Positions 1 through 64,000 of a stretch of 64,000 nt of DNA are shown piece after piece (position 1 is the stretch's first letter; every line of letters starts with the position of its first letter). The DNA is from Candidatus Nitrosocosmicus franklandus (GTDB lineage: Archaea; Thermoproteota; Nitrososphaeria; Nitrososphaerales; Nitrososphaeraceae). The stretch lies in contig NZ_LR216287.1 of NCBI RefSeq assembly GCF_900696045.1, forward strand, positions 806,001-870,000, in the 5' to 3' direction. The position numbers were made by a program, and so were the translations under genes. The notes under the pieces were generated by a model. The model was not told where the DNA came from and did not search any database. It saw nothing but the letters and a program-made list of their open reading frames with translations.

Positions 1-779
1 ATGTTCTATGGAAATTTAATTATTTAACATCAATTCATCTATCCTTCTTGTATTTTATGAAATGTATATATCACAATGCATATCCTCAGGATCATATCCG
101 AAACATACAATGCACAAAATAATTAAAATTTAATTAATGCATAATATAACGATACTGTTAATGGAAATACCATAACGGGATAATAAAAAATCTGAATTAG
201 TAGATCCAAATGATATACTCTAAATGACTAAAATGGTTTTTATTCTATAAAGATAACAGAATAATGTATCATAATCTTACGAAAAACCTATTATCTGTGA
301 CGTAGAACCATAAGAACACGAGTTAGAAAAATGCATACATACGTCTTCAAAGAATTATTTTTAATGAAATTTACATATCTGTAATCGATCTTGATATGTA
401 TACAATGCAAATCTGTTGCTTAAAAATACATAGCATGAGTTAATATGAATTCACTTTATAATATGTTCATACATCCAAGAACAAAAACCCTACAGGATAT
501 TCGCGTTCATTGGTTTATGAAACATAATAGTCTTAATACTACTAAACAATAATTCCCATTTTAAAACATAATTAGCATCAGAGGTGTTGATAAAGAAGGC
601 AGTTCTTATCTAATATAGAGGATGCTAGTGACTACATTATTTTAACCTTTTTAGTATTTGTTTTCTCAAAAAAAAGGAAACCACGAACAGCCCTAAAGAA
701 AAAATTCGATAGTTTAGAAGATATTTATTTTTCACCCCTGTTCCTAGCGAAAATATAATAACCTTGACTATCTAAATAG
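1..779. other. AT-rich stretch without a recognisable gene
   Basis: This stretch has frequent stops in all frames and no open frame with protein-like composition. I found no tRNA, CRISPR repeat or long inverted repeat. It may hold the downstream region of the broken sensor gene at 780-1840. Nothing more can be supported. Confidence 0.6.
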
Positions 780-1840
780 TCATGTTTCCTTCATTACAAA
801 CACTACCCAAGTATTATGAAAAGCATTAACTGGATAATACGATATAATTGTTTTAGTACTACCATTATCAGCTTTTAATGATTCAAAAGTTGTTCCAGTT
901 TCTCCATTTGCAGCATTCCTAAAACTGATTAATTGATTAAAGGATTCAAATGTGTTAGACCTATAGGGATCAGAATCAGCTATTTTTTCTCCATTGCCGT
1001 CTACAAATACAACCCGCTTATTTTCATTTATTAGATCCAGGGATTGGAGTTGGCGGTTTATTTTACCAAAATCAATTCCGCCAGCCCAAACTCCAGCTAT
1101 AGTTATATTATCTTCAAGGGAATATACTGGAGTAGCTATTACGGCTTCTCTTAAACCGGATGAAGTTGTGGTAATAATAGCGTTTCCAAGATAAGTTTGA
1201 TTATTTTGAATAACTTTTTGAAAATAATCTCTAAATGCATAGTTATTTTCTTTTAGTGTTTCTTGTATAGAATAAGGCTCAAGCATGTACATATCACCAT
1301 TTGGCATCAAATAGAATACTTCAAATAAATTGTCAGCTGTACCATTCTTAGAAATAATCTCTTGAGCTACCTGTCGTTTTTCAATATCCTTGTTTGAGGG
1401 CAGTCCATGATGCGATTCAAGAGTTTGTTCAAACATGAGAACATAAGATATGTTTCTTACCTGAGGAAGCCCAGCCGTTAATTCCAATATTGAAGCTGAA
1501 TGATAAAATCGATTTAACAAATCAGTAGCGAAAATATTTGCTAGCAACAAAGTATCATTTGATACCTGATTATCATTTCTGATAGTACTAGAATTTAACC
1601 CAGCATAGTTATTAGAGACATTTTGAAATAAAGTCTTACTCAGAACGGGTATATTAGTTTGTAAACTATAATTTTGATTGTCAGGATGTTGATCTGAGAC
1701 TGTGAGTGTAAAAAACTACTATTTGTGTAGGTTAAACCTACGACCATATTAGAGAATAAGCTAATAGAGACTATTATAGAAAAAGTAACTATTAATAACA
1801 GACAAGACCTGTAATTCAACAAGGTATTTTTGTTAATCAT
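780..1840 (-). pseudogene. Cache-domain extracellular sensor protein, frameshifted
   Basis: Two frames on the minus strand together form one protein of about 350 residues. The upstream frame (1640-1840) encodes a hydrophobic signal/anchor helix (residues ~12-35). The downstream frame (through 780) encodes an extracellular ligand-sensing domain of the double-Cache type, recognised from the N-terminal long helix followed by the segments FEVFYLMPNGDMYMLEPYS, YFQKVIQ, TPVYS and VFVDGNGEKIADSDP. The frames join cleanly if one base is added or removed in the run of six A (plus strand) at 1710-1715. After the sensor domain the frame stops at 780-782 with no second membrane helix, kinase or methyl-accepting domain. 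The protein would therefore be a stand-alone sensor, or it has lost its C-terminus. Ligand unknown. The indel could be a true mutation, phase variation or a sequencing error. Confidence 0.6.
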
Positions 1841-2074
1841 CTAGATTTCGCTATATAATTTGCCAAGTAGACCCTATAAAATTGAAATGATTTTTGAAGA
1901 CAAAAATACCTTTTTAGCATAAGATATTTTCTTATTTGCATATTAATTTCTTTGACTAAAAGTATTAAATGCAGGCAAGATCCTGAAAAAAATGATATTT
2001 AGTAATAATAGAGATTAGAGAATAAAGACCGGGCAAGTCAATTGTGATATATAAGGATGCAATACAGTTTTATC

Positions 2075-2749
2075 GGCTCTGTTCAGTTAACGATAAGCCT
2101 ATAGCTTGAAAGCATTCCATTTCTTTTATGCTTACTAGAAACAGAACGCCTTCAAAGTATGTATGTTATGGGTTGCATTTGTACTTTTCAGGCCTATCCT
2201 TAAGGAAAGCCTCGGAAAGATTATCTCAGATATACAAGAGAAATCACGTTTCCATCTGGAATTGGATTCAAAAGTACAAGCCTCAAAAGCTAAGTCAACT
2301 AGAAGAAGAGTTCTAGAGTATATAATAGATGAGACCATGTTGAAGGTGGGATCAGAGTTTGTCTGGCTCTGGGTTGCAACTGAACCAGACAGAAAACAGG
2401 CAAATTCTCGCACTGTCTATCTCTCTAAAGAAAGAAACATGTTTGTAGCTGAAAAATTCATTTCAGGTTTAGTCAAGATTCATGGAATTCATCCAGTTTC
2501 GACTGATGATGGAGGTACTTGGTATCCTCAAGCGTGTCGATTCTTAAATCTCGATCATCACATTCATTCCTCTCTGGAGAAAAGTCTGATTGAAAGAAAG
2601 ATGCAATACGTAAAGGATAGAACCGAAAGTTTCGATGACTACTTTCCTTGTAGAATAAAGAATTGCAAGTTAAAGCATGTACGGAATTGGCTGCGGCTCT
2701 TTGTAGACCATCATAACAATGAAATAAAACATATTAAGTGAACAGAGCC
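2075..2749 (+). mobile_element. IS6/IS240-like insertion sequence, copy A (defective)
   Basis: This 675-bp element has 11-bp terminal inverted repeats, GGCTCTGTTCA at the left and its complement at the right, and contains one transposase frame. It is closely related to the copies at 46706-47372 and 59157-59830. Relative to the intact copy it has a 1-base loss near 2290, a 4-base gain near 2390 that it shares with the 59-kb copy, and a further 2-base gain (TCTCTC near 2420). The perfect target duplication shows the insertion itself is young. Confidence 0.9.
2128..2741 (+). pseudogene. IS6-family DDE transposase, frameshifted
   Basis: The frame opening at 2128 (MLTRNRTPSKYVCYGLHLYF) encodes the helix-turn-helix part and stops near 2316. 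The remainder, from LEYIIDETMLKVG to the C-terminus at 2741, lies in a second frame. The DDE residues are visible as D of DETMLKVG, D of VSTDDGGTWYP and E of LIERKMQY. A segment of about 13 residues (DRKQANSRTVYLS) is out of frame relative to the intact copy (NRQILALSIS). The enzyme would cut and join element ends, but this copy should not make an active protein. Confidence 0.85.
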
Positions 2750-2794
2750 GTTTTATCAATTCACCTAAATATCGACTTTAAATCCCATAGTCTA

Positions 2795-2923
2795 TGCGGT
2801 CACCGGGATTTGAACTCCCGCTCTGTCTATATAAATAGAGACAAAGTCCCGGGTTACGGGCTTTCTCCATATAGATCTTATATATGGAAGGCCAGTGTCC
2901 TAACCAAACTAGACGATGACCGC
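2795..2923 (-). tRNA. tRNA-Gly(TCC) with two introns (anticodon loop and T loop)
   Basis: On the minus strand the acceptor arm GCGGTCA (from 2923) pairs with TGACCGC before A73 at 2795. Exons are 2923-2885, 2862-2848 and 2814-2795, giving a 74-nt mature tRNA with anticodon loop CTTCCAA (anticodon TCC). Intron 1 (2884-2863, 22 nt) is at the canonical 37/38 site. It folds as a bulge-helix-bulge: helix CTTC/GGAG, bulges CAT and AAA, inner stem ATATA/TATAT. Intron 2 (2847-2815, 33 nt) splits the T arm between CCGGG and TTCAAAT. It folds as a perfect bulge-helix-bulge: helix CCCG/CGGG, bulges GGA and AGT, inner stem CTTTGTC/GACAGAG. Cutting after the second base of each bulge restores a normal T arm CCGGG-TTCAAAT-CCCGG. 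One anticodon-stem mismatch (T28-C42) remains. Ignoring intron 2 leaves no foldable T arm. Confidence 0.88.
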
Positions 2924-3006
2924 TACACCAATTCTTGTTATTTATTCTGATATTAACTTTTCCAATCTTATAAAATATAATAAAAAACGAACGAGGTGAT
3001 TTAAGC

Positions 3007-3654
3007 CTACTTTCTCTTATTGGAAAATATATAATTGAGCAAAGTATCGATCGCCTTATTTGTTAGCTTATGTTTGTAGTAGGTAGAACTTTTTTTTGGT
3101 TCTTCTATAAATTTGTCTTTTTCAATAAGTTCATACGATCTATGATCAAGCGCTCCTTCAAAGAAAATTTTGAATTTATTCTTTAATTTTGAGTTTACAA
3201 TTGAATCAAATACCTCTTTTTGCCAAACTGATCCGACAAAGTAAATAGCTGGAGGATTGGCAAGGGATCTAACGCGATTCACTACATTATTTATTACAGA
3301 TTCGATTGTTTTTGAAGTATTGTCCTGTTCGATGTATTGCCCCGAAATTCCTTCGATGATCAGGTGATCTCTAATTATGTTATTGAAAATAGGGTCAGTT
3401 ATCAAAATAACTGTTGTATAGAACTTGTCCGGTTTGGACTTCATTATTAAATTGAACGTATCAACACATAGAGTAACCCTTGCCTTTACAAAATCTGGCA
3501 AAGAATCGTATGATAGCTTACGATCAGAATCCACAACCCCATTATCATCCGAGCGAAAAAGGTTATCCATATCAAATTTGCAGTACAAAAGTATCAAATT
3601 ACCATACGTAAAAGCATTGCCAGACAATTCGTTCAATTGTTGAACGACTATCAA
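3007..3654 (-). CDS. conserved hypothetical protein (~215 aa)
   Basis: I do not recognise the family. The frame opens with TTG at 3654, 36 bases after the stop of the cobalt-precorrin methyltransferase gene, so it is probably co-transcribed behind it. The protein is soluble, without signal peptide or membrane segments. It shows alternating hydrophobic strands and helices (NLILLYCKF, TTVILITDPIFNNII, PAIYFVGSVWQKEVFDSIV), which suggests an alpha/beta fold. The tail is lysine-rich. A later ATG at residue ~29 (MDNLFRSDD) would discard a strand that looks genuine, so the TTG is kept. A role near cobalamin synthesis is only a guess from position. Confidence 0.65.
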   Translation of the reverse strand: MIVVQQLNELSGNAFTYGNLILLYCKFDMDNLFRSDDNGVVDSDRKLSYDSLPDFVKARVTLCVDTFNLIMKSKPDKFYTTVILITDPIFNNIIRDHLIIEGISGQYIEQDNTSKTIESVINNVVNRVRSLANPPAIYFVGSVWQKEVFDSIVNSKLKNKFKIFFEGALDHRSYELIEKDKFIEEPKKSSTYYKHKLTNKAIDTLLNYIFSNKRK

Positions 3655-3690
3655 ATTTATAGGTAACGAAAATAAATTAAGTATCTTTAT

Positions 3691-4485
3691 TTATTTTACC
3701 AGTTGATATTTTGAACGATAACCTCTCGGATTTATCATCATATTATTATAATTAAAGGATGATGAATTTCCTATAATTATGGTGGTAATCATACCCATCA
3801 TGTCTGGAAAATCTAACATTTTTTCTAAATCAGTAACGACAATTGACTGGCTTTCCCTAAAGGCTCCTTTGACAATAGCTACCGGAGTATTTGGACTTCG
3901 ATATTTTAAAAAGATATCCCTTGCATCTTTTAACTGATGAACACGTTTTTTACTTGAGGGATTATATACAACAGTAACAAAATCGCCCAAGGCAGCTGCC
4001 TCAACTCTTTTTACAATGATTTCCCATGGCACGAGTAAATCACTCATACTCACTACCGCAAAATCAGTCATTAACGGCGACCCTATTAATGCACTACAAG
4101 AATTTAACGAAGATACACCAGGAACACATTCGACCTCAATACCTTCATTTTTTTTCCAGCCTTTTTCAGCTAGGATCTCATAAATTAACCCCACCATACC
4201 ATATATACCTGGGTCACCCGATGATACTAATGATACTATATTGCCTCTCTCAGCGAATTCAATCGCCTGGTTTGCACGGTCGACTTCTTGGGTCATTGGA
4301 TATCGATAAATTTCCTTACCGGCAATCAAGTCTTCTACTAACGAAACATAAGTTTCATAACCTATAATAATTTGACTTTCTTCTATTGCCTTTTTAGCTC
4401 TAAAGGTCATATGATCGTGATGACCAGGACCAACTCCTACTACATATAATTTGCCTAAACCCAATCTAGAGTATAATGAATACAT
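3691..4485 (-). CDS. cbiH: precorrin-3B / cobalt-factor III C17-methyltransferase
   Basis: This is a tetrapyrrole methylase (SAM-dependent) of the CobJ/CbiH group. It methylates C17 with ring contraction in corrin-ring synthesis, leading to cobalamin. The N-terminal KLYVVGVGPGHHDHMTFRAK is the GxGPG SAM/substrate loop. IIGYETYVSLVEDL, VSLVSSGDPGIYGM and FVTVVYNPSSKKRVHQL are characteristic of this subgroup, and the length (264 aa) is normal. ATG at 4485 is used; about ten residues precede the conserved start, so a slightly later start is possible. Thaumarchaea make cobalamin themselves, which fits. The next gene downstream (3007-3654) follows after 36 bases. Confidence 0.9.
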   Translation of the reverse strand: MYSLYSRLGLGKLYVVGVGPGHHDHMTFRAKKAIEESQIIIGYETYVSLVEDLIAGKEIYRYPMTQEVDRANQAIEFAERGNIVSLVSSGDPGIYGMVGLIYEILAEKGWKKNEGIEVECVPGVSSLNSCSALIGSPLMTDFAVVSMSDLLVPWEIIVKRVEAAALGDFVTVVYNPSSKKRVHQLKDARDIFLKYRSPNTPVAIVKGAFRESQSIVVTDLEKMLDFPDMMGMITTIIIGNSSSFNYNNMMINPRGYRSKYQLVK

Positions 4486-4627
4486 ATTTCATTTAATTTT
4501 TTCTAAATAAGATATATTCATTAAAAAAAATCATATTTTCATCATCGAAAAGAGAATGAGTTTTGATGATAAAAGAGATCATTCATTCATAAAGTAGATG
4601 TAAAAGTCTAAAGAGAATCGCCTTGTT

Positions 4628-6037
4628 TTATTGCACTTTATCTAAACCAAATTCATGATGTAATGTTCTGACGGCTTTTTCGCAATCGTCATCGTTAACC
4701 ACAAATGCAAGGTTTAATTCAGAAGACCCTTGGGCGATCATTATTACGTTGATATCGTTCTTGGCAATTGATGTAAAGATTCTACCAGCTATCCCCTTTA
4801 TCCCGCGCATACCAGATCCAACAACAGTAACTATTGACACATTTTCTAATACATTTAGATGTTTGATAACTCTTCCTAGAAGTTTCAGCTCCAATGACGT
4901 TATCGCCTTCCCCAGATCATCTTGTTTAAGTATCATAGAAATACTAGATTCAGATGGTCCCTGAGAAATCATCATTATATTTACTTTATTTTTGGCAAGT
5001 GTTTGAAAAATACTTGCAGCTGTCCCAGGTGCTCCAACCATTCCTCCCCCACCTACATCTATTAATGCAGTATTGCGTATGGAGATTATTGATTTTACTA
5101 TATTAGTAGAAACTTTCAACACAGGGGTGATAGTAGTACCAGGATTGATTAAATTTAGAGCATTTCTAATTATGATAGGAATATTAGAATCCATGACAGG
5201 TTCGAGAGCTCGTGGATGAATATATTTGGCTCCAAACAAAACCATTTCAGCAGCTTCGTTGTATGATATTTCTGACAAAACTTGAGCTCCATTTACTATC
5301 GACGGATCGGCAGTCATTAATCCATCCACATCACTCCAGAGATACACCACATCCGCATTAATACAAAAAGCAATAATTGTTGCCGTATAATCTGAACCGC
5401 TCCGTCCTAAGGTGGTAACATGATCATGTTGATCTGCTGCTATATACCCGGTTACGACAGGAATAATATTTTTCTGTAATATAGGAACTAATCTAGCATT
5501 TACCCGAAATTTTGTAGTATCCATTAATGGGCTTGCTTCACCAAAATTTGAATCCGTAACAATACCAATCTGTTTACCAGTAAAATAATCAGAATTTAAA
5601 TCCTGATCCTTTAAAGAATAACTAACGATAGGCGCCATTAATCGTTCTCCAAAGGAGAGAATATGATCTAATGAACGTGGAGTTACTTCAGCTATTAACA
5701 CCAATCCTTCAAGTACTGCTTGAAATTCGCTCATCACTTCTAACACAGCATTCTTTGCCTGTTGTCGAAGTTTTGGATTGGTTATCGCTCCTTCAACTAA
5801 TTCTATGTGAACTAATGTCATTTCATCGATAAATTTTTTAATCGCTCTCTTGTCACTTTTGACTAGCGAATCCGAAAGAGCAATAATTTTATCAGTAACA
5901 CCATACATAGCAGAAATCACACATATAATTTCAGGAGTATTTTTGTTAATTCTAAAGGATTTTACAATCTCCACAATTTTCTTTATTCTTTGTGGCGAAT
6001 CTAGAACGGAGCCACCAAATTTCATAATAATTCTCAT
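4628..6037 (-). CDS. lysC: aspartate kinase
   Basis: It phosphorylates aspartate to aspartyl-4-phosphate, the first step toward lysine, threonine and methionine. The amino-acid kinase domain begins with MRIIMKFGGSVLDS (KFGGS nucleotide motif) and includes ILSFGERLMAP, TLGRSGSDYTA and WSDVDGLMTADP. Two C-terminal ACT domains follow (from about residue 320: GGGGMVGAPGTAASIF, then GSGMRGIKGIAGRIF), which usually bind the feedback inhibitor. Length 469 aa is typical. ATG at 6037 places the catalytic strand at the extreme N-terminus as in other aspartokinases. It lies 119 bases beyond the PCNA gene on the same strand and probably has its own promoter. Confidence 0.95.
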   Translation of the reverse strand: MRIIMKFGGSVLDSPQRIKKIVEIVKSFRINKNTPEIICVISAMYGVTDKIIALSDSLVKSDKRAIKKFIDEMTLVHIELVEGAITNPKLRQQAKNAVLEVMSEFQAVLEGLVLIAEVTPRSLDHILSFGERLMAPIVSYSLKDQDLNSDYFTGKQIGIVTDSNFGEASPLMDTTKFRVNARLVPILQKNIIPVVTGYIAADQHDHVTTLGRSGSDYTATIIAFCINADVVYLWSDVDGLMTADPSIVNGAQVLSEISYNEAAEMVLFGAKYIHPRALEPVMDSNIPIIIRNALNLINPGTTITPVLKVSTNIVKSIISIRNTALIDVGGGGMVGAPGTAASIFQTLAKNKVNIMMISQGPSESSISMILKQDDLGKAITSLELKLLGRVIKHLNVLENVSIVTVVGSGMRGIKGIAGRIFTSIAKNDINVIMIAQGSSELNLAFVVNDDDCEKAVRTLHHEFGLDKVQ

Positions 6038-6156
6038 GCTATTCTCTCCTGCCGTTTATAGACAATAGTTTCATTAGAGTGTACCCAAACTATGATTTGG
6101 GTACAGCATTTCTTGTAGAAATTTGAAAGATAAAAAACACATGGATCAATTCGCCC

Positions 6157-6909
6157 CTAATCCTGAACTCGAGGTGCAAGATAAAAGTGAATACGACCTA
6201 TATTGGCTATACGGAATTCAAGTCTAATTGGCATTTTACTAGAATATTCTATGGCAGCAGCGACGCCAACAGAACCAATCGATTTTACTATTTTAAGCAA
6301 ATAATCGAGGCTATAGGTAGCTTTGGATTCTTCTTTAACATCTATTTCCTCTAGTCCTTCGCTATTTGGTTCCATAATTACGATCGCTTCACCAGTGTCA
6401 CTTTTTCCTACAAATTCTACTTTTTCAGGAAAAGACTCGATTTCCACGTATTCGGATACAACTTCAATATCAGATAATATCTTATCAAATGACGGCAACG
6501 ATATTACTAGCTTTGAATTAAACGACAATTTGGGTAATGGGGTAGACCCCGAAGAACTTTCAATAAGTCGCATTTTGTATTCTCTCTTGTAACTACCACT
6601 TGTTTTTATCCTCAATACATCTTGGTCACTAATAGAGATCTCTAGTTCATCTTTCTTGTCAGTTCTTTTGATCAATTTTGAAAATTCAGATATGCGGACC
6701 CCAAACTTTAGTTCCGAATCACATTTATAACTATCAAACGCGGTATTGGGCCAAAAAATATCAATTAGTGCAACATGAGACGGATCCATTCCTCTAAAAG
6801 ATATCCCTTCAGAAGTTGCTTCAAATGTTGCCTCATCTACTAGTGTAGAGATAGCAGAATTAATTATTTTCCATCCCTCCGGAGATTTTGTCTTGGCTAC
6901 AAACATCAT
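6157..6909 (-). CDS. pcn: DNA polymerase sliding clamp PCNA
   Basis: This is the homotrimeric ring that tethers replicative polymerases, FEN1 and ligase to DNA. The 250-residue length and two-domain PCNA pattern are clear: FRGMDPSHVALIDIFWP in the first domain, the interdomain region near residues 120-135, and the C-terminal IRLEFRIANIGRIHFYLAPR ending in the short acidic tail RVQD. It is the last gene of a closely spaced minus-strand group rpoL-tfs-pcn, 52 bases after tfs. This links a polymerase subunit and an elongation factor with the replication clamp. Confidence 0.97.
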   Translation of the reverse strand: MMFVAKTKSPEGWKIINSAISTLVDEATFEATSEGISFRGMDPSHVALIDIFWPNTAFDSYKCDSELKFGVRISEFSKLIKRTDKKDELEISISDQDVLRIKTSGSYKREYKMRLIESSSGSTPLPKLSFNSKLVISLPSFDKILSDIEVVSEYVEIESFPEKVEFVGKSDTGEAIVIMEPNSEGLEEIDVKEESKATYSLDYLLKIVKSIGSVGVAAAIEYSSKMPIRLEFRIANIGRIHFYLAPRVQD

Positions 6910-6961
6910 TTTTATTAACTATATTAAAAGTTACTTAAAAATACCGAGCTCTTAAGAAAAC

Positions 6962-7300
6962 TTAAGAATAATTTCTCCAGGTATGGCTACATTTTGTACA
7001 TCTATAGAATTGAGTGGTTGCTTCATCAGCTGAGCGCGTTTGCAACATCCACCAAAACGCTAAATTATTTTGACATTTGGGACATTCAATATTTGTAGTC
7101 GGCAATCCCTCAATCGGTCTATCCGAATCCAGTATTTTTAAAGTGTCATCAGAATAATCATAACTGGAAACGGTACTGACGATACTCGCAGTACTTGTAT
7201 TATTATCACTGACTATAATGTGACCGCATTTGAGACAAGTTAATGTTTGATCTTCCTGTCTATTCCTTAACCTGGAGTCACATTTAGGACAGAATTTCAT
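6962..7300 (-). CDS. tfs: transcription elongation/cleavage factor TFS (TFIIS/RpoM-like)
   Basis: TFS stimulates transcript cleavage by stalled archaeal RNA polymerase. The N-terminal zinc ribbon is CPKC...CLKC (residues 4-25). The C-terminal ribbon is CPKC...CTKC with the catalytic loop QTRSADE between them (about residues 90-96), as in active TFS/TFIIS. The length of 112 aa is standard. It starts at ATG 7300, 28 bases after the rpoL stop, so the two are almost certainly one transcript. Confidence 0.96.
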   Translation of the reverse strand: MKFCPKCDSRLRNRQEDQTLTCLKCGHIIVSDNNTSTASIVSTVSSYDYSDDTLKILDSDRPIEGLPTTNIECPKCQNNLAFWWMLQTRSADEATTQFYRCTKCSHTWRNYS

Positions 7301-7328
7301 GTTATTATCACCACATTCATCTTAGATT

Positions 7329-7607
7329 TCAACTTCCTATAGTTAATTTAAGCATACCAGCAAGATCATTGGTATACCTGATGGCGGAACCTACCGAATC
7401 ATCAACTGCCTTATATGGGTCATTCTTGTTGGTTATTATCTTGAGCATATATTCACGTATTAATGGATGTTTTAAAACAACTCCTGTAAATTTATTATCC
7501 AAGTCCTTCTGTATCTCATACTGAATTATATATAAAATAGATATATCTATATCATGTATTTTAAACTCTAATTCTTTGTCTTTAGCATGTGTTACTTCAG
7601 CATGCAT
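7329..7607 (-). CDS. rpoL: DNA-directed RNA polymerase subunit Rpb11/RpoL
   Basis: It is the small assembly subunit that pairs with Rpb3/RpoD in the RNA polymerase platform. The sequence has the Rpb11 layout: an initial strand (ELEFKIHDIDISILYIIQYEI), the basic-hydrophobic HPLIREYMLKIITN segment and a C-terminal helix (DDSVGSAIRYTNDLAGMLKL). The usual conserved DHT before the first helix is replaced by DIS. ATG at 7607 is the only good start. It opens the rpoL-tfs-pcn group and is head-to-head with the plus-strand gene at 7663. Confidence 0.9.
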   Translation of the reverse strand: MHAEVTHAKDKELEFKIHDIDISILYIIQYEIQKDLDNKFTGVVLKHPLIREYMLKIITNKNDPYKAVDDSVGSAIRYTNDLAGMLKLTIGS

Positions 7608-7662
7608 ATATAAAAGACAACTACATATTGAGGATATAAATGATACCTTCTCAGTATCTAAA

Positions 7663-8178
7663 TTGGAAGAAAATGTCAGCTATATCGATGATTTGACTTT
7701 AGTAAAGTCAAATCATGAGAAGCAAAAGGAAGACCCAATCACATTTACTTTGCGTTTTGGTTTAAAAGGATTAATTCGTAACCAATTAACACAGAAAAAT
7801 TGGGAAAAAGCATATAATAAACACGATAATTCCTTGAGGATTACCACTAATTTGAATGTCAAGGTTAATGGCAGAGTTATCGATACAATAAAGCTAGTTA
7901 GAAAGGCTATTTTCTTTTGGACTAGAAACCCAAAAATCGACCACCGAATATGGGTTATGATTGTAAAGGATGAAAATCCATTTTATCCACTCGAAGAAGA
8001 AGAGGCAAGGAAATTGCTATTCGACTTTGAGAAAGAAATCGAAATTGAAAGGAAATACTTTAAGAAAGGAAAGAATGACATCATCATTTCAGTAAAATTA
8101 TCTTGGGGTAAACATGATTTTATAGATAAGCAAAGCATAGAGAAAGAATTAAAGATTGAAGACACAGAACTAGTTTGA
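7663..8178 (+). CDS. conserved hypothetical protein, start uncertain
   Basis: I do not recognise the family. The open frame extends back to 7576, but there is no ATG. TTG at 7663 (LEENVSYIDDL) is chosen because starts further upstream would overlap the rpoL coding region. The protein (~171 aa) is basic-acidic mixed, soluble and rich in beta strands (ITFTLRFGLKGLIRNQL, LRITTNLNVKVNGRVIDTIKL, DIIISVKLSWGKHDF). A strongly acidic helix EEEEARKLLFDFEKEIEIERK sits before the last strand. Its divergent position beside rpoL hints at shared regulation only. Confidence 0.65.
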   Translation: MEENVSYIDDLTLVKSNHEKQKEDPITFTLRFGLKGLIRNQLTQKNWEKAYNKHDNSLRITTNLNVKVNGRVIDTIKLVRKAIFFWTRNPKIDHRIWVMIVKDENPFYPLEEEEARKLLFDFEKEIEIERKYFKKGKNDIIISVKLSWGKHDFIDKQSIEKELKIEDTELV

Positions 8179-8232
8179 TTTTTTACTTTAATTAATCTAA
8201 TTTAAATATGTCTTATAATTGCCTTATACATC

Positions 8233-8379
8233 ATGGCAAAATTTGATGGTATAAAAGGACAGGAACTTCTAGATGTAGAGGAAAGCGAAAATGAATTGAC
8301 TCTGATTTTTAAGGATAATAGATACTTATTTGTGAAAATCGAAAACGGAAAACTAGTAAGTGACTCGGTACCCGAATAA
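8233..8379 (+). CDS. small acidic hypothetical protein (48 aa)
   Basis: ATG at 8233 opens a 48-codon frame beginning MAKFDGIKGQELLDVEE and ending TAA at 8377-8379. Alternating residues such as LTLIFKDNRYLFVKIENGKLV predict a compact beta hairpin or small beta-sheet protein. It lies 54 bases after the preceding plus-strand gene, so it may be co-transcribed. Its composition is protein-like and it fills the gap, but I do not recognise it. Confidence 0.6.
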   Translation: MAKFDGIKGQELLDVEESENELTLIFKDNRYLFVKIENGKLVSDSVPE

Positions 8380-8420
8380 GAAATCTCCTGTAAGACATGA
8401 ATTATCGGCTTTCCATTAGG

Positions 8421-8780
8421 TCATGGACCTAATTCAATAAGAATTTTATCTCTATCTATATGAACTTTGTAAGTCTTCAAATTCCCTGAGTATCTCCACT
8501 GATCATTTTGTTCTACCCAAGTTGAATCCTTCTTCCAAGATTTCATTTTTTCTAGTTTTCCAGTAAAGATATTGTATTCATAACCATGCATGTAACAAAC
8601 AATATTATCACCATTCAAGCTACCTTTTGATAAAGAAGCTCCCTTATGTGGACATATATTGTTAAAGGCAAAAATTCGATCATTTTTTTTCCCTATTACG
8701 ATTTCTTCCTTTTCTATTGTGATTTTCTTAAATGGTCCAGAATTCAGATCATCTATCTTCAAACCGGTGTCAAAAATCAC
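8421..8780 (-). CDS. Rieske-type [2Fe-2S] ferredoxin
   Basis: This is a small soluble Rieske protein of 119 aa. The two cluster motifs are CPHKGASLSKG (C-x-H, about residues 43-45) and CYMHGYEY (C-x-x-H, about residues 62-65), the ligand spacing of Rieske ferredoxins in oxygenase-type electron chains. There is no signal peptide or membrane anchor, so it acts in the cytoplasm, unlike the membrane Rieske at 23986-24600. No oxygenase gene is next to it, so its partner is unknown. Confidence 0.9.
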   Translation of the reverse strand: MIFDTGLKIDDLNSGPFKKITIEKEEIVIGKKNDRIFAFNNICPHKGASLSKGSLNGDNIVCYMHGYEYNIFTGKLEKMKSWKKDSTWVEQNDQWRYSGNLKTYKVHIDRDKILIELGP

Positions 8781-8835
8781 GAATAAAGTTTAAAAACCCT
8801 TACTTATAAATTAATCAAACTCTAGTTAAAAAAAA

Positions 8836-9108
8836 TTAGAGTATTGGCTTTGTCATGGTGATTGACTCTGTCATCTGCTTGTACAATATTAAAAAACGTC
8901 TTCCTTTGTCAGTCATCTTATAAATTTGAGCCCCATCATCATAAACTATCAGATCGTTTTTCATAAGTTGGGACAAGTATTCTTTCATTTGAAGAAAGGA
9001 AAGATATACTTTATACATGATTTTAGCCTGTATTGCACCGTTATCACCTACTGTTTCTAGTATCATTGCTATTATTTCTAGGCGGCTTCTATTTTTCATT
9101 TTATCCAA
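8836..9108 (-). CDS. winged-helix DNA-binding protein
   Basis: This 90-aa protein fits a single winged helix-turn-helix: RLEIIAMILETVGDNGAIQAKIMYKVYLSFLQM makes helices 1-2, KEYLSQLMKNDLIVY the recognition helix, and DDGAQIYKMTDKGRRFLILY the wing plus the final helix. Such stand-alone domains are common thaumarchaeal transcription regulators. ATG at 9108 (MDKMKNRSR) has a second ATG three codons later. It lies upstream of the Rieske ferredoxin gene (8421-8780) on the same strand, 55 bases away, and could regulate or be transcribed with it. Confidence 0.8.
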   Translation of the reverse strand: MDKMKNRSRLEIIAMILETVGDNGAIQAKIMYKVYLSFLQMKEYLSQLMKNDLIVYDDGAQIYKMTDKGRRFLILYKQMTESITMTKPIL

Positions 9109-9684
9109 AGTAATAATTAATTTAAAAAATAAAAACGGAGCAATACTAAGACCAATAGATATGTATTAGTGGTTTGTTCGATTTGATGGTATTGAAATTA
9201 TAATATATATGATACTAATCATTCAAACAAGCAGTTTTATATTATGAATGCTCAAATTTTGAAGAAGCAAAGAAAAAAGCTGAACACGTTATTAGTTTAT
9301 TTTATGAAATAGGTAGAATAGAACTTGTCAGATATAAACGGATCAATTGTGATAATTCAACAAGAATCTTACTACACATACTTTGACTAACCATATACTA
9401 AAAAGATCATCACATAGAAATAATTATTTATGAGACAAGTAATTTTTCATATGATTAAAGAATGAATTATCCAAAACAAAATCAATGTTTTATACACAGA
9501 GCATCGAAGTTGCCTTGATAATGGTTTAGGTTTTATTGTCTAGTGGAGAATAATCCCATCTGAAGAGAAGAGGAAAACAACATAATAATCCATGTCCCAT
9601 GTTTTCATAATAATATAGGAATGATCATTTTAATAGACAGACTATCCAAAGATAAATAAATAAAATATCCGTCAAATAGAAAGA
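9109..9684. other. gene-poor gap with a possible coding remnant
   Basis: The gap has no complete gene. An open frame on the plus strand at 9219-9386 encodes a protein-like segment (FEEAKKKAEHVISLFYEIG, then RIELVRYKRINCDNST) but lacks any usable start codon and begins right after a stop. I read it as the surviving C-terminal part of a decayed gene. The rest is AT-rich and without structure I could support. Confidence 0.4.
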
Positions 9685-10995
9685 GTGTCGAGAAGGATTG
9701 CAGATGTTAAAAGAGAGAACGAAATAGGCGCGAACGTCTCACTAAGAGGATGGGTACACAGATTAAGAAAACAAAAGGAGAAAACTTTCATCATCCTCCG
9801 TGATGAAAGAGGGGACATCATACAAGCTGTATGTCCATCGAATTTAACTAAAAAACTCACAATTGAATCATCTGTCGAAATAACAGGAAGGTTGGAAAAG
9901 GATGATCGTGCTATAGAGGGAGGATATGAATTAAAGGTCAACAAGATTACTATTTTTAATATAGCTGCAACCGATTATCCAATTGGAGAATATCAAAGTG
10001 ACGAGATATTACTAGACTATCGACATCTAACTCTTAGGACACGTAAATTTATATCTATTGGGAAACTAAGAGGATCTTTATTAAAGTATTCTCGACATTG
10101 GTTCGATAAAGAGGATTGGATGGAGGTAACTCCTCCCTTGCTTGTGAAAGGCGCAGTTGAAGGCGGGGCAACTTTATTCGAAGTCAAATATTTTGATAAT
10201 ATCGCATATCTTTCTCAAAGCTCTCAATTGTATTTAGAAGCCATGATATACAGTTTAGGCCCTGTATGGACAATTAGTCCCTCATTTAGAGCAGAAAGGT
10301 CAAGAACCGTAAGACATTTAGCGGAATTTACTCATTTGGAAGCAGAGATTCCTTGGATAGGGTTGCCAGACCTACTTTCGATTCAAGAGAACCTGATATA
10401 TTACATTATTACGATGATCAAGACATACAATCAAAAGGAATTGAATTTTTTAAGCAAAGATGCACTTAAAAGATTAGAAAAAATATCACCCCCTTTTGAA
10501 AGAATCAGCTATGGAAAAGCCATTGATATTTTAAGATCCCTTGATTGTAAGATTATGGATCAGGATGGAAAGGAAAGAAATATAGAATGGGGTGATGACC
10601 TCAGTACCGAATCAGAAAGAGAATTAACAAAGGACAGAACTAATCCCATTTTTATAACTGAATATCCATTGAAAATAAAGCCATTTTACGTTAAACAAAA
10701 TCCATCGGATGAGAATACTGGTCTAGCAGTGGATTTACTGGCTCCATATGGATTTGGAGAAATATCAGGTGGAGGAATAAGGGAAGATAACTTGTCCGTC
10801 TTAAAAAACAAGATTAGACAATCAAACTTAAAAATTGATGACTACTTGTGGTATTTGGATCTAAGAAAATACGGATCTATACCTCATGGCGGGTTTGGAT
10901 TAGGAATAGAAAGGTTTCTAAGATGGATCCTGAATTTTGACGACATCAAGGATGTAACATTGTTTCCCAGGACAATGTCAAGAATTCTTCCCTAA
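9685..10995 (+). CDS. asnS: asparaginyl-tRNA synthetase (class II)
   Basis: It charges tRNA-Asn. An N-terminal OB-fold anticodon-binding domain (VSLRGWVHRLRKQKEKTFII) precedes a class II catalytic core. Motif 2 is PSFRAERSRTVRHLAEFTHLEAE and motif 3 is HGGFGLGIERFLRW. The pattern SQLYLEA, PVWTISPSFRAE and VDLLAPYGFGEISGGGIRE resembles AsnRS rather than archaeal AspRS, but the two are close relatives. The 436-aa length fits. GTG at 9685 is used because the OB-fold begins soon after it. The end overlaps the convergent DUF763 gene by 18 bases. Confidence 0.85.
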   Translation: MSRRIADVKRENEIGANVSLRGWVHRLRKQKEKTFIILRDERGDIIQAVCPSNLTKKLTIESSVEITGRLEKDDRAIEGGYELKVNKITIFNIAATDYPIGEYQSDEILLDYRHLTLRTRKFISIGKLRGSLLKYSRHWFDKEDWMEVTPPLLVKGAVEGGATLFEVKYFDNIAYLSQSSQLYLEAMIYSLGPVWTISPSFRAERSRTVRHLAEFTHLEAEIPWIGLPDLLSIQENLIYYIITMIKTYNQKELNFLSKDALKRLEKISPPFERISYGKAIDILRSLDCKIMDQDGKERNIEWGDDLSTESERELTKDRTNPIFITEYPLKIKPFYVKQNPSDENTGLAVDLLAPYGFGEISGGGIREDNLSVLKNKIRQSNLKIDDYLWYLDLRKYGSIPHGGFGLGIERFLRWILNFDDIKDVTLFPRTMSRILP

Positions 10996-12204
10996 GTTTG
11001 GATTACAAGATTGATAATCCTTATTTTCTTGATTAAACATTCTATGGTTAAATTCAGTTAGTTTTTTGAGAGAACTGACTCTCTCTTCCCTTGAAATTTC
11101 TGCGCCTTCAATACACGATTGCAATAGTCTAGTAGATTCATCATAATTGCTCTTGTCGATAAAGAACGGTACCCCATCTTTACCCCCATGAGCGAATGTA
11201 AATTTTACGGGATCATTCCACGAGGTTTTTGACCCAAAGATTAGTTCAGCTATTAATGACACGGCTCTAATAGTAGATGGACCAACTCCGGGTATAGATA
11301 AAAATTCCTCATAAGTAGAAGGATGGATATCATAGATTTTTCTCATCAAATTCCAATCTATTTTTCGAGGCATATAATAGTGTAAATCAGAAGCAGGATC
11401 AGAAAATTCTGGTAATCTAAACAGATTATTATTAATCACGGGTTGATTTATCCAGTTATCAATCGACATATCTTTCCTACGAGTTGAAATTTTAGACAAA
11501 GAATCATATATATTAGCTAAATTTTGATGATCGTTTACCAAATCCAATGATGTTTTTTGATTTTCAATAGAATTCCTGTTTGTCATATCAAGGACTTTGT
11601 TTCCAAAGTTTGCGTCACCTATTAAACCTGAATGCGGCTCTAGAACATATCCATTCTTTAGCCATTTTGAGAACCAGTGATATCGTCGAGATGTATTTGT
11701 ACTTGTATTCATTCCCTGTTGAACGACAGACCAATTACCACATCCATCAAATATTATGTTGTGATGATACAGCGCATAAAAGTCCTGGATAGCACAATTG
11801 TCAACCTTAGCACACATCTTGCTAGCATAAATTAAAGTTTGGATTTTATCTTCGGTTAGATTAAATTCGTGATTGCATATATTCTGTATTTCACCTAACG
11901 TTCCTTTAGCTTTTTTTCCTTTGCCTCCTGCTATTGCAATTCCATGTGATTCCACGGAAAGTGATTGTTTCAAAACGGCCATTACAACAGTAGTTAATCC
12001 TGATGAGTGCCAATCAAATCCTAAAACACATCCAAAAGCCTGAAACCATAGAGGATCCGACAGTTTTTTCATAAATTCAAGAGTACCTTTATCATCAATA
12101 ATCACTTTCGTAATACATCCAGCCAATTTAGTCATGCGCCGGATCAAATAAGTTGGTGGATTTCCAGAATGCAGAGGTAATGTAATGCTATTATAATTTA
12201 CCAT
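10978..12204 (-). CDS. DUF763 protein, helix-hairpin-helix at the C-terminus
   Basis: The protein matches the DUF763 pattern: MVNYNSITLPLHSGNPPTYL, then FQAFGCVLGFDWHSSGLTT, GIAIAGGKGKKAKGT and YHWFSKWL. It ends with a helix-hairpin-helix (FLSIPGVGPSTIRAVSLIAE), a common non-specific DNA-binding element. The biochemical role of the family is not established; a nucleic-acid function is inferred from the HhH. ATG at 12204 is chosen because family members start just before LPLHSG. The open frame runs on to 12363 but would then overlap the divergent aconitase-X gene. Confidence 0.85.
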   Translation of the reverse strand: MVNYNSITLPLHSGNPPTYLIRRMTKLAGCITKVIIDDKGTLEFMKKLSDPLWFQAFGCVLGFDWHSSGLTTVVMAVLKQSLSVESHGIAIAGGKGKKAKGTLGEIQNICNHEFNLTEDKIQTLIYASKMCAKVDNCAIQDFYALYHHNIIFDGCGNWSVVQQGMNTSTNTSRRYHWFSKWLKNGYVLEPHSGLIGDANFGNKVLDMTNRNSIENQKTSLDLVNDHQNLANIYDSLSKISTRRKDMSIDNWINQPVINNNLFRLPEFSDPASDLHYYMPRKIDWNLMRKIYDIHPSTYEEFLSIPGVGPSTIRAVSLIAELIFGSKTSWNDPVKFTFAHGGKDGVPFFIDKSNYDESTRLLQSCIEGAEISREERVSSLKKLTEFNHRMFNQENKDYQSCNPNLGKNS

Positions 12205-12296
12205 CAAAATGAATACTGTCATTGATAATATTATCTTAAGGGAATCATTACTTTGAGGATAAAATAATATTGGATCAGAAAGAAACAGTGATACAT

Positions 12297-13457
12297 ATGC
12301 TTCTGACACGCGAAGAGGAAAAAGGATTATCCGGCGAGTATGGAGAAGGACTATCGATCGCATACAGGATTTTGGTCGCTATTGGGGAAGCAACTAATGC
12401 AGAGAAACTAGTACCGATTAATTGGGCACATGTTTCAGGGGTGAACTACAACACAATAGGTGATAGCGGGCTTGAATTTTTAAAAAAGATCAGTACTGAC
12501 GGGAAAGTTAGTGTAACTACTTCATTAAATCCAATGGGCTTTGATAGAGACAATCGTCCAGACTTGTCAACTGAATTCATTGAGAAACAAATGGAAATAG
12601 TTCAAGCATATGACAAATTGGGAGTTACTCCAACATTTTCATGTATCCCTTATGAGTTGATGCCGTTACCATCAGAAGGCACTCAAGTTAGTTTCGCTGA
12701 GAGTAACGCAGCAGTACTTGCAAATTCGTACTTGGATCTTAAAACAAATAAAGAAAGTGCATTAAGTGCGTTAGCTAGTGCCATAACTGGAAAAGCCCCC
12801 TATTCAGACTTGCGAATTGATGAAAATAGGAATCCAAAAATAGAAATCATAAATGAAATGGAATTGGAAAATGAATTAGACTACGGATTATTAGGATATT
12901 TTGCAGGCAAGACGATCCAAAAAAGCTGTACAGGTATTTGTAATGTTTCCAATAGTTTAGAAATTTCCAAATTAAAATCGCTTGCAGCAGGAATAGGAAC
13001 TTCTGGTTCTTGTGGGATGTTCAAGATTCAAGAATCAGATAGAACGATAGAAAAGATAAAGTACGATAAAGTAGAAATGAGAAAGACAAAAGACGAGTTA
13101 AACACAGCAGAGGATGGTCAATTGATTACATTTGGGAGTCCGCAGTTAGGAATGGATGAGCTAGGCCAACTTCATACATTATTACGAAATAGAAAATTTA
13201 CCAAACCATGCAAAGTTTTCTGTCCAAAAACTGTATATTGTAAAGCCAAGAATATGGGGCTGACAGAATCATTAGAAAAATGCGGTGTAAATTTTATATC
13301 TGATGCTTGCACTTGTTTGACTCCACTCATAACTAGACAAGACTATGATAGCATAATCACAAATAGTGTCAAAGCATCCTATTACATGAAAACATCAAAC
13401 AAAATTTCCGTAGCATTAACGAGTACTAAAGACATTATAAGAAAATATACTAGATAG
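12297..13457 (+). CDS. aconitase X large subunit / phosphomevalonate dehydratase large subunit
   Basis: This is the catalytic AcnX subunit. In archaea with the modified mevalonate route, AcnX dehydrates mevalonate 5-phosphate to trans-anhydromevalonate 5-phosphate using an Fe-S cluster. Visible family features are MLLTREEEKGLSGEYGEG at the start, WAHVSGVNYNTIGDSG, MGFDRDN, and cysteine motifs TFSCIPYEL, PCKVFCPKTVYC and DACTCLTPL that could supply cluster ligands. ATG at 12297 is preferred over TTG at 12270 because AcnX proteins start with this LT-E-E motif. The small subunit follows 46 bases later, and a UbiD decarboxylase for the next step is at 43312. Confidence 0.88.
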   Translation: MLLTREEEKGLSGEYGEGLSIAYRILVAIGEATNAEKLVPINWAHVSGVNYNTIGDSGLEFLKKISTDGKVSVTTSLNPMGFDRDNRPDLSTEFIEKQMEIVQAYDKLGVTPTFSCIPYELMPLPSEGTQVSFAESNAAVLANSYLDLKTNKESALSALASAITGKAPYSDLRIDENRNPKIEIINEMELENELDYGLLGYFAGKTIQKSCTGICNVSNSLEISKLKSLAAGIGTSGSCGMFKIQESDRTIEKIKYDKVEMRKTKDELNTAEDGQLITFGSPQLGMDELGQLHTLLRNRKFTKPCKVFCPKTVYCKAKNMGLTESLEKCGVNFISDACTCLTPLITRQDYDSIITNSVKASYYMKTSNKISVALTSTKDIIRKYTR

Positions 13458-13503
13458 TATATTAACAATTTTGATATAAGCAAAGAAGGATGTCGATTTT
13501 GTT

Positions 13504-13947
13504 TTGGAGATAAATTGTAAAAAAATAGTCAAAGGTAAAACTGAAGGGTCGATTTTGTTATTACAAAAGCCTATAAATTTTCTAGGGATGGCAAATACAA
13601 AGACTGGTGAAATTACAATCAGTAATCAAGGACAAAGAACTTATAAGCTAAGGGATAAGATCCTTGTTTTTCCAAATTCGGTAGGAAGTAGTGTAGGTGC
13701 ATATACAATTTTTGCGCTTAAGTATAACACCAATAGTCCAAATGGTATGATCTGTACAAATAAGGTTGACATCACTACTGCTTCTGGATGTGCTATATCA
13801 GATATTCCATTGGCGCTAATTGACCAAGATAACTACAATCTTCTGGTCAGAACTATTGATAGTTATTCTATTCAAAGTAATGAAATAAGGGTAACTCTGG
13901 ATACAGAAAGAGAAATCATCAATGTCGATCTGAATAAATCTTTATAG
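13504..13947 (+). CDS. aconitase X swivel (small) subunit / phosphomevalonate dehydratase small subunit
   Basis: This is a DUF126-type swivel domain of 147 aa. Landmarks are the initial ligand loop (KIVKGKTEGSILLLQKPINF), the glycine-serine loop VFPNSVGSSVGAYTIF and the ISDIPLALID segment. It partners the large subunit encoded just upstream (gap 46 bases), and together they form the active dehydratase. Start is TTG at 13504; there is no in-frame ATG before the conserved region. The C-terminal 25 residues are an extra strand-rich tail. Confidence 0.87.
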   Translation: MEINCKKIVKGKTEGSILLLQKPINFLGMANTKTGEITISNQGQRTYKLRDKILVFPNSVGSSVGAYTIFALKYNTNSPNGMICTNKVDITTASGCAISDIPLALIDQDNYNLLVRTIDSYSIQSNEIRVTLDTEREIINVDLNKSL

Positions 13948-14107
13948 ACTATACTGGACATTAAGGTTGTCTCGGCACATGGTTTTCGATGGGCGAACTG
14001 ACCATGAATTTGGAATGAAGACAAAAATCCATGTGTCGAGATTCTTAACTAATGAGAAATCTAATTGATTCAAAACGTTTTTGTATAGTTCTCTATATAA
14101 GACACTA

Positions 14108-14317
14108 TTGGTCAAATTTTGTCCTGAATGTGGAGGCAGTCTTAGTTTTGACGGAATCACAAAAAACTTTATTTGTAAAGGATGTGGTCTTTTCGCACCT
14201 AGAGAGAAGATTGAAGAATTGCATGAAAAAATAAACACAAGAGAACAAAGGAACAAGAGCGAGGATTACCTCGAATGGTGGCAATCATCAAAAAAAGAAA
14301 AGAAAGAGAATTTCTAA
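14108..14317 (+). CDS. small zinc-ribbon protein
   Basis: TTG at 14108 gives a 69-aa protein starting LVKFCPECGGSLSFDG, with a second knuckle CKGCGLF, i.e. a CxxC...CxxC ribbon of the kind seen in TFS and archaeal Zn-ribbon regulators. The C-terminal half is a charged helix (REKIEELHEKINTREQRNK) and a lysine-rich tail. The frame is open back to 14081, but the ribbon normally begins the protein, so the later start is taken. It ends 3 bases before the convergent thiolase gene. Function unknown; nucleic-acid or protein binding is likely. Confidence 0.75.
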   Translation: MVKFCPECGGSLSFDGITKNFICKGCGLFAPREKIEELHEKINTREQRNKSEDYLEWWQSSKKEKKENF

Positions 14318-14320
14318 TAA

Positions 14321-15262
14321 TTAAAAATTTTTTTTGTTTATTTCCAGCATTTGTATGGTGGTGCAAACTGAACAAATATCGTTTGAAGATGTTTCCCCAC
14401 AATTTAGACAAGTATTCTTCATATTATGGTTATTTTCTACAGATTTTACTAGCTTAGACAGTTTGTTCATAGAATTAAAACAATTATATTTTATGCCAGG
14501 ATGAGTTTTTTCTAAATCATTAAAAAATGATCGAAATTCCGACCTAATACTTTCATTCATATAAGGACACTGATCAGTTTGAAATTCTATTCCACTGTGA
14601 AATGCATAGAATACGATTTCACTTTCATACAACTCCACAAAAGGTTTGATCTTTTTAAGACCACTGCTGTACTCGATTGGTCGTGGGTACATCCACCCTA
14701 TTCGGTCTACGTCGCCTGAGAAAAGATTAATCATAAATGTTTGTAGATAATCATCCAAATTGTGAGCAGTTGCTAGAACATCAGCATTCAAAGATATGCT
14801 AGCCAAATCAAGAGCTCTACGTCTAAAGGTACCACATATTGAACATGAGCTGAATTTATCAGACGGTCTTTCAAGAATAGCCTCATCCATACTCGAACCA
14901 AAAAGATCTTTATAACTAAAAATTCTTAATTGAATTTCCTCCTCTTTACAAAAGTTCTTGACTAAAGAAAGAGATTCATTACGATAACCCTCTATACCTT
15001 CATCAACTGTAATCGCAATGATTTCATTATTATTGTTTTTTGATACCTTCTTTAGGACATGTAACAAAGCAAGGCTATCTTTGCCTCCTGATACACCTAC
15101 TGCTATCCGCTGACCAAAACTTAGCATAGAGTATTTTGAGATAGTTTGCAAGGTTTTCTTTTCAATAGAGTATATAAAACATGATTTGCAAAGAAGTTCG
15201 CCAGAGTAGCGACGATGATAGACGGCATTTTTCTTTTTACACTTGTTACATAGCGACATCAT
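14321..15262 (-). CDS. tRNA 2-thiolation enzyme, NcsA/CTU1/TtuA family
   Basis: This adenylating PP-loop enzyme inserts sulfur into tRNA (2-thiouridine at position 34 or 54). The PP-loop is VGVSGGKDSLALLHVL (about residues 51-66). An N-terminal zinc finger (CNKCKKKNAVYHRR...CKSC) and a C-terminal one (CLNCGETSSNDICSVC) frame the core, as in the CTU1/TtuA group. Core cysteines in FSSCSICGTFRRRALD and DQCPY could hold a 4Fe-4S cluster, as in TtuA. ATG at 15262 (MMSLCNKC) is used instead of TTG at 15277, because the zinc finger sits directly after it. Confidence 0.9.
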   Translation of the reverse strand: MMSLCNKCKKKNAVYHRRYSGELLCKSCFIYSIEKKTLQTISKYSMLSFGQRIAVGVSGGKDSLALLHVLKKVSKNNNNEIIAITVDEGIEGYRNESLSLVKNFCKEEEIQLRIFSYKDLFGSSMDEAILERPSDKFSSCSICGTFRRRALDLASISLNADVLATAHNLDDYLQTFMINLFSGDVDRIGWMYPRPIEYSSGLKKIKPFVELYESEIVFYAFHSGIEFQTDQCPYMNESIRSEFRSFFNDLEKTHPGIKYNCFNSMNKLSKLVKSVENNHNMKNTCLNCGETSSNDICSVCTTIQMLEINKKNF

Positions 15263-15433
15263 GATAATAAATAGCAATTTATGAATACAATTTAAAAACG
15301 TTAAATATGTAGATAGTCAAGTAAGCCAAATCCCATTTTTTTGTGATTTTTGGACCCGATATCCATAAGAATATAATAGAAAAATAATTATATGAAAAAA
15401 TTGCCCGATTTGTTCGAGCTATTTTAAGAGGTA

Positions 15434-15931
15434 TTATTTGTTTCTGTAAAAAGATCTTGCGAAGGCTGTCCATGCATTGAATGTATTGGTAGTATAGTCT
15501 GTAAAAGCATCCAATGCTTTATTGTAAAGCTTTACATTTTCACGAGTTGTATCTATTGCGTCAAAGTTAAACTGATTGCCAGCAGTAAATGCCTTTACAA
15601 AGTTGTCTATATTTTCATTCGTCTTGTTAAATAACTGTTGATATGTTTCGTTTGGCTGTGCCTGAGAAACGTTCACAAATTCCTTTATCAATCCTTTTTG
15701 ATGGGCTATTGTCTTGTTAATTACGTCCTTGGATGATTGAATAACTTCCAATTGGAAATCTGATACTGACTGTAGGAATCTTGGTTGAATTTTTACATAT
15801 TCATCTATCGACTTGATCATATTTTCTTTAATTGTATCTAAAGTTTTTTCAACGGACTGTTCGGTGAGGTTTATGTATGAAGATATGTTATTTGCTGTCT
15901 GTGTATTAGCGTCTTTAATTTCTTTGCTCAT
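15434..15931 (-). CDS. phasin-like protein
   Basis: This 165-aa protein is almost wholly helical and amphipathic, without cysteine or tryptophan-rich motifs. Repeated patterns (EQSVEKTLDTIKENMIKSID, FNKTNENIDNFVKAFTAG, LYNKALDAFTDYTTNTFNAW) resemble phasins, which coat polyhydroxyalkanoate granules. Several soil thaumarchaea carry PHA synthase genes, so a granule-associated role is plausible. No PHA synthase is in this window. Start is ATG at 15931. Assignment is by composition and pattern, not by catalytic residues. Confidence 0.65.
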   Translation of the reverse strand: MSKEIKDANTQTANNISSYINLTEQSVEKTLDTIKENMIKSIDEYVKIQPRFLQSVSDFQLEVIQSSKDVINKTIAHQKGLIKEFVNVSQAQPNETYQQLFNKTNENIDNFVKAFTAGNQFNFDAIDTTRENVKLYNKALDAFTDYTTNTFNAWTAFARSFYRNK

Positions 15932-16027
15932 AGTATATATATATTAAAGGGATCTTATAAACTTTACCATAAATAACCATTATTTTCCATATAAAGTCGT
16001 TAAATGGAAAAATGGAAAAATAAAAAA

Positions 16028-16453
16028 TTATACTTTTGTTCCACAGTTTCCGCAGAACTTTTGTCCGTCACTAAGTTGATTTCCACAATTTGTGCAGAAT
16101 TTTCCGCTTGTGTAGGTACCCTCAGGTCCCGCAGCAACAGCTCGCTTACTACCGGTTCTGCCTGCAGCAAAGAATGCAGCTGATATACCACCCATAACTA
16201 CTGCTATTATTATTATCATCAGTACTGTGTTATCTAAATTAGTACCAAACATTGCAGTACCAGAACCATATGCGCCTGCTGATTGAGCATTACTTATCTT
16301 CTCTCTTGCCAATTGAAGTTGCTCCTCCAATGTTGCTGTGCCAACGTCACCTTGTGATCCATATTGTGCAAAAGCAATGTTAAATCCTGGTAATAATAGT
16401 ATAGAGCCCATTACCAATGAAAAAGCCGCTACCATTAACTGTGCCTTATTCAT
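16028..16453 (-). CDS. membrane protein with signal peptide and C-terminal double-CxxC zinc ribbon
   Basis: The N-terminus (residues 1-30) is a signal sequence ending near AFAQYG. Residues ~76-97 are a membrane helix (NTVLMIIIIAVVMGGISAAFF). The last ~25 residues are a zinc ribbon, KFCTNCGNQLSDGQKFCGNCG. The ribbon is on the side expected to be cytoplasmic. Length is 141 aa. No enzymatic motif is visible; a small membrane adaptor is most likely. It is transcribed away from rps15 with about 95 bases between them. Confidence 0.75.
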   Translation of the reverse strand: MNKAQLMVAAFSLVMGSILLLPGFNIAFAQYGSQGDVGTATLEEQLQLAREKISNAQSAGAYGSGTAMFGTNLDNTVLMIIIIAVVMGGISAAFFAAGRTGSKRAVAAGPEGTYTSGKFCTNCGNQLSDGQKFCGNCGTKV

Positions 16454-16548
16454 ATTAAAAATTACTCAGATAGGAATTATATAACTTTTATGTTATGACA
16501 GAATAATAACATTTAAGATATGTAAATTTTCATACAAATATAGCGAAT

Positions 16549-16995
16549 ATGGCACGAACTCACGCCCACACTCATGGAAAATCTCATTCTATTAGGCCAA
16601 CTTCCAAGAATGCACCCTCTTGGACCATGGATGGTGAAGAAATCATAAAAACAATAGTCAATTTCGGTAAGGATGGAATGTCTGCCAGTGAAATTGGTTT
16701 AAGATTAAGAGACGAACTTGCAATCCCGTTGGCAAAACCAATAATAGGAAAAACCATAACTCAAGTATTGGAAGAAAATGATATTAAACGATCCATGCCC
16801 GAAGACTTGGAAAAGCTTGTTCGAAAAGCATTGGGATTACAAAAACATTTGAGTATCCATAATAGCGATAAAAGAAATGTGAGGTCTCTCGAACTGATAG
16901 AATCAAAGATTCACAGATTATCAAGATACTACAAAAGAATTGGCAAGGTATCTAAAGATTGGAAGTATGCATCAGTTATAGCCAAACTAGAATAG
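16549..16995 (+). CDS. rps15: 30S ribosomal protein S15
   Basis: This is the archaeal/eukaryal-size S15 (148 aa), which binds 16S rRNA helix 22. It carries the archaeal N-terminal extension (SWTMDGEEIIKTIVNFGKDG, a small helical domain) and the S15 core SIHNSDKRNVRSLELIESKIHRLSRYYKR. A histidine-rich leader (ARTHAHTHGKSHS) is notable. It heads a tight operon; the next gene begins 3 bases after its stop. Confidence 0.97.
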   Translation: MARTHAHTHGKSHSIRPTSKNAPSWTMDGEEIIKTIVNFGKDGMSASEIGLRLRDELAIPLAKPIIGKTITQVLEENDIKRSMPEDLEKLVRKALGLQKHLSIHNSDKRNVRSLELIESKIHRLSRYYKRIGKVSKDWKYASVIAKLE

Positions 16996-16998
16996 AGA

Positions 16999-18513
16999 AT
17001 GGGAGATAAGAACCTCGAACACATCTTATCATCAACAAGCAGCCTGTTATTTGACCAAATAGAACAGAAAAAAGTTATATTTATTATTTCAAATTCAACC
17101 GTCGATGGGATAATTAGTAGTTCTATAATCTTTGATTCAATCTACCGTATGGGAGGTAATGCGGTTATCAGATGCGAAGATTCTGGTAACTATGAAGAGT
17201 CAAAATATAGAATAGGAAACCTAATAAAGGAAGGATATGATTCTTTCATCCTTTTGGATTTTGATTCTAATTTCTATGATGAGATTGTCGATTTGATTAC
17301 ACATAACAATTATTTTTTGTTCATTAACGCAGATAAAGATTCATCTAAGAGCAAAAATTCAATAGAAACTGACAAGGTTAGATATCTCAATACCTACAAG
17401 ATAAAGGACATCCTGAATTTAGACAATGCACCTACAATTTCGAGCGTCGTATATTACTTGATAAAGGATATTGATAGGAAAATAACTCAAATGTCGTATT
17501 TACCCTTAATAGCAGAAATTTCAAAATTCTCAAATGCCATATATGATAGACCAAATGAACCCTACAATGAAATATTACAAACTGCCATGTCGTTAAATTT
17601 GATTGAAAAGAAAAAAGACCTGGTATTCGTTGGAAAACCCACCTCTTCGATTATTAGTGTATTGGAGGACAACACATCCTATTTTATCAAAGGATTAACT
17701 TGGAACAGGCAGGCCTCTATTAAAGTTCTACAAAGATCTGGAGTACTGTCTGCAGAAAATAAGAGAGCAAAGTCTTTGGACGAGCTTGAAGAAAGAGAGA
17801 TTAACGAAATAGTAAACTCTATTGAAGAATTTGTTGAAAAAGAGAATTCGAATGATGATGATACAACTTTAGTAAGCAAGAATTTAAGAGAAAAATTACT
17901 TTCGTATAACTATGTTCTTACAAGTGAGGAGTCGAATAGTATTCTTAAAGGGTCTTACTCATTCGCAAAGGCGCTAGAATCATGTATTAAGAGAAAAAGC
18001 ATTGGTCTCGCATTGGCAATTTCTCTTGGAGATCGATATGATTTGCTGAACGAAATCCGGGATCAGATCCAATCAGACAAGTTTAAAATTAGAAAAAGTG
18101 GTTCAAGAATCTTTTCCGAAAAGTGGAGGTGCTACGAAGATGGAAAAATAACATTTGTAAATGGTGAGGGAATATTAGATGAGAAACAAATTGTCGAATT
18201 CGCTGACCTATTAGCAAAATCACACTCCTTTTCGGATAAAATAATATGTTTAAGAACTACTGGAACCTCGAGTGAAGAGATGTACAAATATATTTTGATG
18301 AGTGGAGAATCCATTAAATTAGACGCCGTTAAATTAAGAGAAAAAATAAAGGAATTTACTGAAAAGCAAGGCTTGTCAATCAAATACTGTTCTCCTACAA
18401 GGTATTACAACGATAGAAAAAACATCAATATAGAAGTAATAGTGCCCGTGAATAAATTAGAAGTATTTTTATCGAATATAAAAAAAATAATATTGGATGT
18501 TAACACCCCCTAG
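16999..18513 (+). CDS. RecJ-like DHH-family protein with degenerate active site
   Basis: The 504-aa protein has the architecture of archaeal RecJ-like/DHHA1 proteins: an N-terminal Rossmann-like half (VIFIISNSTVDGIISSSIIFDSI) and a C-terminal DHHA1-like half. The metal motifs are eroded. Motif I reads STVDGIIS instead of HxDxDG, motif II is LLDFDS, and the place of the DHH motif reads NADKDSS. Nuclease activity is therefore unlikely; inactive archaeal RecJ homologues can act as structural subunits of replication complexes. It sits between rps15 (3-base gap) and pcc1 (17-base overlap), an arrangement that ties it to translation genes in one transcript. Confidence 0.8.
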   Translation: MGDKNLEHILSSTSSLLFDQIEQKKVIFIISNSTVDGIISSSIIFDSIYRMGGNAVIRCEDSGNYEESKYRIGNLIKEGYDSFILLDFDSNFYDEIVDLITHNNYFLFINADKDSSKSKNSIETDKVRYLNTYKIKDILNLDNAPTISSVVYYLIKDIDRKITQMSYLPLIAEISKFSNAIYDRPNEPYNEILQTAMSLNLIEKKKDLVFVGKPTSSIISVLEDNTSYFIKGLTWNRQASIKVLQRSGVLSAENKRAKSLDELEEREINEIVNSIEEFVEKENSNDDDTTLVSKNLREKLLSYNYVLTSEESNSILKGSYSFAKALESCIKRKSIGLALAISLGDRYDLLNEIRDQIQSDKFKIRKSGSRIFSEKWRCYEDGKITFVNGEGILDEKQIVEFADLLAKSHSFSDKIICLRTTGTSSEEMYKYILMSGESIKLDAVKLREKIKEFTEKQGLSIKYCSPTRYYNDRKNINIEVIVPVNKLEVFLSNIKKIILDVNTP

Positions 18514-18775
18514 TCTCTGTTTTGATGTAAATATAACAATAAAATGCAGAAGTACAAATGAAGCGATCGCAACTTACAAGTCATTGATTGTAGACAATAT
18601 AGATATTCCTTCTAGCTTAGTCATAGACATAAAAACGGAACAAGAGAATCTTTTTCTTCACGTAAAATTCACAAGAAGCGAGGCCAGGGAAAATAATATT
18701 AACACTTTAATCAACACAATTGATGAGATTATGGAGCATATTACATTAATCAGGAATGTGATAAGCGTTGATTGA
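18497..18775 (+). CDS. pcc1: KEOPS complex subunit Pcc1-like
   Basis: Pcc1 is the small dimerising subunit of KEOPS, which makes t6A in tRNAs. The 92-aa protein has the expected strand-helix-strand pattern: FDVNITIKCRSTNEAIATYKSL at the start, LVIDIKTEQENLFLHVKFTR in the middle, and a long C-terminal helix INTLINTIDEIMEHITLIRN. Length and pattern fit Pcc1/CTAG proteins. ATG at 18497 overlaps the end of the DHH gene, and its stop overlaps the serS start, indicating translational coupling. Confidence 0.8.
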   Translation: MLTPPSLCFDVNITIKCRSTNEAIATYKSLIVDNIDIPSSLVIDIKTEQENLFLHVKFTRSEARENNINTLINTIDEIMEHITLIRNVISVD

Positions 18776-20105
18776 TTCAAGGATCATAAAAGAAAACCCT
18801 AAACTGGTTAAAGAAATGCTTATCAAGCGAAATATCAGCTTCCCTATAGATGAGCTTTTAGATTCAGATAAGAAAAGAAGAGACCTAATAGTGAGATTAC
18901 AAAACTTAAAGCATCAAAAAAATACACTCGCAAAAGAAATTGCCACAGCAAAGAAAAGAAATGAGGATATATCTGAGAGTGTAAACAAGATGGAAGAGAT
19001 CGGGAGACAGATAAAAAGAACCGAAGACGAAACCAAAGAAAACGATCAAATCTTCTTAAAATATATTTATAGCTTACCCAACTTTCCACATGAAAGTGTT
19101 CCTATTGGTAGAGACGCAACTGAAAATGTAGTTATCAAGAATGTTCCATCAATAATTATTAATTCCAATGATATTTCAAATAACAGATATGATAATAAGA
19201 ATAATAACCCTAACATCGTTTTTGACATAAAAAGAAAGAGTCACGTTGATCTTGCTACTGAGTATGATCTAGTGGATTTTGAGAGAGCAGGAAAAATATC
19301 AGGCTCTCGTTTTTATATTCTAAAGAATGAATTGGTCAAGTTGAGTATGGCCCTGTCAAATTTTGCTCTGGACTATTTGATAAAAGAAGGATATACGGCA
19401 ATTCAACCACCGTTTCTCATAAGAAGAGAAGCTATGGAAGGGGCAGTTATTTTGAGCGATTTCGAAGACACTATTTACAAAGTAGAAAATGAAGATCTTT
19501 ACTTGATCGGAACATCAGAACACCCTATGGCTTCAATGCATATGAACGAAATTATTGATGGAAAAGATCTTCCCATTAGATATGCAGGGGTTAGTTCATG
19601 TTTTAGAAAGGAGGCTGGAGCCCATGGTAAAGACATGAAGGGCTTATTTAGAGTACATCAATTTGAAAAAATTGAGCAATTTGTGTTCTGCAAACCAGAC
19701 GATTCCTGGAAGGAACATGAAAAACTATTAGAAATTACAGAGAGATTTTATGAAATGCTAGAAATTCCCTTTAGAACCATAATTCTATGTACGGGGGATC
19801 TAGGAAAAGTAGCTTCGAAAACATATGATATTGAAGCCTGGTTTCCAGTGCAAGGTGCATATAGGGAAATATGCTCTTGTTCTAACTGTACAGATTATCA
19901 GGCACGAAGTCTAAAGATAAGATTTAGAAATAATCCAAACGAGGAAACGACACTAGTTCATACGTTAAATAGTACTTTGGTAGCCGTTCAGAGAACTTTA
20001 GTTGCCATAATGGAAAACTATCAAACTTCCCGTGGAACTATTGAAATCCCGAAAGTATTGAGAAAGTATATGAATAATTTAGAAGAAATAGGCAATAGAA
20101 GATAG
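18768..20105 (+). CDS. serS: seryl-tRNA synthetase
   Basis: It charges tRNA-Ser. The N-terminal long coiled-coil arm (about residues 30-100) contacts the tRNA. The class II core shows motif 2 (AGVSSCFRKEAGAHGKDMKGLFRVHQFEK) and motif 3 (NSTLVAVQRTLVAIMENYQ). TSEHPMASMHMNEI is the serine/ATP region. It is the common bacterial-like SerRS, not the rare methanogen type. Start is TTG at 18768, overlapping pcc1 by 8 bases; the first residues IDSRIIKENPKLV match usual SerRS N-termini. Confidence 0.96.
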   Translation: MIDSRIIKENPKLVKEMLIKRNISFPIDELLDSDKKRRDLIVRLQNLKHQKNTLAKEIATAKKRNEDISESVNKMEEIGRQIKRTEDETKENDQIFLKYIYSLPNFPHESVPIGRDATENVVIKNVPSIIINSNDISNNRYDNKNNNPNIVFDIKRKSHVDLATEYDLVDFERAGKISGSRFYILKNELVKLSMALSNFALDYLIKEGYTAIQPPFLIRREAMEGAVILSDFEDTIYKVENEDLYLIGTSEHPMASMHMNEIIDGKDLPIRYAGVSSCFRKEAGAHGKDMKGLFRVHQFEKIEQFVFCKPDDSWKEHEKLLEITERFYEMLEIPFRTIILCTGDLGKVASKTYDIEAWFPVQGAYREICSCSNCTDYQARSLKIRFRNNPNEETTLVHTLNSTLVAVQRTLVAIMENYQTSRGTIEIPKVLRKYMNNLEEIGNRR

Positions 20106-20228
20106 TTATTTTTTAAAATAGCACAATTTTGTTTAGAAATAGAGAATATTTATGGTAGAAGGAAATTGATGTTTTTTCAAATTACATAACCAAAATCTAT
20201 ATATCCTAGTTGTCAGGCTCATAATATA

Positions 20229-20504
20229 ATGAGCTTGTTAAGCGTACTGTCTCAAACAAGTAGTATGTTCCAAAACTTTGGCTTACAAATCGGGCCACAA
20301 TACGACCCCTTGTTCTATGACGTCATGATCTACATATTTGGAACTATGTTATTTGGAGTATTTTTGTTAGGTGCAATTTCATTTTGGCTGAGAAGAAAAG
20401 GTCTTGGAGGTCAATCCGCAAAAGAAAAATGGACCCAAGAATTAGAGAAATATTTCCAAAGAGAGCAGATAGGATTAATGCCTGACGAAAAGCATCATTG
20501 GTAA
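20229..20504 (+). CDS. small single-pass membrane protein
   Basis: This 91-aa protein has one membrane helix (about residues 31-53, MIYIFGTMLFGVFLLGAIS) followed by a basic stop-transfer segment WLRRKGLGG. A soluble helix (EKWTQELEKYFQREQ) leads to a histidine-containing end, DEKHHW. ATG at 20229 is clear. I do not recognise it. A small accessory subunit of a membrane complex is one possibility, not supported by its neighbours. Confidence 0.7.
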   Translation: MSLLSVLSQTSSMFQNFGLQIGPQYDPLFYDVMIYIFGTMLFGVFLLGAISFWLRRKGLGGQSAKEKWTQELEKYFQREQIGLMPDEKHHW

Positions 20505-20559
20505 ACTATCGCACTCTTTTTTATTCATTTTAAAAAATTTTCAATTATAATTTTATGAA

Positions 20560-21075
20560 TTGTATCAAATTATAATTAATCATTGGGGATTATCACTCGG
20601 TGAAATTGAAACTATCAATAATCTCTTCAAAATCTATGTTGTGATCGAGTCAGAAATTCAAAAAAATAGTTCATACGCAAGTATTCTCGAGATTGAATTC
20701 ATCAAGAACGTATCTGAAGAGTTTTTTAATTGTATTTCGATCGACAGATGGAACCTTTTTGTAGATGTCATAAAAAATATCAGGAAAAGAAGAGGAAGCA
20801 AGGGATTAAGATTTAAGCTCATCATAACAGAATGTTTCGAGCAAAATCAATATGGAGATGAAGTCATTGATAAGGAAAGTTCCAATTTTGACACGAACGA
20901 CACAGAAGATGAGATCGAACTCTTGTTTTGCAGAAGAATGATATATCTTTTAGGAAACAAAAATCATAATGAATTCACTAAGGGCGTGGAGCGAATTGAA
21001 ATATCAATTGAAAATATTAGAGTTATTCAATCAAACCAAGAAAATGGATCCGTCACTAACAGAATCCCAACCTAA
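20560..21075 (+). CDS. hypothetical protein (~171 aa)
   Basis: The open frame starts with TTG at 20560; there is no in-frame ATG early on. The protein is soluble, acidic in the middle (SSNFDTNDTEDEIELLF), with helical segments WGLSLGEIETINNLF and IEFIKNVSEEFFNCIS. KNIRKRRGSKGLRFKLIITE is a basic strand region. No family recognised. The stop overlaps the short frame at 21044. Confidence 0.55.
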   Translation: MYQIIINHWGLSLGEIETINNLFKIYVVIESEIQKNSSYASILEIEFIKNVSEEFFNCISIDRWNLFVDVIKNIRKRRGSKGLRFKLIITECFEQNQYGDEVIDKESSNFDTNDTEDEIELLFCRRMIYLLGNKNHNEFTKGVERIEISIENIRVIQSNQENGSVTNRIPT

Positions 21076-21211
21076 CGAATCCCCAAGTAAGGAAAATAAA
21101 GATAATACTGGTCAAGTGAAAAACGACATGAAACACTTACATTCAGAATCAAATATCCAACTTTTTGTTTTTGTATTTGACCATAACAAAAGAATATGGA
21201 AGACGCTGTAA
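21044..21211 (+). CDS. possible small protein (55 aa)
   Basis: ATG at 21044 opens a frame that overlaps the end of the preceding gene by 32 bases. It encodes a polar, probably disordered N-terminus (MDPSLTESQPNESPSKENK) and a hydrophobic strand near the end (IQLFVFVFDHNKRIWK). Overlapping starts are common in this genome, but nothing else supports expression. Confidence 0.35.
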   Translation: MDPSLTESQPNESPSKENKDNTGQVKNDMKHLHSESNIQLFVFVFDHNKRIWKTL

Positions 21212-21285
21212 CTGGCTAAAGAGTTTGGTTAGCTTAGTTAGTTCACCCCATAAATTAAAAAGTCAAGTCACATAAAGTTCAGAAT

Positions 21286-21681
21286 ATGGGAAAAATAGAT
21301 AGCACTGACAATAGTGAAAACATGATAAATTTGTATTTTGAAAAAGAAGAGACACAGACTGACCAAGTCCTTGAAGGTCGTGTATCTATAACTTATGAAG
21401 GCAGGTTTGATAGCATTAGCATTAACTCTCAAATTGAAGGTTCCTCCGACGTTTTTACCTATATAGAACTACAGGGCAAAAAAATCAATCACCCTTATGC
21501 GAGACTTCCAATTATGAAAAAAGAGATATTAGAACCAAAAAACATTCAGTTTAAAGTCAAGACTTTACATGTGCCGTCTGATGATGGTTCAATGGCAAAG
21601 TTTAGAGCAACCTTGATTCAAGAACACAAGGAAATAGGTTCTGCTGTCAAATTTATCAGAATTAAAAAAGGTAAAGATTAA
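21286..21681 (+). CDS. hypothetical beta-rich protein (131 aa)
   Basis: ATG at 21286. The pattern of alternating strands (NLYFEKEETQTDQVLEGRVS, ITYEGRFDSISINSQIEG, FTYIELQGKKINHPYARL, IQFKVKTLHVPSDDGSMAKF) suggests an immunoglobulin- or arrestin-like beta sandwich. There is no signal peptide, so it is cytoplasmic. Family not recognised. It ends 2 bases before the convergent cupredoxin gene. Confidence 0.65.
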   Translation: MGKIDSTDNSENMINLYFEKEETQTDQVLEGRVSITYEGRFDSISINSQIEGSSDVFTYIELQGKKINHPYARLPIMKKEILEPKNIQFKVKTLHVPSDDGSMAKFRATLIQEHKEIGSAVKFIRIKKGKD

Positions 21682-21683
21682 CC

Positions 21684-22178
21684 TTAACCGAAGTTTGGCT
21701 CTACATCTACCTTTCCAGTCATCCACGGGTGAGGTTCACAATGATAAGCATATTCACCACGCTGTGTGAAAGTAAATTCAAAAGTACCCTGTGGAGGAAT
21801 AAGACCTATAGTAGCTAAAGAGTCAAAGCGACCATTTACTGGATCTTCATAATCGTTATCAGTAGTTACAGTATGTGCTGTCACATCATCGTTGGTCCAG
21901 ACAACTTTATTAGACACACCCAATGTAGCACGCACTTCCTTAGGTGAATAAAAATTGGGATTCTCAGGTAAAGAGGCGCCTTCGACTATAGATATCGATG
22001 TAATTCCTGATGGGTTTAATACTTCTTCAGGAACATCTGGCGTGGCATTCATGGCTGGTGTATAAACAAACTGATAATAAACTAAACTTATGGTAATAAT
22101 TACTACAAAAGAAATGATACTAATCCCGCCAATCTGGGACTGCTTCTTTACTCGTTCCAATTGAGTTTTATTTGACAA
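21684..22178 (-). CDS. membrane-anchored blue copper protein (plastocyanin-like)
   Basis: A cupredoxin of 164 aa with an N-terminal membrane anchor (about residues 17-40, IGGISIISFVVIITISLVYY). The type 1 copper ligands are visible: His in TAHTVTTD, then Cys, His and Met in YHCEPHPWMTGKV. It faces outside the membrane and would shuttle electrons. The cytochrome b and Rieske genes lie just upstream on the same strand (22365-24600), so it likely serves that chain. In thaumarchaea such copper proteins replace cytochrome c. Confidence 0.93.
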   Translation of the reverse strand: MSNKTQLERVKKQSQIGGISIISFVVIITISLVYYQFVYTPAMNATPDVPEEVLNPSGITSISIVEGASLPENPNFYSPKEVRATLGVSNKVVWTNDDVTAHTVTTDNDYEDPVNGRFDSLATIGLIPPQGTFEFTFTQRGEYAYHCEPHPWMTGKVDVEPNFG

Positions 22179-22364
22179 ACGATAATAAATATTTTATTTA
22201 TCGAAAAAATGTCAATAGCATTATAAATGTTTACTAGAGACAGAACAATATTTTATCGAAAAAAGTTAGAAAATATCGAAGAAAATGGAAAAGCTTATGC
22301 ATGGATTGAAATTGGTTGTTGGCTGATAGAATATACACAATCAATTCATAACCCTCAATTTGCA

Positions 22365-24005
22365 TTATTCATCCGACTTTACCTTCATCGATCCTTCAAC
22401 TGCAGGAATACCTTTTTCTGAATGAGATTCAACGTTCGCTTCTGTAGGTGCACTGGATCGTTTTGAGGACTGAATTTCGGGTAAAGGTACTGATTCGTCT
22501 TTATGTAAGGCTTTATCTTTTTGTAATTTTTCTTCGGAAGAAACATCCGATAACTCCTTGACCGGGGTACCGCCAGAAAGAGGCCTTCTTTTTGGGGATC
22601 CGAATGAAGGAAATATGAATTTGCGTTTTTTACTGGTTACAACTTCAACATTTGATTTTGGCAAACCCCTACCGTATCTATACAAATGGAACATACCGGC
22701 AAAAACCAACATCAATATTCCTATTAGGAATAGTGAATAGTTTTTCATCCCATCCAAAACAGCATAGTAGGCAGCTATGTTTAGGTATACTTGAAATCCT
22801 ATCAGAACAACAAACAGGATATACAACCACTTTGCAGGAAGTTGTATTGGATTTTTCTCAGGCGGTTTTTGTTTCTTTGCATTTGCTTCCGCATTCTTTG
22901 CTAGCTTAATCATCAAATAAGTGAACCCAAATGACAAGGGGACAAGCAACACCATAACAGTATACAGGAAGATAGGATCGATTACCAGTCTTTCCAATAG
23001 CGATTTTGTCCTATCTGGATCGATATAAAAGCCCCAGTATGTCGTAATTATAATCTGAGCAATACTAGTGATACCCAGCGCAGTAATAATTGGACGATCC
23101 TTCCAGGAGAACTTTTTATACCTATCAATGAAAGGAATTATCAACAGTGTAAATATAAACAGACCTGGCCAAGCTACCCCAGTAGTAAATTTATCAAATT
23201 GACTTCTTAAAAACGCGTAGAGACCAGTAAGATACCATTCAGGTACAGTTATTCCAGGGGGCACATTAGGATCAAACTTTAGCCCCAAATCGATTGGAAA
23301 AACACCACCAGTTATCATGATAGCCCCTGCTACGGCCATTACCATGGGTACGTCGAATACCAAAAATCGAGGGAAATGTACCACCATCAACCCTAATAGC
23401 ACAATTGGCAAAAAGAATACATGAAAAGCATAAAACCTAAGCACGAAATCATGAAATCCCGACCCAAAAAACGCGTTCATCATATCAGGACCAAGGATGG
23501 GAATAGAATTAGTAAGTGACGCCGCTATAGATATTGCTAATTCAGCTCTTTCACTAAAGATAATATCATAACCAGTGAATGCCTCTAGAATTGTAAGGAC
23601 ACCAAGTAAAATTCCAGTAACCCATAACATTTCATTTCGGATCTTATATCGCCCACTAAAGAATTGATAATACATATGCAAAATTGCCAGCATTACCATA
23701 GCGTTTGAAGCATGATAGTGAATATTTCTAATGTGAAATCCATAGGGAATTGTATCATTGATCTTACTGACACTATCCCATGCCCTATCCAGTATAGGTT
23801 CATACCATAACATGAGAAAAGCCCCAGTAATTCCCAGTATGATAAACACTACAAAAGTCAACATCCCAAGGAATCCTAATGGACTCACAAACTTTGTTGG
23901 AAAAGTGAACTTTAGACCCATAAAGATGGTTCTATCGAACCCGGCATAGATCCATTTGAATAGCCTTACAAGGCTATTATCTTCACTATGTAAGGAAGCG
24001 CCCAT
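22365..24005 (-). CDS. cytochrome b subunit of a bc1-type complex
   Basis: This is a membrane quinol-oxidising subunit. Heme-ligating histidines lie in two helices, seen as HYHASNAMVMLAILHMYYQF and YAFHVFFLPIVLLG...VVHFPRF. The quinol-site motif appears as VPEWYLTGLYAFLRS (PEWY). The N-terminal b6-like part and subunit-IV-like part are fused in one chain. The chain then has extra C-terminal helices and a ~100-residue charged cytoplasmic tail rich in K, E and S, giving 546 aa. It overlaps the upstream Rieske gene by 20 bases, so the two form one operon. Confidence 0.95.
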   Translation of the reverse strand: MGASLHSEDNSLVRLFKWIYAGFDRTIFMGLKFTFPTKFVSPLGFLGMLTFVVFIILGITGAFLMLWYEPILDRAWDSVSKINDTIPYGFHIRNIHYHASNAMVMLAILHMYYQFFSGRYKIRNEMLWVTGILLGVLTILEAFTGYDIIFSERAELAISIAASLTNSIPILGPDMMNAFFGSGFHDFVLRFYAFHVFFLPIVLLGLMVVHFPRFLVFDVPMVMAVAGAIMITGGVFPIDLGLKFDPNVPPGITVPEWYLTGLYAFLRSQFDKFTTGVAWPGLFIFTLLIIPFIDRYKKFSWKDRPIITALGITSIAQIIITTYWGFYIDPDRTKSLLERLVIDPIFLYTVMVLLVPLSFGFTYLMIKLAKNAEANAKKQKPPEKNPIQLPAKWLYILFVVLIGFQVYLNIAAYYAVLDGMKNYSLFLIGILMLVFAGMFHLYRYGRGLPKSNVEVVTSKKRKFIFPSFGSPKRRPLSGGTPVKELSDVSSEEKLQKDKALHKDESVPLPEIQSSKRSSAPTEANVESHSEKGIPAVEGSMKVKSDE

Positions 24006-24600
24006 ATCCGACTACCCCATTACCTGACGGGGTCCAATTGGGAGGTTTAATCCAAATATTACCTTCATCGTCCACCTCGAGATCCAAGCTAGGTAAAACA
24101 TTGGAAGGTGGAGCCTGAAGTGCTGCTGGGCCTGCAAATGCCTCACCTGTTAATGGGTCGTACATAGAACCATGACAAGGACACTCACCTCGTTTTCTAC
24201 CTTCCTCTGGCCAATATTTCCATAAACACCACAAATGAAGACACACCATACTATACATTCTAAAAGCTGATGCATCATTCTTTTCCCCACCAAGCTCTGC
24301 TGGGAGTCGTATGAACTGCCAAGTTCGAAAAGCTTCTTCATTTAATACAGGATCTTCAGACATTGGATAAACAACAGCTTCAGCATGATTTACTTTGAAT
24401 GTATTAACATTTGCTTGGCTTCCATCAGGCAACACGACCTTTGCTCTTTCTTCAGAAGATTCCCTAGGATTAGGTAAGAACTTTCCCCATTCGACAAAAG
24501 GTGTAAAGGTCATAACTGTACCTGCTGCTGCAAGCAACTTTAAAAAATCTCTACGTGAAATCTTTCCTCCGTCGACTTTTGGAGGTTGTCGTTGAGACAT
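23986..24600 (-). CDS. Rieske iron-sulfur subunit of the bc1-type complex
   Basis: The protein has a twin-arginine leader (SRRDFLKLLAAAGTVMTFTP) that also serves as membrane anchor. The [2Fe-2S] ligands are CLHLWC (C-x-H) and CPCHGS (C-x-x-H), each with the extra cysteine that forms the Rieske disulfide. The folded domain is exported and moves electrons from quinol at cytochrome b to a copper carrier. ATG at 24600 (MSQRQPPK) is preferred over the frame start at 24618 because the Tat motif follows directly. It overlaps cytochrome b by 20 bases. Confidence 0.95.
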   Translation of the reverse strand: MSQRQPPKVDGGKISRRDFLKLLAAAGTVMTFTPFVEWGKFLPNPRESSEERAKVVLPDGSQANVNTFKVNHAEAVVYPMSEDPVLNEEAFRTWQFIRLPAELGGEKNDASAFRMYSMVCLHLWCLWKYWPEEGRKRGECPCHGSMYDPLTGEAFAGPAALQAPPSNVLPSLDLEVDDEGNIWIKPPNWTPSGNGVVGYGRFLT

Positions 24601-24774
24601 TATAACTAAAAAGTTCAAAAAGATATCTTATAAATCTTTATTTAAGTATACCTAATACAGGCATCATTTTGTAGACAGTATTTTCATTACAATCAAAAAA
24701 ATTTTGATTGGATCGCTTGCCAACCGGATTTATTATCGATGCAGAGTTTCACACATTATTCCGGCTTGATGACT

Positions 24775-25815
24775 CTAAAATACTTGCGCGAGTCTTATTC
24801 TAACAATTCCATTTATTACTGAAATATTTGAAACAACATAGCGTTTATCTTGTAGTTCCGATACAGATAAAGTATTAGTCCTATTGGTAACCAAGTTGTG
24901 TATAGTCAAGAGACGAGTCTCATTGTTGAAATTGGCCTGTATCTGAGAAAAAGTTGAAGCATTTTTATCTTCATATATCACGTCAACAAAATTTTCCCCC
25001 ATTATAATTTCAGGCCGAAGTATTCTTTTCGGATTTCTCACATCAGAAGAATCTATACGATTGTTACCAACATAATGATTGTTTAAAGGAAACTTGGATG
25101 TCCTAATTGACCTGGGTCGATAGTCTTGGTTTCGGTAAGATCCCCTGTCAAATAGATGGGTCGAAAAGAATTTCCATCCGTATGCAGACACCAATCCTAT
25201 TATGAACCCTCCTATATGTGCCAAATATGCAACTCCTCCAGATTGGCCTATTAATGCGAATATGAGTTGCATGATGAACCAAAAGGGTATATAGGCAATC
25301 GCTGGAATTCTCACAGTCGTAATAAAAAATGCAAAAATAATGGTATGGATCTTTGCATGTGGAAAGAATATCAAATACGCTCCCAGTACTCCAGATATAG
25401 CACCTGATGCACCTATTGCTGGTACATTGCCTTCTCCTGTTGATATCGCATAAATACTATGTGCTAATGCAGCCATAACGCCCCAGAATAGATATAACAA
25501 TAGATATCTAAAATGTCCAAATCTATCTTCTAAATTGTCTCCAAAGACATAAAGAAAAAACATGTTTCCTAATAAATGGGCTATGCTACCATGCATGAAC
25601 ATAGAACTGAAAAGAGATCCCAAATTCTGACCGGATAACACCAAATCTGGAACAGAACCATAGTTAAAATATAATTCATATACCGCCATTCGGTTTGAAA
25701 AATTTCCCGTGATTATGATCTCATAGATGAAAACTATAATGTTGACACCTATCAGACCATAGTTAACAAATGGACGGCCATTTACCCTAGGAGTATCATC
25801 GTGAATTGGGAACAT
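24775..25815 (-). CDS. rhomboid-family intramembrane serine protease
   Basis: This six-helix membrane protease cleaves membrane segments. Motifs in order: the N-terminal NYGLIGVNIIVFIYE helix; SSMFMHGSIAHLLGNMFFLYVFG with the conserved H and N of the oxyanion region; the catalytic serine in GASGAISGVLGAY (about residue 135); and the catalytic histidine in AHIGGFIIGL (about residue 198). A ~120-residue cytoplasmic C-terminal region, rich in strands, is additional and not recognised. ATG at 25815. It stands alone on this strand. Confidence 0.92.
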   Translation of the reverse strand: MFPIHDDTPRVNGRPFVNYGLIGVNIIVFIYEIIITGNFSNRMAVYELYFNYGSVPDLVLSGQNLGSLFSSMFMHGSIAHLLGNMFFLYVFGDNLEDRFGHFRYLLLYLFWGVMAALAHSIYAISTGEGNVPAIGASGAISGVLGAYLIFFPHAKIHTIIFAFFITTVRIPAIAYIPFWFIMQLIFALIGQSGGVAYLAHIGGFIIGLVSAYGWKFFSTHLFDRGSYRNQDYRPRSIRTSKFPLNNHYVGNNRIDSSDVRNPKRILRPEIIMGENFVDVIYEDKNASTFSQIQANFNNETRLLTIHNLVTNRTNTLSVSELQDKRYVVSNISVINGIVRIRLAQVF

Positions 25816-25862
25816 GATTAATAATCTATTTACAAATATTATAAACCCGAATCATTATCTTA

Positions 25863-26045
25863 CTAGCTTGGGCCAAACGGATTCAAATTTGGCATGTCGC
25901 CACCTTTGTCATTGTGAGCCTTTCTTACGTGACGTCGAAGTCTTTCCTCCTCATCAAAAATCATATCACAATATTTACACTTCTTTTGATTAGACTGAGT
26001 AGAGTTCTTTTTATCCACATCCTTTTTTCTAAAAAATAGCTTCAC
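25863..26045 (-). CDS. small C2H2 zinc-finger protein
   Basis: This 60-aa protein has one C2H2 finger, CKYCDMIFDEEERLRRHVRKAH (C-x2-C-x12-H-x4-H), after a lysine-rich N-terminus and before a proline/glycine tail. Small C2H2 proteins are frequent in thaumarchaea; DNA or protein binding is likely. A second protein of this kind is at 35264-35551. ATG at 26045. Confidence 0.8.
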   Translation of the reverse strand: MKLFFRKKDVDKKNSTQSNQKKCKYCDMIFDEEERLRRHVRKAHNDKGGDMPNLNPFGPS

Positions 26046-26135
26046 AAGTAAATAAAAAATAAAGATATAGATTAAAGTTGCTATCTAGAAATTATAAAGA
26101 ATTTGAAAATCTATATCAATAAAAGAAACCAGATT

Positions 26136-26366
26136 TTACTCCATAACTATCATAGTTAATGTCGACTTCACACCATTGAGCTTTCTAAGCTTCCATGTTA
26201 TAGTTTCCTTGACTTTGTCCATGCTCTCACCTTCAACTAGGGCAACTATATCATATACGCCATAGACTTGGTAAACATGTTTTACCAAATCTATCTTTTT
26301 TAACTCGCTCACAATTGATTCTTCGCTTCCTAATTCTGCATTCATAAGCACAAAAGCTTCTGGCAT
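26136..26366 (-). CDS. stand-alone Lrp/AsnC ligand-binding (RAM) domain protein
   Basis: 76 aa, only the effector-binding domain of Lrp/AsnC regulators: EAFVLMNAELGSEESIVSEL, VYQVYGVYDIVALVEGES and STLTMIVME follow the beta-alpha-beta-beta-alpha-beta pattern. There is no helix-turn-helix. Such proteins usually oligomerise and may modulate full-length Lrp proteins or sense amino acids. ATG at 26366. Confidence 0.9.
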   Translation of the reverse strand: MPEAFVLMNAELGSEESIVSELKKIDLVKHVYQVYGVYDIVALVEGESMDKVKETITWKLRKLNGVKSTLTMIVME

Positions 26367-26442
26367 ATATCAAATTAATAATATAACAAATATAAAAAGA
26401 TGATATCACCTATAATACAAACATAGCATTAACCCTGCCGAA

Positions 26443-27252
26443 CTAGATTTCTGGGCTTAATTTGGATTCGTCGAAGAGCTTTGCTTTTGCCCATTCGTAC
26501 TCAAAGAAATCTACACACCACTCATGAAAGGATTCATCCGTGCTATAAAACATTATGTTTAGATCTGGTTCTCCCTTCAATGTCGGGAAAGAAATGCACG
26601 ATTCCCTCTCGTTAAAGATCGTAACTATATTAATTTTATCAACCATTCTCCGTTCTACTATTCCTTTAGAGACGAAGTTTTTCCAACCTAATTTCTTAAG
26701 TAATTCATGTCTCCCCTTTGGTATAACCACATCAGCTGGAAAAATATAACTGAATTTAACATTGTTGTTAACCCTCTCTGCAATTGTTTCGATAAGATCA
26801 ATTGGTACTTGAGATATGACTTCTTTGATGTATTGCTGTGAGTTATTATAAACGGCCTTCCAACGTTGAAGAACAGCCATTACACCCACCACTACCTCGC
26901 AATTGTTTAATGAACCTATACGTTGAATAAATTTTAATGGCAGGTTACTAAGCGTATGTTCCTGAAAATAATCCTTATGTTTGAAAGGAAAAGTAAAATT
27001 CGGAATAAGTGATACAATTATTTCACCATAAGGAGTTAACAACAATTCGCCTTCTCCAGTTTTTTTGACCAATTTTGAATCTATTAATCTATTGATATTT
27101 CGATGAGATTCCTGCATAGTTGCATTTAAATCTGTAGCCAGTTGAGATAATCTGTAAGGTCGAATTGCTAGTTTTAGGAGCATATAAATACGCAAGTCGC
27201 CTGCAAGTTCAAAGAATACAGACTGAAAATCGTCTCCGGCCTGGCTAAGCAT
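26443..27252 (-). CDS. winged-helix transcription regulator, FilR1-like C-terminal domain
   Basis: N-terminal winged helix-turn-helix (residues ~15-75): DLRIYMLLKLAIRPYRLSQL, ATDLNATMQESHRNINRLI (recognition helix) and LVKKTGEGELLLTPYGE (wing). The rest resembles the DUF1724/FilR1-type sensor region found in archaeal regulators (KFSYIFPADVVIPKGRHELL, FNERESCISFPTLKGEPDLN, FYSTDESFHEWCVDFFEYEW). The ligand is unknown. ATG at 27252. It is followed on the plus strand by tRNA-Asp about 115 bases away. Confidence 0.8.
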   Translation of the reverse strand: MLSQAGDDFQSVFFELAGDLRIYMLLKLAIRPYRLSQLATDLNATMQESHRNINRLIDSKLVKKTGEGELLLTPYGEIIVSLIPNFTFPFKHKDYFQEHTLSNLPLKFIQRIGSLNNCEVVVGVMAVLQRWKAVYNNSQQYIKEVISQVPIDLIETIAERVNNNVKFSYIFPADVVIPKGRHELLKKLGWKNFVSKGIVERRMVDKINIVTIFNERESCISFPTLKGEPDLNIMFYSTDESFHEWCVDFFEYEWAKAKLFDESKLSPEI

Positions 27253-27368
27253 AATTTAGGTTCATAGTACTGGAATTTAAACTTGATAAATTAATATTTC
27301 GATGGCAGGTAATTGTGATAGCCAAAACAAAACGTTTTAATTGGTTTTCTCTTTACGAAAATTATAGT

Positions 27369-27468
27369 GCCCGGGTAGTATAGAAATGCACCTTGGTGCA
27401 TTGTAAAGTCCGGTCCAGTATGGGGGACTGTCACTCCCTTGACCCGGGTTCGAATCCCGGCCCGGGCG
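27369..27468 (+). tRNA. tRNA-Asp(GTC) with a D-loop intron
   Basis: Acceptor arm GCCCGGG (27369-27375) pairs with CCCGGGC before G73 (27468). The anticodon arm GGGGA-CTGTCAC-TCCCT gives anticodon GTC. The T arm is CCGGG-TTCGAAT-CCCGG. The D arm is split by an extra ~25 nt (27384-27408) after GTATAG. This insert has a perfect 8-bp hairpin AATGCACC/GGTGCATT, and the borders can form a relaxed bulge-helix-bulge (GTAT/GTAA, three of four pairs; bulges AGA and AGT). Removing it gives a normal 75-nt tRNA-Asp. The exact cut sites could shift by a base or two. Confidence 0.92.
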
Positions 27469-28030
27469 CTTTACAAATTTTTTTGATTAATATCATATCT
27501 TTCTTAGAATGTAGAACAATATCGTGTTTGAGTTTGCCGAAAACCTTTCCGAATTTACTTATTTGAAATTATGGGTCCTAATGAGGTAGGTCAATCTTTT
27601 TCATCAAGTCCTTTTTTGATAATGAGTTTTAGTTTGTACTCGTATGACTTTTACTCATTCTTCAAACTTTGGAATTATAGTCCTATTTGCTTTTGACACT
27701 AGAAACCTACTGGTAGTGACTCGAAGTCATATTAAACATTTATCATCTTCGCTTAGTAGTATTTCTTTAAATGGTCTTTAATCAGTAAGAAAGGCGAAAT
27801 AATGAACCTAAGGATTCATAGTCGAATAATCTTAATCAAGTACGAAAGACCTTTATCACATAAAATATCCTTTAGATACGCGCTTTTACCGAAAACGATA
27901 ATAAATAAAATCGAAAACCCTTATTGTTCATTTAAATTTACAATTTTTTGTTTCGAATGTACTCTATTACTATCCACAGGCTTTGTCAGAAAAATAAAGG
28001 ATATGTTTTTTCTTGTAACAAAAATATTAA
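27469..28030. other. non-coding stretch after tRNA-Asp
   Basis: The tRNA is followed by a T-rich run (TTTTTTT around 27478-27484) that can serve as its terminator. A plus-strand frame at 27802-28056 (84 codons) exists, but its composition is unlike the other proteins here and it runs antisense into the membrane-protein gene at 28031. I do not call it a gene. Confidence 0.5.
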
Positions 28031-28297
28031 CTAGTTTGTTATGGCAGCTTTCCTAGTCTTTTTCATATCCCAACCATATAATGCCACAATCCAACCTATA
28101 ATTATCAGAGCAATAGAAGTTACCTCAGCATCCACCATCGGGTTTCGAAACTCGGTTTCGGTAGGAGGAGACTGGATATTGAATTCCGTATCAGGAATAG
28201 ACTCGGTAATTACAGCAGGAGCTGTAACTGCGACTCCAATTACACCTGCAACTATTAACACTAAACCAGCTATTAGGATTGGTTTATAACTAACCAT
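28031..28297 (-). CDS. small two-helix membrane protein
   Basis: 88 aa with a first membrane helix at residues ~6-30 (PILIAGLVLIVAGVIGVAV), an extracellular loop rich in T, P and E, and a second helix near residues 60-75 (SIALIIIGWIVALYGWDM). A basic tail KKTRKAAITN follows. ATG at 28297. No family function is known to me. Confidence 0.75.
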   Translation of the reverse strand: MVSYKPILIAGLVLIVAGVIGVAVTAPAVITESIPDTEFNIQSPPTETEFRNPMVDAEVTSIALIIIGWIVALYGWDMKKTRKAAITN

Positions 28298-28765
28298 GCA
28301 AAGAACTAGATTTTTTCCTATATAAATATTAAGAGTTGAGATCCAGGTTAGAAGTCATTCGAACATAATTTTCATTCTTCAGTCAGAAACATTGGGATCA
28401 AGAGTGATTAAGGTCTGTTCATTTATCGATAAGAAACCAGTCTGAATTATGGTCAGAATATTATTCAATGATTATCCAGGAATGAGAATACCATATTAAC
28501 ACATATGTAAACATTATTTTACAAGGTATTTGATTGTCAAAGTAATAGGCTCGCAAGCCACTATTTTAAATCAAAATTTTTATTGACAGTCATCTTGCTA
28601 CATTTAGAAAAAAAGATGGTCTCTATATCGTGTCAAAAATTTATATCAATGAAAAAATAAAAAACTTTCTTGTTTACTATTACCAAAGTTAGACATTTTT
28701 GTTGGTAATTGTAGATCAGGACATAAATCTGTTATGCTTAACTAATATCTTGTATAATAAAAGAT
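28298..28765. other. intergenic region with a weak stem-loop
   Basis: No coding frame. Near 28542-28565 an imperfect inverted repeat (AATAGGCT...AGCCACTATT around CGCA) could fold. Just before the small gene at 28766 the sequence is A-rich with no clear Shine-Dalgarno site, consistent with a leaderless start. Confidence 0.35.
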
Positions 28766-28930
28766 ATGAAAAAAGTAAATGAAAAACCAGATAAAGATTC
28801 GCCAGGTACTGAAAAATTAAAAAAAGAGATGCTAAAACCCATAACGAGAACAGACTCTGAATTAGATGAAGAGCTAAAGGAGTTGGAAGTTGAGAATTCT
28901 GCCGGTGGAAAGGACGGTGGAGGAGGATAG
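28766..28930 (+). CDS. small charged protein with a polyglycine C-terminus (54 aa)
   Basis: ATG at 28766, TAG at 28928-28930. The protein is highly charged and probably unstructured or a single helix: MKKVNEKPDKDSPGTEKLKK, then SELDEELKELEVENSAGG. It ends KDGGGG. It stands alone between non-coding stretches. The Gly-Gly tail invites comparison with small protein modifiers, but no beta-grasp pattern is visible. A second short protein with a similar ending (GESAGGG) is encoded at 42694-42867. Confidence 0.6.
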   Translation: MKKVNEKPDKDSPGTEKLKKEMLKPITRTDSELDEELKELEVENSAGGKDGGGG

Positions 28931-29502
28931 ATCAGGTAGCAGAATCAAGGCTACAACTGCAAATTTCGACACGCTAATTCCAATTGCTCTACAAGTAACG
29001 CATGTTTACACCCAAATTAGTGAGTCTTCTTTGGCAATTTCTCATCTGCTCATATAGTATCTCATTCCTTACTTATCAGATATCGTTAAATAGTTGGTCT
29101 TATCGAAACGATTCCATATCGATCAGTTTTTCAAATTTCTCGGGAATTAAAATCGGGTGGTGAATATGTTTATACGATGCACCCTCATTAATATGGTTGA
29201 ATAATAACCTTCTTTTTATGTAACTTATTGACAAATACGCCAGCACTATTTTGACTTAAGCCCCTTTTGTTGGTTTAAAAAACCAAATTTGGAGAAGAAT
29301 TTAAGATGTCTCTGCATTTTTTTGTTATTCAGTATTTTAAAAATACAATTCATGACATTACGTTCTCGTCTAGGATGTGGATTCTTACCCCCATGCTACT
29401 TTTTCTACGGTAACAGGATTTGATAGTATAATTAAGAGAAGAATCTTGATTCGAAATACTTCTGTTGTAATTTAGAGAATCTATGTCATTATTGAAAACA
29501 CG
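28931..29502. other. non-coding stretch
   Basis: No protein-like frame. The segment GGCTACAACTGCAAATTT (28949-28966) recurs with one change at 35092-35109, also in non-coding DNA; the meaning is unclear. Otherwise nothing supportable. Confidence 0.4.
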
Positions 29503-29901
29503 TTAACTCTTAATATGTTTATTAGTTTTTTTATTAACCAGCTCTACAGCTAACTCATTTAGTTTTGTTAGTTTAAATGGTTTTATTAACAATTTTATAT
29601 TTTTCGTTATAAACCTCTTATCGCTGTTAAATGCTTGCTTTACAGAATCGTATGCCGAAATTATGAGGATCGAGGCAAACGGGTATTTATTGAAAATTTC
29701 ATTTGCAGCTTCTAGTCCATTTTTACCATCGGGTAATTTGTAATCAAGAATTACAAGGTCGGGTTTGAATTCTTCGTAATCGTTTAGAATATTGGATGCG
29801 GTAGTGTTTGTAACAGAAATGTGATAACCTTTATTGATTAGAAAATCTTTATACAGATTCAACAAATCCTGTTCATCTTCAATTATCATGATACGTATCA
29901 C
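29503..29901 (-). CDS. single-domain response regulator (CheY-like receiver)
   Basis: 132 aa with a complete receiver domain: the acidic pair in IIEDEQDLL, the phospho-acceptor Asp in PDLVILDYKLPDGKNG (about residue 53), the switch Ser in ILIISAYDS and the lysine in LLIKPFKLTKL. There is no output domain, so it would act through protein interactions, probably downstream of a histidine kinase encoded elsewhere. ATG at 29901 (MIRIMIIEDE). Confidence 0.93.
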   Translation of the reverse strand: MIRIMIIEDEQDLLNLYKDFLINKGYHISVTNTTASNILNDYEEFKPDLVILDYKLPDGKNGLEAANEIFNKYPFASILIISAYDSVKQAFNSDKRFITKNIKLLIKPFKLTKLNELAVELVNKKTNKHIKS

Positions 29902-30089
29902 TTCTGCATTGGTACAAATGCATCATTCATTAATAAACCATAATATAGGTTTCATTTAGATTTGTATAGAAATCGAATTGTGATTTATAATCATAAGAAT
30001 ATCACGATTATCGGTATTCAATCAGCATCTGATAGTAAGGTTTTGATCGAAGTGGAAAATCATCTAACCTGCAGTATATTTGACATAAA

Positions 30090-30323
30090 TTATTGCTTGT
30101 ATTTATTTGAATCTTCTTTAGATAGATTGAAACGCAAAGTACTCCCATCAAATTCAGAACTGATGATTTTAGGAAGTACAAATGTATCTTTATCAGTCGA
30201 GCCTCTTTCCGTGACAACGTAATCTTCACTGATTTCTAGAACTTTTCCTAAATCATAGTCATTAATTCCTTTGGCAGTTTTGTTAATTGCATCAGACCAA
30301 TTAATATTTAGATGATTTGACAT
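30090..30323 (-). CDS. small PRC-barrel-like hypothetical protein (77 aa)
   Basis: ATG at 30323. INDYDLGKVLEISEDYVVTE followed by FVLPKIISSEFDGSTLRFNL matches the short beta-barrel pattern seen in PRC-barrel/DUF2171-like domains (a GKV-x-x-I turn, then a second hairpin). Cytoplasmic. It may bind RNA or protein. A longer antisense frame is a shadow. Confidence 0.6.
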   Translation of the reverse strand: MSNHLNINWSDAINKTAKGINDYDLGKVLEISEDYVVTERGSTDKDTFVLPKIISSEFDGSTLRFNLSKEDSNKYKQ

Positions 30324-30473
30324 ACTTGGTAATGTAAAACAATTCTTAAATAGATCGTCTCAAAACGAAATTCAATGAGTAATAAATCCCACAAAACGAA
30401 TCTTTTATCTCTACTTAAACGATATAAAAATTAGCAATAAATATAATAACTATAAGATGTATTAGTAATTTAA

Positions 30474-30749
30474 TTGGACACGGAGAAAGAAAGCGACGTT
30501 CCGACATCATCTGCCTCCAAATCTGTAGAATATGTTCTTTTAGAAAACATTGGAAATGAATTATGGGAAATTGATTATCAAGATGGGATTGCATTAAATG
30601 TAACAGAGATTATTAATCCAGAAACAACTGGAAACATCATTAAATATTCAGGAAAAATTGAAGACTTTCTGTTAAATGAAAGACATTTAAAAAATCTTCA
30701 CTTCCATGAATCAGTAAACTTTCCAATGAGAGTACATTTTGATAATTGA
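30474..30749 (+). CDS. hypothetical protein (91 aa)
   Basis: TTG at 30474. A polar N-terminus (DTEKESDVPTSSASKSVEY) leads into a compact part (VLLENIGNELWEIDYQDGIA, TGNIIKYSGKIEDFLLNERH) with strand and helix pattern. No family is recognised. The composition is like neighbouring genes, so the frame is probably real. Confidence 0.55.
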   Translation: MDTEKESDVPTSSASKSVEYVLLENIGNELWEIDYQDGIALNVTEIINPETTGNIIKYSGKIEDFLLNERHLKNLHFHESVNFPMRVHFDN

Positions 30750-31337
30750 CTTTAAAAAAGAAAAAATAGTGAATATACCAGAGGTTAGTTGTATGCTAAT
30801 ATGGTATTTGTGTGATTTGGTGAACTTTCCATATTAAATCGAGAATCGATTTATTTATGAAGCAATAAGTGTTATTTTCTCCTTCAGACAAATTGTGTAA
30901 ATGATGACGATTCTTTGCTATAGTATATAATATCACAGATTACATAAATGTTCAGAGATTTAATTGACTTGGATTACATCATGAAATAGTTACGGTATTA
31001 TCACACTTCATGGATTTGAAAGATCTATATATTGTTCTCAATTAACGACCAATAACAATATTTCCACCTACAATATTTTCCGGAGTATAGACTATGAAGA
31101 TAGAAAGAGTATGTAGTTATAATCACTTACTTTCCATTTTTATCTATTCGCAACCTATTCTTTTATTACTCATAATTGAATTTTGTTTGGACTCTCATTG
31201 TAATACTGTACAACATTTCCTGTAATATCACCTTCGTCAGGCAAGACACCATTCTTTCTGTTTATGAGTTGTGAAAAGCAATTAGTAACATACAAAACTA
31301 TTCATACACTGTAGAAACAAATAAAATCCATATATGC
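30750..31337. other. non-coding stretch
   Basis: About 590 bases without an open frame of protein-like composition on either strand and without an RNA gene that I can recognise. Confidence 0.45.
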
Positions 31338-31871
31338 TCATTTTAATTCAAGTTGTATCTTTACTGAATAGTCGGTAATATCAATTTCAGGTTCTATTTG
31401 CAGGGTTTGTTTTAGAAGCGACTTCATGAAACCTAGTAGGAAATGTGAACCCTGCGTTCCTAATCTGTGTCTAATTACAATTATTTTGTGTTTACCAGTT
31501 TCTAATTCATCAAAAGTACCTACATAACCATATGTACATATTATTTTTTCAATGTATTCAAGGACAGTTTCAAAAGAAATGTTTTTTTTCCAAAACAAAA
31601 TTGTATCGTTTGGAATGTCCTTACCCATATCTAATCCTAGTGTAAAAGACTCATCCTCATTTAACCTAGCAAGTAAAGATCTCAATATTTCGCGATGAAT
31701 TATTAGCATGTCTAATTTAGATTGAAATCGAGTAAACTCGGCATATTGTTTAAGAACTGAATTAATCATGGCATTTACTGACACACCCATCCGTTCAGCT
31801 TCTGCATTTAGAGTTTCTGACAGGGATTTATCTATTCTGAATGATCTGACGGTTGAGTTGGAAAGCGGCAT
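31338..31871 (-). CDS. ribbon-helix-helix transcription regulator with C-terminal sensor-like domain
   Basis: Residues ~8-48 are an Arc/CopG-type ribbon-helix-helix: VRSFRIDKSLSETLNAEAER, then MGVSVNAMINSVLKQYAEF. The remaining ~125 residues form an alpha/beta domain I cannot name (FWKKNISFETVLEYIEKII, KHKIIVIRHRLGTQGSHFLL, DITDYSVKIQLELK). This plan suggests a ligand- or partner-controlled repressor. It is transcribed divergently from a TFB gene, and the region between holds repeated AAGGTTAC-type motifs (31913-31963) that could be its operators. Confidence 0.82.
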   Translation of the reverse strand: MPLSNSTVRSFRIDKSLSETLNAEAERMGVSVNAMINSVLKQYAEFTRFQSKLDMLIIHREILRSLLARLNEDESFTLGLDMGKDIPNDTILFWKKNISFETVLEYIEKIICTYGYVGTFDELETGKHKIIVIRHRLGTQGSHFLLGFMKSLLKQTLQIEPEIDITDYSVKIQLELK

Positions 31872-31912
31872 ACCACTATTACCACACTTATGTCTTAAAA
31901 CCGTAACTATGT

Positions 31913-31963
31913 GTAACCTTTTGTAATAATCTCTTACTGAAGGTTACAATGTATACAACCTTC
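31913..31963. promoter_or_regulatory. repeated operator-like motifs between the RHH regulator and TFB genes
   Basis: GTAACCTT at 31913-31920 reappears inverted as AAGGTTAC at 31940-31947. GAAGGTT (31939-31945) and AACCTTC (31957-31963) form a second inverted pair with 11 bases between arms. Ribbon-helix-helix dimers typically bind short inverted or tandem half-sites, so autoregulation and co-control of the TFB gene is a reasonable inference. Binding is not shown by the sequence alone. Confidence 0.5.
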
Positions 31964-31992
31964 ACTTATACTCTTACATCTATTGTAATCCG

Positions 31993-32904
31993 ATGCATAA
32001 TAGTTTAATATTAAATCAGCTGGACAAGATCACTTCTAGTCACCAGCATTCTATAATCTATGATTATGATAAAGGTGAAAAACTATGCAAGGTATGCGGA
32101 GTAATTGTTCAAGACAAGATTTTTGATGTTGAATTTAGCGCCGACTTTTACAAGTATAAAAGTGATACAAATACAGCTCTACCACAATCAGTTATTTTGA
32201 ATGATAAAGGAATGTCAACTTCTATCGCAGATTATGATGCAACAAGTTCAAAAAGATTTTCCAATAGAAAGGAACATAATAAGATCGAATTTCTCAACAA
32301 AATCGTGAGTTGTTCAAACAAGAAGAGAAACCTAAAGATTGTTATCGATCTTCTAAATAGAATTAAAGATAAATTATCATTGACATCTGCGTGTATAGAA
32401 GAGGCATTACAGTATTACAAGAAGGCACTGGAAAAAGGCATGATTAAAGGCAGGTCTATAAAGGAAATGATAGTTGCTTGTGTTTACCTAGTATGCAAAA
32501 AGGTTAACATACCAAGAACCCTTTCAGAGATTTCACAAGTAGTAGAAGCAGACGAGATTTTTGCCGCAAGATGTTATAGACTCCTAATGAGAGAATTAAA
32601 GATTACGCATGTACAGTTTAAACCCACGATATTTATAAGAAAAATTGCAGACGAGGCCAACATAAACGAGAGAACTGCAAGAGAATCTATAGATTTATTG
32701 TTAGCAATACAAAATGAAAATATTTTCTTAGGCAAGAATTCCCTCTCCATTGCTGCTGCCATTTTATATTTAACCTGCAGAAAACATAAACAAAAGATAT
32801 CTCAGGCCAGAATTGCTTATGCTGCTAGCATTAACATTATGACATTAAGAAAAAGACTTTCAGAAGTGCGAAATGTAATTACTAACGCATCATTTTTGAA
32901 TTGA
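31993..32904 (+). CDS. tfb: transcription initiation factor TFB with incomplete zinc ribbon
   Basis: TFB recruits RNA polymerase to TBP-bound promoters. Two cyclin-like repeats are clear: RNLKIVIDLLNRIKDKLSL through VACVYLVCKKVNIPRTLSEI, and FIRKIADEANINERTARESI through SIAAAILYLTCRKHKQKISQ. The N-terminal ribbon is unusual. The second pair GEKLCKVCGVIV is present, but where CxxC is expected first the sequence has SSHQHSIIYD, so zinc would need histidines or is not bound. Length is 303 aa. Soil thaumarchaea carry many TFB paralogues, so this may be a specialised factor. Confidence 0.92.
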   Translation: MHNSLILNQLDKITSSHQHSIIYDYDKGEKLCKVCGVIVQDKIFDVEFSADFYKYKSDTNTALPQSVILNDKGMSTSIADYDATSSKRFSNRKEHNKIEFLNKIVSCSNKKRNLKIVIDLLNRIKDKLSLTSACIEEALQYYKKALEKGMIKGRSIKEMIVACVYLVCKKVNIPRTLSEISQVVEADEIFAARCYRLLMRELKITHVQFKPTIFIRKIADEANINERTARESIDLLLAIQNENIFLGKNSLSIAAAILYLTCRKHKQKISQARIAYAASINIMTLRKRLSEVRNVITNASFLN

Positions 32905-32997
32905 CCTGTTATCAATAAATTAGATATTTCATAATTTTCCCTTACCACTAGTGTCGAGATATCCGGAGCTAAATAGGTCTCATATAGCATTCTTATA

Positions 32998-34284
32998 TTG
33001 TTTGGCCTTTTAGGAAATTTATTGACACTAAAAGAAGATTCACTCAGTCTCCATCGAATTCTTAAGGGAAAGATTGAGATCTCCAGTAGAATTTCGGCAG
33101 ATAATATTTTTGAAACTGAAGGAGAAAGAGGCAAGGGAACACTAAGTTCAATTTATACACCTGGCGTAGCTTACGTATCTGAAGAGATTAGGGATCATAA
33201 AGATTTGGTCTACGAATACACATCCAAATGGAACAATATTGCAATTGTTTGTGATGGGACCCGGGTTTTAGGTTTAGGTAACGTTGGCCCAGAAAGTGCT
33301 TTGCCAGTCATGGAAGGAAAATCGGTTCTATTTAAAACGCTAGCAAATGTCAATGCTTTTCCTTTATGTATATCCATTACAGATAAGGAAGATATCATAA
33401 GATTCGTAAGATCTATTGAACCGTCTTTTGGGGCAATCAATATAGAAGATATAGAATCACCGAAAGTTTTGGAAATTGTCGAGGCCCTTCAAAACGAATT
33501 GACTATCCCTGTTTTTCACGACGATAGACATGGTACAGCGGTAATTACTCTGGCGGCATTAATAAATTCCTTAAGATTGTTAAACAAAAAAACAAAAAAC
33601 GTAAGAATAGTAATAGCTGGAGCTGGTTCTGCAGGATATGGAATTTTTAGAATATTACTTAGAATGGGATTTAAAAGTATCATAGTAGTTGACAAGCAAG
33701 GTGCAATATATGAAGGGAGAGAACCTGATATCGAAGGCTCCGATTCACACAATCAAAGAAATAGAGATAATCTTTCACCTAGTAACAATCAGATTAATCC
33801 GTTTAAGAAGGAAATCGCATTAAACTCAAACAAACAAAAGATAAAAGGAGATATAGTAACGGCTATCGAGGGAGCAGATGTTTTTATAGGTACATCAGGA
33901 AAGGGAGGCTTGCTGAATTCCAAAATGATAAAAAGTATGAATAAAGATCCAATTATTTTTGCTCTAAGTAACCCAGATCCAGAGATATTACCTGCGCAAG
34001 CAATCAATGCGGGAGCTGCAATAGTGGCCACGGGTCGCTCTGATTTCCCAAACCAAATAAATAATGCGGTAGTTTTTCCTGCAATATTTAGAGCCTTATT
34101 AGATTTAAGGATAAGGAATTTGAGTGAAGATATTTTGATAGCCGTTTCAAAATCTATAGCAGACTTAGTGGATATCAAGCATTTATCTAAAACATATATA
34201 GTTCCAAAAATAAACGACCCAAGAATACTACCAGTAGTAACCAAATCAGTGAAAGAGTACATCATCAAGCGGCATGACAAGTAA
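32998..34284 (+). CDS. NAD(P)-dependent malic enzyme
   Basis: It oxidatively decarboxylates malate to pyruvate. The bacterial/archaeal short form is recognisable: SLHRILKGKIEISSR, TPGVAYVSEEI, IVCDGTRVLGLGNVGPESAL, VFHDDRHGTAVI, the nucleotide-binding GAGSAGYGIFRILL, and ALSNPDPEILPAQA with ATGRSDFPNQINN. A poorly conserved insert (residues ~243-275, rich in N, S, R) follows the Rossmann strand. TTG at 32998 opens the frame; another in-frame TTG at 33022 would fit family N-termini slightly better. Confidence 0.93.
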   Translation: MFGLLGNLLTLKEDSLSLHRILKGKIEISSRISADNIFETEGERGKGTLSSIYTPGVAYVSEEIRDHKDLVYEYTSKWNNIAIVCDGTRVLGLGNVGPESALPVMEGKSVLFKTLANVNAFPLCISITDKEDIIRFVRSIEPSFGAINIEDIESPKVLEIVEALQNELTIPVFHDDRHGTAVITLAALINSLRLLNKKTKNVRIVIAGAGSAGYGIFRILLRMGFKSIIVVDKQGAIYEGREPDIEGSDSHNQRNRDNLSPSNNQINPFKKEIALNSNKQKIKGDIVTAIEGADVFIGTSGKGGLLNSKMIKSMNKDPIIFALSNPDPEILPAQAINAGAAIVATGRSDFPNQINNAVVFPAIFRALLDLRIRNLSEDILIAVSKSIADLVDIKHLSKTYIVPKINDPRILPVVTKSVKEYIIKRHDK

Positions 34285-34331
34285 AAAATTTTTAACCATT
34301 TCATTTCCTCCAAGAATAAAACTTCAATAAA

Positions 34332-34355
34332 TTGTTGTTGTTGTTGTTGTTGTTG
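34332..34355 (+). repeat. (TTG)8 trinucleotide microsatellite
   Basis: Eight uninterrupted TTG units lie about 50 bases after the malic enzyme stop codon. They are outside any called gene. Such a tract can change length by slippage. Confidence 0.9.
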
Positions 34356-34404
34356 GCTCTTCTATCAATTAAGCTCCATTGTTTCCTCATATAGCACCCC
34401 TATC

Positions 34405-34700
34405 ATGATTCCATATAATTATGAATTATGTGAAGAAGCTAACGATGGATGTGGAATAGAAATTGTTCCAACACATGACAAAACTATTCCAATGATCTGT
34501 GCTGGATTTGATAATCTTCTAATGCTTTAAATTATATCACACAGAGATTAGAAGACTGGAGAAGTCATTTTCAAAGACAAAACTACTATAAACAAGATTG
34601 TAGAAAAACATACAAAAAAGAAATAAGGCATTCAGCTAATTACAGTAACCTTCTAAGCAAATCATATTTAAGAATGGTAATGTATGGCGTGATCAAGTAA
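34405..34700 (+). pseudogene. possible decayed gene in two frames
   Basis: An ATG frame at 34405-34530 encodes 41 residues (MIPYNYELCEEANDGCGIEI onward). It stops where a second frame (34515-34700) takes over with NALNYITQRLEDWRSHFQRQ and continues to TAA. The second frame has no start of its own. Both look protein-like and would join after an indel near 34525. Family unknown; the case is suggestive only. Confidence 0.35.
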
Positions 34701-34926
34701 TTAACATAAGAATAATACAAGTGCACAGTAGTATAACTAAGAGAACTATCAACAAAATGGCAAGCTCAATAATATAGAGGAAGAGTCAACAACCATGTTG
34801 TATGGACGCTTCCAGAGAATTCTAGTAAAGCATAATATTTTAGAACGGTTATTGTTAGAAAATAGTTAACCGTAATAATCAATAATTCACCTAGCAATCG
34901 AACAGAACAAGTAATTGATCAAATAA

Positions 34927-34982
34927 GAGAATCGATTCCTCGTAGGTCGGTTATGACGACCTTAACATACCATACGATTCTC
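34927..34982. other. two-helix hairpin, candidate structured RNA or regulatory element
   Basis: GAGAATCG (34927-34934) pairs perfectly with CGATTCTC (34975-34982). Inside, AGGTCG (34944-34949) pairs with CGACCT (34957-34962) around a 7-base loop. The nested pairing is more than expected by chance in this AT-rich gap between malic enzyme and the zinc-finger gene. No known RNA family is recognised. Confidence 0.4.
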
Positions 34983-35263
34983 AATCTGTCATAGGATGAT
35001 AACCTTATTTTAAATACCAAACTGTCTGGTAGATTAATCATAAATAATTGACGACTAAGGATAGGAGAACCAAGTTAATAAATTCCACCGTGGCTACGAC
35101 TGCAAATTTGACTCAATATCATATATAAATAACAGACACCATCCAAAAAATACTCAGTTCGCAAATAGCTACCAGAGACTACAAAAAGTCGAAAATTTAA
35201 CGAACATAAACTAAATATGATAAATGTTAAAGGAGTTGTACCGCTAATGTAAAAGACTTGATG

Positions 35264-35551
35264 TCAAAAATTGTCTCCAAAGTTTCTCATGCTAGAATCG
35301 ACCTGATCCTGTAGATTGCCCGTACCCTTCTGCTTGTGCTCACTCTTGTGTACTCTAGCATCCATCTCTTTCTCATGTTCTTCTCGAACGTGATGTAACC
35401 GATCCTTTTCATGAATAAATTGCTTACCACATTTATGACATTTTAATATCAACTTATGATGTACGGTGTGATAATGACTCATCAAATCATCCTCAGAGTC
35501 AAATTTCTCACCATCTATTTCGCATGAATATTTCTTATGAAAAAAATCCAC
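35264..35551 (-). CDS. C2H2 zinc-finger protein (95 aa)
   Basis: Two finger-like units: CEIDGEKFDSEDDLMSHYHTVHH, with only one cysteine, is degenerate, and CHKCGKQFIHEKDRLHHVREEH is a complete C-x2-C-x12-H-x4-H finger. The tail is charged and likely flexible. ATG at 35551. It resembles the 60-aa protein at 25863-26045. Probably a DNA- or protein-binding factor. Confidence 0.8.
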   Translation of the reverse strand: MDFFHKKYSCEIDGEKFDSEDDLMSHYHTVHHKLILKCHKCGKQFIHEKDRLHHVREEHEKEMDARVHKSEHKQKGTGNLQDQVDSSMRNFGDNF

Positions 35552-35758
35552 AAGACTATTACTTTGTGGATGTTATTAAATTCTTTTATGAGTTCCATGC
35601 TATTTTTGTCCGTATCGGAAGGACTCTGCTTTTGTTGTCCATGTAATTTTACTCAACCTCTATAGATAAGGAATCAATAGTATTCGGACAAGAGGATAAC
35701 TTTTTAGATCTTTCTTAAGAAGAATGATCAAAATGGTATTTATTTTGACAAAATGGGG

Positions 35759-36562
35759 TTAAGAATTTATAAAGTTCTTGATCCAGTTATACACTTCATT
35801 ACTAGATACGGCAATAAATGACATCCTGGTATCTATAGAAAGTTGACAATTCAATTCCCTTCCATTAGTATCGAATATTAATCCTCCAGCTTCCTTCGCT
35901 ATAAGATAACATGCAGCCATATCTATAGATCGAATCTTGTTCCTAATATCAATATAAGCATCTATTGATCCTCTTGCAAAATAGCATAATTCTAAAGCGT
36001 TAGCGCCCAAGTGTCTAATATGACTAACAGAGGATATCAAATCCGAGATCGCGTTGAAATGTTCCTTAGATAATCCAGAGATATTAAGTCCTATAACCAT
36101 ATCACTAATTGTTAGAGGGTGATTTTTTACAACGGAAAGTCTCTTATCATTCATAAATGAACCTTTTGAATTAGAAGCGTAAAAGATATCTCCTGATACT
36201 AAATTAAATACTACAGAGTCGGTAACTGATGTCAGATTTGTATCTGGAGAATAAGCTAGTGAACAACAGTAAAAAGGTAATCCACAGTTAGCATTGGTTG
36301 TACCATCCACACCATCCATTACAATTAAACCCGCATCCTTACCTTTTACCAAACCGCATTCTTCTCCAACAACATTTGGTACAAATGCATTTTTCTTCAA
36401 TGTGTCAAAAACAGATTTTTCAGCTATCAAATCAATCTTGGTTGAAACATCACCTCCAGCACCAATTTCAAATTTTTCTCTTCCTTCAGCAGTACCTATT
36501 ATATCTTTTGTATTATTATAAACATTCATTGCACATTCTTTTAATATTTCCAGAACTGACAT
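35759..36562 (-). CDS. inositol monophosphatase / fructose-1,6-bisphosphatase family phosphatase
   Basis: A Mg-dependent sugar phosphatase of 267 aa. Metal ligands are visible as the Glu pair in VVGEECGLV, the MDGVDGTTN motif (equivalent to DPIDGT) and the Asp in RSIDMAACYLIAKEAGG. Archaeal members act on inositol-1-phosphate or fructose-1,6-bisphosphate; the sequence does not decide which. ATG at 36562. Not in an operon. Confidence 0.9.
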   Translation of the reverse strand: MSVLEILKECAMNVYNNTKDIIGTAEGREKFEIGAGGDVSTKIDLIAEKSVFDTLKKNAFVPNVVGEECGLVKGKDAGLIVMDGVDGTTNANCGLPFYCCSLAYSPDTNLTSVTDSVVFNLVSGDIFYASNSKGSFMNDKRLSVVKNHPLTISDMVIGLNISGLSKEHFNAISDLISSVSHIRHLGANALELCYFARGSIDAYIDIRNKIRSIDMAACYLIAKEAGGLIFDTNGRELNCQLSIDTRMSFIAVSSNEVYNWIKNFINS

Positions 36563-36826
36563 ATCAAATCACAATAATATTACTCTGATAAGCAAATAAA
36601 AACTATGAAATAAAAGAAGAACAGGAAAACACACAACATCTCCAAATGACTGATTAATTTATTAACTACTATGATTTAAATTAAGTACTCAAGTCTATTG
36701 CCAGAATTTACCAATTTATTGCCCTATCATTTGGGAAATAATTAAGAAGATGCTAATTAGTCAGTATAAAACTCTATGAATTGGCTGAAAACGATAAGTA
36801 ATAAAAATACCAAAGACTAAGGGAAA

Positions 36827-38446
36827 TTGATGATGGATGGAGTTAATGAAGTAAAATCCGCTCCGGACTGGAATGACACACAATCTCAGATTAATGGGGA
36901 ATTGCTTGGTGTCGTAATCGGTGTTACTAAACCCGGATATATTACATTTGAAGGAAAGGAGCCGGTTGGATTGGGAGAATATATTACAATTACCAACGGA
37001 CAGAATAAGAGTATTCTTGGAGTTGTTGAATCATGTTTCATCAAGAGTGATGCTTTGGACGAGATTTCAAATTTTGAGGAGGCATTAGAAAGCAAAATAG
37101 TAGCTGAAATCAACAAAAGAGACAAGAGTTTCAAGGTGAATGTGAAAATACTTGGCCTGTTAGATATGCTTAAAAGATCTAAATCTATATTACCAGAAAT
37201 ACCTCCACTTCCGGGCACTGAAGTATATAGAGCAAGAAGGGAAGATCTAAGAGACATCTTTGATTCAGATGAAGAATCATGGATAAAAATTGGAACACTC
37301 CTTAGAAATACAAATGTAAATGTTAAGATCAATACGAACAAGATGACCACCAGGCATTTAGGAATTTTGGCAATGACTGGAATGGGCAAAAGTAATCTAG
37401 TAAGTGTTCTTGCGAAATCCATTGCTCAAATTCCAGGTACAATGGTAATTTTTGACTATCACGATGAGTATCGGTTTCTGAATGGAGAGAACATTAATTT
37501 TGTTCAGGCTCAAATAAATCCAAGATTGTTAACTTCTGACAAGTTTGCTGAGGTAATAGAGATAAGAGAAAATGCAGACATTCAAAATACGATTCTTTTA
37601 AAGACATTTGAGAACGAAGATCTAAAAAAGAAAACAGGAGACGACTTTTGGGATGATCTAGAAAAGAGTATCGAAGCAATAAGCTCTAAAGAGAAAAGAT
37701 TCTCAAGTTCGGCAGACAGGGTTTTAGATAAAATAAAAGAAGCCAGACGGAGGTTTGACAACATATTAGTACCAAACGCATTAGATCCGGTTTCTCAGAT
37801 AAAAGAAGGCTGCATAAACATCATAAATCTTATCGAATTTACAGAAAAGCAGGCCAACGTAGCGATTTCGTTCTATCTAGAATCCATTCTGTATCAAAGA
37901 AAGCTAGCCAAGAGTCAGAGTTTAAATTTCAATTACCAAGATAAAAACCAAACATTATTTCACAGTCCTGTAATAGTTGTTATTGAGGAAGCTCATGTAT
38001 TTATGCCCAAAAATGAAAATACCGATACCAAATACATTGCTTCAAAGGTTGCAAGAGAGGGTAGAAAATTTGGAGTTGGTTTGATAATTGTTTCTCAAAG
38101 GCCAAGAACATTAGATCCAAATGTACTAAGTCAATTAGGTTCTTTAGCAATAATGAAATTAGTCCAGCAAGAGGATCAAGCCCAAATAGAGTCAGCTAGT
38201 GAATCAATAAACGGCAAGATAATTGAACAGCTTCCATCACTAAATCCAGGTGAGGCATTATTGGTAGGGCAATGGGTAAACCTTCCATCTTTTATCAAGA
38301 TAGATGAAATAGCCGAGAGAACAATGGGTAAAGATCCTGAGCCAGTAAGTGAATGGAAAAACACTAAGGAAAAAAGAATTATGGCAATCGAGGATAGTAG
38401 TTTGTTCATAAGGGAAGAGTATATCGAAGAGGAATATATCGAATGA
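36827..38446 (+). CDS. herA: HerA-type DNA translocase/helicase
   Basis: HerA is a hexameric ATPase that works with NurA, Mre11 and Rad50 in DNA end resection. A HAS-barrel-like N-terminal region (GVVIGVTKPGYITFEGKEPV) precedes the FtsK/HerA ATPase core: Walker A MTGMGKSNLV (about residues 183-190), VIFDYHDEY, Walker B VVIEEAHVFM (about residues 380-390) and the sensor IIVSQRPRTLDPNVLSQLGS. It is convergent with the rad50-mre11 pair downstream. No NurA gene lies next to it. ATG at 36827, with a second ATG directly after. Confidence 0.94.
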   Translation: MMMDGVNEVKSAPDWNDTQSQINGELLGVVIGVTKPGYITFEGKEPVGLGEYITITNGQNKSILGVVESCFIKSDALDEISNFEEALESKIVAEINKRDKSFKVNVKILGLLDMLKRSKSILPEIPPLPGTEVYRARREDLRDIFDSDEESWIKIGTLLRNTNVNVKINTNKMTTRHLGILAMTGMGKSNLVSVLAKSIAQIPGTMVIFDYHDEYRFLNGENINFVQAQINPRLLTSDKFAEVIEIRENADIQNTILLKTFENEDLKKKTGDDFWDDLEKSIEAISSKEKRFSSSADRVLDKIKEARRRFDNILVPNALDPVSQIKEGCINIINLIEFTEKQANVAISFYLESILYQRKLAKSQSLNFNYQDKNQTLFHSPVIVVIEEAHVFMPKNENTDTKYIASKVAREGRKFGVGLIIVSQRPRTLDPNVLSQLGSLAIMKLVQQEDQAQIESASESINGKIIEQLPSLNPGEALLVGQWVNLPSFIKIDEIAERTMGKDPEPVSEWKNTKEKRIMAIEDSSLFIREEYIEEEYIE

Positions 38447-38499
38447 ATCAATACATACAAAAAAATAAATTATTAACAATTACCTTCTGAATCAAGATA

Positions 38500-38793
38500 A
38501 TGAATATAGCAATGATTTCTAATTCTGGAAATGGTATGTGTCTAAAATTATACGACGAAACCCTAAAGGAATTAGTAAATGAGACTTTTGAAGATATCCA
38601 TACCTTGAACTTTTATTTGCAAACTATACCGAAGAATTTTGGACAGAAAAAGACATTATTGATCTATAGTAAACCAGAAATAATAACCTCAAATAAAAAT
38701 TCATTTACCGAAAATGCAAACCAATGTCATGGTAAAAATAATATCCAATTATATATAGCTGAGGACGAAAATTCGTATTTTGTATCGGATTAA
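38500..38793 (+). CDS. hypothetical protein (97 aa) after herA
   Basis: ATG at 38500, 53 bases behind herA and probably on the same transcript. The protein starts MNIAMISNSGNGMCLKLYDE and contains KTLLIYSKPEIITSNK and NNIQLYIAEDENSYFVSD, an alternating strand pattern. No catalytic motif is visible; in particular it is far too short to be NurA. Role unknown, possibly linked to HerA by position. Confidence 0.6.
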   Translation: MNIAMISNSGNGMCLKLYDETLKELVNETFEDIHTLNFYLQTIPKNFGQKKTLLIYSKPEIITSNKNSFTENANQCHGKNNIQLYIAEDENSYFVSD

Positions 38794-38833
38794 AAAGATC
38801 CAAAATGAAATAGATATGTATTTAGAACCTTTT

Positions 38834-39076
38834 TCAGATCTTTTCTCTTACATCAGGATTATTGATCTTGAAACATTTCCTTGCTATTGAGACTTTGCTT
38901 ATTGAGTGGCATATAGGACATTCGGCCCAATTTTTCCCCCCAGAGTATCTCCAGTAATAATTGCATTTTTGATAAGTACATTGAATCCAAAAAGTTTTTG
39001 ACGGATATTTTACCCAGTCGTCTTGTAATGGCTTTCTTGTCCTTCGTGCTTCTCTGGGCAATCGCGGTAACTTCAT
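38834..39076 (-). CDS. small zinc-binding protein (80 aa)
   Basis: ATG at 39076, 81 bases after the rad50 stop on the same strand. A basic start (MKLPRLPREARRTRKPLQDD) is followed by a ribbon: CTYQKCNYYWRYSGG...CPIC. The aromatic YYWRYSGGKNW between knuckles is like DNA/RNA-binding zinc ribbons. It could be transcribed with mre11-rad50. The overlapping longer frame (38859-39161) has poor composition and is discarded. Confidence 0.65.
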   Translation of the reverse strand: MKLPRLPREARRTRKPLQDDWVKYPSKTFWIQCTYQKCNYYWRYSGGKNWAECPICHSISKVSIARKCFKINNPDVREKI

Positions 39077-39157
39077 TCGAAATGGCCAATGAATTGTACC
39101 TCCATATAGATGTATTAATCTTTCTACATTGTATCAATACATACGTATTTTCTTGAT

Positions 39158-41371
39158 TCAAATAGCTTTAACTAGTGATCCTCTCTCGGTCATTTGAAAT
39201 TTATAGACTTGTTCTATTTCTGAATTTTCAAAAATCTCCTCATCATGTGTAATAATAATTAATTGGTTTAGGGGCCCCGTTCCTTTGTTAAATACTTCGG
39301 AAATAATCTTTACAAAGGTTCGACGCCTTTCCTCATCCAAATTGGTTGTGGGTTCATCCAAGATTATGAAATCTATCTTTGACGCACCCATTAGAAATGC
39401 TATTCCCATCCTAATCGCAAGAGATACCGCAACTTTTTCACCACCACTCAACGAGACTGTATCAATTTCCCCTCGTTTGCCATAACAAATCACTTTTATC
39501 TCTCGAGGCTTTTCAACTAGAGTTATTCGTGAAAGTCCTACATTAAATATCTGAATATATTCGGAAGCTTTTTCAGATATCAAACTCAAAGCCCTTGTTC
39601 TAAGGCTCGAGCTGACCAATCCATCTCTATTGAAAACAGTAGAACGTATCTTTTCGAGATCAGAAAGAAAGGTAGACACAGATTGCAACTCAGATATTAT
39701 TTTACTGATATCAGAATTCTCTTTCTCGATATCCAAAATCGTTTTTTCAATTACCGCTTTTTGGTTATGGACATTGATCATTTCCCTTGATAGAGCGTTT
39801 CTAAGAGATTTTTTTTGCTGAAAAGTTTCCAAATCTACATCTGATACACTACTTCGTAAATGGTTAATCTGATCTATTAAATTGGAAGAGTATTTGTCCA
39901 ATTTATATCCAGCAAGGTCGATTCCATCTAATCCTTCTACAGATAGCCTTGAAGTTTCAAGATATTCGGCATTTAACTTGCTCAAGTTGGCCTCCATTCT
40001 TTCAATATCTAATTGCGGACTATAATCATAATTTAATAGAGTCCGATCTGCTTCAATGATTTCTTTCTCCCTTTTTTTCAAAGAGTATTCTTCCCTATTA
40101 AGATTTGTCAGTTCGGAAAGTAACGACTTTTTCTCATTTAGCTTTAGTTGTAGTTGTTTTGTAATATGCGAGATATCAAACATATGATTAATGGAAACGA
40201 TTTTTGAATTGCAAATTGGACATTTCCCATCTACTATTTGGATTTTTTGTGCACATTCTGAAAATCCTTCGAGTTTGCCTATCTCCTCGGCTACCATATT
40301 TATCCTATTATTCAATTCTTCTTTCTCTGCTGCAATCATTTGTATTGTAATGAAAATTCGCTCTTTGTCTTTTAAAATTTCAAGGGACTTTCGAATATCC
40401 CTAATCATTCGGGTTGAGTTGTCTATTTCTTTCTTTATTAAATTTGATCGTTCCTTAAAATATCTCAACAAGGTTGATTCAAGGGACTTGATTTCTGAGA
40501 GTTTTGCCACTTTGGGTTCGAGAATATCAATTTGTTGCTCAAGCTCGATTAAAGTCTCAGTCTTTTGAGAGACTTGTACAAGTACTTCTTTCAGCCTTTT
40601 CTTTGATTCTTTTAATTTTGCTTCATTATTCTTTATTCTTGTTAATAGAACATTTATTTGATTATCATCGTAACCAGATGTTTTTTCTCTCAGTATTTTC
40701 CGAAATTCTTCTATCACTCCGTGCATAAGTTGATACGACTTGTCCAATCTATCCAGACCTATCATGTTATTTAATAATTCTTTAAACTCTTTAGGCTGAG
40801 AATCTATTATTTTGCTAATCTCTCCTTGCTGGATGATACCAGCAATTTGCAATTTAGAATAGTTTATTCCCATAAGTGATTCTATTTCACGTATCACCGA
40901 TTCGCCTAATTGTTTTCTCTCTCCTGAAATAATCGGCCTATATGACATATTGGAATTAATACCGTTACCAGATCGATGTTCTTTTGATAAGTTGCCATTA
41001 AATCGTAATACCTGTTCTAATTTAGCGGCGATGAGTCGGCCTTGTACATCTATCTGTCTTTGCACACGATAGTCAGAAGAACCGATAGAGAAATTCATTA
41101 TTACATGAGCTCCACTCTCATTTGTGCTAATACCCTCTAATCCCCGAGTTATGAGATTCTTGTTAGATTTGCGAGTATGTTCATCAAAAAGAGCGAACGT
41201 TATTGAATCAATTATACTGGATTTTCCAGAACCATTATGTCCAACAAACACGGTGATACCAGGATGAAAATCTAAAGACGTATTAGAATGAGATAGGAAA
41301 TTGTTTAGGATGAGTTTTTTTATCAACTCACTCGTCCTCGTTTTTCTTAGATTGGGTACTACTATTGGCAT
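39158..41371 (-). CDS. rad50: Rad50 ATPase
   Basis: SMC-like ATPase of the Mre11-Rad50 repair complex. Walker A FVGHNGSGKSSIIDSI lies near residues 41-56. A coiled coil is interrupted by the zinc hook CPIC (about residue 382). Near the C-terminus come the signature TVSLSGGEKVAVSLAIR (about 635-650) and Walker B FIILDEPTTNLDEERRR. At 737 aa the coiled coil is short for Rad50. The start overlaps the mre11 end by 44 bases; a start some codons later (before LIKKLILNNFLSH) is possible. Confidence 0.95.
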   Translation of the reverse strand: MPIVVPNLRKTRTSELIKKLILNNFLSHSNTSLDFHPGITVFVGHNGSGKSSIIDSITFALFDEHTRKSNKNLITRGLEGISTNESGAHVIMNFSIGSSDYRVQRQIDVQGRLIAAKLEQVLRFNGNLSKEHRSGNGINSNMSYRPIISGERKQLGESVIREIESLMGINYSKLQIAGIIQQGEISKIIDSQPKEFKELLNNMIGLDRLDKSYQLMHGVIEEFRKILREKTSGYDDNQINVLLTRIKNNEAKLKESKKRLKEVLVQVSQKTETLIELEQQIDILEPKVAKLSEIKSLESTLLRYFKERSNLIKKEIDNSTRMIRDIRKSLEILKDKERIFITIQMIAAEKEELNNRINMVAEEIGKLEGFSECAQKIQIVDGKCPICNSKIVSINHMFDISHITKQLQLKLNEKKSLLSELTNLNREEYSLKKREKEIIEADRTLLNYDYSPQLDIERMEANLSKLNAEYLETSRLSVEGLDGIDLAGYKLDKYSSNLIDQINHLRSSVSDVDLETFQQKKSLRNALSREMINVHNQKAVIEKTILDIEKENSDISKIISELQSVSTFLSDLEKIRSTVFNRDGLVSSSLRTRALSLISEKASEYIQIFNVGLSRITLVEKPREIKVICYGKRGEIDTVSLSGGEKVAVSLAIRMGIAFLMGASKIDFIILDEPTTNLDEERRRTFVKIISEVFNKGTGPLNQLIIITHDEEIFENSEIEQVYKFQMTERGSLVKAI

Positions 41372-42605
41372 CTATTTTCTGAGTATCATATAAGAATCTG
41401 TTAGATTCATAAAATTTCCACAACATTTTAGCTATCTCTTCTTTATTACTCCTATCTAGGACATCATTGTAATTTTGAGAGTAATCATCGTTAAACGCTC
41501 GAATTAAATCTAAGGACAAGTCAGTTAAAGGTTTTGAATCCAATGTCTTTTGTATTAATTTCGACATTTCAATATCCATGTCGAACTCTTTATCTCTATC
41601 ATATGAATAACTGGAAGATTTTGAACTCTCAGTATCTAATAAATTCCAATTATAATGAAGAGTAGTATTTTCTAACGGCATCAATGTTCTGGATAAAATT
41701 TTTTGATCAATATCAGTACCAACTATCTGTAGATCGATTATGGGTTTCTTTGAATACCCTGACGATTCCTCTAGGATAGAATTGAGAAATGTGCTTAAAT
41801 CAGAGTAATCAATTCGAAATGAAAGCTGAGGTCGCCTCCTTTCCAACTTAATCCAATGGGTATTAATAGAAGCTGAACTTTCTGAAACATCTACGATTAA
41901 AAATCCCTTTTCCACATTAGATATTGGTTCGCTGTGACCTAGATCGATCGATCCCGGGTATGCGACCAAACCATTACCAATGTTAGGAAAACGTTTTTCA
42001 ATATGATCATGATAGTGACCCATTGCATAATAATCGAACCCCGAAGGTAAATCACTCGATGAAATTTCTCCTGCAAATTTGTTGAAATCATTTAGCCCCT
42101 GGTGGAGTACGAGCATTTTCCTAGGTTTCTTATTTTCAATTGAATATCTTTGGTCATCATTTTTTATTCTAGACTCGAGGATTCTGAAAGGTTTCAACAA
42201 GCCGTTTTCTACGTTTGATCTCCGTTCCTTATTGAATCCATAAATCAAAACTCCCTCCATCTCGATGGGTGAATCCGCTTTTAGTCTTCTAGCTAATCCC
42301 AAATTATGAAATAAATACGGCAAAGGGACATCGTTGGATCTGCTTATATCATGTTCGCCCAAAATAAAGAGGACAGGAATCGATCTGTCCCTTAGTTTTT
42401 TTAATTCCCGAGCCAATCTAAGTATTGGGGCACCATTTGGTTTAGGATTATGAAATATATCGCCTGCTAGAATTATAGCTCTTACGTGTTCTTTGATGGA
42501 TTTCTCAATGGATTCTTCAAATACTTCGTATAAATCTTCTTCCCTTTCCTGAAGATTGTATTGGGCATATCCTAAATGAATGTCAGAAATATGAGATATA
42601 AGCAA
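41328..42605 (-). CDS. mre11: Mre11 nuclease
   Basis: Mn-dependent nuclease subunit paired with Rad50. Phosphoesterase motifs in order: ISHISDIHLGYAQYN, ILAGDIFHNPKPNGA, LFILGEHDIS (the NHD motif has E for N), VLHQGLNDF and YAMGHYHDHIEKRF. The C-terminal region carries the Rad50-binding helices (LWKFYESNRFLYD). ATG at 42605 begins MLISHISDIHLG, the family start. The overlap with rad50 implies coupled translation. Confidence 0.96.
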   Translation of the reverse strand: MLISHISDIHLGYAQYNLQEREEDLYEVFEESIEKSIKEHVRAIILAGDIFHNPKPNGAPILRLARELKKLRDRSIPVLFILGEHDISRSNDVPLPYLFHNLGLARRLKADSPIEMEGVLIYGFNKERRSNVENGLLKPFRILESRIKNDDQRYSIENKKPRKMLVLHQGLNDFNKFAGEISSSDLPSGFDYYAMGHYHDHIEKRFPNIGNGLVAYPGSIDLGHSEPISNVEKGFLIVDVSESSASINTHWIKLERRRPQLSFRIDYSDLSTFLNSILEESSGYSKKPIIDLQIVGTDIDQKILSRTLMPLENTTLHYNWNLLDTESSKSSSYSYDRDKEFDMDIEMSKLIQKTLDSKPLTDLSLDLIRAFNDDYSQNYNDVLDRSNKEEIAKMLWKFYESNRFLYDTQKIDANSSTQSKKNEDE

Positions 42606-42693
42606 CTACAATATAGAGATCACAACTATATTTTATTCATTAATTTGTCGCTCATCAGTATGTAGATAGATACGTTAGAAAAAAGGTGGTAAC

Positions 42694-42867
42694 TTATCCT
42701 CCCCCAGCACTTTCCCCAAGAGTTCCCCACTGAGATTCCTGGTAATTATCTATTAAGGCGTTTAACAAATCATTTATATCCAGATCTTGTTTTTTTGTAG
42801 AAATAAAATCGGCGAACAAGGATTGGAGTCTTTTATACGTTATATCATCAATTTGTAAATTTTTCAT
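42694..42867 (-). CDS. small helical protein with Gly-Gly-Gly C-terminus (57 aa)
   Basis: ATG at 42867, TAA at 42694-42696. The body (LQIDDITYKRLQSLFADFIS, then DLDINDLLNALIDNYQESQW) resembles a ribbon-helix-helix antitoxin-like fold: a short strand, helix, turn and second helix. It ends GTLGESAGGG. It is divergent from the PAC3-like gene at 42973, with 105 bases between. It could be a DNA-binding protein with a flexible tail; a protein-modifier role is only suggested by the Gly tail. Confidence 0.65.
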   Translation of the reverse strand: MKNLQIDDITYKRLQSLFADFISTKKQDLDINDLLNALIDNYQESQWGTLGESAGGG

Positions 42868-42972
42868 ATATTCTAATATAATTAGGAAATATCTGAATAA
42901 TATACATATAGTTAGCTGGGCAAAATTCAGAAAAAGTTTTAACAGTAGTAGGATTGTCTCACATTGTAGATA

Positions 42973-43311
42973 ATGTCGACTTCTAACCCCATAGAGATAT
43001 TCTCAAATTCCCTAGGCAGAAAGTTCATACTTAATATTCTGAGTTTTGATAACGGATATTTCATTGCCATATCTGAAAATGAATCAAGATTGGGATCTAT
43101 ATCGGTTTCCCTGTCTGTTACAAACAAACCAACTACCGCAAAGGTTATTCCAGACAAAAACGATCAGCTCTTTATCGATACCTTGTCAACTAGAATATCT
43201 TTGATGAAAAATGGTATTTGTATTGTTTCTCTGCATACAAAAAGTAAATTGCATTTAGACGATATGAAACTAATTAATGAAAAGATACTTGCAGTAATAG
43301 AGGAAAAGTAA
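42973..43311 (+). CDS. proteasome assembly chaperone 3 (PAC3)-like protein
   Basis: ATG at 42973; 112 aa. The two halves, GRKFILNILSFDNGYFIAIS...LGSISVSLSV and DQLFIDTLSTRISLMKNGIC...LINEKILAVIEEK, follow the beta-rich then helix-strand-helix order of eukaryotic PAC3, including the strand-ending G-x-I/L-V-x-V pattern. Similarity is judged by eye and is weak. The stop TAA abuts the ATG of the UbiD gene (43312), so both are translated from one message. Confidence 0.5.
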   Translation: MSTSNPIEIFSNSLGRKFILNILSFDNGYFIAISENESRLGSISVSLSVTNKPTTAKVIPDKNDQLFIDTLSTRISLMKNGICIVSLHTKSKLHLDDMKLINEKILAVIEEK

Positions 43312-44793
43312 ATGGCGAACAGAAAGAAAGGTGTTGAGAAGAAAGGCAAATCATTTATACAGAAGGATAAAGTGTTCCTAAAATCGGATTTGAATACAAC
43401 TCCATCACGAAAAGTGAATAATAACAGATCTGCTGATAGTAATCTTCCTACTCAGACAATAGTAAAGGATTTAAGAGAGTTTTTGCAAATTCTTGAAAAA
43501 AAGAATGAATTAGTTGTCATTAATAAAAAAGTTAAAAAAAAATTCGAACTTGCAGCAATAGTTAGTAAGTTTGACAAAAAGGAAGCATTACTTTTTACCA
43601 ATATTGATGAATCTAAATTCAGAATTGCTTCGAATCTTTTAGGCACAAGAGAACGATTTTATCAAGCAATAAATGCTTCAAACAACGAAATAAATCTATC
43701 TCAGTTGGCTAGTATTGGGACAGAGTATTTTCCGAAAAAAATTACTTCAGGTGCACCATTTTATAGTAACAGTACACGAAATTTATATGATTTGCCGATT
43801 GTAAGTCATTTTGAAAAGGATGCTGGTCCCTTCATAACTTCATCAACAGTCTATGTAAAAGATCAAGAGAGTGGTAATCAAAACTCTTCAGTGCATAGAA
43901 TGCTACTATTAAATAATAGTCAAATGGTCATTAGAATGGTAGAAGGGAGGCATCTTCACAAGTGCTTTACCTACGCTAAAGAACACAAAGAAGATACAAA
44001 AATAAGTGTTGTTATAGGGGTGCATCCTGCGGTTAATATAGCCGCGGCCTATCAAGCTGCTTATGGAATAGATGAAATATCCATAGCCAATTATCTCTTA
44101 GACGGCAATCTGCATTTGACAAAGAGCAGTTACTCTGATTTACTGATACCAAAATATAGTGAGGTCGTGATTGAAGGAAAAATCCTCCATGATGAGCTAT
44201 CGGAGGAATGGATGGTAGAAATGCTTAGAACGTATGACTTTAAAAGAAAGCAACCGATATTTGAAATAAACAAGATTTGGTACAGAGATAACCCCATCTA
44301 TTATGATATCCTACCCGGCTATACCGAACATAGATTGTTAATGGGTTTACCCATAGAAGCAAAAATTTTCAGCCAAGTTAAAAATACAGTTCCAAGTACA
44401 AAGGCCGTTCATTTATCCGATGGCGGTAGTAATTGGTTAACTGCAGTGATTCAAATAAAAAAGAGATTAGAAGGTGAACCAAAGAATGCAATTTTGACTG
44501 CCTTTGCGGCACATCCATCATTAAAGTCAGCGATCGTAGTAGATGAGGATATTGATCCACAAAATCCAACGGAGGTAGAATATGCTATTTCAACCAGAAC
44601 ACAGGCAGACAAAGACTTTGTCATAATATCAAACGCTAAAGGGTCTAGTTTGGATCCTTCTAGCGACCAGACAAATCTCTTAACCACGAAACTGGGAATC
44701 GACGCCACCATATCATTTCTGAAAGAAAAGGAGAGATTTGAGATTGCCAAGATACCAGGAGCTGAAAACATCGATATTAAAAAGTATCTCTAA
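43312..44793 (+). CDS. UbiD-family decarboxylase (candidate anhydromevalonate phosphate decarboxylase)
   Basis: UbiD enzymes use prenylated FMN to decarboxylate unsaturated acids. Family marks: LREFLQILEKKNELVVINKK, FITSSTVYVKD with SSVHRMLLLNNSQMVIRMVE, GRHLHKCFTYA, VVIGVHPAVNIAAAYQAAYG and FVVEG-like segments such as SEVVIEGKILHDE. The first ~50 residues are a basic, lysine-rich extension not typical of the family. In archaea with aconitase X, a UbiD homologue decarboxylates trans-anhydromevalonate phosphate to isopentenyl phosphate; the AcnX pair is at 12297-13947. Aromatic-acid decarboxylation is an alternative. Confidence 0.9.
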   Translation: MANRKKGVEKKGKSFIQKDKVFLKSDLNTTPSRKVNNNRSADSNLPTQTIVKDLREFLQILEKKNELVVINKKVKKKFELAAIVSKFDKKEALLFTNIDESKFRIASNLLGTRERFYQAINASNNEINLSQLASIGTEYFPKKITSGAPFYSNSTRNLYDLPIVSHFEKDAGPFITSSTVYVKDQESGNQNSSVHRMLLLNNSQMVIRMVEGRHLHKCFTYAKEHKEDTKISVVIGVHPAVNIAAAYQAAYGIDEISIANYLLDGNLHLTKSSYSDLLIPKYSEVVIEGKILHDELSEEWMVEMLRTYDFKRKQPIFEINKIWYRDNPIYYDILPGYTEHRLLMGLPIEAKIFSQVKNTVPSTKAVHLSDGGSNWLTAVIQIKKRLEGEPKNAILTAFAAHPSLKSAIVVDEDIDPQNPTEVEYAISTRTQADKDFVIISNAKGSSLDPSSDQTNLLTTKLGIDATISFLKEKERFEIAKIPGAENIDIKKYL

Positions 44794-45668
44794 CTCAAAA
44801 GATACTTGTGATAAAGATGGCAGAAATGAGAAATTAACCTAGCCCCATCGGATCATTTCTACTTCTTTCATTCATAAGAGATGATGATAGGTGATAGCGA
44901 ATCATTCATCATTTACAGAGACTGAATACCAACAAATACCAAAGAGAGAACAGTACCCAGAACTAGATGTCCAATAAATCTTTCTTACAACTAGCGAGCT
45001 AATACCCAGAAAATGAGAAGGTATTAGTTCCTGTAATGTCTTTGTACTAAGATATTGGAGCTGAGCGCCATTTAACAATACCGCAAGACCCTACTTGTCC
45101 TACTCTCCCTCATATCAAGTATATCAATAAACCAATGGAATGGGAGGCAAGGTATACAACACAAAAGAAGCAGTCACTTGATATAATGCACTATTAACAG
45201 GTGAAATAGAAAAATGCCAAGGGTTAACTATTCTTTGTTACAAAGAGCCTAATTGGTATTTGATATTTGATTTTCATGTAATTCTAGTAATTCCTTGCTC
45301 TTCTTTTTTTCCAAAACGAAATCACACAAGGTCATAAAAAACCAGCAGAAACCCTACAATCAGTTCAAAAGTCATAAAGAACAAAGTGACACATGTCATC
45401 TAATGAAAGACAAAAAGATGATATAAAAGAAATAATAGCATAACCACGCAGACTTGTATTGTTTGTATCAGTCTAAACTCTTTCTAACTTTCCTTAAATC
45501 AAATTCTTGTATCAAACATTAAACAAAATATTATTAATTTGTTTGTTCGTTTAATTTTTCGATTATTCATTAATGCAACAAGTCAAAAATTGCCATATGA
45601 GAATGTAAAGGTTTTAGTATAATGGTTCTGTCTATGACGGACCTCAGTTGAAATCTCACGTCATCCAA
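44794..45668. other. long non-coding stretch at the border of the accessory region
   Basis: About 875 bases with no protein-like frame. Composition is AT-rich with short direct repeats. Gene density falls from here onward, which marks the change from core to accessory DNA. Confidence 0.5.
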
Positions 45669-45830
45669 ATGACCAATTACGAATTTCATATCGCAACTTC
45701 GATAGGCAATATCATAAGCAATAACGTTAGTATTGACGATTCAGGTGTCTGTTTTCGATTTGAAAGTAGTTGGCTGACAGAGAAAACTAGAAAGAGTAGA
45801 AAATTGTTAAAGATAAATATAGAAGGATAA
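45669..45830 (+). CDS. small hypothetical protein (53 aa)
   Basis: ATG at 45669 (MTNYEFHIATSIGNIISNNV) to TAA at 45828-45830. Strand-rich start and a basic end (EKTRKSRKLLKINIEG). The frame is open back to a TTG at 45648. It is followed 24 bases later by another small gene with a strong ribosome-binding site. Family unknown. Confidence 0.5.
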   Translation: MTNYEFHIATSIGNIISNNVSIDDSGVCFRFESSWLTEKTRKSRKLLKINIEG

Positions 45831-45835
45831 ATACT

Positions 45836-45841
45836 AGGAGG
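45836..45841 (+). promoter_or_regulatory. strong Shine-Dalgarno sequence AGGAGG
   Basis: A perfect AGGAGG lies 13 bases before the ATG at 45855 and 3 bases before a two-codon frame (ATG ATC TAG at 45845). Most genes here lack such a clear site, so it supports the small gene at 45855 being translated. Confidence 0.6.
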
Positions 45842-45854
45842 AGAATGATCTAGT

Positions 45855-46058
45855 ATGAACCGCTTGATAGTCGAATCCTATACCAATACCACACTGAATA
45901 CAATATTAGATGACATATCCAAGAAATACAAAATTGATACAACAAAGGATCGCCTTGATAAAGATGTCCCTATAGAAGAAATAAAATTTAAGTATAGGAC
46001 TTATTCTGAATGTGTCAAAATGTTATACAAGAGCGCTGGTGTAGTTAACGCAATTTAG
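45855..46058 (+). CDS. small hypothetical protein (67 aa)
   Basis: ATG at 45855 follows a perfect AGGAGG. The protein is mixed charged and likely helical: NTTLNTILDDISKKYKIDTT, DVPIEEIKFKYRTYSECVKM. No motif recognised. Its end overlaps the convergent zinc microprotein gene (46055) by 4 bases. Possibly co-transcribed with 45669-45830. Confidence 0.6.
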   Translation: MNRLIVESYTNTTLNTILDDISKKYKIDTTKDRLDKDVPIEEIKFKYRTYSECVKMLYKSAGVVNAI

Positions 46059-46213
46059 GTTCTAACTTTCATTAATTTTATATGGCCAGTTGTACAGACT
46101 TCCGATGTTTCTTTGTGATGGTGTAATAATTTTTTTGCTTTATCTTCAGGTAATTTTTCTGTTGAAATATACCCGCATTTATCGCAAATAACAATATAAC
46201 TCCAGCCTACCAA
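46055..46213 (-). CDS. small zinc-binding protein (52 aa)
   Basis: TTG at 46213 gives VGWSYIVICDKCGYISTEKL followed by PEDKAKKLLHHHKETSEVCT and a basic end. The pattern CxxC, then HHH and a later C, is a zinc-finger-like set (C-x2-C...H...C/H). It is below the usual length limit for gene finders but has coherent composition. Function unknown. Confidence 0.6.
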   Translation of the reverse strand: MVGWSYIVICDKCGYISTEKLPEDKAKKLLHHHKETSEVCTTGHIKLMKVRT

Positions 46214-46697
46214 ATAGTTTCATTGTAATTATGAACTATTTATATTTATTTTATATGAAAAAATGATGAGGAGTTAAAAGTAAAATCTCAAAGCAAATCC
46301 ATAACAACAGAATCTACATTGTATCCTTACTAACAAGTTCTCTTGAATATGGTCATAAATATAATTAATGCAGTTTTAATCAAAACAGATAGGGTGTAAA
46401 ATCCAAATTCATGTTGTGTCTTTAGTATACGATTTTGAATGAATTTAAGCGATTATATGAGATGATCGTTTGGATTCCCATTCTTCAATCTCGTCATTTT
46501 TTAGATTCGATTAATATAATATCAAAATTCAATCGAAATAAAAGAAAGAAAATTTTCCTGGTGTTGTGGTATTAATTGATCAATCATCAACTAATGGTCT
46601 ACATGTTGGAAAAATGCATGATCATCCTTTTAATCCCGGAAACCCAAACTATTCGATTTTGGATATGAAAGTGGCATAAGACTTTTGCACATGAATA
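46214..46697. other. non-coding stretch with a coding remnant
   Basis: Most of the stretch is AT-rich filler. At 46542-46679 a frame without a start codon encodes a protein-like tail (FPGVVVLIDQSSTNGLHVGK, then HDHPFNPGNPNYSILDMKVA) ending TAA, 18 bases before the target duplication of the IS. I read it as the C-terminal remnant of a lost gene. Confidence 0.4.
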
Positions 46698-46705
46698 CTT
46701 CTTGG

Positions 46706-47372
46706 GGCTCTGTTCAGTTAACATGTTTTATTTCATTGTTATGATAGTCTACAAAGAGCCGCAGCCAATTCCGTACATGCTTTAACTTGCAGTTCTTTAT
46801 TCTACAAGGAAAGTAATCATCGAAACTTTCGGTTCTATCCTTGATATATTGCATCGTTCTTTCGATTACACTTTTCTCGTAAGAAGAATGAATATGGTGA
46901 TCGAGTTTGAGAAACTGACAAGCCATGGGATACCAAGTCCCACCATCTGTAGAAACTGGGTGCTTTCCATGAACTTTGATCAAATTAGAAAGATATCTTT
47001 CTGCAACAAACATGTTTCTCTCTTTGGATATAGAAAGTGCGAGGATCTGTCTGTTTGCAGGCTCTATCGCCACCCAAAGCCAGATGTATTCTGACCCTAC
47101 CTTCAACATTGTCTCGTCTACAATATATTCTAGAATTCTTCTTCTTGATGCTTTCAATTTTTGAGGCCTGTATTTTTGAATCCAATTCCAGATGGAGACA
47201 TGGTTTCTTTTATACATCTGAGACAATCTTTCCGAGGCTTTTCTTAAAGATAAACCTGAAAAGTACAAATGTAAGCCATAATACACATACCTTGAAGGTG
47301 TTCTGTTTCTGCTAATCATAAAAGAAATAGGACATCTTCAAGCTATAGGTTTATCGTTAAATGAACAGAGCC
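46706..47372 (-). mobile_element. IS6/IS240-like insertion sequence, copy B (apparently intact)
   Basis: 667 bp with GGCTCTGTTCA ends and a perfect 8-bp target duplication, carrying one full transposase gene. It is the only one of the three copies with an undisrupted reading frame and is also the most diverged from the other two, so it is probably from a sister lineage rather than their direct parent. Confidence 0.93.
46714..47319 (-). CDS. IS6-family DDE transposase (intact)
   Basis: 201 aa, somewhat short for IS6 enzymes. N-terminal helix-turn-helix (LSLRKASERLSQMYKRNHVS) is followed by the RNase-H-fold core: first Asp in YIVDETMLKVGSEYIWLWVA, second Asp in HPVSTDGGTWYP, and the Glu in KSVIERTMQYIKDRTESFDD. 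DNFFPC-like FDDYFPCRIKNCKLKHVRNW closes the core. All three catalytic acids are present, so this copy may still be active and could act on the defective copies, whose ends match. Confidence 0.93.
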   Translation of the reverse strand: MISRNRTPSRYVYYGLHLYFSGLSLRKASERLSQMYKRNHVSIWNWIQKYRPQKLKASRRRILEYIVDETMLKVGSEYIWLWVAIEPANRQILALSISKERNMFVAERYLSNLIKVHGKHPVSTDGGTWYPMACQFLKLDHHIHSSYEKSVIERTMQYIKDRTESFDDYFPCRIKNCKLKHVRNWLRLFVDYHNNEIKHVN

Positions 47373-47380
47373 CTTCTTGG

Positions 47381-47721
47381 TAATCAATCAATTAATCAAT
47401 TAATCAAACAAACAAACACATTTCCCCATATATCGAATAATGACAATTCCGTAAGAATTGTCATTTCTATAAAATAAAAACTCGTAAAACGATGAGGGAC
47501 GAAAACTGATCAAGTCACAGTAATAATAATAAGTTTACCATGATAATATAACGTATATATTATATTTGCCACACGTCTAGAAAAGTTAATCAGGTTTCTT
47601 TTGACCGCCTTTTTCTTCTAACTATCAAATACCCACCTTCATGTATCATCCATTTTTGTTTGTTTCTCGATCATATACATGTCATTAATCAAAAGTTTAA
47701 AAGAAAAATTTCACAATGAAT
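47381..47721. other. non-coding stretch with an 11-bp hairpin
   Basis: Short AATC/AAAC direct repeats come first. At 47439-47465 AATGACAATTC and GAATTGTCATT form a perfect 11-bp stem with loop CGTAA. It may be a terminator or protein-binding site; there is no clear gene that it would end. Nothing else is visible. Confidence 0.5.
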
Positions 47722-47859
47722 CTAGGTAAAACTAGGACATTTACATCCTACAGCCTTGCAAAAAGGAGGAGCATTGCCCATACCTACAGAAATATGCAAT
47801 GATTTAGGATGACTACAATTCTTGCATTTAATAAAGTCATCAGGAGTACTAATACTCAT
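47722..47859 (-). CDS. small cysteine-rich zinc protein (45 aa)
   Basis: ATG at 47859 to TAG at 47722-47724. The sequence has an N-terminal knuckle (FIKCKNCSHPKSLHISVG) and a C-terminal CKAVGCKCPSFT. Together CxxC-H...H and C...CxC could bind zinc or another metal. It is too short for usual gene calling, but the cysteine spacing is coherent. Confidence 0.6.
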   Translation of the reverse strand: MSISTPDDFIKCKNCSHPKSLHISVGMGNAPPFCKAVGCKCPSFT

Positions 47860-48060
47860 AAAAAGACATTACACTTCATTTTATAAAAAGCATATAGTAT
47901 TGCGTTTGAATTTAAGTTTCCACAGTTGGCTAAATTAACAAAATGTAATAAAATACATTATAGAAACAAATCAGTTTGATTTGAATCGCTATGAGTACGA
48001 AGTTTTGGCTTCAGAGAATATCAATATTGTCTTAACTAGTCAAAAAAACAACTGATAATT

Positions 48061-48081
48061 CCACTTTTTAGTGGCTTTTTT
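48061..48081 (+). terminator. bacterial-style terminator-like hairpin
   Basis: CCACT (48061-48065), loop TTTT, AGTGG (48070-48074) and then CTTTTTT. The stem and T run read as a factor-independent terminator on the plus strand, but no plus-strand gene is seen just upstream. It may be fortuitous. Confidence 0.35.
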
Positions 48082-48272
48082 CAAGTCATTTTTTACCCAT
48101 CTATGCTAATTACTAATAATATCTTTTCCAGTGTTCATGATTTGAATTTGGTTATGGGTTATCTTGTGAATAGAAACGATGTAGAAAATTGTTTGCCAAA
48201 TGTTTAATGATATCCAAATTTTACCTGAAAAAGGTAGCGCTAACTTTGTACATCAGAAAAGTCAAGCAATTA

Positions 48273-48632
48273 CTAGATTGTTTGATTTTTTGTGTGTGGA
48301 TCTACTTTTATCATACTTTCTGGGTCAACAATATACTTTACTAATTTCGGTTTGTCTATACGGACTGTACAAGATCTATCGCCTTTTCCATTCTTTTCCA
48401 AAATTATGATACCTTTCTTCCTCATCCATTCTATCCCATCGTCGAAGGAGTCCAATAATTCTGTACTATAGTAATTCTTGTTAATGTTGTCGAGTGGTCC
48501 TAGAGATAGCAAGATTTCATTATAAAGTTCTTCAACTGAGCCAAAGGTAAAATTTTTTTCAGGTTCTCCTCCCAAAATAATATGGATATGAGTCATTAGG
48601 CTCTTTATTACATCAAGATCCTTTTTATCCAT
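48273..48632 (-). CDS. hypothetical protein (119 aa)
   Basis: ATG at 48632. Helical start (DKKDLDVIKSLMTHIHIILG), a middle region ELYNEILLSLGPLDNINKNY and an end with helix-strand-strand (WMRKKGIIILEKNGKGDRSC TVRIDKPKL split) that could be a wing. It might be a small winged-helix protein, but the match is weak. No neighbours suggest a role. Confidence 0.6.
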   Translation of the reverse strand: MDKKDLDVIKSLMTHIHIILGGEPEKNFTFGSVEELYNEILLSLGPLDNINKNYYSTELLDSFDDGIEWMRKKGIIILEKNGKGDRSCTVRIDKPKLVKYIVDPESMIKVDPHTKNQTI

Positions 48633-48837
48633 ATTTGCTTAGATATGACAACTCTTTTAAACAGTATAAATCCTTTGAATCCAAAATAATAAGGCAATAA
48701 TCCTAAAATTACTGGAATTACAATAGTGATAAATTTCAGTCACCCCAATTTTTTCTTATGTCATATAAAGTCACATATATAGATAAACGTAATCACAAAA
48801 AAACAAGCTGGATAACAAAGTAAAGAAAAAAAGAGGA

Positions 48838-49398
48838 TCAGTCTTCTGCAATAGTAATTTCCTTAACTACATCAAAGCTATTCCCTGAGTTACTATCATG
48901 AATTGTATATGTTATCACATAGTTTCCAGCAGGAAAAGGCGATGTCTGAGATATTGTAAATGGAATGAAAACTTCCTTATTTTGATGATGAGAGGTAATT
49001 TCGCTAACTGGGAGTCCTTGTTGTCCAGCCAAGACATTTCCTTCTGTATCAGAAATGACAAAATCTGCAGAAAAGTTAATGGTATAAAGAGAGTCACTTC
49101 CTTCCACAATTGTTCCATACTCAAATCCTACTGGTTCTATGTATAGAATAATATCTTCTCCAGGACTAAATGTACTGGAATTTCTTTGATCATAAACACC
49201 ATAGCCTTGAGGGTCTGCATTTACAAATGTATCAAATGCAGAACCAAAGACCTGTCCATCACTTTGTTCAGGTGAACCTGTCGCATTTTCAGCCGCTTGT
49301 GCTAAAGCTGGTTGCATACCATATGAAATTACAGAAACAATTGCCGACGCGAATACGGCCACCGTCAAAATAAAGAGCTTGTTAGTAGATTGTACCAC
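48838..49398 (-). CDS. secreted beta-sandwich protein
   Basis: Signal peptide at residues 1-34 (LFILTVAVFASAIVSVISYG...ALAQA). The mature part contains AFDTFVNADPQGYGVYDQRN, FSPGEDIILYIEPVGFEYGT and FPAGNYVITYTIHDSNSGNS, the alternating pattern of an extracellular immunoglobulin-like domain. Length 186 aa. Thaumarchaea secrete many such proteins. No cofactor motif is visible. ATG at 49398. Confidence 0.7.
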   Translation of the reverse strand: MVQSTNKLFILTVAVFASAIVSVISYGMQPALAQAAENATGSPEQSDGQVFGSAFDTFVNADPQGYGVYDQRNSSTFSPGEDIILYIEPVGFEYGTIVEGSDSLYTINFSADFVISDTEGNVLAGQQGLPVSEITSHHQNKEVFIPFTISQTSPFPAGNYVITYTIHDSNSGNSFDVVKEITIAED

Positions 49399-49626
49399 AA
49401 TTTGCTAAAAATATAACTCCCAAATATCTTTATTGATTGCACCAAAATGAAGCTGTTACAAGCAGGAGTTTGAAAAAGCGAAATGAAAATGAATACAATT
49501 TTCATGATTTTATTCTAGGACCGAGTTGACCGATACAATAAACAAGGAAGCGATATAATAATGACAACCTGAATTGCATACCTAATTCCAATATACTTTA
49601 AATACTAGATTTCAGATATACCGTTA

Positions 49627-49830
49627 ATGAATAGATCACTGTATATAGGATTCGGAATAATAGCAGTTTTCATGGTATTTGCAGTAGTTGCAACAATTCC
49701 AGGAATTAATCTTCCCAGTACGGTGGGCCAACAAGTATATGCTTCCGACGGCGGTAATGACAAAGAATGCTTATCTGCTTCATCAGCTCTATTCTTTGAC
49801 ACACAGTCTGAATTAGCTGCATATGTCTAA
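49627..49830 (+). CDS. small secreted protein (67 aa)
   Basis: ATG at 49627. Residues ~5-28 are a signal/anchor helix (LYIGFGIIAVFMVFAVVATI), followed by a short exported part (STVGQQVYASDGGNDKECLS) with a single cysteine. It may be a lipoprotein-like or truncated secreted protein. Family unknown. Confidence 0.55.
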   Translation: MNRSLYIGFGIIAVFMVFAVVATIPGINLPSTVGQQVYASDGGNDKECLSASSALFFDTQSELAAYV

Positions 49831-50019
49831 TCACAAAATTTTTTTAGTAAATTCTCTGATTCAACACGAATTAATGGGCAATTTCTTACATATAGCATAG
49901 TTACATAAACTTCGTCAATTAAATATAAAACAAAAATAATAAAATCGGAAAGGAAATTGAGATAAATATTCTTCTAAGAATAGTTGCAAATTCACAAGAT
50001 TAATAAACAAAAAATTAGT

Positions 50020-50289
50020 TTATTGTTGGCCTAATGCCAAATTACCCAGTTGCTGTTGTAATTGAATATTGACATTATTACATGATGCGAAAGTAATCTC
50101 TCCAGATACACATTGTGTATTTTGTTCGTTTGCTTGACCTTGTTCAATTTCTTGTTCTGCATCATTGTGTTTCTTCTTTCCGCCAGCGTATGCATAGTTA
50201 TCACCTAGGGCTACTACTGAACCAATTAAGGCTGCTGCAATAAACATCGCAAATATTCCGACCTTATAGTTTTTTGTTATGTTACTCAT
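50020..50289 (-). CDS. secreted small protein, conserved-leader family member 1
   Basis: ATG at 50289 (MSNITKNYKVG). Signal peptide with cleavage near YAYAGG (about residue 33). The mature part is short and polar (KKKHNDAEQEIEQGQANEQN), then a two-cysteine tail: QCVSGEITFASCNN...LGNLALGQQ. The first ~57 residues are identical to those of the gene at 56389-56658, and the DNA, including bases before the ATG, is nearly the same. The tails differ. The two cysteines could form a disulfide. Confidence 0.75.
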   Translation of the reverse strand: MSNITKNYKVGIFAMFIAAALIGSVVALGDNYAYAGGKKKHNDAEQEIEQGQANEQNTQCVSGEITFASCNNVNIQLQQQLGNLALGQQ

Positions 50290-50509
50290 TTTGATCAAAA
50301 TCTATAGTCAAAATTAATCATATCATAGTTTGGATACTCTTTACTGCTGAATTAAAATAAAATCAACCTACAGTATCGTTTTCTTGTAAATAATTATGCA
50401 ATATTATTAGTAAAAGTTGTACTTTATAAGCGATACCATAACTATCCAGGTTCATCTCAACTCGGTACATAGAATTTAGATAGAGCAAATACAATATCAA
50501 AATTCATGC

Positions 50510-50740
50510 ATGAACATATTCCAGCATATTATAAGCACAGAAAATAAAAAAATAGCAAGAAGGTCTTTCCATCGAGTTAGTCAATTGTCTAGGATCATAA
50601 TCCGAGGATTGAGCTGTTCTTACGACATACTTGAAAATAAATTTTTAATTGTAAGTAAAGATATACATAAAACTGTTCGAGGTAATCTTCATAATCGCGG
50701 TCTTTATGTTTTCAATTTAGGCTCTTCAAGTATCACATAA
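50510..50740 (+). CDS. doubtful hypothetical protein (76 aa)
   Basis: ATG at 50510. The frame encodes a basic, hydrophobic-patterned sequence (ARRSFHRVSQLSRIIIRGLS, KFLIVSKDIHKTVRGNLHNR). There is no family match and it stands alone between non-coding stretches. It may be a chance frame. Confidence 0.3.
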   Translation: MNIFQHIISTENKKIARRSFHRVSQLSRIIIRGLSCSYDILENKFLIVSKDIHKTVRGNLHNRGLYVFNLGSSSIT

Positions 50741-51624
50741 GTTCTATGACATTCGATACCTTTTGTGATAGACGATTTGCAGGAGAGGATTTTCAGAGAG
50801 ACATATAAATATAGAAAGGATATAAGATGGATTTCATTTATTAACCCAAGTTAGGAAGTTACGAGAATTCATAAGAATAAATAAAATACATTCAGAAATC
50901 CCTCCAATAGTATTTTACATGACAAAAAAGATGTTCTTCTTTATGAGTTCATATTAGTAATTTATTCTTGTTGAGAAAGTTCCTTGTATTTTCCACTAGC
51001 ATGATGAAGTATTATATCACCTTGTAGGTTGTCATACATGTATTTAATATTCCTTTCATTCTATTAATCTCCCAAAAGATGTCAATTTGGTTGAAGAATA
51101 TTAACTTCAACACGTAATCTCATAATTCTCAAAGTGAACACGAAAGTTACCTAAAATTGGACACTATTTCTATTTCTCTGGTCAATCGCTCTTTTATGAA
51201 TATTTTGAAAATTAGTTGTTCAATTTTATAATTTGTTTCCCTTTTTATTTTTTAATGTTTGAACTTAATACTAAATGACCCCTCACTGTGGGTTGGTATT
51301 ACATCATAAAATTGATGTTACAAACATTCTTAGTATTATAAGCCACGTTGCAATTGTAAAATAAATCACTTTTATTGGATCACCATAGCTTTTTACTAGA
51401 TAACAGAATCAAAATAAGATCATTTCAAGTAAGTCCACATTTATAATTAAAAATCCTACCATAATAATAATAATCAGATACCATGTAATAAGATTAATCC
51501 TAATGACCCCTAAACTGAATCAAAATCACTTTAAAAGATATATTTTAGATAAATATTAACAAAATGGGTTTCAAAATAAAATTACTATGGCCATGCAATA
51601 ATATTATCTAATCCCCCACCCTAG
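50741..51624. other. long non-coding stretch
   Basis: About 880 bases without a convincing gene. A 25-codon minus-strand frame at 50962-51039 (MYDNLQGDIILHHASGKYKE...) looks protein-like but is very short. No repeats or RNA genes recognised. Confidence 0.45.
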
Positions 51625-53061
51625 TTAAGTATACAGCCGTATTTTATGAAAGATATTATGTGATGACATAATGGTAAAAGATGCCACAATTATTCCTATG
51701 ATATCTCTCCAAAGTTCCTGGTTATTTGGTTTTTGCACCATGATAGAGTATCCAGCAACCATCTGAAAGATATCCAGCAACCAGAATCCTAGACTTCCCC
51801 AGCCCAGTAGTCCTGCCACTAGTGCACCCAATCTTGCTCCAAAACGGACAAAGTAAATTGAAACAAAGATAAGTAGATACCAAACAACTGCAATGAAAAG
51901 CCAGAAAGGTTCTAGAAATTGCGTCCTAGTATCTAAAAAATAATAAGTTGTGCCAATAGCTAAAAGCAGGAACAGAGAAATCAACAAAATCCGGTAGTTG
52001 GATGATAAGGATGTTCGCTCTTTTCTAAAATTGGATTTATCCTTCTTTTTTGTATACCGACTTTCTTCATCAATACAATACCTTAAAGAAGCCTCAAACG
52101 ATTTAAGATCTATAGGAATAATTTTGTTTATCAAATCATCTTTTACAATAGCTTCATGTTTAAGACTATCAATTAGAGGCCTTGCCAACGATGCTTTAAT
52201 TGGTGTAACCAAATCAACCCAGTATGATGAGAGTCGTGGAGTCAAAAACGGAATGATCAAAACTTTGATAGATTTTTTGAGAAGTCTAGCATATATTTTC
52301 ATCATGTCAAGATAAGTAAGTATGTCTGGACCACCTATGTCGAATATTTTTCCTTCGGTTTGAGGTGTTTCAATTGATCTATAAAGGTAAGTAATTACAT
52401 CATCAGTGAATATTGGTTGGCAGTTAGTTAACACCCATTTAGGACAAATCATTATAGGCAATCTCTCGACAAGATATCTTAACATCTCAAAAGAACCACC
52501 GCCACTTCCTAATATAACCGCGGCTCGATAAATCGTCACCTCCGCATTTGATCTTCTTAATATATCCCCTACAAGTTTCCTACTAAGCATGTGTTGAGAA
52601 AGTTCGGATTCTTTACTGTGAGTTAACCCCCCTAAATAAATAATTCTCTTGACCCCACATTGATCCGCTGCATTTGTAAAATTCTCAGCAGTTTTTTGTT
52701 CCTTTTCTGAAAATTTTTTCCAATCCTTTGTAGAGCCTTCCATTGAATGAACCAGATAATATGCAATGTCAATGTCTTTTAGAGCTTTTAAACAATCTTC
52801 ATAGTTACTTAGATCTCCTTCGACTACCTCGACTCTTGATGATAAACCATCTTCTTCATAATGGTTAGAAGTATTAAAAGAACTTTTATTGCGAGTCAAG
52901 CAACGTATTGAATACCGGGTTGCTTGATTCCCTGAATTTTCAATATTAGCCTTGATTAATTGCCGTAGCAATCTACTTCCGATAAAGCCACTTGCACCTG
53001 TAACTAGAATTTTTAGCTTCTTGCCGTTGTTCTGGTCTCGGTACTGAAAGTCAATTTCCAA
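51625..53061 (-). CDS. NAD(P)-binding SDR/NmrA-like protein fused to a membrane domain
   Basis: Residues ~16-300 are an atypical short-chain dehydrogenase: KILVTGASGFIGSRLLRQLI binds the dinucleotide, followed by VEVVEGDLSNYEDCLKALKD, IAYYLVHSMEG and GVKRIIYLGGLTHSKESELS. The last ~120 residues hold four predicted membrane helices (ILLISLFLLLAIGTTYYFLD and FWLFIAVVWYLLIFVSIYFV among them). The substrate is unknown; related proteins are annotated as NAD-dependent epimerase/YwnB-like. ATG at 53061. Confidence 0.85.
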   Translation of the reverse strand: MEIDFQYRDQNNGKKLKILVTGASGFIGSRLLRQLIKANIENSGNQATRYSIRCLTRNKSSFNTSNHYEEDGLSSRVEVVEGDLSNYEDCLKALKDIDIAYYLVHSMEGSTKDWKKFSEKEQKTAENFTNAADQCGVKRIIYLGGLTHSKESELSQHMLSRKLVGDILRRSNAEVTIYRAAVILGSGGGSFEMLRYLVERLPIMICPKWVLTNCQPIFTDDVITYLYRSIETPQTEGKIFDIGGPDILTYLDMMKIYARLLKKSIKVLIIPFLTPRLSSYWVDLVTPIKASLARPLIDSLKHEAIVKDDLINKIIPIDLKSFEASLRYCIDEESRYTKKKDKSNFRKERTSLSSNYRILLISLFLLLAIGTTYYFLDTRTQFLEPFWLFIAVVWYLLIFVSIYFVRFGARLGALVAGLLGWGSLGFWLLDIFQMVAGYSIMVQKPNNQELWRDIIGIIVASFTIMSSHNIFHKIRLYT

Positions 53062-53475
53062 TTTGAACTAATGTGTTTAACATCATTTTAAATCGTATGT
53101 ATATGATTCTAATACGTTACAAAAATACGTGTTAAAGAGATAGACATATGTACAACAACTATGTTGTCTTTTCATAATTTATACAGAGAATATAATTATC
53201 TTGGTAAATTCAAAGATTATCCCGATTTAAGAAATCGCATGACAATTGAAAAAATTGGAGGTTATTTTGCTTATTGAGAATGTACAAAAAAAACAGAGAG
53301 GGAGAGATGGATCAAGTACTAACTTCGCTGGATTGTTTAGGCTTTGAGGATAATTTCGTTTTTAACCAGTGTATGAATAGCCTGAGATTTGATGTTATCT
53401 TATAGAATTGCATATTTACCTACATGTATATACGAAGATGTACCTCTTATCCTTTTTCCATGTGACCAAACTCCT
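53062..53475. other. non-coding stretch
   Basis: No gene seen. ACAACA/TGTTGT (around 53151-53166) is a minor inverted repeat upstream of the SDR gene, with no further support. Confidence 0.4.
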
Positions 53476-53733
53476 TTACATACATTCATTTAGTAAAGTA
53501 TCTATTTTATCTCGTAGTTGAAGGAGATTTTTCTTATTGACTATGATGGATTGTGACTCTAGTAGAATTTCGCCCTTGTATGACTTCCTGGTGATCGAAT
53601 ATTGATCGTTATACTCAGGTTTACCCGGATATTGCTTTGAGAGATTTTTGACTTCAATTATCCAACGGATGACATCTTTATCTTTTGTTGGTGATAAATT
53701 AACAGAGTTCACCGATGTATTAAAGCGTGTCAA
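53476..53733 (-). CDS. hypothetical protein (85 aa)
   Basis: The frame starts at 53733. IRWIIEVKNLSKQYPGKPEY, DQYSITRKSYKGEILLESQS and KNLLQLRDKIDTLLNECM give a strand-strand-helix plan. The composition is protein-like. No family recognised. Confidence 0.5.
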   Translation of the reverse strand: MTRFNTSVNSVNLSPTKDKDVIRWIIEVKNLSKQYPGKPEYNDQYSITRKSYKGEILLESQSIIVNKKNLLQLRDKIDTLLNECM

Positions 53734-53809
53734 ATCCTCATTTATGTGCTTTCACAGATAAAAAATAATGGTCCGAGTTGCAAAAGATGATGAGAAAAAG
53801 ATATACAAT

Positions 53810-53887
53810 CTACTTTGTTGAGGCAGCCAAGGCCAAGGATGTAACTGTCAACGTAATTGCCAGTACCCATAGTCGAAAATCCATCAT
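53810..53887 (-). CDS. possible single-helix membrane microprotein (25 aa)
   Basis: Tandem ATG codons (53887, 53884) begin MMDFRLWVLAITLTVTSLAL followed by AASTK and TAG. It reads as a short membrane helix or a bare signal peptide. The length makes chance possible; no other evidence. Confidence 0.3.
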   Translation of the reverse strand: MMDFRLWVLAITLTVTSLALAASTK

Positions 53888-54354
53888 CGACCTATAGTCA
53901 CAGTTATATAAGAATTTCTTACAATAGCCAATAACGAGTCATGATATCAATTTAATATCAAAGATTTTAACGATCTGATAAGTATGGTCCTTGTCATAAA
54001 CATGATTTTGGTATAGGTTTATTGGCATCCTCATTTCAGAACAATCGACAAAATCAATACGAGGGCATACTAGAGATCAATAAGAAAGGAAAAGTCAACC
54101 TTTGTAAGAGAATAACAACAAAATAAGGAAAAAGAGAGATCGATCAATTTGATAAAAATTAGTAAAACATGTACAAAATTTTTTACCACCTTGATACTTT
54201 ATTCATACAAACAAAAAGGAAAGCAATTATGTGTAATTTGATTGAGATTATGGAAATTAATAAAAATAAACATATTGAAATTAGTATAGGTACTCCCCCC
54301 CTAACTCTACAGTCAAAATTGCAAATTAAATTTATGACTTTCTCAAAAATTAAC
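53888..54354. other. non-coding stretch
   Basis: Frames at 54169-54405 (plus) and 54183-54389 (minus) overlap each other, and neither has convincing composition. A run of seven C occurs at 54295-54301. Nothing else. Confidence 0.4.
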
Positions 54355-54582
54355 TTAGCATATAGTAAGGAAGGAGGTCTGATCAACAAGAATGTTTCTT
54401 GCTAAATCACAAGGACTTATAATATCAGAAGGATGTCCAAATTTTATAGCAATACAAGAAACAACTAATGTTAGATAAATTCTAAAAATCTCGCTCGAAG
54501 TTACTTTTTGATCATTGACTAAATTTTTCACACAAAGGAGCAAAGACGAGAGAGAGTGACGAGAATCAATTTCTGAAGACAA
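54355..54582 (-). CDS. possible hypothetical protein (75 aa)
   Basis: The frame from 54582 encodes a mostly helical sequence (SLSSLLLCVKNLVNDQKVTS, SEIFRIYLTLVVSCIAIKFG) with several cysteines. It is better composed than the overlapping plus-strand frame, but support is weak. Confidence 0.35.
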   Translation of the reverse strand: MSSEIDSRHSLSSLLLCVKNLVNDQKVTSSEIFRIYLTLVVSCIAIKFGHPSDIISPCDLARNILVDQTSFLTIC

Positions 54583-54901
54583 AGATTTAAAATACCATTT
54601 CTAGAGAAAAAGATTAAAAAGCCCAGTGTATAGACAAACCTACCCAAAACATAATGAAAACATTAGAAAAGGCACGTGGGTGTATTGTAGGCCAGATTAG
54701 ACTAAAGGATTATTTCTATGTGTAGGATTTTGGCAAATCTATAAATGAGAAAAAGATGGTGGATATCAAGAAAGGTTCCAAAACTAAGTTAATTAAAGTT
54801 ACTTGATCCAATACTTGGACAAGACTAATAAATTATATACATATTTGTTTTCGGCAGACGCAAAAAAATATATCAAATAGCAAATACAATAGCGATTGAA
54901 G
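54583..54901. other. upstream region of the cupredoxin gene
   Basis: About 320 bases without a gene. It should contain the promoter of the copper protein at 54902; a TATA-like AATATATCAAATAG lies shortly before the start codon, but I cannot place the transcription start. Confidence 0.3.
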
Positions 54902-55573
54902 ATGGCAAAATCATCTAAATCAATGACAATAATATTAGCATGGTTAATTGCAATATCAACCCTAGCAATATTATCAATAGATAGTATCCACACTAACTCG
55001 GTCTTAGCATCAACTACAAATCAAACACAAGACAGTGAATCTGTGAGTGTAGCCGCAGGTGGAGGAAACGGCACAGCTCCATTAACTGTATTCATCCCTC
55101 AAAACGTAGAAGTTAAAGCAGGTCAAACAATTACCTGGCATAATCCCACAACAGTTGGAGAACCTCATACGGTTACCTTTATCTTGGATGCAAATAAAAC
55201 TGCAGGAGTAGTATCTCCATTAAGCGTTTCCAATACAACCACGTTTACTGCGTTGCCACCTGGCTCAAACAACGAACCGATCATAATTCCAGGTGAAGAT
55301 AGCTTAAATACCATCGTTGCAGTAAATGCACGTACATTTAATCCAGTTGTAATTAACTCTTCAGAGAATGTAAATTTCATGGCTCCAAATGCAAACTATA
55401 CTTTGACAGGGACAGAAAAATATGTTAACTCGGGCTGGTTTTTACCAAATGGATTTGAACAAGAGTACCCAGGCACAGGAAATACCTTTAGTGTAACGTT
55501 CACAAATTCTGGAACATATCACTACATATGTATACTCCATCCGTGGATGACAGGAAGTGTGACAGTATCATAA
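54902..55573 (+). CDS. secreted blue copper protein (cupredoxin)
   Basis: Signal peptide at residues ~1-34 (SMTIILAWLIAISTLAILSI...VLAST). One cupredoxin domain carries type 1 copper ligands: His in GEPHTVTFIL, then Cys, His and Met in YICILHPWMTGSVTVS at the C-terminus. A long insert between first and last ligands (residues ~95-190, with PGSNNEPIIIPGEDSLNTIV) makes it larger than plastocyanin. ATG at 54902 (MAKSSKS); the frame opens at 54896. It may carry electrons or bind copper outside the cell, as in ammonia oxidisers. Confidence 0.9.
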   Translation: MAKSSKSMTIILAWLIAISTLAILSIDSIHTNSVLASTTNQTQDSESVSVAAGGGNGTAPLTVFIPQNVEVKAGQTITWHNPTTVGEPHTVTFILDANKTAGVVSPLSVSNTTTFTALPPGSNNEPIIIPGEDSLNTIVAVNARTFNPVVINSSENVNFMAPNANYTLTGTEKYVNSGWFLPNGFEQEYPGTGNTFSVTFTNSGTYHYICILHPWMTGSVTVS

Positions 55574-56388
55574 GATAGTGATATAGATTCAAAGATCTTG
55601 ATTACTTATTTTCCCTTTTTCTTTTTTTGTATTAAAATAATAGTATAAACATTTCTGACTACAATAAATTCAGAAGCTAGATCCGTTATCCTTTTTGTTT
55701 CTCGTCGTTACCTTTTTTGATTTAGAAATATTGTCATAGTAACTCCTTTTACTACCATGTTACTACGTATGTGAGAGAATTGACAAATCTTATTATTTCC
55801 TAGATATTCATAATATTACATACAGAAATACTTTATCCATGAGAATGCCAAAAAAGCATATGTATGCATGTTTGATTTCAGCATTATGGAAAATGAATTA
55901 GCCTAATAGAAATGATGTATGGATGAAAAATGATCTTAACATTAGATACAATCTATTTTGCAAAAGAGTAGATATTGTACCACTACCACATGACATTGGC
56001 TCCAACCCTAGCCCCCATTTGTAGATGACACGTGTGTTCAGCTTGTAAATTAATAAATGAGAAACCCCCCCCCTGCTTACCACGACTTGAATTTAACCGG
56101 CACACCCTTCCACTCAAGTATTACAATACACAAATTGCATCAAATGTATTTGTGTATCTTCGTTAGATCACCATCTTACTCGAAAAAATTATCTGCTAAA
56201 CTTGTAATCGAAACAATACACTAGTAACAATTTACATTACGTTACTTTACTACCAATTGAAAATAACAATTGAAATGAAATATGCCCAACAAAGACGAAA
56301 TATACATTAGTTTAATTTACCAACAGCATTATGAAAAATCAATAGATTCTAATTATTTCATTAATTTAATAATACAAAAAAAGAGAGT
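55574..56388. other. non-coding stretch with a nine-C tract
   Basis: About 815 bases with no protein-like frame. An uninterrupted run of nine C lies at 56065-56073, striking in such AT-rich DNA and prone to slippage. No gene is seen that it could switch. Confidence 0.5.
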
Positions 56389-56658
56389 TTATTGCTGTCC
56401 GGCAGCGATGTTACCGTCTTGGAATTGTAATCCTAAGCCTAAGTTGTTACAGTCAATCAGTGAAAATGTTCCAGATACACATTGTGCATTTTGTTCGTTT
56501 GCTTGACCTTGTTCAATTTCTTGTTCTGCATCATTGTGTTTCTTCTTTCCGCCAGCGTATGCATAGTTGTCACCTAGGGCTACTACTGAACCAATTAAGG
56601 CTGCTGCAATAAACATCGCAAATATTCCGACCTTATAGTTTTTTGTTATGTTGCTCAT
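56389..56658 (-). CDS. secreted small protein, conserved-leader family member 2
   Basis: ATG at 56658. Signal peptide to about YAYAGG, polar linker (KKKHNDAEQEIEQGQANEQN), then a tail QCVSGTFSLIDCNN...DGNIAAGQQ. The leader and linker equal those of the gene at 50020-50289 apart from one residue. The tails share only the frame C...CNN...GN-x-A-x-GQQ. The near-identical DNA suggests recent duplication or gene conversion of the front part. Function unknown. Confidence 0.75.
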   Translation of the reverse strand: MSNITKNYKVGIFAMFIAAALIGSVVALGDNYAYAGGKKKHNDAEQEIEQGQANEQNAQCVSGTFSLIDCNNLGLGLQFQDGNIAAGQQ

Positions 56659-57046
56659 TCTAATCGAAATGTATAATCGAAATTAATTATATCATAGTTT
56701 GGATGCTAATTACTGCTTAAATTTAATTAAACTAAATCATAGAATCATCATTCAAAAAAATATTATGAAATGAAAAATGAACCAAAAATTTACAAGAACA
56801 GAGATGTTGAGGAGATATATAGTATGGTAAAATAAATAGGATGAACAGATTTCCAATAATACTTGTTCTTTGCTAATTAAGACTGCTTTCATGGCGGGAA
56901 AATGTGATGAAGGTCAACGCTGTTGGCTGCCTAGGCAGGCTTTTTTCCATTTGTTAAATGGTACAATTATGACAATCAAGTATATGAGATATTATCTGGA
57001 TAGTTGATTGCTTAGCATAATTGAATAAGAGGAATGATTTAGGTTA
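56659..57046. other. intergenic region with a terminator-like palindrome
   Basis: The bases before the ATG of the leader-family gene closely match the corresponding region at 50290-50335. Near 56926-56946 the palindrome CTGCCTAGGCAG followed by GGC and six T reads as a terminator-like element on the plus strand. Confidence 0.4.
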
Positions 57047-57583
57047 TTAATAGTCCACAACGGTGGTTTGGTTAAGCAAATTAGCCATTATTTTGGGGTC
57101 TCCTATAATGGAACCATTGATTATATCAGTATTATCGTAACCTGCTATCTTAAGACAAGTCTCACAAATTATGACTTGCCCGCCTTTACTTATGAAATCA
57201 GATACATTCTTTATTAGTGGTTGTAGTCCCAAGTATTGATGCGGATTCTTTACACCAAGCTGTACTCCCTCTATACTCAGCATTAAAGTAACATTATAAC
57301 CCATTTTAAGCATAGTTTGAGAGTCCAGTAGTGCAATAGTTGCTCTCCAAGGTTCGTCGCTACTCAAATGATAGACTAGCTTCGTCTTGTTCATATTATC
57401 CATGGTACTTGCTGATGTTTGTGCAAATACAATTGAAATACTATTTTCTGAAAACCAATTGAAATTATATGAATAGATATTACCAACATTGGGTAGGACA
57501 AATAGGTATCCACCTATAAGAAGAATCAATAAACTGCAAACATAGACGGATCTCTTTAAAATTGAAGTAGCTGAAGTCATCAA
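57047..57583 (-). CDS. exported DsrE-family protein
   Basis: Residues ~12-35 are a signal/anchor helix (VYVCSLLILLIGGYLFVLPN). The remainder is a DsrE-like alpha/beta domain: KLVYHLSSDEPWRATIALLD, MLKMGYNVTLMLSIEGVQLG and ISKGGQVIICETCLKIAGYD. The two cysteines in ICETCLK sit where DsrE-type proteins carry their reactive Cys. DsrE proteins relay sulfur or act in redox reactions; an exported form is less usual. Start as in the open frame (57583). Confidence 0.8.
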   Translation of the reverse strand: MMTSATSILKRSVYVCSLLILLIGGYLFVLPNVGNIYSYNFNWFSENSISIVFAQTSASTMDNMNKTKLVYHLSSDEPWRATIALLDSQTMLKMGYNVTLMLSIEGVQLGVKNPHQYLGLQPLIKNVSDFISKGGQVIICETCLKIAGYDNTDIINGSIIGDPKIMANLLNQTTVVDY

Positions 57584-57749
57584 TCTGTTTTATTACATTT
57601 TAACTAATTAATAATAGTTTATTACAGCGTCAACGTAGAATCAATATGATTAAGGATTAGGAAGAAATATGATCCTCTATATAGAAAAATTAAGTTGAAC
57701 AAATCCTATTCCCAATACATCTGTAGATTAAATACCACTTTTCTAAAAC

Positions 57750-57773
57750 AAATCAAGCCTTCTGGCTTGATTT
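57750..57773. terminator. perfect 10-bp hairpin with TTCT loop
   Basis: AAATCAAGCC (57750-57759), loop TTCT, GGCTTGATTT (57764-57773), followed by AT-rich DNA. It looks like a terminator or mRNA-end hairpin. No gene ends just before it on either strand, so its client is unclear. Confidence 0.5.
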
Positions 57774-57790
57774 AAATAAATGCTAGAAAG

Positions 57791-57961
57791 ATGTCTGAAA
57801 GTATGCTAATATACGAAATAGACTGTCAAACCCTTAAACTGATTAATATGTATCCCTCTGATCTCTGCTTTGGTGTAGAGTTACATCGATATTTAATAAT
57901 CATTACTATAATACCAGACAGTAATATTACTGTAGAAAAAATAGATGAGGCAAAAATTTGA
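57791..57961 (+). CDS. possible small protein (56 aa)
   Basis: ATG at 57791 to TGA at 57959-57961: MSESMLIYEIDCQTLKLINM, then YPSDLCFGVELHRYLIIITI and an acidic end (VEKIDEAKI). Hydrophobic strands alternate with polar residues. It follows a hairpin at 57750. It may be real, but nothing confirms it. Confidence 0.35.
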   Translation: MSESMLIYEIDCQTLKLINMYPSDLCFGVELHRYLIIITIIPDSNITVEKIDEAKI

Positions 57962-58374
57962 TTTTATCACCTAAACAGTACTAGATACAGCTAGGAACCT
58001 AAAACCGAAAATATCACGACTTATAAAAGATTCGGCTTTAAAAAAGAATGTCGATCCAGAACCCATCACTTGGGCGCAATATCATCCAGCAAAATTACAC
58101 ACATGTTGGGCAGTATATAAAATGACCTGCAAGGCTAGGTGTAGATAGTTATGCATTGTATAATAAATTAGATCAAACATTTAACACGTCTTTTGAACAT
58201 CCTCTATTTCAGCTTGTGAAAAAACAAATGTCATATTTGGAAATCTTACCAAACAAAATATCCATTAATAGGTTAGAGTTATTGTCAAGATGATGTCTAT
58301 AACCAGATCATGCAACATTCAAGCAGGGTTTGAGGTAAAACTATTCAACCGCTCACCCACCAAAATTAGAATTT
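57962..58374. other. gap with a possible gene remnant
   Basis: From about 57989 to 58150 on the plus strand a frame without start codon encodes a protein-like segment (TVLDTARNLKPKISRLIKDS, then VDPEPITWAQYHPAKLHTCW) and ends TAG. It may be the end of a decayed gene. The remainder is non-coding. Confidence 0.35.
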
Positions 58375-58860
58375 TTGGTAACTTTAAAAAGGGTAATAGT
58401 CCTTTTTTTAATAATGTCATTGCTTAAGATTTCTACCTTTGCCCCATTACCTATAAGAATAATAGCAGGAATTGCCTTCATACTTCATGGCTTACCTAAA
58501 TTTGAAAATTTGCAAGGAACCCAAGGCTTTTTTGCTTCGGCAGGGATTCCGCCTGAGTTAGCCATAATTGTAGGATTGTTAGAGGTAATTGGCGGAGTAT
58601 TATTACTTCTGGGATTAGTTACAAGGATAACTGCAATTCTTTTTATAATAGAAATGATTTGCGCGATACTAATAATAAAAGCAGGTAATAGCTTTCTCGG
58701 TCAAGGAGGATACGAGGTCGATTTGTTGTTAATGTTTATTTCAATAAGTTTGCTACTGTCAGGACCCGGGAGGTTATCTATAGAGAGAGATTTATTAAAA
58801 CATGAGATCTTTCCGAAGATATCTCATAGTAAAGATAATAGAGATTCCAGCACCAAATGA
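58375..58860 (+). CDS. DoxX-family membrane protein
   Basis: Four membrane helices in a 161-aa protein: PLPIRIIAGIAFILHGLPKF (with the HG-x-x-K pattern of DoxX), PPELAIIVGLLEVIGGVLLL, ITAILFIIEMICAILIIKAG and DLLLMFISISLLLSGPG (with the SGPG ending). DoxX-like proteins are small integral membrane proteins linked to redox or thiol stress; the precise role is not settled. TTG at 58375 opens the frame; ATG at MSLLKISTF is a possible alternative. Confidence 0.88.
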   Translation: MVTLKRVIVLFLIMSLLKISTFAPLPIRIIAGIAFILHGLPKFENLQGTQGFFASAGIPPELAIIVGLLEVIGGVLLLLGLVTRITAILFIIEMICAILIIKAGNSFLGQGGYEVDLLLMFISISLLLSGPGRLSIERDLLKHEIFPKISHSKDNRDSSTK

Positions 58861-59156
58861 ATGCTTTACCAACTAGGCGACCCCAGAGACCACGGTAAGA
58901 AATAATAAAATGGATCACAATTTTGATTTTGAGAAATATACTTGCCATTAATAAGAACAGAAAATGATGTGACGCAAATGCAGTAGCAACTATCAAGTTT
59001 ATTTCTTCAAATCCAAATTATTTGAAGACGAATTTCCAGAACCCCAAGAAATTCTTCTACAAATTAGAATATGTCTCTGGTATCAGGATGAAAGAAAAGA
59101 CATAGGTGAGAAATCTAAGTCGTTAAATTGAATCTAATGGGTTAAGTAATATAATC

Positions 59157-59830
59157 GGCTCTGTTCACTTAATATGTTTTATTTCATTGTTATGATAGTC
59201 TACAAAGAGCCGCAGCCAATTCCGTACATGCTTTAACTTGCAATTCTTTATTCTACAAGGAAAGTAGTCATCGAAACTTTCGGTTCTATCCTTTATGTAT
59301 TGCATCTTTCTTTCAATCAGACTTTTCTCCAGAGAGGAATGAATGTGATGATCGAGATTTAAGAATCTACAGGCCATTGGATACCAAGTACCTCCATCAT
59401 CAGTCGAAACTGGATGAATTCCATGAATCTTGACTAAATCTGAAATGAATCTTTCAGCTACAAACATGTTTCTTTCTTTAGAGATAGACAGTGCGAGAAT
59501 TTGCCTGTTTTCTGTCTGGTTCAGTTGCAACCCAGAGCCAGACAAACTCTGATCCCACCTTTAACATGGTCTCGTCTACAATATATTCTAGAATTCTTCT
59601 TCTTGATGCTTTCAATTTTTGAGGCCTGTATTTTTGAATCCAATTCCAGATGGAAACGTGATTTCTCTTGTATATCTGAGATAATCTTTCCGAGGCTTTC
59701 CTTAACGATAGGCCTGAAAAGTACAAATGCAACCCATAATATACATACTTTGAAGGCGTTCTGTTTCTAGTAAGCATAAAAGAAATGGAATGCTTTCAAG
59801 CTATAGGTTTATCGTTAAATGAACAGAGCC
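59157..59830 (-). mobile_element. IS6/IS240-like insertion sequence, copy C (defective)
   Basis: 674 bp with GGCTCTGTTCA ends. Its sequence is almost the same as copy A (2075-2749), including a 4-base gain after the codons for VATEP, but it lacks the other two lesions of copy A. It therefore represents an earlier state of the same broken lineage. Confidence 0.92.
59165..59777 (-). pseudogene. IS6-family transposase with one frameshift
   Basis: The first frame (59777 to about 59478) runs MLTRNRTPSKYVYYGLHLYF through DETMLKVGSEFVWLWVATEP and then derails (DRKQANSRTVYL, stop). The second frame (to 59165) resumes with NRQILALSISKERN, HPVSTDDGGTWYP and LIERKMQYIKDRTE. All three catalytic acids are encoded but split between frames. 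A single 4-base insertion explains it. Confidence 0.9.
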
Positions 59831-60036
59831 GTATAATCACATAATCAGGGAATTCATAATTATCCTAAAAGATAATATATTGCGGACAATAAATCCGATT
59901 CTGCACGTCAACTTTCCTATACTGTCACTGAGAAATCTGATAGCTATTATTATCTTTATAGAAGCATGTTCATTCTTGTTATATTTTTTTAGGTTCTTAT
60001 CGAGAGTACAATGTTCCAACTATTTTATCGTCTGCT

Positions 60037-60705
60037 ATGGCGACCTTTTTGATCCTCATATATCTAAAAAAGTCAAAAAACTCACAACACATGATTGACA
60101 AAATTTACTTTTTTATTCTATCCGCTGTAGTATGCTGGTTTATTGCAGAATCTTTGTATGGGTATTACGATGGACTTTTACATATAGATGCGTATCCATC
60201 TCCTGCAGATTTATTTTATTTGTTAGGGAGCATATTTTTTATTTTATTTTTTTATTCCCTAAACAGGTCGTATAAAATAGAACCTGGTATGATTATAAGT
60301 GCTTTAATTACATTTTCTCTTTTTATCATTTATTCATTGTACGTAGCAATATTTATTTTTGAAATATATCAAATTAGTAACGATGTAGGAGCTTTAATAC
60401 TTCTTTTTAGCTATCCAGTATTTGACACACTTATAATACTAGCATCAACAGCTTATTTCCTAAGAGGAAAAGATATATCATTAAAAAGGGAATATAATTT
60501 TTGGATTTTCTTTGCATTCTTTGGATTCATGTTTCTTGTTGCTGATCTCGTGTTCGGATTCAACGATCTTTTTAATATTATTGATACAAACAGATTTCTG
60601 GATATTTTTTACAATATAGGGTACATTATGCTCGGAATAGCTCTAATAATCAAGATAAAATATGCCTCGGCCGCCTTGCAAGAGCATGATTTGAAAGAAA
60701 ATTGA
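60037..60705 (+). CDS. multi-pass membrane protein, possibly damaged at both ends
   Basis: 222 aa with about six membrane helices and the motif AYPSPADLFYLLGSIFFILF, a pattern seen in the membrane part of bacterial sensor proteins that end in signalling domains. Upstream, another frame (59880-60098) encodes a helix (IAIIIFIEACSFLLYFFRFL) that would join this protein after an indel in the T run at 59984-59990. Downstream, the +1 frame reads ERKLKDALTGIFKILS and stops at 60743, similar to the start of a GGDEF domain. The gene may be a relic of a longer sensor; IS copy C lies 49 bases before the upstream frame. Confidence 0.6.
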   Translation: MATFLILIYLKKSKNSQHMIDKIYFFILSAVVCWFIAESLYGYYDGLLHIDAYPSPADLFYLLGSIFFILFFYSLNRSYKIEPGMIISALITFSLFIIYSLYVAIFIFEIYQISNDVGALILLFSYPVFDTLIILASTAYFLRGKDISLKREYNFWIFFAFFGFMFLVADLVFGFNDLFNIIDTNRFLDIFYNIGYIMLGIALIIKIKYASAALQEHDLKEN

Positions 60706-61037
60706 AAGATGCGTTGACTGGTATTTTTAAGATCCTATCGTAACTAAGGAAAAATTGGATATTCATAAAGGTTGTACTTATTTGGACAAAAAAAGTGGCA
60801 GTCCAAGAATAATTTGAAAACCAGTTAAACTTGATTAAGATATCTGCAGACAACTAATATTCAATTTGACATAGTTTCGTTTGTGGATTTATCAAAAATA
60901 TTGATGCGAGAGGTATTATCATCAGTAATATTATTATGAATTTTGATATCTGTAGAACATATTATAATCTAGATCTGGAAATTTAAAGTCTTAAAGTCTT
61001 AAGCATTTCATAAATTAACAAATTCTAATTACAATTT
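60706..61037. other. gap after the membrane protein
   Basis: It begins with the alternate-frame segment described for the membrane protein (to 60743); the rest is AT-rich and without genes. A short tandem repeat AAAGTCTT occurs around 60986-61001. Confidence 0.4.
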
Positions 61038-62873
61038 GTGAAGGGCAATAGCAAAGGATATATTAAATTATTCTTGATATTATTTTTGATAATTCCAAGT
61101 TTTCATGGTATTGGATTGATAACAAATGTCAAAGGCATAGACATAGGAATAACAAACATACCACCATTAGATTCTGCTTCTGCTAGTAGTAATGGTGAAA
61201 ATATAATAGAAAATGACCTAAATAAAATATCTGGCTTTCTTCAATATAGAGATAAAAATCAAGACGTCACCCCTATTATACGTGATTACACAGAACTTCC
61301 TTACTCCTTTTTTTCTAATCCTGATACAGAACCGGGAAATGTGATCCCAAATCAGTATATTGTAGTACTAAAGAACAATGATATAGACATATCAGAGATT
61401 TTCTCACAAATCTCAAGTAAGGTAAATTTGAATGAGATCAAAATAATATATGAGTATCAGAAAGTTCTGAACGGTTTTGTCATCCATGTGACCAATGAAA
61501 GAATCATAGATGAAATTAAAAAAATTCCTATTGTTGACTATGTGGAAAGAGATGTTGTGGTTGAAGGATTCGCACAGGCTATGCCAACAGGAATAAACAG
61601 GATTGACGCAGATCAGAGTTACACAAAGTCCGGTGATGGTACCGGCAGCGTGAATGTAGATATTGCGATCTTAGATACAGGAATTGATCTAGACCACCCT
61701 GATCTGAACGTATACCATCAAAAATCGTTTGTTTCAAGTTCTGCTGATGATGACAATGGGCATGGTACTCATGTGGCAGGAATTGCTGCTGCTAAGGATA
61801 ATAATATTGGTACAGTAGGAGTGGCTCCGGGTGCAAAACTTTGGGCTATTAAAGTCCTAGATAGCAAGGGAACTGGCCCATTGTCTACAGTTATAAAAGG
61901 TATAGACTATGTTACCCAAAACGCTAATCAAATTGAGGTTGTCAATCTTAGCTTGGGTTGCGAATGTAAATCTACTGCTTTTGACACTGCAGTCAACAAC
62001 GCAGTCAAAGCAGGGATTGTTTTTACAGTGGCAGCGGGAAACGGAGCAAAGGATGCCCATAATTTCTCACCAGCAAATAATCCTAATGTAATTGCGGTAT
62101 CAGCAATAGGCGATAGCGATGGAAAGTGTGGTTCAAAAGGACCAAGCACAGGCTATGGAAGTGACGATACACTATCTAGTTTTAGCAATTATGGCTCAAT
62201 AGTTGATATTGCAGCCCCTGGAGCAAAGATCTATTCTACTTACAAGGGTAACACTTATGCTACAATTAGCGGAACAAGCATGGCATCACCACATGTTGCT
62301 GGCGCTGCGGCCTTATTCATGGCCAAAAGCCCAGATGCATCTCCTTCAACTGTGTATAATGAATTGATAAATAAGGGTACAACTGCAAGTACAACTTGCG
62401 ATGGGAACGGGCACGGATACTTTACTGGCGACAAAGATCAATTTAGAGAGCCGCTTTTATATGTAAGAAATATTGGGGTAACAGACAGTCCGGTAGTCGT
62501 ACAACAACCACCAAAAGCAGATGCAGGACCTGATCAGACGGTAAATAGCGGTAGTACAGTAAGGCTCGATGGTAGTCGCAGCTCTGATCCAAATAATTCT
62601 CCATTAACATATTCCTGGACTCAAGCCTCTGGTCCCTCGGTCACTTTGAGTGACTCTTCCTCTCAGAGTCCAACATTTAGGGCACCAGAAACCTCTACAA
62701 CAACAAATCTTGTCTTTGAACTCGAGGTGACAAATAATAACAACATAAAAAGTGAACGCGATAATGTCAGAATTACGGTGCAACCCACAAATAACAACCC
62801 CAGCAACGGAAATAGTATTTGCAATCTACTTGGCGACGGATCATCACTTCGAAATTTCTTTGGGTGTAGGTAA
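61038..62873 (+). CDS. secreted subtilisin-like serine protease with PKD-type domain
   Basis: Signal peptide (LFLILFLIIPSFHGIGL). Residues ~105-175 are an inhibitor-I9 propeptide (NQYIVVLKNNDIDISEIFSQ ... VDYVERDVVVEG). The S8 catalytic triad is Asp in ILDTGIDLDHPDL (about residue 213), His in NGHGTHVAG (about 243) and Ser in GTSMASPHVAG (about 413). The C-terminal ~100 residues are a PKD/REJ-like beta domain (ADAGPDQTVNSGSTVRLDGS, YSWTQASGPSVTLSD). It is exported and self-processed. GTG at 61038. The final CNLLGDGSSLRNFFGCR has two cysteines. Confidence 0.95.
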   Translation: MKGNSKGYIKLFLILFLIIPSFHGIGLITNVKGIDIGITNIPPLDSASASSNGENIIENDLNKISGFLQYRDKNQDVTPIIRDYTELPYSFFSNPDTEPGNVIPNQYIVVLKNNDIDISEIFSQISSKVNLNEIKIIYEYQKVLNGFVIHVTNERIIDEIKKIPIVDYVERDVVVEGFAQAMPTGINRIDADQSYTKSGDGTGSVNVDIAILDTGIDLDHPDLNVYHQKSFVSSSADDDNGHGTHVAGIAAAKDNNIGTVGVAPGAKLWAIKVLDSKGTGPLSTVIKGIDYVTQNANQIEVVNLSLGCECKSTAFDTAVNNAVKAGIVFTVAAGNGAKDAHNFSPANNPNVIAVSAIGDSDGKCGSKGPSTGYGSDDTLSSFSNYGSIVDIAAPGAKIYSTYKGNTYATISGTSMASPHVAGAAALFMAKSPDASPSTVYNELINKGTTASTTCDGNGHGYFTGDKDQFREPLLYVRNIGVTDSPVVVQQPPKADAGPDQTVNSGSTVRLDGSRSSDPNNSPLTYSWTQASGPSVTLSDSSSQSPTFRAPETSTTTNLVFELEVTNNNNIKSERDNVRITVQPTNNNPSNGNSICNLLGDGSSLRNFFGCR

Positions 62874-63568
62874 GTGGTCACATTTCCCCATGTTTTTTTC
62901 ATGTGCTATATCAGGTGCTATAGCATGTTGTTTAACTTAGCAATATATCCAAAACACCCGGATAAATCATTAATACTCTTAATAACCCCCTCTGATTTAA
63001 AACAAGACAAAAAACAATATTCCATAATAATAAAAAATAGAAATGTACCTATGCCAATGTTGAACAATTCACATCATGTGTATATGTGAAAGCCTACTGG
63101 ATCATTCTAACCCTGTGATTTCTTTATACAGACCACATGGTTTTTTTATTTGTTAATTTGACAAGAAGAAACATAATAAATCTCAGTATATATATGAAGT
63201 ACTGGATTTGAACCCTTCCCGTTTTCGACCGCACTTCGTATTCGTCATGTATATTTTTAGAAAACAAATGGCCAAACAAAATATGACTCCATCTTCGTTA
63301 AACACTGCTATCTCCCGCAACTGGTTGGTAAACCGTTTCGGGTTGCGGGCAAACTGAATAAATTACTCGACTTAATAACGAGATATCAAGTCAAAAGGTA
63401 AATTACTAAACTAAATCTATTCACAATACTGTCAAATAAACACTGGTTGATAGTTGTTCAGGAAGTATAACGAATTCTCTATAGTGAATATGTATTACCA
63501 TAGCAAATTCTTTGCAACACAACCACATTATAAAGGCACAGAACCAAAACTAATAAAATACGAAATAA
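62874..63568. other. non-coding stretch with a GC-rich hairpin
   Basis: Frames here are short and continue out of the protease gene without protein-like composition. A T-loop-like segment at 63205-63225 is not a tRNA (see rejected list). A stem-loop lies at 63314-63349 and is listed separately. Confidence 0.45.
63314..63349. other. GC-rich stem-loop
   Basis: CCCGCAAC (63314-63321) pairs with GTTGCGGG (63342-63349). Inside, GGTT (63323-63326) can pair with AACC (63331-63334). The local GC content is far above the surroundings. It could be a structured RNA, a terminator or a protein-binding site. Confidence 0.45.
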
Positions 63569-63940
63569 CTAAGATGAAGAAGGAATTCCCACCATAACCA
63601 TATGGTCCGAATATTTAACCCATACTCCAGTTTGTCTTAATGTCTGAAGTATTATCTTTATCTTGGTTGAAATATATTTGCTAAATTTGAGACCCATGTC
63701 AAACTGAATCTTGATGACGATTTGATTTGCATCATCTTCATCAATCCTATAATTAAAACCTGAAATTTTAAGCCAGGTTAGCAAATAGTCAACATAATGA
63801 GAGATTGAAGATTTTTCACGAAAAATCTCTATAGTATCCACAAAATGATGTTGAGCAAAATTATCAATTATTCTATTTAACGTTTCATCAGAAAGTTGTT
63901 CTACAATGTCACTATAGAGAAACTTATTGACATGACACAT
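63569..63940 (-). CDS. hypothetical protein (~123 aa)
   Basis: ATG at 63940 (MCHVNKFLYSD); a further ATG at 63961 lies in the same frame. The protein is helical at first (IVEQLSDETLNRIIDNFAQH, FREKSSISHYVDYLLTWLKI) with a strand-rich end (NQIVIKIQFDMGLKFSKYIS, GVWVKYSDHMVMVGIPSSS). It resembles a soluble sensor or regulator domain; I cannot name it. Both possible start codons lie inside a 12-bp hairpin. Confidence 0.65.
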   Translation of the reverse strand: MCHVNKFLYSDIVEQLSDETLNRIIDNFAQHHFVDTIEIFREKSSISHYVDYLLTWLKISGFNYRIDEDDANQIVIKIQFDMGLKFSKYISTKIKIILQTLRQTGVWVKYSDHMVMVGIPSSS

Positions 63941-63964
63941 GCCGGCCAGGATGGCCGGCATGTG
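63936..63964. promoter_or_regulatory. 12-bp perfect hairpin over the start codons of the last gene
   Basis: CACATGCCGGCC (63936-63947), loop AGGAT, GGCCGGCATGTG (63953-63964). The stem contains GGCCGGC runs, unusual for this genome. On the minus strand both candidate ATG codons of the downstream gene fall in the arms. It could hide the start in mRNA, be an operator, or end a transcript from the right. Confidence 0.55.
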
Positions 63965-64000
63965 CCATTTAATATATGACTTTACTATCCGATTTAGAAG

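Follow-up and report, generated by a model that had tools for sequence, protein, structure and literature searches.

A tRNA-Gly(UCC) gene with two predicted protein-spliced introns in Candidatus Nitrosocosmicus franklandus and its family

Position 53/54, in the T arm, is among the listed non-canonical intron sites of archaeal tRNA genes (PMC4090602). For Thaumarchaeota, 107 non-canonical introns were counted with tRNAscan-SE 2.0, for which a separate bulge-helix-bulge (BHB) model was trained (PMC8450103). T-arm introns have been reported in Caldiarchaeum subterraneum (PMC3293823), and in some Asgard genomes it is common to find multiple non-canonical introns (PMC11291895). Our literature search on BHB and Nitrososphaera found no paper.

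Here, we describe a locus in a window of 64,000 nt from Candidatus Nitrosocosmicus franklandus (contig NZ_LR216287.1, positions 806,001 to 870,000). It is almost certainly a functional tRNA-Gly(UCC) gene, present in one copy, whose two archaeal introns, at 37/38 and at 53/54, are spliced by proteins. The first-pass annotation of this DNA had presented a T-loop intron in a thaumarchaeon as a rarity. That part of it falls, as the 53/54 site is published (PMC4090602), the thaumarchaeal introns already have their count and model (PMC8450103), and many archaeal phyla as well as most members of the family carry 53/54 introns. We therefore consider the case sound and not surprising, with low novelty, since such introns are already known in many archaea. 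What the locus contributes to the study of archaeal tRNA intron evolution is a well-documented example in a family of ammonia oxidisers: close relatives offer naturally empty sites for either intron, so that gain and loss can be dated.

Gene layout, copy number, and detection

The whole precursor, which includes A73 and does not encode CCA, occupies window positions 2795..2923 on the minus strand (129 nt), as do all of its parts. Exon 1 (tRNA positions 1-37; 2885..2923), GCGGTCATCGTCTAGTTTGGTTAGGACACTGGCCTTCCA, carries the anticodon TCC and has the 3' end CTTCCA. Intron 1 follows at the canonical site 37/38 (2863..2884; 22 nt), with the core CTTC(32-35)/GGAG and the inner stem ATATA/TATAT. Exon 2 (positions 38-53, without residue 47; 2848..2862), AGCCCGTAACCCGGG, is separated from exon 3 (positions 54-73; 2795..2814), TTCAAATCCCGGTGACCGCA, by intron 2 at site 53/54 (2815..2847; 33 nt). 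The core of intron 2, CCCG(48-51)/CGGG, and its bulges, GG^A and AG^T, are as the first-pass annotation had them, while the inner stem, CTTTGTCT/AGACAGAG, has 8 bp instead of the 7 given there. The predicted spliced tRNA is 74 nt long before CCA addition.

An open reading frame at 2163-2741 on the plus strand stops about 54 bases short of the gene's 3' end; it is a probable transposase remnant with a weak match to DDE_Tnp_IS240 (2.8e-05, below Pfam's cut-off). A UbiD-family gene lies within about 1-4 kb of tRNA-Gly(TCC) in many family members and about 40 kb away in the genus of the window.

Although a common glycine codon depends on this one tRNA, its gene escapes ARAGORN and, at the standard cut-off, Rfam, in line with the earlier expectation that the gene is easily missed. 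ARAGORN called zero tRNAs over the window, and the single tRNA match of Rfam in the window at the standard cut-off was another tRNA; the precursor scored 26.2 bits against RF00005, for which the cut-off is 29. When both inserts were removed in silico, ARAGORN called a clean tRNA-Gly(tcc). Removing the 53/54 insert alone produced a misnamed tRNA-Ser, so that half-splicing gives tRNA-Gly(UCC) a wrong name, and removing the 37/38 insert alone produced no ARAGORN call. The call on the fully spliced sequence, together with the intronless genes of relatives described below, bears out the claim that excision restores a canonical T arm.

The identity of the gene as Gly(TCC) was also upheld. The first-pass annotation had named a second complete tRNA-Gly(TCC) gene as the finding that would make this one a pseudogene; we looked for such a gene among the tRNA loci that searches located in the genome, which is 99% complete, and found none. 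Separate Gly(GCC) and Gly(CCC) genes are present, and GGA is the top glycine codon in eight long genes of the window (100/257). Judged by its sequence, tRNA-Gly(UCC) alone is dedicated to reading GGA in this genome.

Other tRNA genes of this genome also appear to be interrupted. A tRNA-Asp(GTC) gene in the window (27369-27468, plus strand) has a D-arm insert of about 25 nt, in which ATGCACC/GGTGCAT forms a hairpin; Rfam matches the gene in its 3' part only (32 bits), and the splice sites are approximate. Apparent D-arm inserts are found elsewhere in the genome in Gln(TTG), Arg(CCT), Glu(CTC), and Glu(TTC) genes (L098, L099, L101, and L102) and in long Leu/Ser-type genes (L104-L107), and a further locus (L103) possibly represents a Gln(CTG) gene interrupted three times.

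The 53/54 motif and its comparative support

We searched 70 genomes of the family with BLAST using this gene, which had a homologue in nearly all of them, and read the loci to obtain 63 complete tRNA-Gly(TCC) genes. The 53/54 insert is present in 52 of the 63, in 46 distinct sequences of 19-33 nt, and 51 genes carry both inserts at the same positions, with introns that vary in length and sequence. The 4-bp core CCCG/CGGG and the two 3-nt bulges, GG^A and A-N^T, are found in every one of the 52; the first intron base is always A and the last two are always A-N. The exons are nearly invariant over the 63 genes: exon 1 is unchanged in 38 of the 58 relatives that were parsed first and near-identical in the remainder, and exon 2 has only three variants family-wide. 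The inner stem of the 53/54 intron covaries, with its first five pairs paired in 218 of 230 cells. When the 3' halves were re-dealt in 2,000 shuffles, the mean was 184.9 paired cells (sd 3.6, maximum 198); as the shuffle ignores kinship and related sequences inflate the figure, it is to be read as support and not as a probability.

Natural empty sites exist for both introns. The 53/54 insert is precisely absent in 11 of the 63 genes, all of genus g6, where the junction CCGGG|TTCAAATCCCGG reads CCGGGTTCAAATCCCGG. One further gene (L089, genome G029) lacks the 37/38 intron just as precisely and retains the one at 53/54; its junction CTTCCA|AGCCCG reads CTTCCAAGCCCG. Both natural junctions are those predicted from the bulges, and the two intron positions originally proposed hold up against them. 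Based on these comparisons among sequences, the second intron is confirmed as real.

The motif at 53/54 falls short of the textbook example that the first-pass annotation had called it. A full hBHBh' motif with an outer helix and a stable fold was not found at this site: the would-be outer helix consists of A46-U55, an A45.C56 mismatch, and U44-A57, and forcing the core helix places this species' precursor 5.4 kcal/mol above its minimum-energy fold (median over the 52 family genes, 4.3 kcal/mol), in an energy model that is simple and ignores tRNA tertiary contacts and protein. The core helix is not part of the minimum-energy fold because CCCG/CGGG has several pairing options. The class admits relaxed BHB forms (PMC4090602), so the 53/54 intron stays in it despite the weak outer helix. 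In three relatives (L080, L087, and L094, from genomes G028, G042, and G025), C44, G45, and G57 provide a 3-bp outer helix; there the cost of forcing the core drops to 0-1.5 kcal/mol, and the predicted fold favours the motif or nearly does so. This fold model suggests that exon bases possibly changed together with the intron in these three genes.

The same minimum-energy fold pairs CGGG of the intron with CCCG of the 3' exon, which creates a look-alike T arm, CGGG-AGTTCAAAT-CCCG. This would suit a tRNA in which the insert is retained as an extra arm and the enlarged T arm functions without splicing. We give that idea very little credence, as close relatives lack the insert with their exons unchanged, and as the insert is free in length and sequence while the bases at the cleavage sites (GG^A, A-N^T) are fixed.

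Another alternative to a spliced gene is a pseudogene, decayed or disrupted, in which the 33-nt insert arrived by chance and is never removed. Standard searches do miss the gene, and a loose motif does arise by chance: our core-plus-stem scan returned 90 matches for the window, as against 52-78 for three shuffled versions. A motif so common in shuffled sequence does not rule out chance by itself, which is done instead by the comparative evidence. One relative (L077, in draft genome G016) has a degenerate two-intron Gly(TCC) copy with several small deletions, reflecting either draft assembly errors or a pseudogene. Against this stand the near-invariant exons beside variable introns over 63 genes, the maintained inner-stem pairing, and the precise empty sites. 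Furthermore, this nearly complete genome yielded no other Gly(TCC) gene, and GGA is the commonest glycine codon in the eight window genes counted, which makes a pseudogene very unlikely.

Other intron types were considered as well. A group I self-splicing intron was ruled out, because 33 nt is too short and the Rfam scan of the window returned only its one tRNA match. Neither a C nor a D box motif was found inside the introns when they were inspected for C/D box RNAs.

The first-pass annotation had pointed to the type of splicing endonuclease as a check; the genome proved to encode a heteromeric set. The catalytic alpha subunit (locus L113) has 2cv8 as its best PDB match (1.3e-45), aligns to it nearly gap-free over its N-terminal part, and has Y, H, and K present. 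A second subunit of the same family (L114) lacks the catalytic histidine, and an RtcB ligase is also encoded (E=1.6e-169). We infer that L113 and L114 assemble as a heterotetramer, a pair that would fit the alpha2-beta2 endonuclease reported for Thaumarchaeota, an enzyme group linked to expanded motifs (PMC4090602). In the mechanism that we propose, the pre-tRNA would be cut at the BHB at 37/38 and at the relaxed BHB at 53/54 by this heteromeric endonuclease, made up of the catalytic alpha and a structural subunit, and the exons would be joined, most likely by RtcB, into a 74-nt tRNA reading GGA. We infer from sequence the cutting of both sites in the cell, the role of this enzyme, and the order in which the sites are cut.

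History of the 53/54 intron in the family

Outside the family, tRNA-Gly(TCC) genes are intronless in Nitrosopumilus-type genera and in two further families; they are laid out like the predicted spliced product and are 89-95% identical to it. To place the intron-lacking genomes, of which ten were sampled, we built a FastTree phylogeny from UbiD-family and aspartokinase proteins, in which deeper nodes are weakly supported. Nine of the ten fall into a single clade within genus g6 (support 0.89), and the tenth, G041, has a long branch of its own away from them. As the relatives outside the family are intronless, the simplest history is that the 53/54 intron arose on the family stem and was lost afterwards; we consider it most likely that it was gained there and then cleanly lost at least once, in one or two events.

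An intron older than the family, or gained several times within it, would change only this history and would be equally compatible with splicing. Introns of the same consensus at 53/54 in Gly tRNAs of Bathyarchaeota, Asgard archaea, and other Nitrososphaeria speak for such a course, as does the intron transposition between tRNAs described in Thermoproteales (PMC4033280). The intronless Gly(TCC) genes read in families f10, f11, and f13 speak against it, as does the two-protein tree, where all sampled members carry the intron except the one g6 clade (0.89) and G041. We hold these alternatives to be possible but rather doubtful.

Selection instead of drift may have kept the intron, for example by breaking the T-arm half of the gene, which integrating elements use as a target, an idea that has been raised for disrupted tRNA genes generally (cited in PMC4390854). 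We regard this as improbable here. If it were true, the intronless Nitrososphaera subclade should have more integrations at the locus.

The homologues also share a U28.C42 mismatch in the anticodon stem (window 2848-2923; homologues L236-L265 and L281), which is kept family-wide and in the intronless genes of other families. It persists in L281, where pair 31-39 has changed, and one relative (L271) has a paired anticodon stem. That the introns impose the mismatch was rejected, as it also occurs in intronless genes.

Comparison with 53/54 introns of other archaea

We scanned public genomes with the consensus CCGGGA...CGGGA-N-TTC. Asgard archaea, Bathyarchaeota, Thermoproteales, Nitrososphaeria, Aenigmatarchaeota, Woesearchaeota, and Nanoarchaeota were among the matches listed. 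These were mostly Gly tRNAs, with Asp, Arg, Pro, Val, and others also among the matches listed, according to ARAGORN anticodon calls, which cannot be relied on where other introns are still in place. One of the matches, from a bacterial record, is no tRNA. As CCCGGG is self-complementary, any BHB at this site must repeat CGGG, so the shared consensus alone is no proof of common descent.

The 53/54 introns of Thermoproteales (e.g. Pyrobaculum sp. WP30, L153) have the same arrangement at the same site as here, CCGGG^A ... CGGGA-N^TTC, but are much shorter in most of the matches read, at about 15-18 nt. The introns of Caldiarchaeum subterraneum (PMC3293823) resemble the present ones in their T-arm placement, compared at the level of the arm, and in the presence of several introns per tRNA, whereas they come from another archaeal group and from different tRNAs. 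The thaumarchaeal introns of the tRNAscan-SE 2.0 study (PMC8450103) share the host phylum. The closest likeness in form is to the reviewed 53/54 introns (PMC4090602), which have the same position, 4-bp core, and 3-nt bulges, are likewise short, and may accompany a 37/38 intron. The rich sources in that review are Crenarchaeota and Nanoarchaeota, whereas here the intron occurs family-wide in one tRNA of an ammonia-oxidiser family.
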